Part shown: positions 1 to 40,491 of the stretch, piece after piece
Layout of the letters: each line of letters opens with the position of its first letter
Position numbering within the stretch: position 1 is the first letter of the stretch
IMG/VR virus record: IMGVR_UViG_3300040781_000203
Coordinates: 1 to 40,491 of that record
Direction: 5' to 3' (one strand)
Length of the DNA: 40,491 bases
DNA from: a virus
The notes under the pieces: model-generated
Told to the model about the DNA's origin: nothing
The model's input: only the letters and a program-made list of their open reading frames with translations
Database searches by the model: none
Program-made: the position numbers and the translations under genes

Positions 1-53
1 ACTAATGTTTCATATTCACTACTTTTTAATCCTATTTGTTTAACTAACTCCAC
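1..53 (-). CDS. Small membrane protein, N-terminal part (gene spans the window ends)
   Basis: This is the 5' part of an 81-codon gene that continues in the same frame at 40491-40299 if the ends are joined. The GTG start at 53-51 has a near-perfect Shine-Dalgarno sequence (AAAGGAGG, 67-60) six bases upstream, inside the 3' end of the small terminase gene, which it overlaps. The N-terminus reads MELVKQIGLKSSEYETLV (GTG read as Met). It runs open off base 1 with no stop. The whole protein has one membrane segment and a very basic tail (see the 40299-40491 entry). The holin-like role is inference; the reading frame and ribosome site are seen directly. Confidence 0.75.
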   Translation of the reverse strand, partial: MELVKQIGLKSSEYETL

Positions 54-603
54 AATCAACCTCCTTTGGGGATATTTTCACCACAGAGCCATTTTCAACG
101 GCCCGTCTCTTTAACTCTTCTATCTCTCTCGCATTAAAATGCGCATGTAGGTGCATATCTACACCACTCTTCTGAGATTGATAACCTGCTCTATCTAACC
201 AATTTTCTGCTGTTTTAGCCCTCAAATTAACAGAAGCATACTCTCCTTCTTGCCCCTCTCCATTTATTATATTCTCTAAGAGTTTCAAAGCCTGAGGAGC
301 TTTCTCCTTAATCTCCTTACTTAAATTAATCGCATCCAAATCTCTCGCCCCTTTCATTTCTTCTAATCTATCTTTTACAACTCTTGAATTCCTGGTATAC
401 GAAACCATTATAGGTGATACTCGTAACTTAACCGCAATTTCAGAATTTTTATACCCTAAAAGAATTAATCGAGTAATCTCATGGTGAACTTCCCACATAC
501 GAGAAACTTCAAAAGTGCGCCTCATTTCTGGTGATTTAACTCTTAAATCTCTACTTCGCCCAGCGTGATTAGAGAAGTATTTATTAGCACCTAAATTTCC
601 CAT
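40..603 (-). CDS. terS: Terminase small subunit-like HTH protein
   Basis: This is a likely DNA-recognition subunit of the packaging motor. Residues ~40-75 contain a helix-turn-helix of the kind seen in phage small terminases and HTH_23-like proteins (HHEITRLILLGYKNSEIAVK, then LRVSPIMVSYTRNS). After it come a charged helical region and an Ala-rich segment that may drive oligomerisation. At 187 aa the length fits. The start at 603 has AGAGAG upstream and lies ~40 nt from a predicted minus-strand promoter. It is the first gene of the virion operon, and on the circular map it lies upstream of the fibre module and the large terminase. The C-terminus (KISPKEV) overlaps a degenerate copy of the dispersed palindrome. 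A transcription regulator is the alternative, but position and fold favour terminase. Confidence 0.7.
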   Translation of the reverse strand: MGNLGANKYFSNHAGRSRDLRVKSPEMRRTFEVSRMWEVHHEITRLILLGYKNSEIAVKLRVSPIMVSYTRNSRVVKDRLEEMKGARDLDAINLSKEIKEKAPQALKLLENIINGEGQEGEYASVNLRAKTAENWLDRAGYQSQKSGVDMHLHAHFNAREIEELKRRAVENGSVVKISPKEVDCGVS

Positions 604-650
604 TTTTTATCTCTCTTATTATTATTATTATGATTTTTTATTTTGATTTA

Positions 651-679
651 ATTCTAACTTAGGTGGATAATAAAGTCAA
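651..679 (-). promoter_or_regulatory. Late (virion operon) sigma70-type promoter
   Basis: On the minus strand, -35 TTGACT (679-674), a 17-nt spacer and -10 TAGAAT (656-651) predict a start near 644, about 40 nt before the small terminase ATG at 603. No other good promoter was noticed for the long leftward operon, so this may drive it. The match is by eye only. Confidence 0.5.
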
Positions 680-787
680 TTTATTAATTTGTGGTTTTAT
701 ATTCCCTACCTAAAAATTTTTTAGAAAATTATGTGAGATAGCTTAACGCACATCCTAAAATCTAATTCTCCCCATTGGAGTCCCATT

Positions 788-860
788 AATTATGAACAAT
801 AAAAAACTAGTTTTTATCATTTTTTGTTTGACAAACTAGTATAAATTATGTACAATAAAA
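788..860 (+). repeat. Operator-like direct repeats over the early promoter
   Basis: AATTATGNACAATAAAA occurs at 788-804 and again at 844-860 (16/17 identical, 56 bp apart). The second copy covers the -10 box. Each copy is beside an AAACTAGT box: 804-811, part of the palindrome AAACTAGTTT, and 833-840, inside the -35/-10 spacer. This arrangement resembles paired binding sites for a repressor or activator of the early promoter; the function is inferred. Confidence 0.55.
828..856 (+). promoter_or_regulatory. Early promoter P1 (sigma70-type)
   Basis: The consensus -35 TTGACA (828-833), an optimal 17-nt spacer and -10 TACAAT (851-856) predict a start near 863, with a ~105-nt leader before the first early gene at 968. 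The spacer contains an AAACTAGT box, and an inverted repeat lies at about +7 to +33. Confidence 0.75.
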
Positions 861-869
861 TATAATAAA

Positions 870-896
870 AAATGATTAAATTAACATTAATCATTT
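870..896 (+). repeat. Inverted repeat downstream of P1
   Basis: AAATGATTAA (870-879) and TTAATCATTT (887-896) form a perfect 10-bp inverted repeat with a 7-nt spacer, centred at about +20 of P1. A related palindrome (AATGAT/ATCATT core) sits at about +19 of the promoter before 2694. They may be operator sites for one protein or 5'-leader hairpins. Confidence 0.55.
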
Positions 897-967
897 ATGT
901 TCTTTGACAATTTGGATTGATTTTATTGTTTGAGGCGTTACCCGTAATTAAAAAAAGGGGTAATGTT

Positions 968-1339
968 ATGACAAACAATAAAAAGATAATAATCAAAGGT
1001 GGGAAACTGCCTAAGGATTATGTTAGCCCAGAGTTTTTATTGGATATCTCACTTGATAACGTGCCACAAAGTACGATTGAAAAGTGGATATACGCTGAGA
1101 GGAAGATCGCATTTCAACGTATTAGGGAGTTCATGTCTCGAGATGAAATAGAGAGCATGATAAAAGATGCACCAAAAAACGAAAATGGTGTGCCAGTAGT
1201 AACCATCCATGCCTTAAAATGTGGCAGTAAAATTGAAACCACACAAAAGATCGAAGAAAGTTTCATATCTGCAGCAACGCAGATGTCGAAACAACGGCGG
1301 CTTGAGCTCATCAAGCAGCTTGAAGAATTAACTAATTAA
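968..1339 (+). CDS. First early protein, unknown function
   Basis: A 123-aa soluble protein of unknown function. I chose the ATG at 968 (MTNNKKIIIKGG) because GGGG at 957-960 lies seven bases upstream; an in-frame ATG at 917 has no ribosome site. It is helical and charged, with segments such as STIEKWIYAERKIAFQRI and a Lys/Arg/Glu-rich C-terminus (SKQRRLELIKQLEEL). It is the first gene behind P1, a position typical of host-takeover or regulatory proteins, but no domain was recognised. Its base composition is somewhat less AT-rich than the small genes after it. Confidence 0.75.
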   Translation: MTNNKKIIIKGGKLPKDYVSPEFLLDISLDNVPQSTIEKWIYAERKIAFQRIREFMSRDEIESMIKDAPKNENGVPVVTIHALKCGSKIETTQKIEESFISAATQMSKQRRLELIKQLEELTN

Positions 1340-1382
1340 CTTTTAACTTTTGGGTAACGTTTCAAATAATAAAATCAATCAA

Positions 1383-1418
1383 TTATTATTTAGTTAACAT
1401 ACGTAGTGATAAATTCAA
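1383..1418 (+). repeat. 36-bp direct repeat, copy 1
   Basis: This matches 1689-1724 at 33 of 36 positions and contains the palindrome TACGTA. It ends just before the ribosome site of the gene at 1429, so the two copies bracket that gene. Confidence 0.7.
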
Positions 1419-1428
1419 GGAGAGTCTA

Positions 1429-1665
1429 ATGAGTAAAGTACTAAGTAGAATGAATGAAGGACTTGGAAGTACTGAAAATGAGAAACTTGTGCGGTCAATG
1501 AGTCTTTATGACCGTAAAGTAGTGGCTGAAGGGCTATCTAGCTTATTGAAACGCCCAATTGCAGATGATGCAGATTCAGTTCTACAAGAGTTGAGCTCAA
1601 TGAGTAGTACGTACGGAGGCTATGGACTAATTTCTGTCATGGACTGGGCGCGTAATAATATATAA
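1429..1665 (+). CDS. Small early protein, unknown function
   Basis: A 78-aa protein with a strong ribosome site (AAGGAGAG, eight bases before the ATG). It is Ser- and Leu-rich, predicted helical, and has no membrane segment or known motif. The gene is bracketed by two 36-bp direct repeats (1383-1418 and 1689-1724), as if it were a cassette or one unit of an old duplication. Function unknown. Confidence 0.7.
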   Translation: MSKVLSRMNEGLGSTENEKLVRSMSLYDRKVVAEGLSSLLKRPIADDADSVLQELSSMSSTYGGYGLISVMDWARNNI

Positions 1666-1688
1666 ATAGTCACTATTAGTTAAGACTT

Positions 1689-1724
1689 TTATTATTTAGT
1701 TAGCCTACGTAGTGACAAATTCAA
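1689..1724 (+). repeat. 36-bp direct repeat, copy 2
   Basis: The second copy of the repeat seen at 1383-1418 (three differences). Its last base is the first base of the long hairpin at 1724-1865. Confidence 0.7.
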
Positions 1725-1865
1725 CAAACAAAATCAACCTATGTATGAACATTTTTAATATAATAAATTCAATCAATTAAATGGGTTGTAATGGGTATTT
1801 TTATTAAATCCATGCAATCCATACCATTCAATTAAAATGTTTATATATGGGTTGATTTTGTTTGT
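1724..1865 (+). repeat. Long hairpin with 32-bp outer stem
   Basis: The arms 1724-1755 and 1834-1865 are inverted repeats matching at 29 of 32 positions. All three exceptions are G/T pairs, so as plus-strand RNA the stem pairs at every position, while the minus strand would have A/C mismatches. The interior continues the pairing (1775-1784 with 1824-1833, 9/10; then 1784-1796 with 1808-1820 imperfectly). This suggests a structured plus-strand transcript in the 289-bp gap between two small genes. Confidence 0.75.
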
Positions 1866-1880
1866 TAAAACACATAATAA
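1852..1880 (+). promoter_or_regulatory. Possible promoter before the gene at 1955
   Basis: TTGATT (1852-1857), a 17-nt spacer and TAATAA (1875-1880). It overlaps the right arm of the long hairpin. This is a weak match in AT-rich DNA, so confidence is low. Confidence 0.3.
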
Positions 1881-1909
1881 ATTCAATCCAATAAACCAAT
1901 AAACCAAAT

Positions 1910-1942
1910 AACAATTAAATAACAATTAAATAACAATTAAAT
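1910..1942 (+). repeat. Tandem 11-bp repeat (3 copies)
   Basis: Three perfect copies of AACAATTAAAT at 1910-1920, 1921-1931 and 1932-1942, ending just before the ribosome site of the gene at 1955. They may be an unwinding element or an untranslated spacer. Confidence 0.7.
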
Positions 1943-1954
1943 TGAAGGAATTTT

Positions 1955-2137
1955 ATGTCTAATGATAAAGTTCTTCAACTTACCTTCTGGGTTTGGGTGA
2001 GTGAAAAAGAAGCTAAAGAAATTGATAAATACTCGAGGTATCTTGTAGGTGATTTTAATGATATTAAAAAGAGGTTGAAAAACATCGAAAAATGTGGAAG
2101 TATTAAAATCGACCTCATAGATGAGTTAATTAATTAA
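1955..2137 (+). CDS. Small early protein, unknown function
   Basis: A 60-aa protein with ribosome site GAAGGA nine bases before the ATG. Its N-terminal part is beta-like and hydrophobic (QLTFWVWVSEKEAKE); the rest is charged and helical. No family was recognised. It is followed by a hairpin at 2151-2183, which looks like its terminator, and stands alone between two repeat-rich noncoding stretches. Confidence 0.65.
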   Translation: MSNDKVLQLTFWVWVSEKEAKEIDKYSRYLVGDFNDIKKRLKNIEKCGSIKIDLIDELIN

Positions 2138-2150
2138 AACTTTTAAATTG

Positions 2151-2184
2151 AACTCCTTTGGGGATTAATTCCCCATAGGAGTTT
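2151..2184 (+). terminator. Hairpin/terminator made from a dispersed palindrome copy
   Basis: AACTCC and GGAGTT flank the palindrome core CTTTGGGG/CCCCATAG, giving a 13-position stem with one T/T mismatch and a 7-nt loop. TTTTC follows. It is a plausible Rho-independent terminator for 1955-2137, and is one of about nine copies of the dispersed palindrome. Confidence 0.6.
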
Positions 2185-2428
2185 TCTACCTAACAATTCA
2201 TAATTTTTTTATGTTGTTATGGTTTTATGGTTATTATGTTGTTTATGGTTATTATGACTTCATGTTACCCCCATTTTCCCCAATTCAAATCCATCCCAAA
2301 GGAATTATACTTCTATTCTCTTTCCTTTTCTTCTTCTATTTCTTCTTCTATTCTCTTTTCTTCTCTCTCTTCTATTTCTCTTTTCTATTAAAAAAAAATT
2401 TTTAATAAATAAAAAGGGAAATAATAAA

Positions 2429-2483
2429 TAGAAAGTAAGTAGAAAGTAAATAGAAAGTAAGTAGAAAGTAAATAGAAAGTAAA
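2429..2483 (+). repeat. Tandem 11-bp repeats (5 copies)
   Basis: Five copies of TAGAAAGTAAR start at 2429, 2440, 2451, 2462 and 2473; the last base runs G, A, G, A, A. The array is iteron-like and nearly pure purine on this strand. Confidence 0.85.
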
Positions 2484-2540
2484 TAATCCTTTGGGTTATA
2501 ATTTATGATGGGAGACATGGGGTAACATGAAATCATAATA

Positions 2541-2585
2541 AACATAATTAACATAATTAACATAATTAACATAATTAACATAAAT
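2541..2585 (+). repeat. Tandem 9-bp repeats (4 perfect + 1)
   Basis: AACATAATT occurs four times from 2541 to 2576, with a fifth variant AACATAAAT at 2577-2585. It lies in the right arm of the large inverted structure and just upstream of promoter P2. Confidence 0.85.
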
Positions 2586-2601
2586 ACATAAAAAAGAATG
2601 C

Positions 2602-2630
2602 TTGCAAACTACATTAATTTATGGTATAAA
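2602..2630 (+). promoter_or_regulatory. Early promoter P2 (extended -10)
   Basis: TTGCAA (2602-2607), a 17-nt spacer, then TGG followed by TATAAA (2625-2630). The predicted start is near 2637. It would drive the run of small genes from 2694. Confidence 0.7.
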
Positions 2631-2646
2631 ATAAATAATCACCAAA

Positions 2647-2665
2647 TTTAATGATTATCATTAAA
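2647..2665 (+). repeat. Palindrome downstream of P2
   Basis: TTTAATGAT (2647-2655), one base, ATCATTAAA (2657-2665): a perfect 19-bp palindrome centred at about +19 of P2. It shares AATGAT/ATCATT half-sites with the inverted repeat at about +20 of P1. Confidence 0.6.
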
Positions 2666-2693
2666 TAACTATTAAAAAAAGGGAGGAAATTAA

Positions 2694-2894
2694 ATGAGTA
2701 AAATACTAAGAATTATAAGTGAGGATACATTAAACCAGTTGATACGAGAAATTTTGCGTCAGCAACTTAAAAATCCTGAATTTAATCCATCTAAGATGAT
2801 TAGAATTCTTACTCATGAGGTAGGGTTTACATCTAAAGAAATGTATAAATATATGAAAAATATTTCTGAAGATGTAATAAAAAGTAATATTTAA
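2694..2894 (+). CDS. Small early protein, unknown function
   Basis: A 66-aa protein, first gene behind P2, with a very strong ribosome site (GGGAGGAAATTAAATG). It is predicted all-helical; the central TSKEMYKYMKNI stretch might be a DNA-binding helix, but no family can be assigned. Its translation start region (SD, spacer and MSK start) is nearly repeated before 2923 and 3223. Confidence 0.7.
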   Translation: MSKILRIISEDTLNQLIREILRQQLKNPEFNPSKMIRILTHEVGFTSKEMYKYMKNISEDVIKSNI

Positions 2895-2922
2895 AAAAAA
2901 CCTTTAAAAGGAGGAAATTAAA

Positions 2923-3201
2923 ATGAGCAAAAGAAAAATAAGTATTGATTCAATACTTACACAAGAAGAACTTGTCGAATTTAATACAGCAGAAGAAACA
3001 TGGAATAGTATGACTCATTCTACTATTCAAATACTAGAAAATATAGCCGAAATCGTAAGTAACATAAATTTACTATATGATAAAGGAATGAAGAAAGGTT
3101 TAGAAGAATCTGAAATAATAAGTATTATTAAAGCAAATTTTACAGGGTTATTTTATACGATTATATGGAATCTTCTAAAAAAGGAGATATATACGAAATA
3201 A
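2923..3201 (+). CDS. Small early protein, unknown function
   Basis: A 92-aa protein behind AAAGGAGGAAATTAAAATG. It is helical, with a moderately hydrophobic C-terminal stretch (FTGLFYTIIWNLLKKEI) that could be amphipathic or membrane-associated. No family recognised. It lies in the P2 operon with 20-30 nt spacing. Confidence 0.7.
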   Translation: MSKRKISIDSILTQEELVEFNTAEETWNSMTHSTIQILENIAEIVSNINLLYDKGMKKGLEESEIISIIKANFTGLFYTIIWNLLKKEIYTK

Positions 3202-3222
3202 CTTTTAAAGGGAGGAAATTAA

Positions 3223-3429
3223 ATGAGTAAAATTTCAGAGTACTTTAAATATAATTTTGAAATAGTTGTTTTTCTAAAGGAGCTAGCTAAAGAAAAACTA
3301 AGAGTGTTAGATTTTCTTACCGCAAAGGGAAGTCTAACAAACGAAGAAAAATGTGAAATTGAGAATTATAAATTTACTATTGTTTTAACTAATTCAATTA
3401 TAAACTTTATTGAAAATGAGGAGGAATAA
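3223..3429 (+). CDS. Small early protein, unknown function
   Basis: A 68-aa helical protein with an AAAGGGAGG ribosome site. Two predicted helices are joined by KGSLTNEEKCEIENYK; the whole could be a coiled hairpin. It is in the P2 operon and its stop is a few bases from the next ORF. Function unknown. Confidence 0.7.
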   Translation: MSKISEYFKYNFEIVVFLKELAKEKLRVLDFLTAKGSLTNEEKCEIENYKFTIVLTNSIINFIENEEE

Positions 3430-3435
3430 AAAAAG

Positions 3436-3612
3436 ATGTATAATAAAGAATTTGAAATAGATCTATTATTATTTGAAAATGAAGAGTTTTTAAGTATCTC
3501 AGAAACCGAGGAGATTATAAGTCAGGGATTTGTTGAACCTAAATCATCTTCATTTTCAATCAAAGTTATACCTGAAGAGAATGAAAGTCTTAAGTTTATA
3601 GAATTACTTTAA
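3436..3612 (+). CDS. Short acidic protein, unknown function
   Basis: A 58-codon ORF (MYNKEFEIDLLLFENEEF...) filling the gap between two operon genes. GAGG near 3420 lies ~12 bases upstream. It is strongly acidic (many Glu), with alternating beta-like segments such as SSSFSIKVIP. Gene-like composition and tight packing support it as real. Confidence 0.6.
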   Translation: MYNKEFEIDLLLFENEEFLSISETEEIISQGFVEPKSSSFSIKVIPEENESLKFIELL

Positions 3613-3642
3613 AATTAAAAAAAAAAATAAGGGAGATATATG

Positions 3643-3849
3643 ATGAAAAAATCTATTATTAAACCAAAGAAAATTCTAAAGTTAAAAGAGGAATTAAAAA
3701 TAAGTATAAAAGAATTAGATGAGTTACAAAGTATCGCAAATAATTTAGGGTTGCAATATACTAAAACTTGTGAAAGTATTGCTGAGTTACAAACGTATAT
3801 AAATAAAATTGTTCAAATTATCGAACAAACTGAGGAGAGTAAAAGATGA
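3643..3849 (+). CDS. Short coiled-coil protein
   Basis: A 68-aa Lys/Glu-rich protein predicted as one long coiled coil (residues ~10-65). There are two adjacent ATGs, at 3640 and 3643. The second is six bases from GGGAGA (3631-3636) and is preferred. The stop overlaps the next start (ATGA), so it is probably translationally coupled to the exported protein that follows. Confidence 0.65.
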   Translation: MKKSIIKPKKILKLKEELKISIKELDELQSIANNLGLQYTKTCESIAELQTYINKIVQIIEQTEESKR

Positions 3850-4148
3850 AAAGTAAAAAATTAAAAACTTTATTTATAAGTACTATAATTTTCACTTCAT
3901 CAACAGTTTTCGCTTTAACGCCTCTTGAAATAGCTAAGAAGTTCAAAGTTAAAAATAAAACTAATAATGTAAGAATTGCCGCATGTGTAAATAAAGACGG
4001 AACGGGATATGTGATAATTCCTGCTATCTTAAAAGAGGGAATTTGGAGGGAAATTAAAGAAGATGAAAAGGTAAGTGATAGATGTGTAGATATTATACAC
4101 ATCTATTCGTTAGAGGGATATATAGATAATTATTTAAACTTTAAATAA
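3846..4148 (+). CDS. Small exported protein with signal peptide
   Basis: A 100-aa precursor. Residues 1-23 form a classic Sec signal: a basic start (MKSKKLK), a hydrophobic core (TLFISTIIFTSSTVF) and a likely cut after VFA. The mature ~77 aa has two cysteines (AACVN and DRCVD) that could form a disulfide, and predicted beta strands. It begins in the previous stop (ATGA). An exported protein in the early region may block superinfection or alter the envelope; that role is inference. No lipobox cysteine at the cut site. Confidence 0.7.
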   Translation: MKSKKLKTLFISTIIFTSSTVFALTPLEIAKKFKVKNKTNNVRIAACVNKDGTGYVIIPAILKEGIWREIKEDEKVSDRCVDIIHIYSLEGYIDNYLNFK

Positions 4149-4167
4149 AAATAGTAAGGGGATAATT

Positions 4168-4347
4168 ATGGAATTAGATCTTGATTGGGGAGAAGTTATA
4201 AATCCACAAGAAATTAGGGAGGAATATTCTCCTTGGAAGTGGAATACTTCGTGGCAAGAGATAATCTTAGTTATCCCACAAACTAAAATTGAAGCAGAAG
4301 GTATGTGGTTAACTTTAAATAATAAAAGAGAGGAGAAAGTAAAATGA
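4168..4347 (+). CDS. Short protein, unknown function
   Basis: A 59-aa ORF with AAGGGG nine bases before the ATG. It is Trp-rich for its size (four Trp before residue 35: DWGEVI, SPWKWN, TSWQE). The stop overlaps the next ATG. No family recognised. Confidence 0.6.
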   Translation: MELDLDWGEVINPQEIREEYSPWKWNTSWQEIILVIPQTKIEAEGMWLTLNNKREEKVK

Positions 4348-4499
4348 TTAGTGAAGAAGTAGAGGTGTTTAAGTACTATTTAGAAGAGTTAATTTCATGT
4401 AAGAAGAAATTAAAAGCACTCTTACAAAGTGAAGAGGATGGAATAAAGATAAAAGATTTAGAAGAACTTTTAAAAATAATAAAAGAGAGGAGAAAGTAA
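4344..4499 (+). CDS. Short coiled-coil protein
   Basis: A 51-aa ORF starting in the ATGA overlap with the previous gene, with GAGGAG just upstream. It is nearly all helix and charged (EEVEVFKYYLEELISCKKKL). Its last codons (KERRK) supply the GAGGAG ribosome site of the next gene, at 4501. Confidence 0.6.
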   Translation: MISEEVEVFKYYLEELISCKKKLKALLQSEEDGIKIKDLEELLKIIKERRK

Positions 4500-4500
4500 A

Positions 4501-4752
4501 ATGTTTAAGTTATTTAAAAACACTAGAGATAATGAAGTATTTGAATTAACTTATAATAATAACAGGGATGATACTATAATATGTTTCATTCACCACGATT
4601 ATATCCCAAGGGAAATATTAGATGAGTTAAATATAGATAAGAAAAATAAAGGAGTTAATATTGTATTAAGATTAAGAGATTCAGAGGATAGCTATTCTGA
4701 TTTAGTGGATAGAGTAAGAGAAATCGAAAAACATTTTATGAAGCTGAGGTAA
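4501..4752 (+). CDS. Small protein, unknown function
   Basis: An 83-aa protein starting one base after the previous stop, with GAGGAG ten bases upstream. Predicted mixed alpha/beta: strands at VFELTYNN, TIICFIHHDY and VNIVLRLRD, then a C-terminal helix. Function unknown. Confidence 0.7.
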   Translation: MFKLFKNTRDNEVFELTYNNNRDDTIICFIHHDYIPREILDELNIDKKNKGVNIVLRLRDSEDSYSDLVDRVREIEKHFMKLR

Positions 4753-4754
4753 TA

Positions 4755-4934
4755 ATGTCGGGGAGACCAAAAATAAAAAAGTATGATTTTAAAATTATAA
4801 TGCCTTGTAAAAAATTAGTTGGGCAATTTGAAGGTGTGAGGTGTGAGGGGAGTAACCCTCCTATATGTCCTCACTATTTAAAGTGTTTAGATTTTTTTAG
4901 TGAGCTTAATTGGTTAGGTTGGAAAGAAGTCTAA
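4755..4934 (+). CDS. Small cysteine-rich, possibly zinc-binding protein
   Basis: A 59-aa ORF beginning two bases after the previous stop. It has five cysteines, including VRCEGSNPPICPHYLKC, a spacing that could bind zinc (C, C, C/H, C), and a basic N-terminus (MSGRPKIKKYDFK). Small Zn-ribbon proteins of this type often bind nucleic acid or host proteins. No exact family assigned. Confidence 0.6.
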   Translation: MSGRPKIKKYDFKIIMPCKKLVGQFEGVRCEGSNPPICPHYLKCLDFFSELNWLGWKEV

Positions 4935-4942
4935 TAAAAATT

Positions 4943-4967
4943 CTATGGGGATTTTATCCCCAAAGGA
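4943..4967 (+). repeat. Dispersed palindrome copy
   Basis: CTATGGGG, six-base AT loop region, CCCCAAAGGA. It lies in the 52-bp gap before the gene at 4987. Confidence 0.8.
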
Positions 4968-4986
4968 TTAAAATACAGGAGGTAGT

Positions 4987-5352
4987 ATGAAAAATGATTC
5001 TATAATTCAAAGTACATGCAAGAGAACAACTCTTGCTAACATTTTAGTTTGGTTAGAGAGTAATGGAGAAAGAATAAACTCCATTAGTGAATTAATAAGA
5101 ACAAGTTTAGAAATTTTAGATGAACAAATAAGAAGAAGTGGATTCTCACACGTTGTTAACGTAGATGATGCTATTAATATTTTAGATGGATTAAAAGGAA
5201 ATTTAAATCCGTCAAAAAGAGGAAGTAAAAATCTATATTTAAATTTAGTCGATTTAACTTCTATAAAAAGTGTTAAAAAGATATCTTCATTAACTAATGA
5301 AGATATAGAAAAAGCAATTCGAAAAAATTTAGATGGTAAAGTTAAAAAATAA
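4987..5352 (+). CDS. Possible ribbon-helix-helix-like protein
   Basis: A 121-aa protein with ribosome site AGGAGGT six bases before the ATG. Residues ~14-50 (TTLANILVWLESNGERINSI followed by a long helix) resemble helix-rich DNA-binding proteins, possibly a degenerate ribbon-helix-helix. The C-terminus is Lys-rich. It is the last gene before promoter P3. Regulation is a guess; no family is certain. Confidence 0.6.
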   Translation: MKNDSIIQSTCKRTTLANILVWLESNGERINSISELIRTSLEILDEQIRRSGFSHVVNVDDAINILDGLKGNLNPSKRGSKNLYLNLVDLTSIKSVKKISSLTNEDIEKAIRKNLDGKVKK

Positions 5353-5375
5353 TTATAAAAGAATGTATTTTTATT

Positions 5376-5404
5376 TTGACATTGCCATTGAAAAATGGTA
5401 AAAT
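5376..5404 (+). promoter_or_regulatory. Promoter P3 (consensus -35, extended -10)
   Basis: TTGACA (5376-5381), a 17-nt spacer, then TGG followed by TAAAAT (5399-5404). The spacer contains a short inverted repeat CCATT/AATGG (5385-5398). The predicted start is near 5411. It is one of the best promoter matches in the window and lies before the gene at 5526. Confidence 0.75.
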
Positions 5405-5428
5405 TCATTTTTTAACAAATATAAAAAA

Positions 5429-5450
5429 GGGAGGTGAATAAATGAGGTAG
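5429..5450 (+). promoter_or_regulatory. Strong ribosome site with a two-codon minigene (ATG AGG TAG)
   Basis: AAGGGAGGTGA, almost fully complementary to the 16S rRNA tail, is followed five bases later by ATG AGG TAG (5442-5450). It is an ideal initiation site for a Met-Arg dipeptide. All continuing frames are soon closed by the repeat array. It lies in the leader of the gene at 5526. Confidence 0.6.
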
Positions 5451-5502
5451 TTAAGTAGTTAAGTAGTTAAGTAGTTAAGTAGATAAGTAATTGAGTAGTT
5501 AA
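5447..5502 (+). repeat. Tandem 8-bp repeats (7 copies)
   Basis: Seven 8-bp units from 5447: GTAGTTAA x4, GTAGATAA, GTAATTGA, GTAGTTAA. Because 8 is not a multiple of 3, the TAG/TAA stops recur in all three frames. It lies between the minigene and the ribosome site of the gene at 5526. Confidence 0.9.
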
Positions 5503-5525
5503 ACTAATTTAAAAGGAGATTAAAA

Positions 5526-5876
5526 ATGGACATTACAGCAAAAAAGAAAATCGGGGATGAATTAAAGGAAATTACAGTAAATTGCGATTTAGGTGAAAAT
5601 TTAGAAGATGCAGTAAATAAGTTTGGTGCTGAAGTAGTATTCACGAACGCAAGAGCAGCGTTTAAAATTACTGCTCAAAGTGCAATGCGAAGATATTTAG
5701 AGATGGGTCTAGATAGCAAAAACATAATTGATAAGATGGCTACTTGGAAACCTGGTGTTAGTGCTGAGAGAGTAACAGTAGACCCAGTAACAGCTTTGAT
5801 GGGTAAGTGGGGAAGCATGAGCGAAGCTGAGAAGAAAGATATTCTTGCAAAACTAAAGTCAGTTAAATCTGCATAA
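5526..5876 (+). CDS. Probable abundant phage protein of DNA metabolism module
   Basis: A 116-aa protein, highly charged, with a beta-like N-terminus (KKIGDELKEITVNCDLGENL) and a helical C-terminus ending in Ala/Lys-rich sequence. I have an impression of similar proteins in replication modules of other podovirus-like phages, but I know no proven function. It has its own consensus promoter, an AAAAGGAGA ribosome site, less AT-biased codons than its neighbours and a strong terminator right after it. All of this suggests high expression. An ssDNA-binding or nucleoid-like role is possible but unproven. Confidence 0.65.
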   Translation: MDITAKKKIGDELKEITVNCDLGENLEDAVNKFGAEVVFTNARAAFKITAQSAMRRYLEMGLDSKNIIDKMATWKPGVSAERVTVDPVTALMGKWGSMSEAEKKDILAKLKSVKSA

Positions 5877-5889
5877 TGTAACTTAAATT

Positions 5890-5921
5890 AAAAGAGGAGT
5901 TAATTAAAACTCCTCTTTTTT
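5890..5921 (+). terminator. Strong Rho-independent terminator
   Basis: AAAAGAGGAGTT (5890-5901), loop AATTAA, AACTCCTCTTTT (5908-5919), then more T. A perfect 12-bp stem ending the single-gene unit 5526-5876. Confidence 0.9.
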
Positions 5922-5964
5922 AGATTCCAATATTAACAACAAAATAATAATAAGGATTTTAATA

Positions 5965-6825
5965 ATGTCAAAGAAAAGAACTGGAATAATGCTATGCTAT
6001 CCTTTTGATGAAAAGAGACTAAATAAATGGAAACCACCTTATATCATCCAACCTAAGTTAGACGGTATAAGATGTCGTGCAGTATTCAATGGAGAAAATT
6101 GGACTCTCTTAACAAGTGAATCTAATATAATACTTTCAGCTCCTCATATTAATGAGGATTTGAAAAAATTCTATCCACATCATCTTTCAATCGAGTTAGA
6201 TGGTGAGATATATAACCATGAGATGAGTTTTGAGGAAATTAATTCTCGTGTCTCTCGTACTGTAAATGCCCACGAAAATTTTATAGGTCTCCAATTCCAC
6301 GTATTTGATATTATATCAGATGAAATTCAAACTTTAAGACTCTTAGAATTAAATAAACTAAAAGACCAAGAGTTTATAAAAAAAGTTCCTTATTATGTTG
6401 CTGAGAATTTAGAAGAAATTTTAAAAATTTATGAATCAATTTTAGATTTAAAGTATGAGGGAATAATTATACGACATTTTTCTAATATGTATGTTAGAAA
6501 ACGGTCAACGTTAATTATGAAGTTTAAACCTAAAAAATCAGATTTTTATAAAATAGTAGGATTTAATGAAGAGATAAGTATTAAAGGAGAAAGAAAGAAT
6601 AGACTTGGAGCTTTAGTATGCTCTAGTGACGGTGGAGTTGAGTTCTGCGTGGGAAGCGGGTTGAATGATGAACTTAGGGAATACTATTGGAAAAATAGAG
6701 ATAAATTAATAGGTAACATTTGCCACGTTCAATATCAACATACAACTCCTGGGAAAGGAGTTCCAAGATTTCCTGTGTATATTAGTATTGTAAATGCACA
6801 ACTGGAGCGAATAGATGAGATATAA
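5965..6825 (+). CDS. ATP-dependent DNA ligase
   Basis: Seals nicks in DNA through an enzyme-AMP intermediate. Motif I is KLDGIR at 31-36 with Lys31 as the adenylated residue. Motif III is ELDGEIY at 77-83, IIIa FHVFDII at 111-117, IV YEGIIIR at 164-170 and V LIMKFKPK at 183-190. A ~90-aa OB-fold domain follows. At 286 aa it is a compact phage ligase without extra N-terminal domains. The start has ATAAGGA upstream. It opens the replication block; its 3' end contains the ribosome site and start of the small membrane gene at 6815. Confidence 0.93.
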   Translation: MSKKRTGIMLCYPFDEKRLNKWKPPYIIQPKLDGIRCRAVFNGENWTLLTSESNIILSAPHINEDLKKFYPHHLSIELDGEIYNHEMSFEEINSRVSRTVNAHENFIGLQFHVFDIISDEIQTLRLLELNKLKDQEFIKKVPYYVAENLEEILKIYESILDLKYEGIIIRHFSNMYVRKRSTLIMKFKPKKSDFYKIVGFNEEISIKGERKNRLGALVCSSDGGVEFCVGSGLNDELREYYWKNRDKLIGNICHVQYQHTTPGKGVPRFPVYISIVNAQLERIDEI

Positions 6826-6901
6826 GAAGTATAAATCATATATATTACTCTTATTATGGGTTGGAGTAATGTATCTAATTTTAACGGGGAAAGTAGGATG
6901 A
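6815..6901 (+). CDS. 28-aa single-span membrane micropeptide
   Basis: A 28-codon ORF starting inside the last codons of the ligase gene, with GGAG (6804-6807) seven bases upstream. Its stop overlaps the next gene's start (ATGA at 6898). The peptide has a basic head (MRYKKYK) and one hydrophobic span (SYILLLLWVGVMYLILTG). Start and stop coupling at both ends argue that it is translated. The role is unknown; small membrane peptides can act as lysis modulators or as inhibitors of membrane enzymes. Confidence 0.6.
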   Translation: MRYKKYKSYILLLLWVGVMYLILTGKVG

Positions 6902-7224
6902 GTAAAGTTTTTATAGTAAATAAAGGAGGGCATAATTATTCTAGTGCAGAAGAATTTGGTGAATTAGTATACCTCACTGACGGTTTATTTAATAGATTTG
7001 CAGTATCTAATATTTATAGACATTTAAGTGAGGGATTAAAAGATTCAAACTCTGACGATTATATATTAATCTCAGGGTTAAGTATTATGAGTTCTATCGC
7101 ATGTAGTATTTTTGCTGTACTACACGGAAAGTTAAATTTACTACTTTATAAGTCAGATAGGAAAAATAATAGAGAATTATATATTAAAAGAGTTTTAATA
7201 ATTAAAAAAGAACATATAACTTAA
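6898..7224 (+). CDS. Conserved phage protein of unknown function
   Basis: A 108-aa protein starting MSKVFIVNKGGHNYSSAEEF. I recall this opening, with a later YILISGL(S/T) motif, from a conserved family in replication regions of many tailed phages; no function is known to me. The ATG at 6898 is preferred over 6856 because the 28-aa ORF is coupled to it. Predicted alpha/beta fold with a hydrophobic core strand (SSIACSIFAVL). Confidence 0.8.
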   Translation: MSKVFIVNKGGHNYSSAEEFGELVYLTDGLFNRFAVSNIYRHLSEGLKDSNSDDYILISGLSIMSSIACSIFAVLHGKLNLLLYKSDRKNNRELYIKRVLIIKKEHIT

Positions 7225-7235
7225 AAGGGTGTGAG

Positions 7236-8162
7236 ATGATTAAAAAGAGTGAAACTTGGGATATACAAGACTCAAGTAAGATACAAAATTTTATGGACTG
7301 TCAAAGAAGTTATTTTTACAGATATATTTTAGGTTGGCAAAGTGAATATCCTAATAACCATCTTGTCTTTGGTGAGGCTATTCATTTAGCTCTTGAATAT
7401 TTATTATTAAATGACTATTCAACAAATTCTATTGCTAAAGCTATGGATTTATTTTTACTTAAATATAGAGAATATTTTGATGAGGGAACAGATGAATTAT
7501 TCTCCCCTAAAACTCCTGCTCGAGTAGTAGATTTACTTATAGAATATTGTGAGAAGTATAAAAATGATAAACATGATTTTGATGTTTTATATACTGAAGT
7601 TGCAGGGACTGTTTCATTATCTGAAGATAGAGCTATTGCATTTCGTCAGGATGCAATATGTAGAGGTGAAGAAGGAATCTTTTCACTGGAACACAAAACG
7701 AAAGGCGGTAGTATTGATTCAAGATGGCAAAATCAGTGGTATTTAAAAACTCAAATTGGGGCATATACTCATGTTCTTAATTGCTTATACCCTGATGAAA
7801 ATATCTATGGAGTAAAGATTAATGGGTTAGGAATTTTAAAAACTAAATTTTCATTCGAGAGAATTCCAGTAATAAAAACTAACAAAAGTATGAAAGTTTG
7901 GCTCTGGAATACATTGTATTGGTTAGACCAAATTTATTGGAATATAGATTTATTGCTGAATAATTGCAAAGAAAGTGATTCAGTAATGATGGCTTTTCCA
8001 CTAAATACGGAGTCGTGTAATAAATACTTTGGCTGTGTCTATAAAGATTTCTGTCATGCTTGGGCTAATCCATTAAGGAGAATTGATGAAGTACCTCCAG
8101 GATTTAAAATTGAGTATTGGAATCCTTTAGAAAAAGAGGCTCGACATAAGTTTGAAATTTAA
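7236..8162 (+). CDS. PD-(D/E)XK nuclease, Cas4/RecB-like, with likely Fe-S cluster
   Basis: A 308-aa predicted exonuclease for recombination or replication. The catalytic set includes GEAIHLALE (motif with His, ~46-54), RQDAI (Asp ~139), SLEHKTKG (Glu and Lys of E-x-K, ~153-155) and a Gln/Tyr helix (TQIGAYTHVL). One Cys near the N-terminus (MDCQRSYFYRY, Cys22) and three at the C-terminus (CNKYFGCVYKDFC, ~261-273) match the four-Cys 4Fe-4S arrangement of Cas4 and AddB. No CRISPR is present, so it is a stand-alone phage nuclease. It probably works with the Sak4-like ATPase and SSB nearby. Confidence 0.85.
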   Translation: MIKKSETWDIQDSSKIQNFMDCQRSYFYRYILGWQSEYPNNHLVFGEAIHLALEYLLLNDYSTNSIAKAMDLFLLKYREYFDEGTDELFSPKTPARVVDLLIEYCEKYKNDKHDFDVLYTEVAGTVSLSEDRAIAFRQDAICRGEEGIFSLEHKTKGGSIDSRWQNQWYLKTQIGAYTHVLNCLYPDENIYGVKINGLGILKTKFSFERIPVIKTNKSMKVWLWNTLYWLDQIYWNIDLLLNNCKESDSVMMAFPLNTESCNKYFGCVYKDFCHAWANPLRRIDEVPPGFKIEYWNPLEKEARHKFEI

Positions 8163-8182
8163 TTTAAAAAATAAGATATAAT
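8152..8182 (+). promoter_or_regulatory. Possible promoter before the structured RNA
   Basis: TTGAAA (8152-8157), a 19-nt spacer and a perfect TATAAT (8177-8182). The predicted start is near 8189, ten bases before the RNA's outer stem begins. The long spacer lowers confidence. Confidence 0.4.
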
Positions 8183-8188
8183 AAAAAA

Positions 8189-8425
8189 AAAGAAGGATGT
8201 TATGGGGTTGTCCGAGTGGCACATCTTTCCCAAGAAGAAATTCTAAGTAGGGCACGAAAAGAATTATTAATCTTGGTTGCAGGAAATGAGCATTATCACT
8301 GAAAAGGGAGTAGCCATCCCCAGTTGTGGAAACCTTGTGGAGTATGAGGCATCAGAAACACAGAACCACAAATGTGATTAGCAGAATGTGTAAAAGATGT
8401 GTCACACGGACAGCCTCATAACTAC
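8189..8425 (+). ncRNA. Candidate structured RNA/riboswitch with 27-position closing helix
   Basis: This ~235-nt noncoding stretch is visibly richer in G+C than its neighbours. Bases 8199-8225 pair with 8396-8422: 23 Watson-Crick, three G/U and one A/A mismatch. Inside, 8230-8235 pairs with 8271-8276 (CCAAGA/TCTTGG), 8239-8244 with 8260-8265 (AATTCT/AGAATT) and 8306-8309 with 8317-8320. The segment 8413-8420 can instead pair perfectly with 8343-8350 (TATGAGGC/GCCTCATA), giving a pseudoknot or alternative state. The 3' strand ends nine bases before the ribosome site of the gene at 8444. It matches no RNA family I recognise. The pairings are seen; the function is inferred. Confidence 0.65.
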
Positions 8426-8443
8426 AATATAAAGGAGAGTAAA

Positions 8444-8710
8444 ATGGATACAAGTAGAACAACAGGTCAAGTAATGAGTAAAATATTATCAACTCAAGAT
8501 GTTACACAAATACTTCTTGAGAAAGTAACTGAGATGGAAAATATCTTATCTATTATACTAAGAGAATTAGACCCTGATACATCATGTGAAAAATATAGTG
8601 TTGAACCATCATCATTAGTAAAGGTTGCAAGTGATATTAATAAAATAGAAGCAGATATAAAAACAGCGATAATCCATTTGGAAGATATTATGAGTAGGAT
8701 TGAACTATAA
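8444..8710 (+). CDS. Small helical protein behind the structured RNA
   Basis: An 88-aa protein. The ATG at 8444 is chosen because AAGGAG (8432-8437) lies six bases upstream; an in-frame ATG at 8399 falls inside the RNA element and has no ribosome site. It is predicted to be two or three long amphipathic helices (VTEMENILSIILRELD and SDINKIEADIKTAIIHLEDI), likely coiled coil. Function unknown. If the upstream RNA is a switch, this gene and those after it are its targets. Confidence 0.7.
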   Translation: MDTSRTTGQVMSKILSTQDVTQILLEKVTEMENILSIILRELDPDTSCEKYSVEPSSLVKVASDINKIEADIKTAIIHLEDIMSRIEL

Positions 8711-8748
8711 AATAACTAAGATGCTATAAAATTTAGGAAGGATATAAA

Positions 8749-8925
8749 ATGAATTTAACAATAGAAATGTATGAGATGGAAATCTTAGAATTAATAACTG
8801 AAATTAATATCTTAAAAGCAGAATTACATTCATTAAGAAATCGTGAAGAAAGAAACTCTAAATATAGATTATATAATGAATTAGTTAGAGATGATATAAT
8901 AGATAAATTTAAAAAAGGAGAGTAA
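8749..8925 (+). CDS. Short coiled-coil protein
   Basis: A 58-aa ORF with GGAAGGA upstream, predicted entirely helical (EMEILELITEINILKAELHS). Its last codons (KKGE, AAAAAAGGAGAG) contain the ribosome site of the ATPase gene, two bases after its stop. Gene-like and tightly coupled; function unknown. Confidence 0.65.
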   Translation: MNLTIEMYEMEILELITEINILKAELHSLRNREERNSKYRLYNELVRDDIIDKFKKGE

Positions 8926-8927
8926 AA

Positions 8928-9791
8928 ATGAACGGAGAAAAAGTATTAGATATAAAAATGGAGGCTGAAAGATTAAAGAAACTTTATGAGGATGACCCCC
9001 ATACTGAATCTTTTAATGCTATAATTTATGGAGGGGTAGGGAGTGGGAAGTCATCTCTTCTCAGAACTTGTCGATTACCTCTTCATGTAGACTCATTCGA
9101 CCCGGGTGGGAGTAAAGTTCTAATGGGTGAAGCTATATTAAATGGAACTCTTTATGAAGACGAAATGAAAAAGGGAAATATTATAGTAGATAGTAGATTT
9201 GAAAATGAAGATCCAAAATCTCCTTCTTCGGCAAGTTTATGGGATACAGAATTTCAAAAAAAGAAGAGGATGGGATACTTTAATCATATTGGAACGTATG
9301 CAATAGATAGTATGACTACGTGGTCACAAGTAATTATGTATGAGATATTAAAAAAGGCGGTAGCAGCAAAGCCAGGGAAAAGAGTAATGGGAGCTGCTCC
9401 TCAAGAGAATGATTGGCTACCACAAATGACGGTGATTGAGAATGCTATGAGAAGTTTTGTTTCACTTCCTTGTGATTGTATCTTACTTGGCCACGATGAT
9501 TTTAAAAAAGATGAACCTACAGGTAGAATGTTCGTAAATCTTATGATTACAGGTAAACTTAGAGTTCGAGTTCCTTTACTCTTTGACGAGATTTATTATG
9601 CGATGTCTAAAGAAACAAGTAGTGAAACGATATATCAACTTCTAACTAAAAAAACAGGTATGTATGAGGCTCGTTCGAGATTATCAAATAAAGGGCAGTT
9701 AAATATGTATGAAGTTGCAGATATTAAAGCAATACTTAAGAAAGTAGGAAGAAGGTGCGAAGATAAACCATCATTAATGGATTTAGCTTAA
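8928..9791 (+). CDS. Sak4-like RecA-fold ATPase (AAA_24)
   Basis: A 287-aa phage recombinase-type ATPase. Walker A is GGVGSGKS at 35-42, a DSFDPGG strand follows at ~55-61, and the Walker B-like strand is TYAIDSMT at 123-130. Near residue 190, LLGHDDF resembles the sensor/His-containing strand of Sak4 proteins. Sak4-type ATPases aid single-strand annealing and are usually encoded with an SSB, as here at 10102. The context with nuclease, ligase and polymerase suggests recombination-linked replication. The family is fairly sure; the exact role is less so. Confidence 0.85.
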   Translation: MNGEKVLDIKMEAERLKKLYEDDPHTESFNAIIYGGVGSGKSSLLRTCRLPLHVDSFDPGGSKVLMGEAILNGTLYEDEMKKGNIIVDSRFENEDPKSPSSASLWDTEFQKKKRMGYFNHIGTYAIDSMTTWSQVIMYEILKKAVAAKPGKRVMGAAPQENDWLPQMTVIENAMRSFVSLPCDCILLGHDDFKKDEPTGRMFVNLMITGKLRVRVPLLFDEIYYAMSKETSSETIYQLLTKKTGMYEARSRLSNKGQLNMYEVADIKAILKKVGRRCEDKPSLMDLA

Positions 9792-9810
9792 TTTATAAAG
9801 GAGATTTAAA

Positions 9811-10047
9811 ATGGTATTTAAACATGTCAGTGATGACGGAGTTAGAAATTATATAGATCTATCACAAGTAAGTTTTTTTAGCGCAAGTAAAGAAGTAGAA
9901 AATAAATATAAAGTAGCATTTAGGTTTAATGATAACGATTGTTTATACTTAATTTTAACTGAAGATGATTTTGATGATTTAGTAAGAATGTATCTTGAAA
10001 CAAAATCTAATTTAAAGGAGGTGAAGGTACAAAAGAATTGCAGGTAA
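9811..10047 (+). CDS. Small protein between ATPase and SSB, unknown function
   Basis: A 78-aa protein with AAAGGAGAT upstream. Predicted beta-rich N-terminal half (YIDLSQVSFFSASK, YKVAFRFND, CLYLILTEDD) and a helical C-terminus. Its position suggests an accessory role in DNA metabolism. No family recognised. Confidence 0.7.
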   Translation: MVFKHVSDDGVRNYIDLSQVSFFSASKEVENKYKVAFRFNDNDCLYLILTEDDFDDLVRMYLETKSNLKEVKVQKNCR

Positions 10048-10101
10048 AAGAAAAAGGTAACATTAACTTAATTTAATTTATTTATTAAAAGGAGATTTAA
10101 A

Positions 10102-10494
10102 ATGGGATTTTTAGACATTAATCTAAGTGATGCAGTAGAGCCAAATGTAGTTCCAGGAGAAGAAGAATATCAAATTAGACTACTATCCATTACAGAGGGA
10201 ACTGATAAGAACGGATATCCTTATATTTTACCTAGGTTTGATATTCCTGACCACCCAACATCTAAAGATTTTACTAAATTCTTATATCTTCCACGAGATG
10301 GTATGGATTCTAAAGAATTAAATAAAATAAAATGGAATCTACTTAATTTTTTAAATGCGTTTAATATAGACCACAGTCAACAAATTGACCTTAATATGGT
10401 CGGTGGTTCAACAGCTTGGGCTATCTTAGGCGTCTCAGAAAATGAACAGTATGGGGAACAGAACTACGTTAAAAAGTTTATTGCTAAAAGATAG
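10102..10494 (+). CDS. DUF669-like single-stranded DNA-binding protein
   Basis: A 130-aa protein opening MGFLDINLSDAVEPNVVPGE, matching the typical start of phage DUF669/SSB-like proteins. An OB-fold-like beta region follows (YQIRLLSITEGTDKNGYPYI), with the conserved interruption by a helical insert (KIKWNLLNFLNAF), ending at KFIAKR. It probably coats ssDNA for the Sak4-like ATPase and the polymerase. The C-terminus is basic and lacks the acidic tip of E. coli SSB. It is the last gene before a terminator at 10514. Confidence 0.75.
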   Translation: MGFLDINLSDAVEPNVVPGEEEYQIRLLSITEGTDKNGYPYILPRFDIPDHPTSKDFTKFLYLPRDGMDSKELNKIKWNLLNFLNAFNIDHSQQIDLNMVGGSTAWAILGVSENEQYGEQNYVKKFIAKR

Positions 10495-10513
10495 TTAGTT
10501 AAACTAATTAATT

Positions 10514-10543
10514 GGGTGAGGTTAAATTAGTACCTCACCCTTT
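10514..10543 (+). terminator. Hairpin terminator after the SSB-like gene
   Basis: GGGTGAGGT (10514-10522), a 9-nt loop and ACCTCACCC (10532-10540): a perfect 9-bp GC-rich stem, but only TTT follows before the palindrome copy. Possibly an incomplete terminator or an RNA processing/stability hairpin. Confidence 0.65.
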
Positions 10544-10568
10544 CTATGGGGAATTTTTCCCCAAAGGG
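10544..10568 (+). repeat. Dispersed palindrome copy carrying the next ribosome site
   Basis: CTATGGGG, AT-rich centre, CCCCAAAGG. The AAAGGGG at its 3' edge is the Shine-Dalgarno sequence for the ATG at 10576, so the hairpin would partly occlude it. Confidence 0.8.
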
Positions 10569-10575
10569 GTAAATT

Positions 10576-10905
10576 ATGAAGCATATAACTTTTAAAACTA
10601 CAAAATGTAATACAAGTAATTGTAAAGACCAATTTTTTAAGGATTTAGATATTATTGAAAATTCTACTATGTCGTGGCAAGATAAATTTATAACACTTAA
10701 ACGAATCGCAGAACAATCTCATCGTGATAATTTAGTTTTAATTAGTAGAATTAATGTGAAAGATGAAGAGGATAAAATTAGTTATGATATAGTATCTAAC
10801 AAGGGAGCTCAAATATCAAATTTTGAGAATTATATCTTACATAACTCAGATATAAAATTGAAAAAGAAAAAAATTAAACGTAGAAGAATTTTAACTACAA
10901 ATTAA
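10576..10905 (+). CDS. Unknown protein with basic C-terminus
   Basis: A 109-aa protein with two early cysteines (TKCNTSNCKD) and a strongly basic tail (LKKKKIKRRRILTTN) that may bind nucleic acid. The ribosome site comes from the right arm of a dispersed palindrome. No family recognised. It starts the gene group that leads to the methyltransferase and polymerase. Confidence 0.7.
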   Translation: MKHITFKTTKCNTSNCKDQFFKDLDIIENSTMSWQDKFITLKRIAEQSHRDNLVLISRINVKDEEDKISYDIVSNKGAQISNFENYILHNSDIKLKKKKIKRRRILTTN

Positions 10906-10922
10906 GAATGTAGGAGAGTTTA

Positions 10923-11141
10923 ATGTTAAGTAATTATAGACCTAGATTATCTATAGAAATTTCTAATGAACAATATAATGCTCTTGGTAGATTAATTCCT
11001 TGGGGAGTTAAGAGTGAGTTGTTTAGTGCTATTATAGATGATTTAATAGACTTACTGGAGAAGGAGGGCGAAATTGTAATAGCGGCAGTTTTAACTAAGC
11101 GACTTAAGATTAAAGATTTACGCTCATTTGAAAGGAAATAA
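10923..11141 (+). CDS. Small conserved phage protein, RHH-like
   Basis: A 72-aa protein with a beta strand followed by helices: RPRLSIEISNEQYNAL, then RLIPWGVKSELFSAIIDDLI. The strand-helix-helix order suggests a ribbon-helix-helix DNA-binding protein. I have an impression of similar short proteins beside phage replication genes but cannot name a family. Ribosome site AGGAGAG. The next gene starts two bases after its stop. Confidence 0.7.
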   Translation: MLSNYRPRLSIEISNEQYNALGRLIPWGVKSELFSAIIDDLIDLLEKEGEIVIAAVLTKRLKIKDLRSFERK

Positions 11142-11142
11142 A

Positions 11143-11376
11143 ATGAATATAGATGACTTAGCAATATCTGTAAGTGAGATGCCTCCTGATACTTTATTTA
11201 ATTTTATTAAAGAATTACGAAGTAGAAGGAGAGTATCTATCACCGAAGCGGCTAAATTAAAGAGAACTAAAACAAAGAAAGGAGGAAAAAGTAAAGAAGG
11301 GAAAAGTATATCTGATTTAATCAACTCTCTTTCAGCAGAAGATGCAGAAAACTTAATTAAATTATTAGATAAATAA
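11143..11376 (+). CDS. Small basic protein, unknown function
   Basis: A 77-aa protein. The ATG at 11143 has AAAGGA seven bases upstream; the in-frame ATG at 11128 lacks a site and would overlap the previous gene. The middle is very basic and Gly/Lys-rich (KRTKTKKGGKSKEGKS), like a flexible nucleic-acid-binding linker between two short helical parts (PDTLFNFIKELRSRRR and SDLINSLSAEDAENLIKLL). Confidence 0.65.
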   Translation: MNIDDLAISVSEMPPDTLFNFIKELRSRRRVSITEAAKLKRTKTKKGGKSKEGKSISDLINSLSAEDAENLIKLLDK

Positions 11377-11393
11377 ATGGAGAATTTATTATT

Positions 11394-12716
11394 ATGAAAA
11401 ATATAGAGCTTAAAATAGTTTCACCTTCTGATATATGGAGTTCAGAAAGATGTCGTAAAGATTTAGGGGATATATCTGAATTAGTTCACTCATTTAAAAG
11501 TTGTGGAATAATAGAACCTCTCGCTGTTAATTCATGTTTAGGTCCTAATAATGAACCTTATAAACTTCTTGCTGGTGGTAGAAGACTTGAAGCTATTAAT
11601 GTTGCAGGAATAGAAGAAGTTCCAGTTAGAATTTACACCGAAGAACTTACAGAATACTTAATGAAGAAAATTGAATTAGAAGAAAATTTAATTAGAAAGA
11701 ATTTAACGTATATAGAAGATTGTAATCTAAAGAGTGAACTTCATAACTTACAAGTGAAAGAGAATGGAATAAAAGTAGCAAAAACTATTGATGCTGCAGG
11801 TTGGTCTCTTAGAGATACAGCAAGACTATTAAATAAAGACCATAAAGGTGTTATAGATGATATAAACTTAGCAAAAAAGATGGATGAATTTCCACAACTT
11901 GATTGGGAAGGATGTAAGAATAAAAGTGAAGCTAAAAAGATGTTTAGTAAATTTGAAGAGCGGATAGTTAGAGCCAACCTCTCTGAAAGGTCTGATAAAT
12001 TATTAGGAAAGTCAGCAAAAAATCTAGTTAAATCTTACCAAGTAGGAGATTTTTTTGAGCGAGTTAAAGATATCCCTGATAAAAGTATAGATTTTGTTGA
12101 GGTTGACCCACCTTATGGGATTGACTTAAATAAAATAAAGAGAGATTTTAAAAGTAATTACTCTCAATCATATAATGAAGTAAATGAGAATGAATATTTA
12201 GAATTTTTAACTAAAACTATAAATGAATGTTATAGAGTAATGTCTAATAATTCTTGGTTAATATTTTGGTTTGCTCCTGAGCCTTGGATAGATCCTATTT
12301 ATCAAATTCTTACTAATGCAGGATTTCAAACTAGACGTCAATGCGGAATTTGGGCTAAGCCTATGGGTCAGACTATGAATCCAGATAGATATTTTGGAAG
12401 TTGTTATGAGATGTTTTTTTATGCTCGTAAAGGAGATGCAGTTATAAATTTAGATAAACGAGGGAGAAATAATATATTCTCATATAATCCCGTCTCACCT
12501 AAAGAAAAGATTCACCCTACCGAAAGGCCTATTGATTTAATGCTTGAGTTACTCAGTGTTTTTGTATGGGAAGGGTCTCGAGTATTAGTTCCTTTTGCTG
12601 GGTCTGGCGTCACTCTTAAAGCAGCATTTCAATTAAAAATGTTTCCTATAGGTTATGATTTATCTCAAGAGTATAAAGATAGTTTTACGGCTAAAATACT
12701 AAGTCAAGATGTTTAA
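11394..12716 (+). CDS. ParB-domain / DNA adenine methyltransferase fusion
   Basis: A 440-aa two-domain protein. Residues ~1-110 are a ParB/Srx-like N-terminal domain (AGGRRLEAINVAGIEEVPVR). A linker helix region with an HTH-like segment follows (SLRDTARLLNKDH, ~135-150). Residues ~215-435 are a class-beta N6-adenine methyltransferase: motif IV DPPYGID (~238-244) precedes motif I (VPFAGSGVT, ~399), with HPTERP before it for SAM binding. It probably protects phage DNA from host restriction or marks it. ParB-methyltransferase fusions are known in phages and mobile elements. The target sequence cannot be read from the gene. Confidence 0.9.
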   Translation: MKNIELKIVSPSDIWSSERCRKDLGDISELVHSFKSCGIIEPLAVNSCLGPNNEPYKLLAGGRRLEAINVAGIEEVPVRIYTEELTEYLMKKIELEENLIRKNLTYIEDCNLKSELHNLQVKENGIKVAKTIDAAGWSLRDTARLLNKDHKGVIDDINLAKKMDEFPQLDWEGCKNKSEAKKMFSKFEERIVRANLSERSDKLLGKSAKNLVKSYQVGDFFERVKDIPDKSIDFVEVDPPYGIDLNKIKRDFKSNYSQSYNEVNENEYLEFLTKTINECYRVMSNNSWLIFWFAPEPWIDPIYQILTNAGFQTRRQCGIWAKPMGQTMNPDRYFGSCYEMFFYARKGDAVINLDKRGRNNIFSYNPVSPKEKIHPTERPIDLMLELLSVFVWEGSRVLVPFAGSGVTLKAAFQLKMFPIGYDLSQEYKDSFTAKILSQDV

Positions 12717-12744
12717 TCTAATTTAATAAATAGAGGTATATAAT

Positions 12745-15201
12745 ATGAATAAAAGAGCTACTTTTGTGCCCTCTATAGGGGATATAAATAGTAATATCAT
12801 CTTAGTAGGCGACCAACCAAATAAGTTAGATGTCTATTCACGCAAACCTTTTGTAAGTCCTATAGGTGCGGAGTTAGATAATTGTTTAAATATAGCAAAA
12901 ATTTCAAGACTTCAGTGTTATATTACTAACGTAATAAAAGATTTAGATAACCCTATGGAATATTATATTAAATTAGGTAAGACAAATAATATAATATCTG
13001 AGGATGGTCAGGTTTATATAGATGAACTTAAAGCAGAGTTATCTAAATCTCAAGCTAATATAATTGTAGCTATTGGGGATATACCACTTTATGTACTTAC
13101 GAATAGAAAAGGAATTATGAAATGGAGAGGTTCAGTTCTTGAATCTACTTTACTCCCTGGAAGAAAGGTAATTCCTATTGCTCACCCATCTACTATTCTT
13201 CGGCCTAAATGTATCTATTTGAATAAGAGATTAATAATTGCGGATTTAGTTAAAGTAAATGAAGAATCTGCATTTCCTGAAATTAGACAGGCGTATAGAG
13301 ATATTAAAATTGAGCCTACATATTATGAAACTATAATGTTTTTAAAAGAATGCATTAGACAAGGATTAGAAGGAAAATATATAAACTTTGATATTGAGGT
13401 CTATCATAATGAAATATCATGTATTAGTTTTGCATATAGTGAATTTCATACTCTTTCAGTCCCATTCTTAAATTCCTATGGGGATTATTTCCCCATAGAA
13501 CAAGAAATAGAAATATGGAAACTTATAGCAGAGCTTCTTGAAAATAAAGATATTATAAAATCTAATCAAAATATAGGTTTTGATAATGCAGTTCTTCTTT
13601 CATTAAACGGAATTAAAACTCATAATGTTGTTGATACTATGATTAACCAAAAAATTCTCTATCCAGATTATCCTGCTGGATTAGATTTTATTACATCTAT
13701 GTATACAGACGTTCCTTATTATAAAGATGATGGAAAGATATGGTTTAAAGTAGGTGGAACGTGGCCTACATTATGGCACTATAATGGCCTTGATAGTGTT
13801 GTATGTCTTGCTGCATTACCTAAACAAGAAGAAGATTTAAGAAAACAGGGGAATATTAAAACTGCTATTAGACAAACAAATATAGTTGAACCTCTTGTAT
13901 ATATGATGTGTAAAGGAATTAAAGTAGATATAAATGAAATGAAAAAAAGTAAAATTGAATTAGAGGAAAAATTAACAAACTTACAAAAAGAGTTAAATGA
14001 AAAAGCCGATTTTGAATTAAATCCTAATTCACCTAAACAACTTATAAATTACTTCTACACCCATCTCGGCCATAAACCTTATTTAAAGAAAGGTAAAATT
14101 ACTACAGATGATACAGCATTAATTAGATTATTAAGAAAAGGAGTTAAAGAGGCTGCTATAATTAAAAATATGAGAACAACTCGAAAAATTCTTTCTAATT
14201 ATTTAAACACAGATAAAATAGATAAAGATAATAGAATTCGTTGTTCTTACAATCCTGTAGGAACTGTTACAGGTAGAATAAGTTCTAGTAGAAATATATT
14301 CGGAACAGGCGGAAACTTACAAAATTATCCTCATCATATACTAAAATTTTTAACTCCTGATGATGGCTATGTTTTCTATTCTTTTGATTTATCTCAGGCT
14401 GAAAATAGAATAGTCGCATATGTAGGTAGAATTCCTAGAATGATGGATGCGTTTAAAAATAATAAAGATGTTCATAGTTTAACAGCTTCTTTAATATTTA
14501 ATAAATCTGTAGATGAAATATCAGATGTTGATGGAAGTTCATCACTTGGAGGTGGATTACATTCAGAGAGATTCTGGGGAAAGAAAACTAATCATGAGTT
14601 AAATTATGATCTCGGATACAAAGCATTTGCACTTCAGATGGAAATTCCAGAGAGTGAAGCTAAGTGGATAGTTAATCGTTATCATTCTATATACCCAGAA
14701 ATAAGAGGAAATTACCATCATCTAATTAAAATTCGTTTAGCTAAAGATAGAACTATTTTAAATCTATTTAATCGAAAGAGATTATTTTTAGATGCTTGGG
14801 GAGACGATTTATTTAAGAAGGCTTATGCTCAAATACCTCAATCAACTGTAGCGGATAAGATTAATGAACATGGATTATCTTATATTTACTTTAATCAAGA
14901 TAAATTTAAGGATGTTGAACTATTAATTCAAGTACACGATAGTGTAGGATTTCAAATTCCTCTCACTACTCCCTGGTCAAAGCATGCTGAAATGCTTTTA
15001 GATATTAAGAAAAGTTTAGAAACTCCTCTCATATGGAATGATGTTGAGTTTACTATCCCTGCTGATTTATTTATGGGAATTAACTTATTTAAAGAAGATG
15101 GAAAGGAGTTAAAACATAATAATATACCTAATTCAATTAGTAAATTTGCAGAGAAATTAGAAACTACTTACAATGAAATTACTATGAAAGGAAGTGTATA
15201 A
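12745..15201 (+). CDS. DNA polymerase A with N-terminal uracil-DNA-glycosylase-like domain
   Basis: An 818-aa replicative polymerase. Residues 1-~175 resemble a family-4-type uracil-DNA glycosylase fold (IILVGDQPNKLD, then AHPSTILRPK), fused upstream of a 3'-5' exonuclease: DIE at ~216-218, NQNIGFD at ~273-279, YNGLD at ~345-349. The polymerase palm/fingers have motif A SFDLSQAE (~546-553), motif B RFWGKKTNHELNYDLG (~608-623) and motif C VHDS (~730). No 5' nuclease domain. A dispersed palindrome sits in frame at ~244-251, encoding SYGDYFPIE in an exonuclease loop. Whether the glycosylase-like part is active is unknown; its catalytic residues are not clearly conserved. Confidence 0.92.
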   Translation: MNKRATFVPSIGDINSNIILVGDQPNKLDVYSRKPFVSPIGAELDNCLNIAKISRLQCYITNVIKDLDNPMEYYIKLGKTNNIISEDGQVYIDELKAELSKSQANIIVAIGDIPLYVLTNRKGIMKWRGSVLESTLLPGRKVIPIAHPSTILRPKCIYLNKRLIIADLVKVNEESAFPEIRQAYRDIKIEPTYYETIMFLKECIRQGLEGKYINFDIEVYHNEISCISFAYSEFHTLSVPFLNSYGDYFPIEQEIEIWKLIAELLENKDIIKSNQNIGFDNAVLLSLNGIKTHNVVDTMINQKILYPDYPAGLDFITSMYTDVPYYKDDGKIWFKVGGTWPTLWHYNGLDSVVCLAALPKQEEDLRKQGNIKTAIRQTNIVEPLVYMMCKGIKVDINEMKKSKIELEEKLTNLQKELNEKADFELNPNSPKQLINYFYTHLGHKPYLKKGKITTDDTALIRLLRKGVKEAAIIKNMRTTRKILSNYLNTDKIDKDNRIRCSYNPVGTVTGRISSSRNIFGTGGNLQNYPHHILKFLTPDDGYVFYSFDLSQAENRIVAYVGRIPRMMDAFKNNKDVHSLTASLIFNKSVDEISDVDGSSSLGGGLHSERFWGKKTNHELNYDLGYKAFALQMEIPESEAKWIVNRYHSIYPEIRGNYHHLIKIRLAKDRTILNLFNRKRLFLDAWGDDLFKKAYAQIPQSTVADKINEHGLSYIYFNQDKFKDVELLIQVHDSVGFQIPLTTPWSKHAEMLLDIKKSLETPLIWNDVEFTIPADLFMGINLFKEDGKELKHNNIPNSISKFAEKLETTYNEITMKGSV
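13476..13498 (+). repeat. Dispersed palindrome copy inside the polymerase gene
   Basis: CTATGGGG, seven-base AT-rich centre, CCCCATAG: a perfect palindrome in frame within the exonuclease domain, encoding SYGDYFPIE. Confidence 0.85.
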
Positions 15202-16404
15202 ATGCCGAATCGCCGCCTTGCTAATTGGTTAGATAGTTATTTAGAGTTTACAAATAATTCTGAGTCTCCAGAACTTTTTCACATTTGGACAGCATTAAGT
15301 GTATTAGCTGGAGCACTTCAAAGAAAATGTAAATTACCTTTAGGATTACTTACTATATTCCCTAATTTATATGTCGTATTAGTTTCTCCTCCTGGTGAGG
15401 CTAGAAAAGGGACTGCTCTAGATGTAGGGTGGCAGTTATTAGATGATATAGGAGTTAAAATGGCTGCTGAGGCAACTACTCGAGAATCATTAATCAGAGA
15501 GTTAAAGAATTGTAATGATACTATAGTTCATATAGACGGAAAAACAGATTTTCATGCCTCATTAACAATATTTAGTCAAGAGCTAACAGTTTTTTTAGGT
15601 TATCAAAATAGGCAATTAATTAGTGATTTAACTGATTGGTACGATTGTCGAAAAAGATGGACATATAGAACTAAAAATATGGGAACTGATGATATTATAG
15701 GAGTGTGGGTTAATTTAATTGGGGCTACTACTCCAGAATTAATCCAAGCTTCTATGCCACTCGAGACAATAGGTAGTGGTTTATCAAGTCGAATTATCTT
15801 TGTGTATGAGCAAAAGAAAAGAAAGAGTGTTCCTATTACATTTTTAACTGACAGGGAAATAGAATTAAAAAAATATCTTGCTCAAGATTTAGAACAGATT
15901 CATATGTTACAAGGAGATTTTAAAATGACTGATAAGTTTTTAAATATGTGGGTAGATTGGTATACTAAACATGAAGAACATCCTCCATTTAAAGACTTTA
16001 ATTTTAGAGGTTATATTTCACGTAGGCCAACTCATATAAGAAAACTATGTATGCTTCTAAATGTTGCTCGTACTAACTCAATGATTCTCGATGAACAAGA
16101 TTTTACCAGAGCGTTAAATATAATAGATAGAACTGAGATTAAAATGCCTTATACATTTAGCGGTGTTGGAAAATTAGATACTGCTGATATAGTTAGTCGA
16201 GTAATGACTGAGATTGGAATTCAAAAAAGATGCTCATTTCCCCATCTTATGGGATTGTTCTATAAAGATGTAGATAAAATAACTCTACAACGAATTATAG
16301 AGTCATTAGAATCTATGAATTTTATTAAATTTGAATTAGATAATGGAGTTCAAACTCTTGTATATCAAAAAGATTCAAAATATGCACAAGATTTAGATCT
16401 TTAA
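15202..16404 (+). CDS. DUF3987-like ATPase, probable replicative helicase/primase-helicase
   Basis: A 400-aa P-loop protein starting directly after the polymerase stop. The Walker A-like loop is SPPGEARKGT (~62-71) and a Walker B-like strand follows (TIFSQELTVFLG, ~114-125). The Arg-rich middle (GSGLSSRIIFVYE) and the C-terminal winged-helix-like part (DKITLQRIIESLESMNFIKF) fit DUF3987 proteins, usually annotated as phage or plasmid helicases/primases. No primase zinc finger is present. It is the last rightward gene; its stop abuts the stop of the opposing giant gene. Helicase activity is inferred from family and position. Confidence 0.75.
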   Translation: MPNRRLANWLDSYLEFTNNSESPELFHIWTALSVLAGALQRKCKLPLGLLTIFPNLYVVLVSPPGEARKGTALDVGWQLLDDIGVKMAAEATTRESLIRELKNCNDTIVHIDGKTDFHASLTIFSQELTVFLGYQNRQLISDLTDWYDCRKRWTYRTKNMGTDDIIGVWVNLIGATTPELIQASMPLETIGSGLSSRIIFVYEQKKRKSVPITFLTDREIELKKYLAQDLEQIHMLQGDFKMTDKFLNMWVDWYTKHEEHPPFKDFNFRGYISRRPTHIRKLCMLLNVARTNSMILDEQDFTRALNIIDRTEIKMPYTFSGVGKLDTADIVSRVMTEIGIQKRCSFPHLMGLFYKDVDKITLQRIIESLESMNFIKFELDNGVQTLVYQKDSKYAQDLDL

Positions 16405-19400
16405 TTAAAGAGTTTTAAGTGGTTTCTTTTTATTCTTCTCTCTTGTGTATGTTAAGTATCCAATAAAATCTCCTGTGTCCATTAATTTCTTAAGGTCTTT
16501 AGCTGCAAGATATCCAGGAGTTAATCCTAATACAGTATCTTCAGCAAAATCAATAGATGCTTTTGAAATTTCTTTTTTATCCCATGAACTTAATGTATTA
16601 ACTAATTTTAAAAATCCTATAACTTCCTCAGCCGCAAAGCCTAATGATGTAGGAACTGTACCGAATAAAACTGTTCTTGTATAATCAAAACTAGTTTTAT
16701 TTGCAACCATTCCTATTATAGCTGCCTGTAATAATGTCCTTGCAGCTTTAGCTCCATGTTTTTCTCTTGCTATTCTATGTATATGGTCTGCGTACCAAAT
16801 AGGCCAACTCATATACTGACCCGGAATTTTTCCCATTGTAGTACTAAACATATAAGGTAAATCAATTCCATATCCCCATTGAGTATTATGTATAGCTTTC
16901 TCACCAGCTCTAATTGCTCGATGTTCTGTTATATTAGGATGGTCTTTTTTAGCTTTTAAATACCCTGTAGCAAATGCAGTTTCAACATTATCTAAATCAG
17001 CTAATCTATAAAGATGCATCATCTTCTGTCTAACTTCTGCAGGAATATCCTTAACTTCACCTAATCTATCTTCCATTACTAAATAATCTTTTTTACGAGA
17101 TTTATATGTAGGTGATTTTTCCATAGCTGCTTTAACATCAGGTCTAAATTTTCCTACTCTTCCATTAAAATAAGAAAAGCCATACTCATTAAATATAAGC
17201 CATTGCTGAGTTAAATTCCTTAATCCTAATTTAGGCCTCCATCCCATAAAAGCTGAATAGTTTAAATCAAGAGTTTGCCCAACTAAATCTTTAAATAATC
17301 TTGAATTTTCATCTACTTTAAAATGACACTTTTTTAATACACTTCTTATTATCTCATTTGCAGCCTTCTCACTTTTTGTAGGTATTTTACGAATAGCAGA
17401 ATCAATCCATGTGTTAGCCATCTTCCTTCTATCTACACTCATCTTCTTCATTATAGGTTTAATATTTTTTGTAGCTTCTCCATAATATTTCTTAGCAAAT
17501 CCAGTTCTTATATATCTAATAGCTAAATCTTTTGCATTTGTTTCCCTCTCTAATAATTCTCCAGTTCTCTTATGTTCAGCCCAAAATTTAAAATTTCTAA
17601 TCCCATCATTAGAAAAAGCCCAATCTATTAAATTTTGCTTTTCTTGAAACTTTGGAACTCTAGGACTATACTCTTCTATAAATTCATCTATTTCAAACTC
17701 CTTCCATAATTCATTATAAACTTTTCTTATTTCATTTGCTGCTTTAACTTCATCAGGACTTAATTTATCTTTAATTAATTTCCCTTCAAGATATTTAGTT
17801 ATAGCATCTAAACTTTCTTTTCTCATCCCTCTTGTTGGATTTAGAACTCTTGTAATATAAGGAGCTTCAGTTTCTAATTTCTTAACCATAGCATCTCGCC
17901 AATGAGCCATGAAAGGTTCGCCAAATAATCTTTTAGGAAGAACTAATTTATCAAACATAACTTTACTACCATAAGGTCTTAAGTCATTTACTAACCTTGT
18001 TAGTTCAATAACCTTCTTAACTTTTACCTCAGTTAAACTTTTCCCATCTTTAGCATACATTCTTAAATAGTCACCTAATTCTACATCGCCTATATCATAT
18101 GTTTTAACTATACGTTTAAATTTTTTCTTTGTTGAATCAGAAATTTTAGAATTTTCATAAACTACTTTTTCATTTGCTAAAGGTTCTCTAAATTTATAGT
18201 TAATTAATTTCAACTTAATTAAATCTGCTTCCTCACGATTCAAGTCTTTTATTTTAGCTCTCCACCCAAACTGATTTCTAACCATTCTTTTTATATCACT
18301 TTCTTCTAAACCTCTTGCTCTTCTTAACTCATCAATATCTTTTAAATCAAGTTTCGTCGCCGCTCCAATTTCTTTAGATCTTTTCCTAATAGCTTTTTTT
18401 GTTTGCCTATTACCCTTTCTATATTTTCTAGATAATCTTTCTAATATAGTATTATATATTTTAGATGTCCCTAGAAATTCTAATGAAATTTCTTCTGATT
18501 TATTTCTTACTTCAGTTCTATTTTTTGATGTAAGTTCAAAAGCTCTATCTACTATTTCAACGGGTAATGTTCCTCTTTCACCTTTTCCCCAAGCCTCATC
18601 CATAAAATATGCAGGACTTTCTTTAACAGTATTCCAACCTAATCCTCTTACTATATATTTCTTTCCTGATTTTTCGTGGTATACTATATCCCCAACTTGA
18701 AACCTATATCCTACATCCTTACCATAATCTATTAAATTTTTAGAGATTTTCGCTTTATACTTAACCATCTCTTTTTGTTCAGCTCTTTGGTTTTTAAATG
18801 CTTCGGATATTTCACTTAATCTCTTATTAACATCTTTATTTATATCTCTCGACACTTTAACATAGAAACTATTATCTGTTTTCTTATCTATAAAAGTAAG
18901 ATGTGTCTCTTCTTTATTTCCTACTTTAATCTTTTGCTTTCCTCTATATATTAATTTATCTCTTAATTCTTTATCTAACTTAATCTTTTCTGGGAATATT
19001 TTATCTACTACTTCTCGCGAAAAACTTCCTCTATTTCCTATTTTCTTATTCCAATCTTTAGCTTGTTTCCATGCGTCTCTTACATATTTTTTAATTAGTT
19101 CCCAACTATCACCAGTAATTTCTTTCATTCTTTTTCTAAATTCACTATACTTAACCTTCCCTTCAAGTATAATTCCACGAGATATTCTTTGAATACTTTT
19201 AAGTGATGGAGATTTTTTAATTGCTTTAACAGCCTTCTCATACATTTGCTGCCCGCCCATAGAATCAAATACTAACTCTCTTACTCGCCCTTCTGCTTCT
19301 CCCCTACTTTCAAACTCTTCTGATTTTAATCTACCTTCATCTAAAAATTCTTCTAATTCTTTTCTAGCTCGAATTTTATCTTTACTCTCTTTGGGGATTT

Positions 19401-21471
19401 TTTCCCCATAGGATTTACTTTCAACTATTTCCATTAATCTATTAGCTTGAATATCATCATTACTTATATTCATTAAATCTGAATCTTTCTTTTTTCTTTT
19501 TCTATCATACTTAGCTTCTAGTTTTTTAATTTCTGCTTTTTGATTTTCTATTATTTTATCTGGCTTTAAAGGTATATCACCTTTCTCATCTTTTCTTCTT
19601 TTACTTTCTTTTAATTTTTCTACTTTTAATTTAGCTTCCTTTATTTTTTCTTCATTAATTTTCTTCTCTTCATCTATTCTTCTTTGTCTAGCTTTTTGAA
19701 TTTTCTCTTTTAATGCTTCGCCTGTAGTTTTTTCTACTCCCTCTTCTACTTTAATATTTTTAGTTTTATTTATTTCTTTAGGTTTTTTAATCTCTTCCTC
19801 TTTACTTAAAGATTTAATTGCCTTCTTTTTAATTTGCTCTTCTTCGGTTTTAATTTTTTGTTTTTGCTTCTCTATTGTCTTATTAATACTCGGTGGTATT
19901 TCTTTATTTAATTTTTCTAATTCTTGTTTCTTTTTTATATTATCTAATAAAATTCCGATATCATCTGTTTCAGATTCTTTAACTTCTTTACTCTCAACTT
20001 TTACTTCTAATTCTTTGCTTTTAAATTGAGGTTTGGCGTTTAACTTTTTTTGACTTTCTGCTATTTCTTCCTTACTTAAAATTCTTGGCTCTTTATCTAA
20101 TACCTCTTCTACTTCTAATTTTTCGGTACTTATTTCTTTATTAATCTCTTTATCTACTTTCTTATCTACTTCTTTAACTTCTATTTTTTTACTACTCTTT
20201 ATCTCCTCAATTTTTTCTCTTAATTTATCTAATATAATCTTTTTCGACCTTTTATCTCTTACTTGATTCGCATGCTCTAAATTTTCTGCTTTTAATACTT
20301 TATAATAAATCTTATCACCAAGAAGTGCTTTTAGTGATTCAGCTCGAGATAAGTATTTCTTGTCTTTTGTTAGCTCCTCAGATTTAATTACTTCACCTTT
20401 TTTATCTAATTCTTTTTCCAGTTTTGCTTTTATCTCTCTATGTGCAAGCTCATCCTTAGCCATTTGAATACCTAATTCAGCATCCTTCTTTACAGCTTCG
20501 AGACTAGTATTTCTATAAAAATTATTTCTATTACTTGCTTCAGTTAAATCTTTTAGAGCTTTTGGTTCTAATGTTCCATCTAATATTTCTTCTATTACTT
20601 CCTCTTTTGTTTTATTATACTTCTCTTCAACTTTCTTAAAATCTCTAGATTTTGCATGAAGTATTCCAAGGGTAGCTAATAAAATAGATGTATCTACAGT
20701 TCCTTCCATTGTAGGATATCTTCCCTCTAATCCACTGCCAACTGTTTCAAAAACTGCAACTTGAGCAGGAAGTTTAGCTGCTAATGGAACTGAACTTCCA
20801 ACCTTAGATGACATAGCTCCTACAATTTGACCTTTAGCTGTTTCTACTGATGCGCCTAGTAATCTAGTAAAAAATTCACCGAATGAATCTATTTGTCCAT
20901 GTTCAAATCTATCCATTAAAACTTTTCTTATTCCTGAATGTAATCCGAATGCTCCTGCAGTTCCACTTACAGGATTACTTCCACCTAACAAATATCCAGC
21001 TAAGTATATAAGTGAATCAGATAATACATTAGTTACTCCAAATACAGCATTTTCTACTTCATTACTCGGAACATATTCTTCAGGCTCACCAAATATACTC
21101 ATACCTGTTACCGATTGTTTTGCTCCTTCTACTCCTGATTCGGTTATACCAGATAGAGTTTTAGTAATTGCACTTTCTTTATCTCCAGCTAGATAATCTA
21201 AATTAGATGTTTTAAAAGTGTTAGGGATTGACGATTTCTCACTTTCATCATCTCCTAAAGATTCTATTCCTGAGACTATCTTCCCACCTATATCTTTAGC
21301 ATAGTCTATAAAAGTTTTAGGTTTTTCAACCTCTTCTACAGGCTCTAAATTTAAAGCTTTTCTTTCTTCTTCTACATCAAATAAATGCTCTGGCTGATTC
21401 TTTAAATTATTTTTTGTAGTATCAGAAGTTAAACCTAAAATTTCTCTCTCTTCATTTACATCAAAACTCAT
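16405..21471 (-). CDS. Giant 1688-aa virion protein, probable ejected/internal protein
   Basis: Last and longest gene of the virion operon. It has a repeated short N-terminal motif (FDVNEEREILGL at 3-14, FDVEEERKALNL near 31-42), hydrophobic stretches near 140-160 and 255-270, a Lys/Glu-rich coiled-coil region (~320-720), a globular middle, and a C-terminal ~350 aa with RPKLGLRNLTQQWLI and hydrophobic segments (~1570-1640). The C-terminus recalls LPD38-type polyvalent proteins, which I recall only loosely. Very large proteins at this operon end in podoviruses are often injected with DNA. A dispersed palindrome lies in frame at ~687-695 (SYGEKIPKE). No polymerase or lysozyme motif seen. Confidence 0.75.
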   Translation of the reverse strand: MSFDVNEEREILGLTSDTTKNNLKNQPEHLFDVEEERKALNLEPVEEVEKPKTFIDYAKDIGGKIVSGIESLGDDESEKSSIPNTFKTSNLDYLAGDKESAITKTLSGITESGVEGAKQSVTGMSIFGEPEEYVPSNEVENAVFGVTNVLSDSLIYLAGYLLGGSNPVSGTAGAFGLHSGIRKVLMDRFEHGQIDSFGEFFTRLLGASVETAKGQIVGAMSSKVGSSVPLAAKLPAQVAVFETVGSGLEGRYPTMEGTVDTSILLATLGILHAKSRDFKKVEEKYNKTKEEVIEEILDGTLEPKALKDLTEASNRNNFYRNTSLEAVKKDAELGIQMAKDELAHREIKAKLEKELDKKGEVIKSEELTKDKKYLSRAESLKALLGDKIYYKVLKAENLEHANQVRDKRSKKIILDKLREKIEEIKSSKKIEVKEVDKKVDKEINKEISTEKLEVEEVLDKEPRILSKEEIAESQKKLNAKPQFKSKELEVKVESKEVKESETDDIGILLDNIKKKQELEKLNKEIPPSINKTIEKQKQKIKTEEEQIKKKAIKSLSKEEEIKKPKEINKTKNIKVEEGVEKTTGEALKEKIQKARQRRIDEEKKINEEKIKEAKLKVEKLKESKRRKDEKGDIPLKPDKIIENQKAEIKKLEAKYDRKRKKKDSDLMNISNDDIQANRLMEIVESKSYGEKIPKESKDKIRARKELEEFLDEGRLKSEEFESRGEAEGRVRELVFDSMGGQQMYEKAVKAIKKSPSLKSIQRISRGIILEGKVKYSEFRKRMKEITGDSWELIKKYVRDAWKQAKDWNKKIGNRGSFSREVVDKIFPEKIKLDKELRDKLIYRGKQKIKVGNKEETHLTFIDKKTDNSFYVKVSRDINKDVNKRLSEISEAFKNQRAEQKEMVKYKAKISKNLIDYGKDVGYRFQVGDIVYHEKSGKKYIVRGLGWNTVKESPAYFMDEAWGKGERGTLPVEIVDRAFELTSKNRTEVRNKSEEISLEFLGTSKIYNTILERLSRKYRKGNRQTKKAIRKRSKEIGAATKLDLKDIDELRRARGLEESDIKRMVRNQFGWRAKIKDLNREEADLIKLKLINYKFREPLANEKVVYENSKISDSTKKKFKRIVKTYDIGDVELGDYLRMYAKDGKSLTEVKVKKVIELTRLVNDLRPYGSKVMFDKLVLPKRLFGEPFMAHWRDAMVKKLETEAPYITRVLNPTRGMRKESLDAITKYLEGKLIKDKLSPDEVKAANEIRKVYNELWKEFEIDEFIEEYSPRVPKFQEKQNLIDWAFSNDGIRNFKFWAEHKRTGELLERETNAKDLAIRYIRTGFAKKYYGEATKNIKPIMKKMSVDRRKMANTWIDSAIRKIPTKSEKAANEIIRSVLKKCHFKVDENSRLFKDLVGQTLDLNYSAFMGWRPKLGLRNLTQQWLIFNEYGFSYFNGRVGKFRPDVKAAMEKSPTYKSRKKDYLVMEDRLGEVKDIPAEVRQKMMHLYRLADLDNVETAFATGYLKAKKDHPNITEHRAIRAGEKAIHNTQWGYGIDLPYMFSTTMGKIPGQYMSWPIWYADHIHRIAREKHGAKAARTLLQAAIIGMVANKTSFDYTRTVLFGTVPTSLGFAAEEVIGFLKLVNTLSSWDKKEISKASIDFAEDTVLGLTPGYLAAKDLKKLMDTGDFIGYLTYTREKNKKKPLKTL
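19389..19412 (-). repeat. Dispersed palindrome copy inside the giant gene
   Basis: On the coding strand: CCTATGGGG, A/T centre, CCCCAAAG, in frame and encoding SYGEKIPKE. The polymerase copy is read in the same frame (SYGDYFPIE). Confidence 0.85.
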
Positions 21472-22697
21472 TTTACTATCCCCATAATTCTTAGATATTC
21501 ATCAACTGAGATTCCTTTTGATGCTGCTCTCTCTCTCACTTCTCCCATAGTTAACCTACCACCACTCTTCTTCATTGGGAGTTTATGTTCTACAACTTTC
21601 TCTCCCCAACCTTTATATTGAAATTCTGTATATGTAGTAGTCTTATTATCTGCTAATTCATTAATTTCTTTTGCTGCATTTAATCTCTCTGAATCTTTTA
21701 AATTACTATCATATACATTTGTTTTAGCTTTTAAATATAATTTTTCTCTATTTTGAATATCTGGCTGCTGAAGAGATTTTCCACTATACCCCTGCTGATT
21801 TAATCTTTTTTCCATATATGGCCACTCTTCTGCAGTAGCAAAAACTGTTTTAGGCATCCCATCCTTATTATAAACTGTAAACTCATGTTTTGTAGGAGTT
21901 GCCTTATCTGATTCTGGAATTTCAATTCCTGTATCAAAAAATTTACCGTCTTCTCCAAGTTGAAAGTAAGTCTTTTTTCCTTTAAGTGTATAAGGTTTTC
22001 CAGTACCTTTACTTTCACCTCCGCCATATAAAGCTTCTATAGCTTTTATAGTATCTTGTTCTTTGCTTCGTTCTAAATCTGTTAAAGCTTGAACATCATT
22101 TAATGAAAGCCCTGTTAAATCTTCTTTATTTAATCTATTAACCCCACTTTGAAATTCAGCTAATTTATCAGGATAATTTTGAGTTTGAATTTGAGGGCGA
22201 TTTTGAATACCTTTAATATCATCTGGCAATCCATCCCCATCAAGATCTTCAAATCTCCCTTCTAATCTATACCTCCCATCTTTTAATGATTCCGCTTTAG
22301 TAACACCTCTTGAATCAGGCCCTGTCATTCCGCCAAGTTGACTAATATAATCTAGCATATTAGAATTATTCTTATTTATTTTATCTACTGCCCTAGCACG
22401 TAATTTATTAGTTGCTACCTCACTACTTATCTGACCTAGTGATTGTTGCCAACTTCCTGGGCGAGCTACAGCACTACCTAATTGACCTAATGTTTGAGAT
22501 ATTCTATCCCAATTTAAGTTTCCATCATCTTGTCGATACCCAGAAAGAAATTTAGATTTATTTATATTTGTATTAGTTTTCTTTCTATCTGTTTCTGTTC
22601 CTCTACTAGCTGTTTGATTAGTACTTGTTTGTGTTATTGGTTTACTAACAGTCCCAGCAGCAGGTACTGTCTTAATCTCCTCTTTCTTATTAAACAT
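21468..22697 (-). CDS. Virion protein of unknown function (candidate ejection protein)
   Basis: A 409-aa protein. The N-terminal ~55 residues are low-complexity, Thr/Ser/Lys-rich and probably disordered. Gln/Asn-rich helical and mixed regions follow. Start at 22697 with GGAGGA upstream. Its stop overlaps the start of the giant gene (ATGA), so the two are translationally coupled. It lies in the set of three genes at the operon end where podoviruses encode internal/ejection proteins; no domain recognised. Confidence 0.65.
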   Translation of the reverse strand: MFNKKEEIKTVPAAGTVSKPITQTSTNQTASRGTETDRKKTNTNINKSKFLSGYRQDDGNLNWDRISQTLGQLGSAVARPGSWQQSLGQISSEVATNKLRARAVDKINKNNSNMLDYISQLGGMTGPDSRGVTKAESLKDGRYRLEGRFEDLDGDGLPDDIKGIQNRPQIQTQNYPDKLAEFQSGVNRLNKEDLTGLSLNDVQALTDLERSKEQDTIKAIEALYGGGESKGTGKPYTLKGKKTYFQLGEDGKFFDTGIEIPESDKATPTKHEFTVYNKDGMPKTVFATAEEWPYMEKRLNQQGYSGKSLQQPDIQNREKLYLKAKTNVYDSNLKDSERLNAAKEINELADNKTTTYTEFQYKGWGEKVVEHKLPMKKSGGRLTMGEVRERAASKGISVDEYLRIMGIVK

Positions 22698-22715
22698 TAT
22701 TTTAGTTCCTCCATT

Positions 22716-23561
22716 TTAAGAATAGTATCCGCCAACTCCACCTATTACAGCGCCTATAACTGCTCCCCATGCATTACCACTTATATTAGCTCCTGCTGAT
22801 GCTCCACTTAATGCACCGCTAATTGCACCTTTCGTCCCTCCGCTTGCTCCTGTTACTCCTGAGCCACCACCTAATCCTGTCAATGCTCCAATAGCTGCTC
22901 TATGATAACTAGTAACTGTAAAAGGCCATAAAACATTCTTTGTATCTGTCGATTGATTTTGAAGATCTACCGCAATCTTACTATCAAAATAAAGTGCAGT
23001 TAACTTCATATATTTTTCAATTACATTCTGATTCCAATTTAAGTGATTTTTCCATCTATCTTCTGCCGCAGGAATTAAACTTGTTTTCATCTTAACTGTA
23101 AACTTATTTAATTCTCTTGCATTAATAGTTTCTAACATAGCCTCACCGATTACAAATGAACTACTCATAACTGAATTTATATCTCTCATCCCAGCTTTAA
23201 AGCGAGGTAAAATTACTTCTTTTAATCTCTCATCTAATACAGACCTTTCAGATGCTATCATATTATCTACTATTGAAGAATTTATAGTATCATTAAATAT
23301 CTGATTATATAATGCTTCAATATCTAAGCCAGCTATAAACTTTCCATACATATCATAAAGAGATGGGAAACTATTTATATATAAACTATTTCCAAAGAAA
23401 GCTTCATCTATTTTAATTGCAGGTATATTATCATATGGATTTGCATTAAGCGCAGATTTTTGAAGATGCCAAACTTTCCACAAATGAGCATAATGATGTC
23501 CTTCTAAATATGGAGAGTATCCCATTCGAGTACTACTTGCACTACTACCACTACTTCCCAT
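22716..23561 (-). CDS. Glycine-zipper virion protein (candidate DNA-ejection pore)
   Basis: A 281-aa protein. Residues ~1-205 are helical; the last ~65 are Gly/Ala/Ser-rich with repeated GxxxG spacing (TKGAISGALSGASAGANIS, then WGAVIGAVIGGVGGYYS), a glycine zipper able to insert in membranes. Ribosome site AAAGGGAGG. It sits between the GNAT-like protein and the other two candidate ejection proteins. A membrane-channel role during genome entry is inferred from this zipper and the position. Confidence 0.7.
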   Translation of the reverse strand: MGSSGSSASSTRMGYSPYLEGHHYAHLWKVWHLQKSALNANPYDNIPAIKIDEAFFGNSLYINSFPSLYDMYGKFIAGLDIEALYNQIFNDTINSSIVDNMIASERSVLDERLKEVILPRFKAGMRDINSVMSSSFVIGEAMLETINARELNKFTVKMKTSLIPAAEDRWKNHLNWNQNVIEKYMKLTALYFDSKIAVDLQNQSTDTKNVLWPFTVTSYHRAAIGALTGLGGGSGVTGASGGTKGAISGALSGASAGANISGNAWGAVIGAVIGGVGGYYS

Positions 23562-23562
23562 C

Positions 23563-24003
23563 TTAACCTCCCTTTAAATCATATACAAAACTTCTATATG
23601 ATTCTACTGCTCCAATATTTTTAGCTATCTCCCAAACTCTCTTTTGATTAGAATCAAATGTTATCTTATTACATTTCTGAAATTTAGCTAATTTAATTAT
23701 AAGGTTAAATGCTTCCCTTTGAAGTTCTTCATCTATTAATTCAAATGAATAGAGACATTGAATATGTAACGACTGAGTTTTTAATAATTTATTTTCTATT
23801 AATCGAGTAATTAAAACTGCTTGAACACATCTATCTTCTTTTAACGCTATAAAACATTGAGCTTCACTACTAAGTAATGCTTGAAGTAAATCATTTAAAT
23901 AATCTTCTAATCTTCCAATAGGTACTTTATCTGCTTTAGTCGCACCAAATTTTATTACTTCCCAATACATAGGAATTTGATTAGGTAAAAGTCTAAGTAT
24001 CAT
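23563..24003 (-). CDS. GNAT-fold-like protein in the tail module
   Basis: A 146-aa protein with the strand-helix pattern of an N-acetyltransferase: VQAVLITRLIEN and SLHIQCLYSFE strands, a helix (QREAFNLIIKLAKF), then CNKITFDS and ENIGAVESYRSFVYDL-like ending (AKNIGAVESYRSFVYDL). The canonical acetyl-CoA loop (Q/RxxGxG/A) is not evident, so it may be structural. I have an impression of similar GNAT-like proteins beside podovirus tail genes. Its start overlaps the previous stop (ATGA). Confidence 0.6.
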   Translation of the reverse strand: MILRLLPNQIPMYWEVIKFGATKADKVPIGRLEDYLNDLLQALLSSEAQCFIALKEDRCVQAVLITRLIENKLLKTQSLHIQCLYSFELIDEELQREAFNLIIKLAKFQKCNKITFDSNQKRVWEIAKNIGAVESYRSFVYDLKGG

Positions 24004-25217
24004 TCTATAACTCCTTTTATTTTTAAATAGTCTAATTCAAAATATTCATATCCTTCAACTTTTAAACCAACTTTAAATTCTGTAGCACAGCAGGTTATAT
24101 GAGCTATTCCAAATGGGTCTACTCTTTGCCAAGGAAGTCTAATAAAGTTAGCCTTTTTTCTATTTCTATATTCTATCGTACCGTACATTTTATTAGATAC
24201 ATTTGCTCCACATTCAATAGAATGAATAGTTTTAAATTTTTTACTATTCATATCTAATATATCTGTCCAAATTTCAAAATCTGGAGTAGTTATAACATCT
24301 GGAGATGTAATATATTCATAACCACTTCTTCTTCCAAACCCTGTTATATTATTAGCACCTTCTCCAAAACTATCTGTTATATAGTTATAAACAAATCCTA
24401 ACACCCCATCACAAATATAAACTAAATTATTCTCTTCATCTAAGTTCATACTTAAAACACTATCACTTAATTTACTTAAATATTCAGAATAACCTAAGAC
24501 TTTTAACTCTCCATTAAATTTACAAAGTCTTCCAATTCTATCCACAAAAAAATGTATATTATCAGTTCCTGTAAAAGCATTTTTACTTTTTAATCCTACT
24601 CTATAAATAGTTCTAAACCCAAAAGTTTGAAAATCTCCTACTGAAGCTGGTGTGAGAATAGATACTCCATTCTCTCCATAAGCTAAAACAATTTTATCAT
24701 ATTTTAAGAGTCCATAAATCCAACCTTTCCAATCAAGCGGCATTTCACCTGCTATATTACTCTCATTAATTTCAAAATCTAAACTACCTATATCAGACCA
24801 TTTAACCCAGTTACCTCGTATAGGCTGTGTGAAGACAATAAAATCAGAATTTGGTCTAAGTATTATTACTACATTACACAAACCATTATATATTAGACCA
24901 TATATAAAATCTCCATCAATGTCTACTTCAACCTCAAGTGGGTCAGCATCTACATAAACATTAAGCCAATCTCCAAATAATTCAACTTTAGTAATTAGCT
25001 CACATTCTTCTTCTTCACAATTAAAAGTTATATCAAGTAGTGGATTTCTAGGAGCTGGAGTAATTAATTGAACTGTTCCACCACACATTAGAGATAAATT
25101 AGTAGTTCCGCCATCTATATATAATCCTATAATAGGATTTACAATATGAGATGGCGGAGATTTAACTAAATCAGTTTTTACATTTGGTGTAAATATAGTT
25201 TCTGGAATTTTAAACAT
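24000..25217 (-). CDS. Tail nozzle/hub-like beta-propeller protein
   Basis: A 405-aa beta-rich protein with repeated strand-turn units (VKWSDIGSLDFEI, KIVLAYGENGVSILTP, NIHFFVDRIGRLCKF, NLVYICDGVLGFVYN), suggesting a propeller-like fold as in T7 gp12 or P22 gp10 type tail proteins. Its ribosome site (AGAGG) follows directly on a dispersed palindrome at 25226. Order downstream of adaptor genes and before the ejection genes fits a tail nozzle. Assignment is by fold impression and position. Confidence 0.6.
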   Translation of the reverse strand: MFKIPETIFTPNVKTDLVKSPPSHIVNPIIGLYIDGGTTNLSLMCGGTVQLITPAPRNPLLDITFNCEEEECELITKVELFGDWLNVYVDADPLEVEVDIDGDFIYGLIYNGLCNVVIILRPNSDFIVFTQPIRGNWVKWSDIGSLDFEINESNIAGEMPLDWKGWIYGLLKYDKIVLAYGENGVSILTPASVGDFQTFGFRTIYRVGLKSKNAFTGTDNIHFFVDRIGRLCKFNGELKVLGYSEYLSKLSDSVLSMNLDEENNLVYICDGVLGFVYNYITDSFGEGANNITGFGRRSGYEYITSPDVITTPDFEIWTDILDMNSKKFKTIHSIECGANVSNKMYGTIEYRNRKKANFIRLPWQRVDPFGIAHITCCATEFKVGLKVEGYEYFELDYLKIKGVIE

Positions 25218-25225
25218 ATTTTAAA

Positions 25226-25253
25226 CCTCTATGGGGATAAATTCCCCACAGGA
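25226..25253 (-). repeat. Dispersed palindrome copy before the nozzle-like gene
   Basis: On the coding strand: CTGTGGGG, AT-rich centre, CCCCATAGAGG. The AGAGG at its edge is the ribosome site of the gene starting at 25217. One arm has a T to G/C change (CACAG). Confidence 0.8.
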
Positions 25254-25254
25254 A

Positions 25255-25689
25255 TTAAATATCAACTACAGCGTAACAATCACATACTGCGTTAGTATCT
25301 AAATTCCAAAGTATTAAACTTGAACTAACTGGTATTACAATTCCCATAGGAAATGTCCATATAACTCCTGTTCCAACTGTAGCAGGAAGTGAAATTCTTC
25401 TTATAAAATTAGCTGGAATTGTAGGCTTAGTTCCCCAAGCAAGAGCTGATTGAACTACTCCAGAAGCTATTACATCATCACCATCCTCAGGAAGAAAATC
25501 TACAGGTGATGTAGGTGTAACACCTATCGCCTGAGGTCTACCAAATCCTATTGTTGTAGTTACAGCTGAAGCAAGAAATATTCCTAATTCTATTAATCTT
25601 ACTCTACCTGGAGTTGCTCCAGTTAAAATTTCCCACGATGGTTCTGCAGTAACTCCACTTGTCGTTCTCACACCGAGAGTTAATCTCAT
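25255..25689 (-). CDS. Beta-rich virion protein
   Basis: A 144-aa protein rich in Thr, Val, Ile and Gly, predicted nearly all beta, with GGAGAATTAAG before the ATG. It contains GVRTTSGVTAEPSWEI and IPVSSSLILWN stretches typical of small decoration, collar or fibre-base proteins. It lies between the duplicated pair and the nozzle-like gene. No exact family. Confidence 0.65.
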   Translation of the reverse strand: MRLTLGVRTTSGVTAEPSWEILTGATPGRVRLIELGIFLASAVTTTIGFGRPQAIGVTPTSPVDFLPEDGDDVIASGVVQSALAWGTKPTIPANFIRRISLPATVGTGVIWTFPMGIVIPVSSSLILWNLDTNAVCDCYAVVDI

Positions 25690-25703
25690 CTTAATTCTCC
25701 TAT

Positions 25704-26147
25704 TTAACTAATTATAATATAAGGGTTATATACACGAAATATTAATCCATCTGTTGCTTTTTGCAGCCCACCAAAATCTATATAAGATACTATAGCATCC
25801 TCATAATCATCACCTCCAGCAACAGATGTTGAATCATCAAATATAATTCCACCTATTGCCTCTATAGAACCCCCAGAAGCAGTCCAACTTGCAAAATGCC
25901 ACTGAAGTATTCCAGTATCATCTCCATTATTTTTAGTTATAGATACTCCTGATAATTCTTGACCTCCTGCTGTATATCCAGAGCCTGCTATTATTTCGTT
26001 AGCTATTACATCTGCATATCCACAATGAGTATCTTTATCGAATGTAAATCCGTTTTTCATTAAAATCATCTTAAATGTATCTGTTAATCCAGCAATCTGC
26101 CCTTTTAAAAGCATCGATTTGAATGAATTAGAAGCTACATTAGCCAT
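25704..26147 (-). CDS. Virion protein, tandem paralogue B
   Basis: A 147-aa beta-rich protein. It shares with the gene at 26147-26581 the series FK-ILM--GFTFD-DTH, YADV, ELSGV/TLSGV, WTASGG and YIDFGG, so the two are clearly paralogues from a tandem duplication. It starts in the TAATG overlap with its twin's stop, with GGAGG nine bases upstream. Probably a tail/collar or head-surface component. Identity is about 40% by eye. Confidence 0.75.
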   Translation of the reverse strand: MANVASNSFKSMLLKGQIAGLTDTFKMILMKNGFTFDKDTHCGYADVIANEIIAGSGYTAGGQELSGVSITKNNGDDTGILQWHFASWTASGGSIEAIGGIIFDDSTSVAGGDDYEDAIVSYIDFGGLQKATDGLIFRVYNPYIIIS

Positions 26148-26581
26148 TATGTACTACCTCCTATTCTCACCTCTACATTTCCTATAGTTGCCACTCCACC
26201 GTCTGCTTGAGTTTGATCTCCACCAAAATCTATATATCCTACTACCAAATCACTAGCTACTGTATCATCTAATATCATAGCTCCTGCCATAGGCCCTATA
26301 TCACCACCTGATGCTGTCCATTGAGGATTGTTCCAAGTTACACTACATCTATCATTAAGATTATCTTCAGTTACAGCGACTCCTGATAATGTTTTATCAA
26401 ATTGTGTATACCCATTTCCAGTTAATAATTCATATGCTGATACATCGGCATAGTATTGATGTGTATCTCTATCAAACGTAAACCCTGTATCCATTAAGAT
26501 TATTTTAAAAACATCATTCTCAAAATCTACCAACTTAGTTGATAAGCTATAAAAAAATTTATTAGTTAATGTTGCTGCCAT
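26147..26581 (-). CDS. Virion protein, tandem paralogue A
   Basis: A 144-aa beta-rich protein, paralogue of the next gene (25704-26147). It keeps the series ILMDTGFTFDRDTHQYYADV, then TLSGVAV, WTASGGDIG and VGYIDFGG. Ribosome site GGAGGATG. The C-terminus differs from its twin (ATIGNVEVRIGGST). Pairs like this may form a heteromeric ring or offer alternative surface proteins. Confidence 0.75.
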   Translation of the reverse strand: MAATLTNKFFYSLSTKLVDFENDVFKIILMDTGFTFDRDTHQYYADVSAYELLTGNGYTQFDKTLSGVAVTEDNLNDRCSVTWNNPQWTASGGDIGPMAGAMILDDTVASDLVVGYIDFGGDQTQADGGVATIGNVEVRIGGST

Positions 26582-26600
26582 TTTTACATCCTCCTATAGT

Positions 26601-27437
26601 TTAATATTTTACCCACCTACCTAAAATTAAATACGGTAATTCTATTACTATTCCATAACTCATTGAATAACTACTTCCATATCCAGCACAATTATGAGGA
26701 TTAAATACTAAATCATAATCGAACGGTCTATGTGTTACTGTATATGTTTGACCTTCTACACAATGAAAATTATAATTCTCAATATATATTCTATTTATAT
26801 ATATAGAAGCTCCAGTAGAAATTGTATCATACATTAAATACTCATAATCTTCAAATCCCATACCATTTATATGTGCTAACCATGTACAATAATTAGACGA
26901 ACTTACTTTTGAATATTCATATAATCTATATCCAAATCCTACTACACTCCTAAAATCTATAGCTAAAGTTGGATCTGCATACCAATCCCACTCTCTACTA
27001 GAGCGATATAATCTAATATCATCTCCAGAATAATGAGTAAATTTATTATACTCATGATATAAATATGTATAACTATCTCCACCAGTCCATAATGTAGGTG
27101 GAATTCCTTGTAATGTTAAGTATAATCCATCTTGTGTTACACACTCTGCCCCCGGAACTATTTCACATCCTGCATATCTCCTATAATTAGTTCTATTCAT
27201 TGTAATAGGAAATGTTCCTGTTATTATAAGATATTTATTAGATATTTCAGTTTTAGGCCAATAACCGCAGGGATTATGAGTTGGTGTAATAGGTGATGTA
27301 TTAACATCTTGATTAGGAATATTCCATACAGGATATCCCTTAGACGCAATTATATTTCCTTCATTATAATGCTCCTTATTAGAAGTTTTTCCTTTACTCC
27401 AAGGAAGTTGATTTTTATATTTTAACCAATTAGACAT
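26601..27437 (-). CDS. Tyr/Cys-rich virion protein, candidate fibre or spike
   Basis: A 278-aa protein rich in Tyr, Trp, Asn and Cys (YSGDDIRLYRSSREWDWYAD; cysteines at CGYW, GCEIV, ECVT, YCTW, HCVE and NCAGY), resembling a beta-sandwich or receptor-binding protein. The ATG at 27437 is chosen: AGGTGG lies 11 bases upstream. A GTG at 27452 overlaps that site and is less likely. It overlaps the previous gene by a few bases. Function by composition and place only. Confidence 0.6.
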   Translation of the reverse strand: MSNWLKYKNQLPWSKGKTSNKEHYNEGNIIASKGYPVWNIPNQDVNTSPITPTHNPCGYWPKTEISNKYLIITGTFPITMNRTNYRRYAGCEIVPGAECVTQDGLYLTLQGIPPTLWTGGDSYTYLYHEYNKFTHYSGDDIRLYRSSREWDWYADPTLAIDFRSVVGFGYRLYEYSKVSSSNYCTWLAHINGMGFEDYEYLMYDTISTGASIYINRIYIENYNFHCVEGQTYTVTHRPFDYDLVFNPHNCAGYGSSYSMSYGIVIELPYLILGRWVKY

Positions 27438-27924
27438 ATTGAGATAATCCACCTATTATAACTTGACCGTTAAAATTTACCATAGCATTAGCAGAAGGTA
27501 AACTTTCAGTTATAGTATATACTCCAGATGTTGAATTTCTAAATACTGCAACTCCACCATTACTCATATAAATATACTCATAAAAATCTACAGCACTCCA
27601 AGTTGAGTGTGCATTTAAAATATCTAACTTTTCAACTAAAGCACTTCCATCCCATTCGTATATTTTAGTACTACTACATACAATAATTAAATCTATAAAC
27701 ACAAATATTTGAGGGTATGGAAAATTAGTAGATATTGCAGAAGTATCTAAACGCTTCAATTCATCTAATATTTGTAATATTCCATCTCTACCAACAGCTC
27801 CTTTACATACAGTTAATCGCTCAGAATTTCTAGGATTTCTTTTTGTATGTCTTAAACCTTTAGCTAATTGTTCAGAACTAAAAGTAAATGTAAATGTTTT
27901 ATCTCTTCCTAATTCTAGAGCCAT
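27430..27924 (-). CDS. Tail accessory protein, beta-rich
   Basis: A 164-aa protein. The N-terminal half is charged (KGLRHTKRNPRNSERLTVCK); the second half consists of propeller-like strands (YPQIFVFIDLIIVCSSTKIY, YEYIYMSNGGVAVF, MVNFNGQVIIGG). The RN-R/GL-RTKRNPR-like opening recalls the first blade of podovirus stopper/nozzle proteins, which suggests that the nozzle may be split between this ORF and the one at 24000-25217. Ribosome site GGAG. Confidence 0.6.
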   Translation of the reverse strand: MALELGRDKTFTFTFSSEQLAKGLRHTKRNPRNSERLTVCKGAVGRDGILQILDELKRLDTSAISTNFPYPQIFVFIDLIIVCSSTKIYEWDGSALVEKLDILNAHSTWSAVDFYEYIYMSNGGVAVFRNSTSGVYTITESLPSANAMVNFNGQVIIGGLSQYV

Positions 27925-27928
27925 TATA

Positions 27929-28258
27929 TTACTCCACTATTCGCCTATTAATAGTCGATGAAACTTCTGCAGTATTTAAACTTTCTTTAACTTTAATTCT
28001 TTCTCTTATTTCAGGAACAGATTTTTCTAATATTTTATCTAATCCAATTAAAGGATTATTTCCATCTACATGTTCAATTACGGATGTTACAATATCTTTA
28101 TGCTCTGTAAATTCTGGATATTTAGAATAGAAATCCTCATTCAAACTCTTAGCTAAATTATGTTCCATCATTAAATTACTTACTACTTTAGGTAGAAGTA
28201 ATAATGCTTTTTCAACTGCCTTATCTATAATTTCTACCTTCTCTTCTTCAGTAACCAT
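27929..28258 (-). CDS. Small helical virion-operon protein
   Basis: A 109-aa all-helical, charged protein (EEKVEIIDKAVEKALLLLPK; SVPEIRERIKVKESL). Ribosome site GGAGGG. It is between the adaptor and the tail accessory genes, so it may be a connector component or a chaperone. No family recognised. Confidence 0.65.
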   Translation of the reverse strand: MVTEEEKVEIIDKAVEKALLLLPKVVSNLMMEHNLAKSLNEDFYSKYPEFTEHKDIVTSVIEHVDGNNPLIGLDKILEKSVPEIRERIKVKESLNTAEVSSTINRRIVE

Positions 28259-28259
28259 C

Positions 28260-28979
28260 TTATCCCTCCATCTTATCTATTCCATAAATTTTTTCTTCTA
28301 ACGCATCCTTATTTATTTCCATTAAATTATAATGTATATCTTCAAATAATCCTTGAGTCTTTCTTCCACTTGAGTAGTATAATTCAACTTGATATAATGC
28401 AGCTTTAATTAAAAGTTCTGGATGAAGTATAGTCCAAAAATTTTCATCTGTATCATTAGTAAGAACTAACTGATAAAACATCCCAAAAATTTCAACTACA
28501 TAATCTGTATCTGCAGGAGGGTATAATACTATTCCTCTAAAATCATTACTAGTAGTTAACGAAACATTAGCAAATACTCCTACCTTATCTTTATCCACAG
28601 CATCAATTTCACGAAGTTTTGCTATACAATAATATTTAGGCGACCCTGTGTCAACCTCACTTAAAGGTTTAGAATATAAATCCTTCATTTCATCTAAACT
28701 TTTCTTTTCTATTAATACCCTCTCTTCTGTATTGTTTACATATACTGTAAATATAGACCTACATCTGTTTTGAAATGTTATATAGTAATCATTAATAGAT
28801 ATATTTTTCCAGATATGTCCTTCAACTTCAGGCGATATTCCTGCAGCACGATCTAACATATTTTGCCCTGCATTAATATAGAAATTTGCTCCACTATCTG
28901 CCCAATTTACGGAGTCTATAACTAAGTCATATCTACCACTCATTTTAATAAATTGTTCTCTTAATGTTACTAAGTCCAT
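28260..28979 (-). CDS. Head-tail adaptor protein
   Basis: A 239-aa protein with the look of podovirus adaptors (P22 gp4 / T7 gp11 role): an N-terminal helix (LVTLREQFIKMSGRYDLV), NFYINAGQNMLDRAAGIS, then a beta domain with GIVLYPPADTDYVVEIFGMF and a C-terminal helical part (HPELLIKAALYQVELYY). This pattern is common in phage adaptors directly after the capsid gene. The ATG at 28979 is chosen because AAAGGA from the adjacent palindrome is six bases upstream; the ATG at 28985 touches that site. Confidence 0.75.
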   Translation of the reverse strand: MDLVTLREQFIKMSGRYDLVIDSVNWADSGANFYINAGQNMLDRAAGISPEVEGHIWKNISINDYYITFQNRCRSIFTVYVNNTEERVLIEKKSLDEMKDLYSKPLSEVDTGSPKYYCIAKLREIDAVDKDKVGVFANVSLTTSNDFRGIVLYPPADTDYVVEIFGMFYQLVLTNDTDENFWTILHPELLIKAALYQVELYYSSGRKTQGLFEDIHYNLMEINKDALEEKIYGIDKMEG

Positions 28980-28986
28980 AATCATT

Positions 28987-29013
28987 CCTTTGGGGAAATT
29001 ATCCCCATAGAGG
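28987..29013 (-). repeat. Dispersed palindrome copy carrying the adaptor ribosome site
   Basis: On the coding strand: CTCTATGGGG, AT-rich centre, CCCCAAAGG. The AAAGGA is the adaptor's Shine-Dalgarno. A second hairpin overlaps it (CATAGAGGA 29006-29014 with TCCTCTATG 29021-29029), so two alternative stems share the TATG arm. Confidence 0.8.
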
Positions 29014-29040
29014 AGTGTATTCCTCTATGAGGAGTTAAAA

Positions 29041-30324
29041 TTAAACTATATTATCTTTTCCTACCCCATTCAAGTATCCCCAACCAGTTGGAAAATGAAA
29101 TTCTAATCCAGCCTCAGTAAGAAATTCTTCTGCTGTTCCATCCTTACGAGTCCATCCATTATTTCCAGTATCTGGATAAAATTTAGTGTCCGTAATATGA
29201 CGATACTTTAATCCCTCAGGTTCAAAGATAACCATAGAGTGCTGATTGGCAGCCTCATAACTAAAGAGTGGATGAGTCTTAATATGAACAGTTCCAAATG
29301 GAGTTTGCCATGTATTAACTTGGATTCCATAAGATTTAGTTTCACTTGTAAGAGTCATTTGGCCACTACTCTTTGCCAATCGATTAATTCCTAATAATGC
29401 CCCATCACCAGCGAGAATTAATTTCTCAGATTTTCCATATCTAAACATCAGTCTAAGCATATTATCTAACCACTCCTCTCCTGATGCTAGCCATGTATCA
29501 CCTGAGTAATCTGTATTAAGAGTAAAATCATCAACGTTATTTGAGGCGTAAGTTTTAATTATATTAATTAATCCTCTAGTAGTTCTCTCTAACTTTCCGT
29601 TATCCCCTGTATTTTCAGATTTAATCCCCCAGAGCCAAGCTTTCTCCATTTCAATACTATGAAGTTCTAGTGCCTCTCTCTTAGCTTCTTTATAAGCATC
29701 ACCTGTTCTAAGTTTAGTTAACCTCGCCGTTCTTGTAATCTCAAGAGATGTTCTAAAAATCTGAGCGTAATTACTAATTTTAGTTGGGTCATAACTTATA
29801 GGGTCAGGCATTGATGCACCCTCAGGATTTATATTTCCTATTACTAATATTCTATCAGCATCACTAAGATCGTGTGAATTTGCTGTAGCAGTATCAGCCT
29901 CTAAAAGTTTAACAGTAATACAAGATGACGCTCCATTTTTCTGCACTCCAGTAACTTTAGCATTAACATCTACATCATAATCACTAGCATCTCTTAATAG
30001 TACTTGATGACCAGATCTTATTTGTGCAGCAGTCGCTTCAGCAACTTTTACATAAAGTCTATCTCCAGCTAATCCGCCAGATGTATACGCAGAAGTCATA
30101 AGAGCATTTGTGTATATATTTGTAATTGCGCCAGATTGAGTAGGTAATGATTTAGTCCACCAATTAAACTCAGGGTCATCTAAACTAGACCCTTTCATTT
30201 TACTCATAATAGCCGTTAGTGGGGCCGAACCATTTGGATACTCATAAAGTATAGCCTCTCTCCAATTCTTAGGGCGTTGGTCAACTGCCCAATCGCCTGT
30301 ACCTCTCATACCTAAAAATCCCAT
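29041..30324 (-). CDS. Major capsid protein (DUF5309-like, HK97 fold)
   Basis: A 427-aa protein. Its N-terminus (GMRGTGDWAVDQRPKNWREA), RTSLEITRTARLTKLR helix, long alpha region (KREALELHSIEMEKAWLWGI), GEEWLDNMLRLMFRYG and the C-terminal P-loop-like region match DUF5309 major capsid proteins, which adopt the HK97 fold. The start at 30324 is preferred to 30342 because GGAGGAAAT lies between them. Its codons are the least AT-biased of the operon, as expected for the most abundant protein. Flanked by the decoration gene and the adaptor. Confidence 0.88.
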   Translation of the reverse strand: MGFLGMRGTGDWAVDQRPKNWREAILYEYPNGSAPLTAIMSKMKGSSLDDPEFNWWTKSLPTQSGAITNIYTNALMTSAYTSGGLAGDRLYVKVAEATAAQIRSGHQVLLRDASDYDVDVNAKVTGVQKNGASSCITVKLLEADTATANSHDLSDADRILVIGNINPEGASMPDPISYDPTKISNYAQIFRTSLEITRTARLTKLRTGDAYKEAKREALELHSIEMEKAWLWGIKSENTGDNGKLERTTRGLINIIKTYASNNVDDFTLNTDYSGDTWLASGEEWLDNMLRLMFRYGKSEKLILAGDGALLGINRLAKSSGQMTLTSETKSYGIQVNTWQTPFGTVHIKTHPLFSYEAANQHSMVIFEPEGLKYRHITDTKFYPDTGNNGWTRKDGTAEEFLTEAGLEFHFPTGWGYLNGVGKDNIV

Positions 30325-30354
30325 AATATTTCCTCCATACATTAAATATAAAAT

Positions 30355-31737
30355 TTAAACTTTTGTCATAGTTGCGCCAATAGCCATAGGCTTATAAACA
30401 ATATACCAATCAACTACACCTGTTGTAGTAGCAGCACAATTCATAGATAGTGTTCCAGGAGCTAAAACTAATGGCGTACTTAAATTTCCTACAGTAACTC
30501 CTTCGTCAGCCGATAATGCCATAGCATTTGCTTTTGTTCCTGTAATTGTTAGCATTTTTCTAACTGCCGACCCAGTTACATCAAGAACTGCACATAAATC
30601 AACTGCTGCACCTCCAGTAGGAGTATGAACTAATTTTGTGTTATTTGCGGAAGCTTGAATAACCGTTGTAATATGTCCTACGATTCCAAGGAGTTTTACA
30701 GGCCCTCCAGCTACAGTAAATAAATTAGCTGTTGTCATTGAAGTAACATTTTTTACGCTTGTAGTTTTAACTGCATGGTCTGTAATAGTATCTAACTTAC
30801 CCTCAACTCCAGACCCAGTAGCAGTTCCTAATGGCTCTCCAGCACCACCATCTGTATTAAATCCCTCACATTGAGAATCCCAATTTATTTTACCTACGCT
30901 ACTTACATATGTAGTACCACTTGCAACTCTACATTTAACATTGCGTGCATACCCAGTAGCATTAGCATCTAACACTATAGCTGGCTTTGGAGTAGCATTT
31001 AGATTATCTAAATTAATATCTTCCAGCCTTGCATTAAGAATTTCATCTGTTACATTCTCAATATTTCCAGTAGCAAAATCTCCTCTAATATCAATATTCT
31101 TAAGAGTTAAATTATCAACTCCATCTAATTGAATATTAGATTGTTTCTGCGTACCTGTAGTACTTTCAAAATACTTCCAGCCATCAATAGTAAGTCCAAT
31201 AGCAGCACTAGTACCTACAATACAATCAGTTGCCGCTTTACCTGCTGCATCATGATACTCACCATTAAGTATTCTAAAATTAGCAGCGTTTATATCAATA
31301 GGTCCTGTTAGTGCATCTATACCAGAAACAAATTTAGGGTTAACCAATGTAACACCATTAGCACTAACATCTAAATCTGCACCTACATCAGTTGTAAATT
31401 CCACTTTTGCTTTACTGCTTCCATACCCTAGAAATATAATATTCACTCCTGCGATATTTAAATCTAAGCCTCCAGCTGCAATTATAGATTCTACATGCCC
31501 AGGAAGAGCAAATATTAAATTTCCTGTCGATGCAGTACATTTAGTTAGTGCGTATAAAATACTTTTAAATGGTTTATCTGGCTGTTTTCCTGAATACGTA
31601 TTCTCACCATCGCTAGAATGGACATAGAATATATCTCCTGCAGTATGAGTTAAATTACTTGCAGTTAGTACTCCTTTAATATCTATGTTTACTCCATCGC
31701 TAATAATTCCAGCTTTAATTAAGTCTCCACTCCACAT
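30355..31737 (-). CDS. Parallel beta-helix head decoration/fibre protein
   Basis: A 460-aa protein. The DIFYVHSSDGENTYSGKQPD motif followed by a series of short strands (VNIIFLGYG, VEFTTD, FRILNGEYHD, LTIDGWKYF, LTLKNIDIRG) is typical of right-handed parallel beta-helix proteins placed next to podovirus capsid genes. The C-terminal ~150 aa is a separate beta domain (LLGIVGHITTVIQA ... WYIVYKPMAIG). Very strong ribosome site AAGGAGGT. Probably decorates the capsid; low-AT codons suggest high expression. Confidence 0.75.
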   Translation of the reverse strand: MWSGDLIKAGIISDGVNIDIKGVLTASNLTHTAGDIFYVHSSDGENTYSGKQPDKPFKSILYALTKCTASTGNLIFALPGHVESIIAAGGLDLNIAGVNIIFLGYGSSKAKVEFTTDVGADLDVSANGVTLVNPKFVSGIDALTGPIDINAANFRILNGEYHDAAGKAATDCIVGTSAAIGLTIDGWKYFESTTGTQKQSNIQLDGVDNLTLKNIDIRGDFATGNIENVTDEILNARLEDINLDNLNATPKPAIVLDANATGYARNVKCRVASGTTYVSSVGKINWDSQCEGFNTDGGAGEPLGTATGSGVEGKLDTITDHAVKTTSVKNVTSMTTANLFTVAGGPVKLLGIVGHITTVIQASANNTKLVHTPTGGAAVDLCAVLDVTGSAVRKMLTITGTKANAMALSADEGVTVGNLSTPLVLAPGTLSMNCAATTTGVVDWYIVYKPMAIGATMTKV

Positions 31738-31755
31738 ATTATTACCTCCTTAATA

Positions 31756-32127
31756 CTAGCTAGTTTGACCTACAAGAACATGCCACATATAGCCATCGGA
31801 GTATAATACGGAATATTGACCTGTAGTAAAAGTCAAATCTGTAAGTCCAGCATCATCATTCTTATCTTGTGCCTTCATAGTCCCCGTTGCTACAGATATG
31901 GCATAAATAGTATAAATTCTTCCTGCGGCCTCTTTAACTGATGGAAGAGTTATTAATTTCTCACCCGCCGTAGATACAGTCATCCTAACTAAAAGGTCGT
32001 TAATATCCATAACTAAATTTGAATCAGTTACAAAAACTACACTACCATTCTGAGTTAGACTTCCTGCTGAGCGTGAATCTCCAAGTCCAATACTACCTAA
32101 ATGTACATCTCGTCTTTCAAGACTCAT
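31756..32127 (-). CDS. Head decoration-like protein
   Basis: A 123-aa beta-rich protein: RRDVHLGSIGLGDSRSAG opening, then strands (SVVFVTDSNLVMDI; KLITLPSVKEAAGRIYTIYA) ending SVLYSDGYMWHVLVGQ. The VTDSNLV/LITLP/YTIYA plan is typical of small trimeric head or tail decoration domains. Ribosome site GAGGAGGT. It lies between scaffold and beta-helix protein. Confidence 0.7.
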   Translation of the reverse strand: MSLERRDVHLGSIGLGDSRSAGSLTQNGSVVFVTDSNLVMDINDLLVRMTVSTAGEKLITLPSVKEAAGRIYTIYAISVATGTMKAQDKNDDAGLTDLTFTTGQYSVLYSDGYMWHVLVGQTS

Positions 32128-32139
32128 CTGTTACCTCCT

Positions 32140-32997
32140 CTAATCAGAAAATAGGTCATCTATTTCCTCTTGAAGTTTACTTACTTTACGCTTGCCAGAA
32201 AGTTTACCACCTCCTGATTTAGCAAAAGCAGGATCTTCGTTAAAATTATTTCTATTTCCTCTACTCTTCTTCCTCACATTAGGCAGCCCTAAAACTTCTC
32301 TAGTTTTAATAGCGGCCTCTTTAAAAACTCTTTCAATTTTCCAGTCTGGATTATCAGCATGTATTTCACTAGCTATAGCTTTAACAGTTCTCTTAACAGG
32401 CGTTAAATCACTATTAATTTTATAGAATTCACTCACTAAATTATCCACACTTGTTTTTTCATCTACATATCCACTAACAACATCTGGAATATTAGAAAGA
32501 ATTTTTTCTGTTACTACCCTCTCAGAAATTTCTACAGCCTTAGCAAGAACTGTATTAAGCATCTCATTAAACTTACTACTATCATCAATAAGATCATCTA
32601 CTGTACTGTTTTCCATGAAGTCGACAATATCTATATCTGACTTATCTTCCTCTTTATTAGCAGTTTCGTTTACTAATTTAGAGTTTAATGTAGTAAGTTC
32701 CTCGACTCTTTCTGTGAGTTTTTGTATCCGAATTTGAAGGTCATCTTCGGCGAGATTCTCTTCATCTTCCCTTTCTTCATTTTTCTCTATTTCTTCCTCA
32801 TCTTCTACTTCTTCTTCTATCTCTTTATCATCATCTTCCTCATTTATTTCATTCACATCTTCATCTTCGTTAGATATTTCATTACTATCATCTTCCTTAT
32901 CTATCTCATCTTCATCTACACCTTCATCTACATCAGATAAAAATTCTTCTATCTCTTCATCTAAATTTTCTACATTTTTTACGTTTTCTTCACTCAT
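32140..32997 (-). CDS. Capsid scaffolding protein
   Basis: A 285-aa protein. The first ~95 residues are almost entirely Glu/Asp/Asn and disordered; coiled coil follows (LQIRIQKLTERVEELTTLN), then helices. The C-terminus is basic (VRKKSRGNRN; GGGKLSGKRKVSKLQEE), as expected of scaffold that binds capsid subunits. Its place between portal and capsid genes matches. It starts in the TAATG overlap with the preceding stop; SD AAGGAGGG. Confidence 0.85.
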   Translation of the reverse strand: MSEENVKNVENLDEEIEEFLSDVDEGVDEDEIDKEDDSNEISNEDEDVNEINEEDDDKEIEEEVEDEEEIEKNEEREDEENLAEDDLQIRIQKLTERVEELTTLNSKLVNETANKEEDKSDIDIVDFMENSTVDDLIDDSSKFNEMLNTVLAKAVEISERVVTEKILSNIPDVVSGYVDEKTSVDNLVSEFYKINSDLTPVKRTVKAIASEIHADNPDWKIERVFKEAAIKTREVLGLPNVRKKSRGNRNNFNEDPAFAKSGGGKLSGKRKVSKLQEEIDDLFSD

Positions 32998-33248
32998 TAT
33001 TTACCCTCCTTTTTTTCATTTTCTATCATTATACTTTCAATAACTGTCTCTGGAAGATTAAGACAATTTCTAATTGCTTCAGCATTCCCTTGTAATTTTT
33101 TTACACTCTCTATCGATAATATATTATCTCCATCTTCCAAACAATCTCTTACATTTTCTAGCCATATATTCAATTCAATCTTAAAGTCATGCCATATTGA
33201 CCCTGTTATAAATTCCTCTATATTTTTTATACTACTTCTAAATTTCAT
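32997..33248 (-). CDS. Small protein between portal and scaffold
   Basis: An 83-aa helical protein (TGSIWHDFKIELNIWLENVR; KLQGNAEAIRNCLNLPE). Proteins of this size and pattern are common between portal and scaffold genes in podovirus-like phages, with no proven function known to me. Ribosome site AAGGAGA. A dispersed palindrome lies just upstream, at the portal 3' end. Confidence 0.7.
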   Translation of the reverse strand: MKFRSSIKNIEEFITGSIWHDFKIELNIWLENVRDCLEDGDNILSIESVKKLQGNAEAIRNCLNLPETVIESIMIENEKKEGK

Positions 33249-33265
33249 ATTATCTCCTTAATTCT

Positions 33266-33290
33266 CTATGGGGAATTTGTCCCCATAGGA
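33266..33290 (-). repeat. Dispersed palindrome copy forming the portal C-terminus
   Basis: On the coding strand: CCTATGGGG, AT-rich centre, CCCCATAG. It encodes the last portal residues (APMGTNSP) and its final TAG is the stop codon. Confidence 0.85.
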
Positions 33291-35206
33291 GCAAGATTAC
33301 CACTCTGAATACCTCTTTCAACATCTTCATCTGACATTACTTTAGGGATGATTTTAAAATCTTGGACATTCTTAGCTCCCATTATCTGGGCTATATGCTC
33401 AAATATTTTAGGCATATTAAAATTCTTTCCAAGTTCTGGATTCTTAGCTAATATTTCAAATAATCTTATCCACGATTTATCTGACCCATTAGGAATACTT
33501 CCATCCTTAATCTCTACATCAAAGTTAATTAGTAAATCCCAAGGAGTAACTTTCATTTGAGATTTTTCATTATATATTTGAGTTAAAACTTCTTGCTGTC
33601 TCCCTATTGTATCTACATACACATCCTGAGTCATTAATTGCTGAGTATGACTAGCAAACATATAACCTAAATCTCTCATTCCTTGTAAACTAATTACTCT
33701 GGCAATTCTTTCTAAACGCTCTACTGCTCCCGCCCTAGTTCCTTGAAATTCCTGCCCAGTTAATCTTTCAGGACCTCCACTTCTTAGAGCTCCCATCATA
33801 CTTTCATCAGCCCCACTAACTTTCTGCATCCATTGAACTATTATTGATGTATCTGCAATATTAGCTCTTGTTATATCTTCAACTTTTAATTGCTGAACAG
33901 CATCTTTAACCCCCTTTCCCCACGCTGGTCTGCGCATTCTAATAATCTTTCCTGGTTCTGGGTCTTTTAAATCATTAATATTAATTAAGTATGGGTCAAC
34001 TACTAATGTATCATTAATAGCCTTTCTTACATTTGCTATATGTGAATTAAATAAAAAGTCTAAAACTCCTTGCAATCCGTATAATATTTCCGGCCGTGAA
34101 ATAGGTAAAACTGAATAACCATCAAAATCGGGAGCTGCTGTAATAATAGGATACATTCCATGAGCTAATCCTAATTTTTTCGCTTTAATAACTATCTCAT
34201 CATTTGCTACTCCAAATAACCACTTCTCTGGATACTCACTATCTCCTAATTCCCAATCTTTAGGGATTAAATCTATATATAAATAGACAACATCCACCGG
34301 GTTTGTAATCGTACTATCTAATGATTCATAATTATCTAATCCTACTTTTTTACTTCTTTCTGAACTATATTTATTATAGATTGAACTCTTCTTTAATTGA
34401 ACATCTTTTAAATATTTAACATTAAATAAATCTTCGCTTACCTTTTCATCTCTTAATAAAGCTATTCTTGATGTAGGATGTATCCAACCTATATATTCCG
34501 CATCCTGTATTTTATGTACTGGAACTCTTGGATTAGGAAGATATAAATAAGGGTCTACATTTTCTAACTTATTTCCCTCATATACAATTTCCTCTTCAAA
34601 AGTCCTAGTTCCATGACCTCTAAAAAAACTTGCAAATCCAGACCTATCCTCTCTAATTACAATCCCTGTTTTTTTCTCCCAAACAGGTGCAGCGACACCT
34701 ATTCCATAAACTATACAATCCCTTAGAAATGTATGTAAAGCTAATGAAACTTTAAAGTAGTTACATTGATTTTGAACTACTTTTTCTAACATTATAGCAC
34801 CTAATGTATCTTCATCTGAAACTCCTTTATACCTCATAATCGGGTCAACAAGAAAGACAGATGTTAAATATGTAAGCATAGTTTCTACTATAACATAAGT
34901 GTAAGGGAATATAATAGATACTGGTTTTCTAGGGTCATTACTTTTAATTTCATCTTCATCACTAGATAAATCAATATAAGTAGTCATAACTCTCTCTATC
35001 TTATTCCATGATTCTATCCTATTTGAAATAAGATTACTACTTTCTCTAGCTCTATTCAAAACCTCACTTAAAATTTTACTGTGAAGTTTAGACCCAGGTT
35101 TTATATTCAAATCATAAGGATATTTATATCCTAAGTCTTTTCCGCCAAAACTATTAGTTTCATATGATGGCGATAATGTTAAATTTCCTTGTATTATTGA
35201 GGGCAT
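33266..35206 (-). CDS. Portal protein
   Basis: A 646-aa protein forming the dodecameric ring for DNA entry. Features: N-terminal helices (WNKIERVMTTYIDL), a region TYVIVETMLTYLTSVFLVDP, a wing/stem region (PYLYLPNPRVP, EYIGWIHPTSRIALLRDE), PEILYGLQGVLDFLFNSHIA and a C-terminal helical part with GAVERLERIARVISLQGMRD. This pattern is characteristic of large podovirus-type portals. It overlaps the amidase stop by 13 bases; GGAG lies ~11 bases before the ATG. The C-terminus and stop are made by a dispersed palindrome. Confidence 0.85.
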   Translation of the reverse strand: MPSIIQGNLTLSPSYETNSFGGKDLGYKYPYDLNIKPGSKLHSKILSEVLNRARESSNLISNRIESWNKIERVMTTYIDLSSDEDEIKSNDPRKPVSIIFPYTYVIVETMLTYLTSVFLVDPIMRYKGVSDEDTLGAIMLEKVVQNQCNYFKVSLALHTFLRDCIVYGIGVAAPVWEKKTGIVIREDRSGFASFFRGHGTRTFEEEIVYEGNKLENVDPYLYLPNPRVPVHKIQDAEYIGWIHPTSRIALLRDEKVSEDLFNVKYLKDVQLKKSSIYNKYSSERSKKVGLDNYESLDSTITNPVDVVYLYIDLIPKDWELGDSEYPEKWLFGVANDEIVIKAKKLGLAHGMYPIITAAPDFDGYSVLPISRPEILYGLQGVLDFLFNSHIANVRKAINDTLVVDPYLININDLKDPEPGKIIRMRRPAWGKGVKDAVQQLKVEDITRANIADTSIIVQWMQKVSGADESMMGALRSGGPERLTGQEFQGTRAGAVERLERIARVISLQGMRDLGYMFASHTQQLMTQDVYVDTIGRQQEVLTQIYNEKSQMKVTPWDLLINFDVEIKDGSIPNGSDKSWIRLFEILAKNPELGKNFNMPKIFEHIAQIMGAKNVQDFKIIPKVMSDEDVERGIQSGNLAPMGTNSP

Positions 35207-35766
35207 TTTTTAAAATACTCCATCACTCCATTAAACAGAGCTTCGGCTAAAAGTTTATGAGTTTTATATTCAACTAATCTCGCTCTATCTATTATACATG
35301 TAAGAAAACCCAACTCTACTAAAACAGCAGGGCATCTCGTATATCTTAACACATATAAATCTAATCCTCCATTCTGAGGACGATACTCTTTTACAGATGA
35401 TTTAACTCCTCTATCATTTGAAAAGAACTTAACATGTTTATGTATTATATCTCCTAACTCACTAGGAGTATCATAAACCCACGTTTCAATTCCGCTAACA
35501 AAAGTATTATTAAATCCGTTTAAATGTAAGCTAATATAAAGATCTGCATTAATTTCATTAGATAAATTACATCTATCTTTTAAAAATGGCTTTTCAACAT
35601 CATTCACTCTTGTTAATATAGATCTAAAATTTATCTCACTATTTAAAAGTACATGTAAATCTCTTGCAATTCTCAACACAATTTCATCTTCATAAATTTC
35701 ATCTACCCTAACGCCCGTCCCGCCTCCATGCCCAGGATCTATTACAATTCTTCTAACTTCTTTCAT
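35194..35766 (-). CDS. N-acetylmuramoyl-L-alanine amidase (endolysin)
   Basis: A 190-aa Amidase_3 enzyme that cuts the bond between MurNAc and the stem peptide. Zinc ligands: His13 in DPGHGG (10-15), a Glu in YEDEIVL (~26-28) and His81 in SLHLNG; catalytic Glu151 in VELGFL. There is no signal peptide and no separate cell-wall-binding domain, so it needs a holin. The ATG at 35766 overlaps the terminase stop (TAATG), with GGAGG eight bases upstream; a TTG at 35781 is less likely. It is unusual but known for a lysis gene to sit between terminase and portal. Confidence 0.9.
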   Translation of the reverse strand: MKEVRRIVIDPGHGGGTGVRVDEIYEDEIVLRIARDLHVLLNSEINFRSILTRVNDVEKPFLKDRCNLSNEINADLYISLHLNGFNNTFVSGIETWVYDTPSELGDIIHKHVKFFSNDRGVKSSVKEYRPQNGGLDLYVLRYTRCPAVLVELGFLTCIIDRARLVEYKTHKLLAEALFNGVMEYFKKCPQ

Positions 35767-37298
35767 TAAATAGTCCTCCAATCAGTTATTGATTGCTCAT
35801 ATTCTAATTCTTTAAACTCTTCTTCTGGGTCTTCACCTAAATCTTGCGGGTCAAAATAATAATTCAAATCATCCATAACTTTAGTAATATAAGCTGTAGC
35901 ATCCATAACATCAGCATATTTAGATTTAGGAAACCACCTAAGTTGTGACTCTAATACACTACAATTATTCTTATTATGATAAATATAACCTAATTTATAT
36001 AGCGGAGCTAAAGTAGCTATCCTATCCTCTTTTTTCCCAACTGCTTTTAATTCTATATATGTAGGATAAACTCCTCTAACTCTCATCTCGTTCTCAATAG
36101 GCTGACTAATAAACTGATGTAATGAAGTTACTTCAACTCCTAAAATCCTACACTTAAACCTTATTACTTGGCTAAACATAATATCGTATAATTCATCTGG
36201 CCTAACCTTTTTATTTTCTATATCTCTTACAAATATTTTATGGCTTTCCCTATCAACTCCTATTGTAACTATAGCACTATCAGCTGAATGTAATTGAACT
36301 GTTTTAGCAGGGTCAACTATTGTAACATGAAGTAAACGAGATGTAGAAATAGTTTCTATTATTTCATTACCTTTATCATCTACACTTCTTATTATAAGTT
36401 GGTCTCCTTGGTCTTCAAAATACCTAAAATATTCCTCTTTAAAAACTGCATCTTCAGTTGAAATAGGGATATTCATTCTCTCCATATAGAACAAATCCAT
36501 TAAACCTTTTTTTCTATGTTCCTCTACCTCAATTTTAATTTCTTCAGTAGACATATAATTAGGGTCATTTGAATTATATGCACTATCACATATACTTAAT
36601 CTTAAAGATGCCCACTCATCAGAATCAAGTAATAATTCAAGAAGTGAATCTTGATGTTTAGTTGTATCTATGTAAATAAAAGTAGATGGTTTACCATACT
36701 TATCTTCTGTTTTTAATACGTCACTAAACAACCACTCTTTTTGCTTCTTCCTTATCTCAATATTTCTTATCTCATCTTTATCTTCTAAATCATCTATTAC
36801 AAGAAGTTGTGGTCTCTTATTATACCAGTTTAACCCTCTTATTTGTTGCCCGCTTCCCCTAGGTAATACATAAGTATTTCCAAAAGCTACCCAAGCAAGC
36901 TTACTAAATACGTCATCTACTCCCTCTATATCACTCTGTCTAATACTTCCGAATAACTTTCTAATTATCATATTAGACATTAATTCCCTTTTAATATTTT
37001 CTGTTTGCATTTCAGCAAGTGTTGCACTATTTGAAATATAGACTGCAAAATTTACATCTCTAAATAAAATTCCCTTCATAACAACTGCTCTGGCGATAGA
37101 AGTCTTTCCAATTCCTCTTGGAGCGGCTATCACAATCTTATTTTTACCTGAATCTATAAGATCAAATATTTGGTCATGAAGAGAAGAAAAAGGAGAACTG
37201 AATGTATCAGCGAAAAAGAGTTTACACATTGAGCGAGTACTCAAGTATGCCTGTTCTAAAATATCCTGAACTCCTTTATCTTCTTTTAAATCTATCAT
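35766..37298 (-). CDS. terL: Terminase large subunit
   Basis: The ATP-driven DNA packaging motor and nuclease. Counting from the ATG at 37298 (510 aa): Walker A APRGIGKTS (~60-68), coupling and Walker B LLVIDDLED (~160), nuclease Asp in TIVDPAKT, Glu in VEVTSLHQF and Asp in YADVMDATAY near the C-terminus. Two upstream in-frame ATGs exist, at 37310 and 37337. The longer forms would translate a dispersed palindrome as MLWGFIPQR. AAAGGA from that palindrome lies 11 bases before 37298, so I prefer the shorter form; this choice is uncertain. Confidence 0.9.
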   Translation of the reverse strand: MIDLKEDKGVQDILEQAYLSTRSMCKLFFADTFSSPFSSLHDQIFDLIDSGKNKIVIAAPRGIGKTSIARAVVMKGILFRDVNFAVYISNSATLAEMQTENIKRELMSNMIIRKLFGSIRQSDIEGVDDVFSKLAWVAFGNTYVLPRGSGQQIRGLNWYNKRPQLLVIDDLEDKDEIRNIEIRKKQKEWLFSDVLKTEDKYGKPSTFIYIDTTKHQDSLLELLLDSDEWASLRLSICDSAYNSNDPNYMSTEEIKIEVEEHRKKGLMDLFYMERMNIPISTEDAVFKEEYFRYFEDQGDQLIIRSVDDKGNEIIETISTSRLLHVTIVDPAKTVQLHSADSAIVTIGVDRESHKIFVRDIENKKVRPDELYDIMFSQVIRFKCRILGVEVTSLHQFISQPIENEMRVRGVYPTYIELKAVGKKEDRIATLAPLYKLGYIYHNKNNCSVLESQLRWFPKSKYADVMDATAYITKVMDDLNYYFDPQDLGEDPEEEFKELEYEQSITDWRTI

Positions 37299-37310
37299 AC
37301 AGTAATACAT

Positions 37311-37334
37311 CCTTTGGGGAATAAATCCCCATAG
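37311..37334 (-). repeat. Dispersed palindrome copy at the terminase 5' end
   Basis: On the coding strand: CTATGGGG, AT-rich centre, CCCCAAAGG. It can act as leader hairpin plus ribosome site for the ATG at 37298, or be read as protein from 37337. Confidence 0.8.
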
Positions 37335-37347
37335 CAAATTAACATAC

Positions 37348-37533
37348 CTACTTAAATTTAGATTCTCCTTTATTCATTACGCCTTTAATATTCCCATTTA
37401 AAGCGCATATAGCTATTATTGTATCTAAAATTTTTCCCCACTTACTCTTTGGTTTGTTAGGAATAAAATTATGTATTGCAGATGCAACTACAGATATTGC
37501 CCCTAATATTATTCCAACATCTCCTCCTGTCAT
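37348..37533 (-). CDS. Small membrane protein, possible holin
   Basis: A 61-aa protein with an N-terminal hydrophobic span (VGIILGAISVVASAIHNFI), a basic turn (PNKPKSKWGK) and a second, weaker span (ILDTIIAICALNG), ending basic. Near the amidase gene (with terminase between), it is a holin candidate, as is the 81-aa junction protein. Very strong ribosome site AAAGGAGGT. No family match claimed. Confidence 0.65.
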   Translation of the reverse strand: MTGGDVGIILGAISVVASAIHNFIPNKPKSKWGKILDTIIAICALNGNIKGVMNKGESKFK

Positions 37534-37548
37534 AATAACCTCCTTTAA

Positions 37549-37830
37549 TTAGTTAACATCTTTCTCTATAGTAAAACTATCACGCTCTATTGTTATTCTT
37601 CCTCCACTACCTACAACTATTACTTCGTATATATAATCTCCTGCAATAGTAGAATTTTCAAAATCATAATAATATTTACCTTTAGATAGTTTAATCATAT
37701 TCGCTTCACTTACAATTTTAGATTTATCAGGTAGATAAATATTTATCTTTATTGTCGAAGGATCTGAAAATAATTCTATCATATTAGTAATATTACTTTT
37801 TAATCTTATAGTCTCTGTTAATTGATACAT
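37549..37830 (-). CDS. Small beta-sandwich-like protein, fibre module
   Basis: A 93-aa protein predicted all beta, with an Ig-like strand pattern (TIKINIYLPDKSKIVS; GKYYYDFENSTIAGDYIYEV; GRITIERDSFTI). This resembles small domains that modify fibre or surface proteins. It overlaps the previous gene by 13 bases; SD GAGGT. Function inferred from fold type and position only. Confidence 0.65.
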   Translation of the reverse strand: MYQLTETIRLKSNITNMIELFSDPSTIKINIYLPDKSKIVSEANMIKLSKGKYYYDFENSTIAGDYIYEVIVVGSGGRITIERDSFTIEKDVN

Positions 37831-38069
37831 GATTTATCTACCTCATGCGTTAATGATATATAGAATTCTAATTCATTTTCTAATAATATATTATATTCAG
37901 ATTCATGAGTTAATAATATATTATATTCTAACTCTTGCATTAAATTTAAACAGAGGGGGAATGAAGGATTGTATATAGCTATTCCATACCCGCCCAAACC
38001 AAAAGCTAAATTTTTTGAGGCTGTATATCCCAGGCCTTGTCCAGGGCATAAATTATACACTACTTGCAT
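37818..38069 (-). CDS. Small protein with short internal repeats
   Basis: An 83-aa protein. The N-terminal half is Gly-rich (GLGYTASKNLAFGLGGYG). The C-terminal half has about three units of LEYNILLTHE / SEYNILLENE / LEFYISLTHE. I have an impression of similar E-YNI-LTHE repeats in other phages' fibre regions. It overlaps both neighbours, and its ribosome site is weak (GGAGG directly at the ATG), so expression may depend on coupling to the gene before it. Confidence 0.6.
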   Translation of the reverse strand: MQVVYNLCPGQGLGYTASKNLAFGLGGYGIAIYNPSFPLCLNLMQELEYNILLTHESEYNILLENELEFYISLTHEVDKSCIN

Positions 38070-38751
38070 CCTCCGCCGCCAACACCCCTGAGATTAAATC
38101 ATCAATATCTGTAGCATCCTTATCCACCAATTTTTTAGTTATTATCGGGGTAGTACCGTCATCATCATAGACATATAAATACCATGAGTCACCGACTTTA
38201 CTAACCTCCCGCCTATTTTTTACAACCTTTGTCATAAATGTAGTATTAGCTTTTAATGTTGTAGTATCAGTTTGAATAGCAGCCACTTCATCACTCAATG
38301 TCTCCAATGTATCACCATCAGCACCCGTCCGTGCTAACTGAGCATTACCATAATTAGCATGAGCCAGAATAACATTATTATCAGCCGTTTGAGGCGTATG
38401 GCCATCAAGAGTATTGACTTTTGTCAAATCTCCGTCGGACTCAATTCCTAATGTGTTAAAATTTGGCGGCTCAGTAATCATAACAGCGGGACAACCAATA
38501 ACCTGAATATTCGCCGTTGAGCTTGCAGGGCAAATTAAAATACTATCACCATTCGATTCTGCCTGAGAGATGTCAAATACATAATATCCATCCTCCAATT
38601 CCGTCGGGTTGAGGTCATCTATTGCATTCGCTGCACCGCCATCAATCCTAAGATTACCTGTGATATTAGCGGCATCTCCCGTTTTAGCCGTGTTATCTGT
38701 TTCGTTGAATGCAAATACTACCCATTTTTGACCTGCTACATTTTTAAACAT
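38053..38751 (-). CDS. Tail fibre/virion protein of the GC-richer module
   Basis: A 232-aa protein. The opening FKNVAGQKWVVFAFNETDN and GDAANITGNLRIDGG recalls phage surface proteins with a beta domain. A low-complexity/linker region (GIESDGDLTKVNTLDGHTPQ) and a coiled segment (LSDEVAAIQTDTTTLKANTT) suggest a trimeric fibre-like protein. Base composition is clearly more GC-rich than most of the genome. SD AAGGAG. Function inferred. Confidence 0.65.
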   Translation of the reverse strand: MFKNVAGQKWVVFAFNETDNTAKTGDAANITGNLRIDGGAANAIDDLNPTELEDGYYVFDISQAESNGDSILICPASSTANIQVIGCPAVMITEPPNFNTLGIESDGDLTKVNTLDGHTPQTADNNVILAHANYGNAQLARTGADGDTLETLSDEVAAIQTDTTTLKANTTFMTKVVKNRREVSKVGDSWYLYVYDDDGTTPIITKKLVDKDATDIDDLISGVLAAEDASSV

Positions 38752-38752
38752 A

Positions 38753-39871
38753 TCATGCTCCTTGCATCAGCAATCTATAATAATAACCCGCCATTACTGT
38801 TCCTGACGGTCTCAACTCCTCACTCCCATACGTAAACAACGTATCCCAGCAGCTATTGTAATCCGCCTTATTCCATGCCGCTGAACGGGCTATGTTTGAA
38901 ATTCTGACTTCACTAAAAATAGAGTTAGCTTTATAATACCAAATACTACTAAAACCTAATCTACCTATTTGTTGTTGGTACACATCAGTTTTAGGTGTTT
39001 TGGCTGATAAATCTCCGCTGGTTTTATCTAACGCACCTTGAATAAATATTTTTAAATGCGTGCCATCAAATGTTCCAACGCACATATTATGAGCGGTGAG
39101 TGGAATAGTAGCAACGCTTCGTATATAGTTATTACCGCCAGCAGTGTCCTTCATATTTACTTGGATAACTTTTGAAGTAGCCAACTGGATAGCATAATTG
39201 AAATTATCAATATCTCCATTAGTTAGCCATCGTTCATTATTTGAACCTCCATCTACTTGTCTATATACTATCAGAGATTGAGTCCATGTTGTAAGTGCTA
39301 ACCCTGTACCGCACTGGATATAATCATTACTACCATCAAAATCCTGCCCTTTATGAATTTTACCATTAGCCTCTATCGGCTCATTAGCTGCTTTTTTAGT
39401 ACCATCCTGACTATTACTGGTACTGTCTGTAATAGTAGAGGTAGTGGTATCCTTCATGTGATGAACCATTTTGAAATTACTATCCCACACATTCTCGGCT
39501 GGTGTATCTCCTGTGTCACCTACATATGAGGTGTTATCTAATTGAGCAGAGTCATAATAAATATAAAATACCTGGTCAACACTTGAGGACATAGAGGGGC
39601 ACTTTACCCACAGGTAGGCTGTCTCAGTGGCATCATCCCAGTTATCTATTTCACAATAGCACTCAGTAATTTCATCTGACTTGGTTATTGCTATCTTTTT
39701 ACGGTTAGCATCACTGGTTAATTCATCGAATATCGCTGATATATCAGCACTGGTTATACCTGATGACGTAGAGACCTTAAGCAGGACAGGAAAATCTGTC
39801 AGGTCTGAGTCAACCAGTGTATGGTCTGCTGTGATAGATATCCGTTTTGCCCATGTGCCGAGCCATGCCAT
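38753..39871 (-). CDS. DUF2341/LamG-domain protein, candidate receptor-binding protein
   Basis: A 372-aa protein. The N-terminal ~115 residues look like DUF2341 (KRISITADHTLVDSDLTDFP; VFYIYYDSAQLDN). Residues ~130-350 look like a LamG/concanavalin-like beta-sandwich (GQDFDGSNDYIQCG; MCVGTFDGTHLKIFIQG), ending SEVRISNIARSAAWNKADYN. Such proteins bind surface glycans, so a fibre or adhesin role is likely. ATG 39871 overlaps the previous stop (TGATG). It lies in a GC-richer block, possibly acquired. Confidence 0.8.
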   Translation of the reverse strand: MAWLGTWAKRISITADHTLVDSDLTDFPVLLKVSTSSGITSADISAIFDELTSDANRKKIAITKSDEITECYCEIDNWDDATETAYLWVKCPSMSSSVDQVFYIYYDSAQLDNTSYVGDTGDTPAENVWDSNFKMVHHMKDTTTSTITDSTSNSQDGTKKAANEPIEANGKIHKGQDFDGSNDYIQCGTGLALTTWTQSLIVYRQVDGGSNNERWLTNGDIDNFNYAIQLATSKVIQVNMKDTAGGNNYIRSVATIPLTAHNMCVGTFDGTHLKIFIQGALDKTSGDLSAKTPKTDVYQQQIGRLGFSSIWYYKANSIFSEVRISNIARSAAWNKADYNSCWDTLFTYGSEELRPSGTVMAGYYYRLLMQGA

Positions 39872-40302
39872 CACACAATTTCCTTAATTGTAACTACATC
39901 ATTAATTAACTTCACCAAGAAACGCTTCTCAACTATCTGGCCGTTTATCTCTGCATATTTTTTTACTACTGCAAATTGCCTATCTTCCTCGCATTTTTCA
40001 ACATCTATATTTTCGTGTGTGTCAGCGTACTTGTTAACCTTTTCAGTGAAGCTTAAAATCTTATTTGTGATGGCTACTGGGATTTTATCCTGATAGTATG
40101 CAGCCTCCGTTGGCAGTCCCTCATCAACAACATAAAAGGAAACATTTCTGTATGTTGCCACAGAGCCGCTTTGGAGTTCTCTTATATTCTGGATATACCA
40201 CTTCCCACCATCCTGTTTCACTTCTTGCAATGTGGCATCACCATTAATGGAATCCACAAAATCTTTACTTTTTAAATCTTGGATTAATTCTTGTTTGTTC
40301 AT
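39871..40302 (-). CDS. Conserved-looking phage protein, fibre module
   Basis: A 143-aa mixed alpha/beta protein (SKDFVDSINGDATLQEVKQD; WYIQNIRELQSGSVATYRNV; C-terminal FLVKLINDVVTIKEIV). No domain recognised. Ribosome site GGGAGGA. Its start overlaps the stop of the membrane protein (ATGA). GC-richer, like its neighbours, and probably part of the same acquired block. Confidence 0.7.
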   Translation of the reverse strand: MNKQELIQDLKSKDFVDSINGDATLQEVKQDGGKWYIQNIRELQSGSVATYRNVSFYVVDEGLPTEAAYYQDKIPVAITNKILSFTEKVNKYADTHENIDVEKCEEDRQFAVVKKYAEINGQIVEKRFLVKLINDVVTIKEIV

Positions 40303-40491
40303 TTTTTATCCTCCCACTTCTTACGCTTCTTACGAAACATATCAACTTTAATCCTCCACAGAACCAATACAATTCCTAATCCAGCAGCGATTAATTGTAA
40401 AATAGAAGTACACTCGTCTACTGTATGAGGCACGATTTTTTGTACGCATGATTGAAGTGAAGCATAAATTCCGACTGAGTAAGTTATCGCT
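40299..40491 (-). CDS. Small membrane protein, C-terminal part (gene spans the window ends)
   Basis: The continuation of the ORF at 53-1. Joined, 246 bases give exactly 82 codons including the TGA at 40301-40299. Here the protein runs ITYSVGIYASLQSCVQKIV, then one membrane span (ILQLIAAGLGIVLVLWRI) and a strongly basic cytoplasmic-type tail (FRKKRKKWEDKK). One span plus a basic tail resembles class III-type holins or Rz-like inner-membrane proteins; a structural role is also possible. Its stop overlaps the next ATG (ATGA). Confidence 0.75.
   Translation of the reverse strand, partial: AITYSVGIYASLQSCVQKIVPHTVDECTSILQLIAAGLGIVLVLWRIKVDMFRKKRKKWEDKK

Follow-up and report, generated by a model that had tools for sequence, protein, structure and literature searches.

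What is the long, self-complementary stretch that lies between two early genes of an uncultured phage, and does it act as RNA? The window analysed here, 40,491 nucleotides (positions 1 to 40,491 of the virus record IMGVR_UViG_3300040781_000203), comes from a tailed phage that encodes terminase, portal and capsid proteins; its closest named relative at the DNA polymerase, Desulfofustis phage LS06-2018-MD01, is 50% identical. The polymerase is of family A and carries an N-terminal uracil-DNA-glycosylase-like domain (12745-15201). The element sits in the early operon between a gene for a PD-(D/E)XK nuclease (7236-8162) and a small gene (8444-8710), with a gene for a Sak4-like ATPase downstream and two small ORFs among its other neighbours; the products of the 8444 and 8749 genes matched no known families. 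A reading made from the sequence only had called the stretch noncoding and, indeed, no reading frame of at least 50 codons runs across 8189-8425.

That sequence-only reading had paired the ends of the element over 27 positions (23 Watson-Crick, 3 G-U, 1 A/A), far beyond chance. The count is right and the helix exists, but it runs a little further: the 27 positions are the outer part of a 30-position helix with 26 Watson-Crick pairs, 3 G-U and 1 A/A (Table 1). The excess over chance was upheld both by shuffling and by simulation: the RNA of 8189-8425 has an MFE of -77.2 kcal/mol compared with a shuffle mean of -52.9 (sd 4.6; z -5.26), none of 200 shuffles reached the native fold energy, and 470 kb of simulated sequence with matching dinucleotide composition yielded no inverted repeat of comparable strength. 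Taken as a duplex by itself, the helix is estimated at about -46.6 kcal/mol, the outer ten pairs accounting for -12.4. On the transcribed strand its departures from Watson-Crick pairing are three G-U, no A-C and one A/A, a 3:0 ratio of G-U to A-C that is not significant on its own (one-sided p 0.125). The element also stands out by composition, as had been claimed, with 42.9% GC against 31.4% for the window.

Nearly all of this excess structure is contributed by the one closing helix, because the 164-nt interior alone folds like shuffled sequence (z +0.25; 175 of 300 shuffles fold equally well). The complex fold implied by the earlier reading was thus not borne out, and a riboswitch-like structured core besides the closing stem is absent by this comparison. 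The element is therefore a clamp rather than a riboswitch-like fold.

Table 1. Features of the element, of the clamp around gene 968-1339 and of the dispersed palindrome (window coordinates).
Feature	Position	Strand	Basis
boxA-like TTCTTTGACAA upstream of the gene-968 clamp	900..910	+	motif search
5' arm of the clamp around gene 968-1339	915..954	+	inverted-repeat scan
Early gene inside the clamp, no assigned function	968..1339	+	ORF; protein searches
3' arm of the clamp around gene 968-1339	1341..1380	+	inverted-repeat scan
5' arm of the 30-position closing helix	8199..8228	+	pairing scan
14-codon ORF, ribosome-site-like AGAAGGA just outside the helix (speculative)	8202..8246	+	sequence; codon score
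Looped-out interior, structure no greater than shuffles	8229..8392	+	z +0.25
Doubtful 31-codon ORF within the loop, ending 11 nt upstream of the 3' arm	8286..8381	+	ORF scan; codon score
TATGAGGC, alternative 8-bp partner of 8413-8420	8343..8350	+	shuffle test
3' arm of the 30-position closing helix	8393..8422	+	pairing scan
AAAGGAG outside the helix, ribosome site of the following gene (8444-8710)	8431..8437	+	sequence
Palindrome CTWTGGGGA(A/T-rich)TCCCCAWAG	2156, 4943, 10544, 13476, 19389, 25229, 28988, 33266, 37312, 40074		

Helices of this kind recur in the phage group. A scan in which G-U and A-C departures counted equally detected three further strong inverted repeats in the window (915-954/1341-1380, 1720-1755/1834-1869 and 2225-2271/2519-2565), and similar ones occur in related records. 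Twelve records (470 kb) held 29 of such strength, against none in the dinucleotide-matched simulation. These repeats fall into two classes, one that brackets genes and a second with balanced departures. The gene-bracketing class comprises 19 units in 14 records, under a definition drawn up after the first examples, which was checked out of sample by the added records and L152 only. In each unit a leader-trailer helix of 22-33 Watson-Crick pairs surrounds one whole small gene (47-176 codons), with the 5' arm upstream of the ribosome site. The gene's stop codon precedes the 3' arm by 1-30 nt (by 111 in one case), and the ribosome site of the next gene often comes directly after that arm. The clearest member in the window is 915-1380, where 33 Watson-Crick pairs bracket gene 968-1339; no g968-type protein was found among named phages. 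Two related records carry two or three consecutive units, each enclosing a different small gene (G026 50021-51266 and G030 45754-46605, transcript-strand coordinates).

The departures from Watson-Crick pairing separate the two classes. On the transcript strand the 19 gene-bracketing units have 60 G-U to 10 A-C (p 8e-10; 50:8 without near-duplicates), counts that treat related records as partly independent and take the transcript to run in the orientation of the early genes. For the second class (2225-2565 in the window, with counterparts in 16 other records) the ratio is 37:41 (Fisher p 9e-7 between the classes), which provides an internal control against mutational strand bias: the gene-bracketing class has been kept as paired RNA, and the second class looks like a DNA-level feature. 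The arms of the gene-bracketing units are unrelated in sequence between most genomes. The pair G008 and L152, whose genes are 74% identical, shows how they change: of 26 pairs, 15 are unchanged, six altered on one side, four compensatory and one broken in one of the two. L152, which came from a protein search rather than from its repeat, carries the predicted helix; L149 also has the helix, but is a near copy of G012.

Seven of the 19 units, 915-1380 of the window included, have a boxA-like sequence 4-15 nt before the 5' arm, CTTTGAYAA in six of them and CTTTTACAA in the seventh; the frequency of the motif is 0.028 per kb on the + strand. CTTTGAYAA matches boxA, the antitermination signal in the leaders of bacterial rRNA (TGCTCTTTAACA in E. 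coli). No such sequence occurs in the 70 nt upstream of the element.

Several further repeats were noted. The second class, found beside the early region both in the window and in 16 related records (for example L130 3991-4311 and L176 1422-1669), often carries ACCCC/GGGGT in its arms, and is perhaps a replication origin or a cruciform. The repeat at 1720-1869 is a non-coding clamp with a 78-nt loop (32 Watson-Crick, 3 G-U, 1 A-C). A direct repeat, TTATTATTTAGTTA..TACGTAGTGA.AAATTCAA, occurs at 1382-1420, before gene 1429, and at 1687-1723, before the 1720 clamp. The palindrome listed in Table 1 is dispersed in about ten copies a few kb apart, some of them within genes, and in eight copies in the relative G008; these are possibly partition-like sites for a ParB-like protein encoded at 11394-12716.

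Does the element belong to the gene-bracketing class? The class was delimited by at least 22 Watson-Crick pairs, about 170-900 nt enclosed, and an ORF coverage of at least 0.7 with a ribosome site. With 26 Watson-Crick pairs and its 164-nt interior, the element lies at the small end, and its span of 224 nt is just under that of the smallest known units (four, of 238-272 nt and 47-57 codons). It resembles the class in the length of the helix and in a ribosome site right after the 3' arm; its wobbles, all G-U on the transcript strand, are at 3:0 too few to decide by themselves; and the stop codon of its 31-codon ORF falls inside the class range. No whole gene was found inside it, the longest ORF having 31-34 codons, a coverage of 0.62 and a poor ribosome site. 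The element is located mid-operon, without a convincing gene and, as most units, without boxA. Judged by these likenesses, it possibly represents a small, boxA-less member of the class, with the 31-codon ORF as its possible gene. Our best reading of the element, at about an even chance, is a small clamp of leader-trailer type within the early transcript, functioning in processing or protection.

No homologue of the element itself was found in more than 1 Mb of related records or in the other collections searched, by methods that all detect close homologues only. A blastn search against phages and plasmids returned only a 43-nt chance match; among viral contigs, exact patterns gave 28 chance matches to the core of an arm, none of them with the second arm, and an interior 20-mer had no match; and a single-sequence covariance model found no homologue in the related loci, 36 viral records, 6 MAGs and 398 genomes of one phylum. 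The window, the element included, matches no Rfam family at the gathering cut-off, and at a relaxed threshold the best matches (E 3-8) were all implausible. The element is missing from L002/G001 and L003, which are the nearest relatives at 70-79% protein identity, and the interval between the nuclease and Sak4 genes varies in related loci from nothing to about 2.1 kb, making it a variable insertion site.

Known identities were also tried. ARAGORN detected neither tRNA nor tmRNA, in agreement with the earlier reading, and these were dropped, as were apparent resemblances of the 5' arm (GTCCGAGTGG) to tRNA-Ser and to stems of Y RNA, for which no match was found. A retron msr-msd was rejected for want of an adjacent reverse transcriptase, the neighbours being the nuclease, the two small ORFs and the Sak4-like ATPase, and a type I toxin mRNA for want of a short hydrophobic toxin ORF, both small ORFs being hydrophilic and without homologue. 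Two inverted repeats of similar span in relatives (G007 465-678, also L137, and G008 39865-40078) were discarded as homologues, since they lie inside a 77-codon signal-peptide gene. The ends of that gene form a 26-position helix, in which nearly all departures are G-U on the mRNA strand.

The main rival to a clamp acting in RNA is a mobile DNA element of MITE type that landed in the variable site, with the helix arms as its 30-bp terminal inverted repeats and the RNA helix as a by-product. The GC content unlike that of the genome, the plain interior and the absence of the element from close relatives at that site all fit such an origin. However, no target-site duplication or matching direct repeat was found at the borders, no further copy was found in the window or the viral contigs, and the wobble-type departures are all G-U on the transcript strand, so that we regard a mobile element as unlikely. 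A closed mRNA for a micro-protein, encoded by either small ORF and shut until trimmed or translated in the manner of hok or aapA, appears more doubtful still. The geometry of the 31-codon ORF does resemble that of the gene-bracketing units, and the 14-codon ORF has a plausible ribosome site at some distance before it, from which translation would melt the 5' arm. Yet an ATG ORF of the 31-codon length arises in 11% of shuffles (6% with the same stop position), its ribosome site is badly spaced, the codon scores are low, and neither peptide is hydrophobic or has a homologue.

We consider it least probable, indeed quite improbable, that the locus is a separate structured small RNA or a cis-regulatory switch of the 8444 gene, in which the outer stem would alternate with a pairing to 8343-8350. 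The alternative partner named by the sequence-only reading does exist: TATGAGGC and GCCTCATA (8413-8420) can form eight base pairs without a mismatch (P about 0.009 in shuffles, post hoc), the -11.9 kcal/mol of this pairing is about equal to the outer ten pairs, and the ribosome site begins 9 nt past the 3' arm. This pairing, however, competes with only the outer third of a helix of about -47 kcal/mol, and when pseudoknots are disallowed, forcing it carries a penalty of about 27 kcal/mol. Given this difference in stability, a switch in which the entire helix opens is unlikely, and the ribosome site is part of neither pairing, which leaves the proposed switch unsupported. A pseudoknot that opens only the outer ten pairs would be possible in such energy estimates, and nothing favours it. 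As to a separate RNA, the reported TATAAT box is present (8177-8182), but no -35 hexamer lies at 16-18 nt from it and no terminator was found for the element, so a transcript of its own is not backed. Of that interpretation, then, an RNA-level closing helix outside any Rfam family stands, and the switch does not.

If the element is a clamp in the early transcript, the 3' arm, once transcribed, would pair with the 5' arm and loop out a 164-nt segment that lies between the genes for the nuclease and for the 8444 product. By analogy with known systems, host RNase III would then cut the roughly 30-bp duplex, or the duplex would protect RNA ends, and the clamped segment and the flanking messages would become separate, stabilised pieces. 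The segment may carry the 31-codon ORF or serve as a spacer only. Translation of the 14-codon ORF could offer a route to opening the clamp. A processing or protection role, and the action of RNase III or host Nus factors on these phage RNAs, are suggested by the same analogy.

The closest parallel is the precursor of 16S rRNA in enterobacteria, where boxA lies 18-19 nt before boxC, the pairing partner of the trailer, and active 30S subunits require more than 17 bp of leader-trailer helix (PMC10250234). In both cases the two flanks of a segment pair into a helix of about 30 bp, a boxA-like motif precedes the 5' arm (in the seven phage units), and the flanking sequence diverges while pairing is retained. 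In contrast to pre-16S rRNA, the phage units enclose protein genes, and processing and NusB binding would apply to them only by analogy; the element itself has no boxA and loops out a segment without a clear gene. The ends of a message also pair in the icaR mRNA of Staphylococcus aureus, where the 5'-3' UTR pairing yields an RNase III substrate (PMC3868564), a fate that is putative in the phage. There, a UCCCCUG motif covers the ribosome site, whereas the 22-33 bp of the phage helices leave it free in the loop. The hok/aapA type I toxin mRNAs (PMC6733600) are likewise short messages closed by end pairing, with at most a short ORF in the element, which differs from them in having no hydrophobic peptide, no sequestered ribosome site and no known antisense RNA.

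Leader-trailer helices of rRNA and 5'-3' pairing in a few single mRNAs (icaR, aapA/hok) are, thus, already known. In the literature searched we found no phage described whose consecutive early protein genes are enclosed by long, covarying RNA helices, some of them behind a boxA-like signal. We tentatively propose, with a probability somewhat below even, that this phage group packages its early protein genes like rRNA precursors, in some cases with a boxA-like signal followed by a leader-trailer helix for each gene. Selection would maintain the pairing of the helix even as its sequence turns over entirely, and the arrangement would let the phages exploit antitermination and processing by the host; the element would then be one of its small members, placed mid-operon. 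Taken alone, the element is a modest, unreplicated curiosity; seen alongside the gene-bracketing units it fits into a wider mRNA architecture. If true, this would be a new layer of phage mRNA organization and a natural system for roles of leader-trailer helices beyond ribosome assembly, which may include RNase III processing, protection of RNA ends, and pairing aided by a leader tethered to RNA polymerase.
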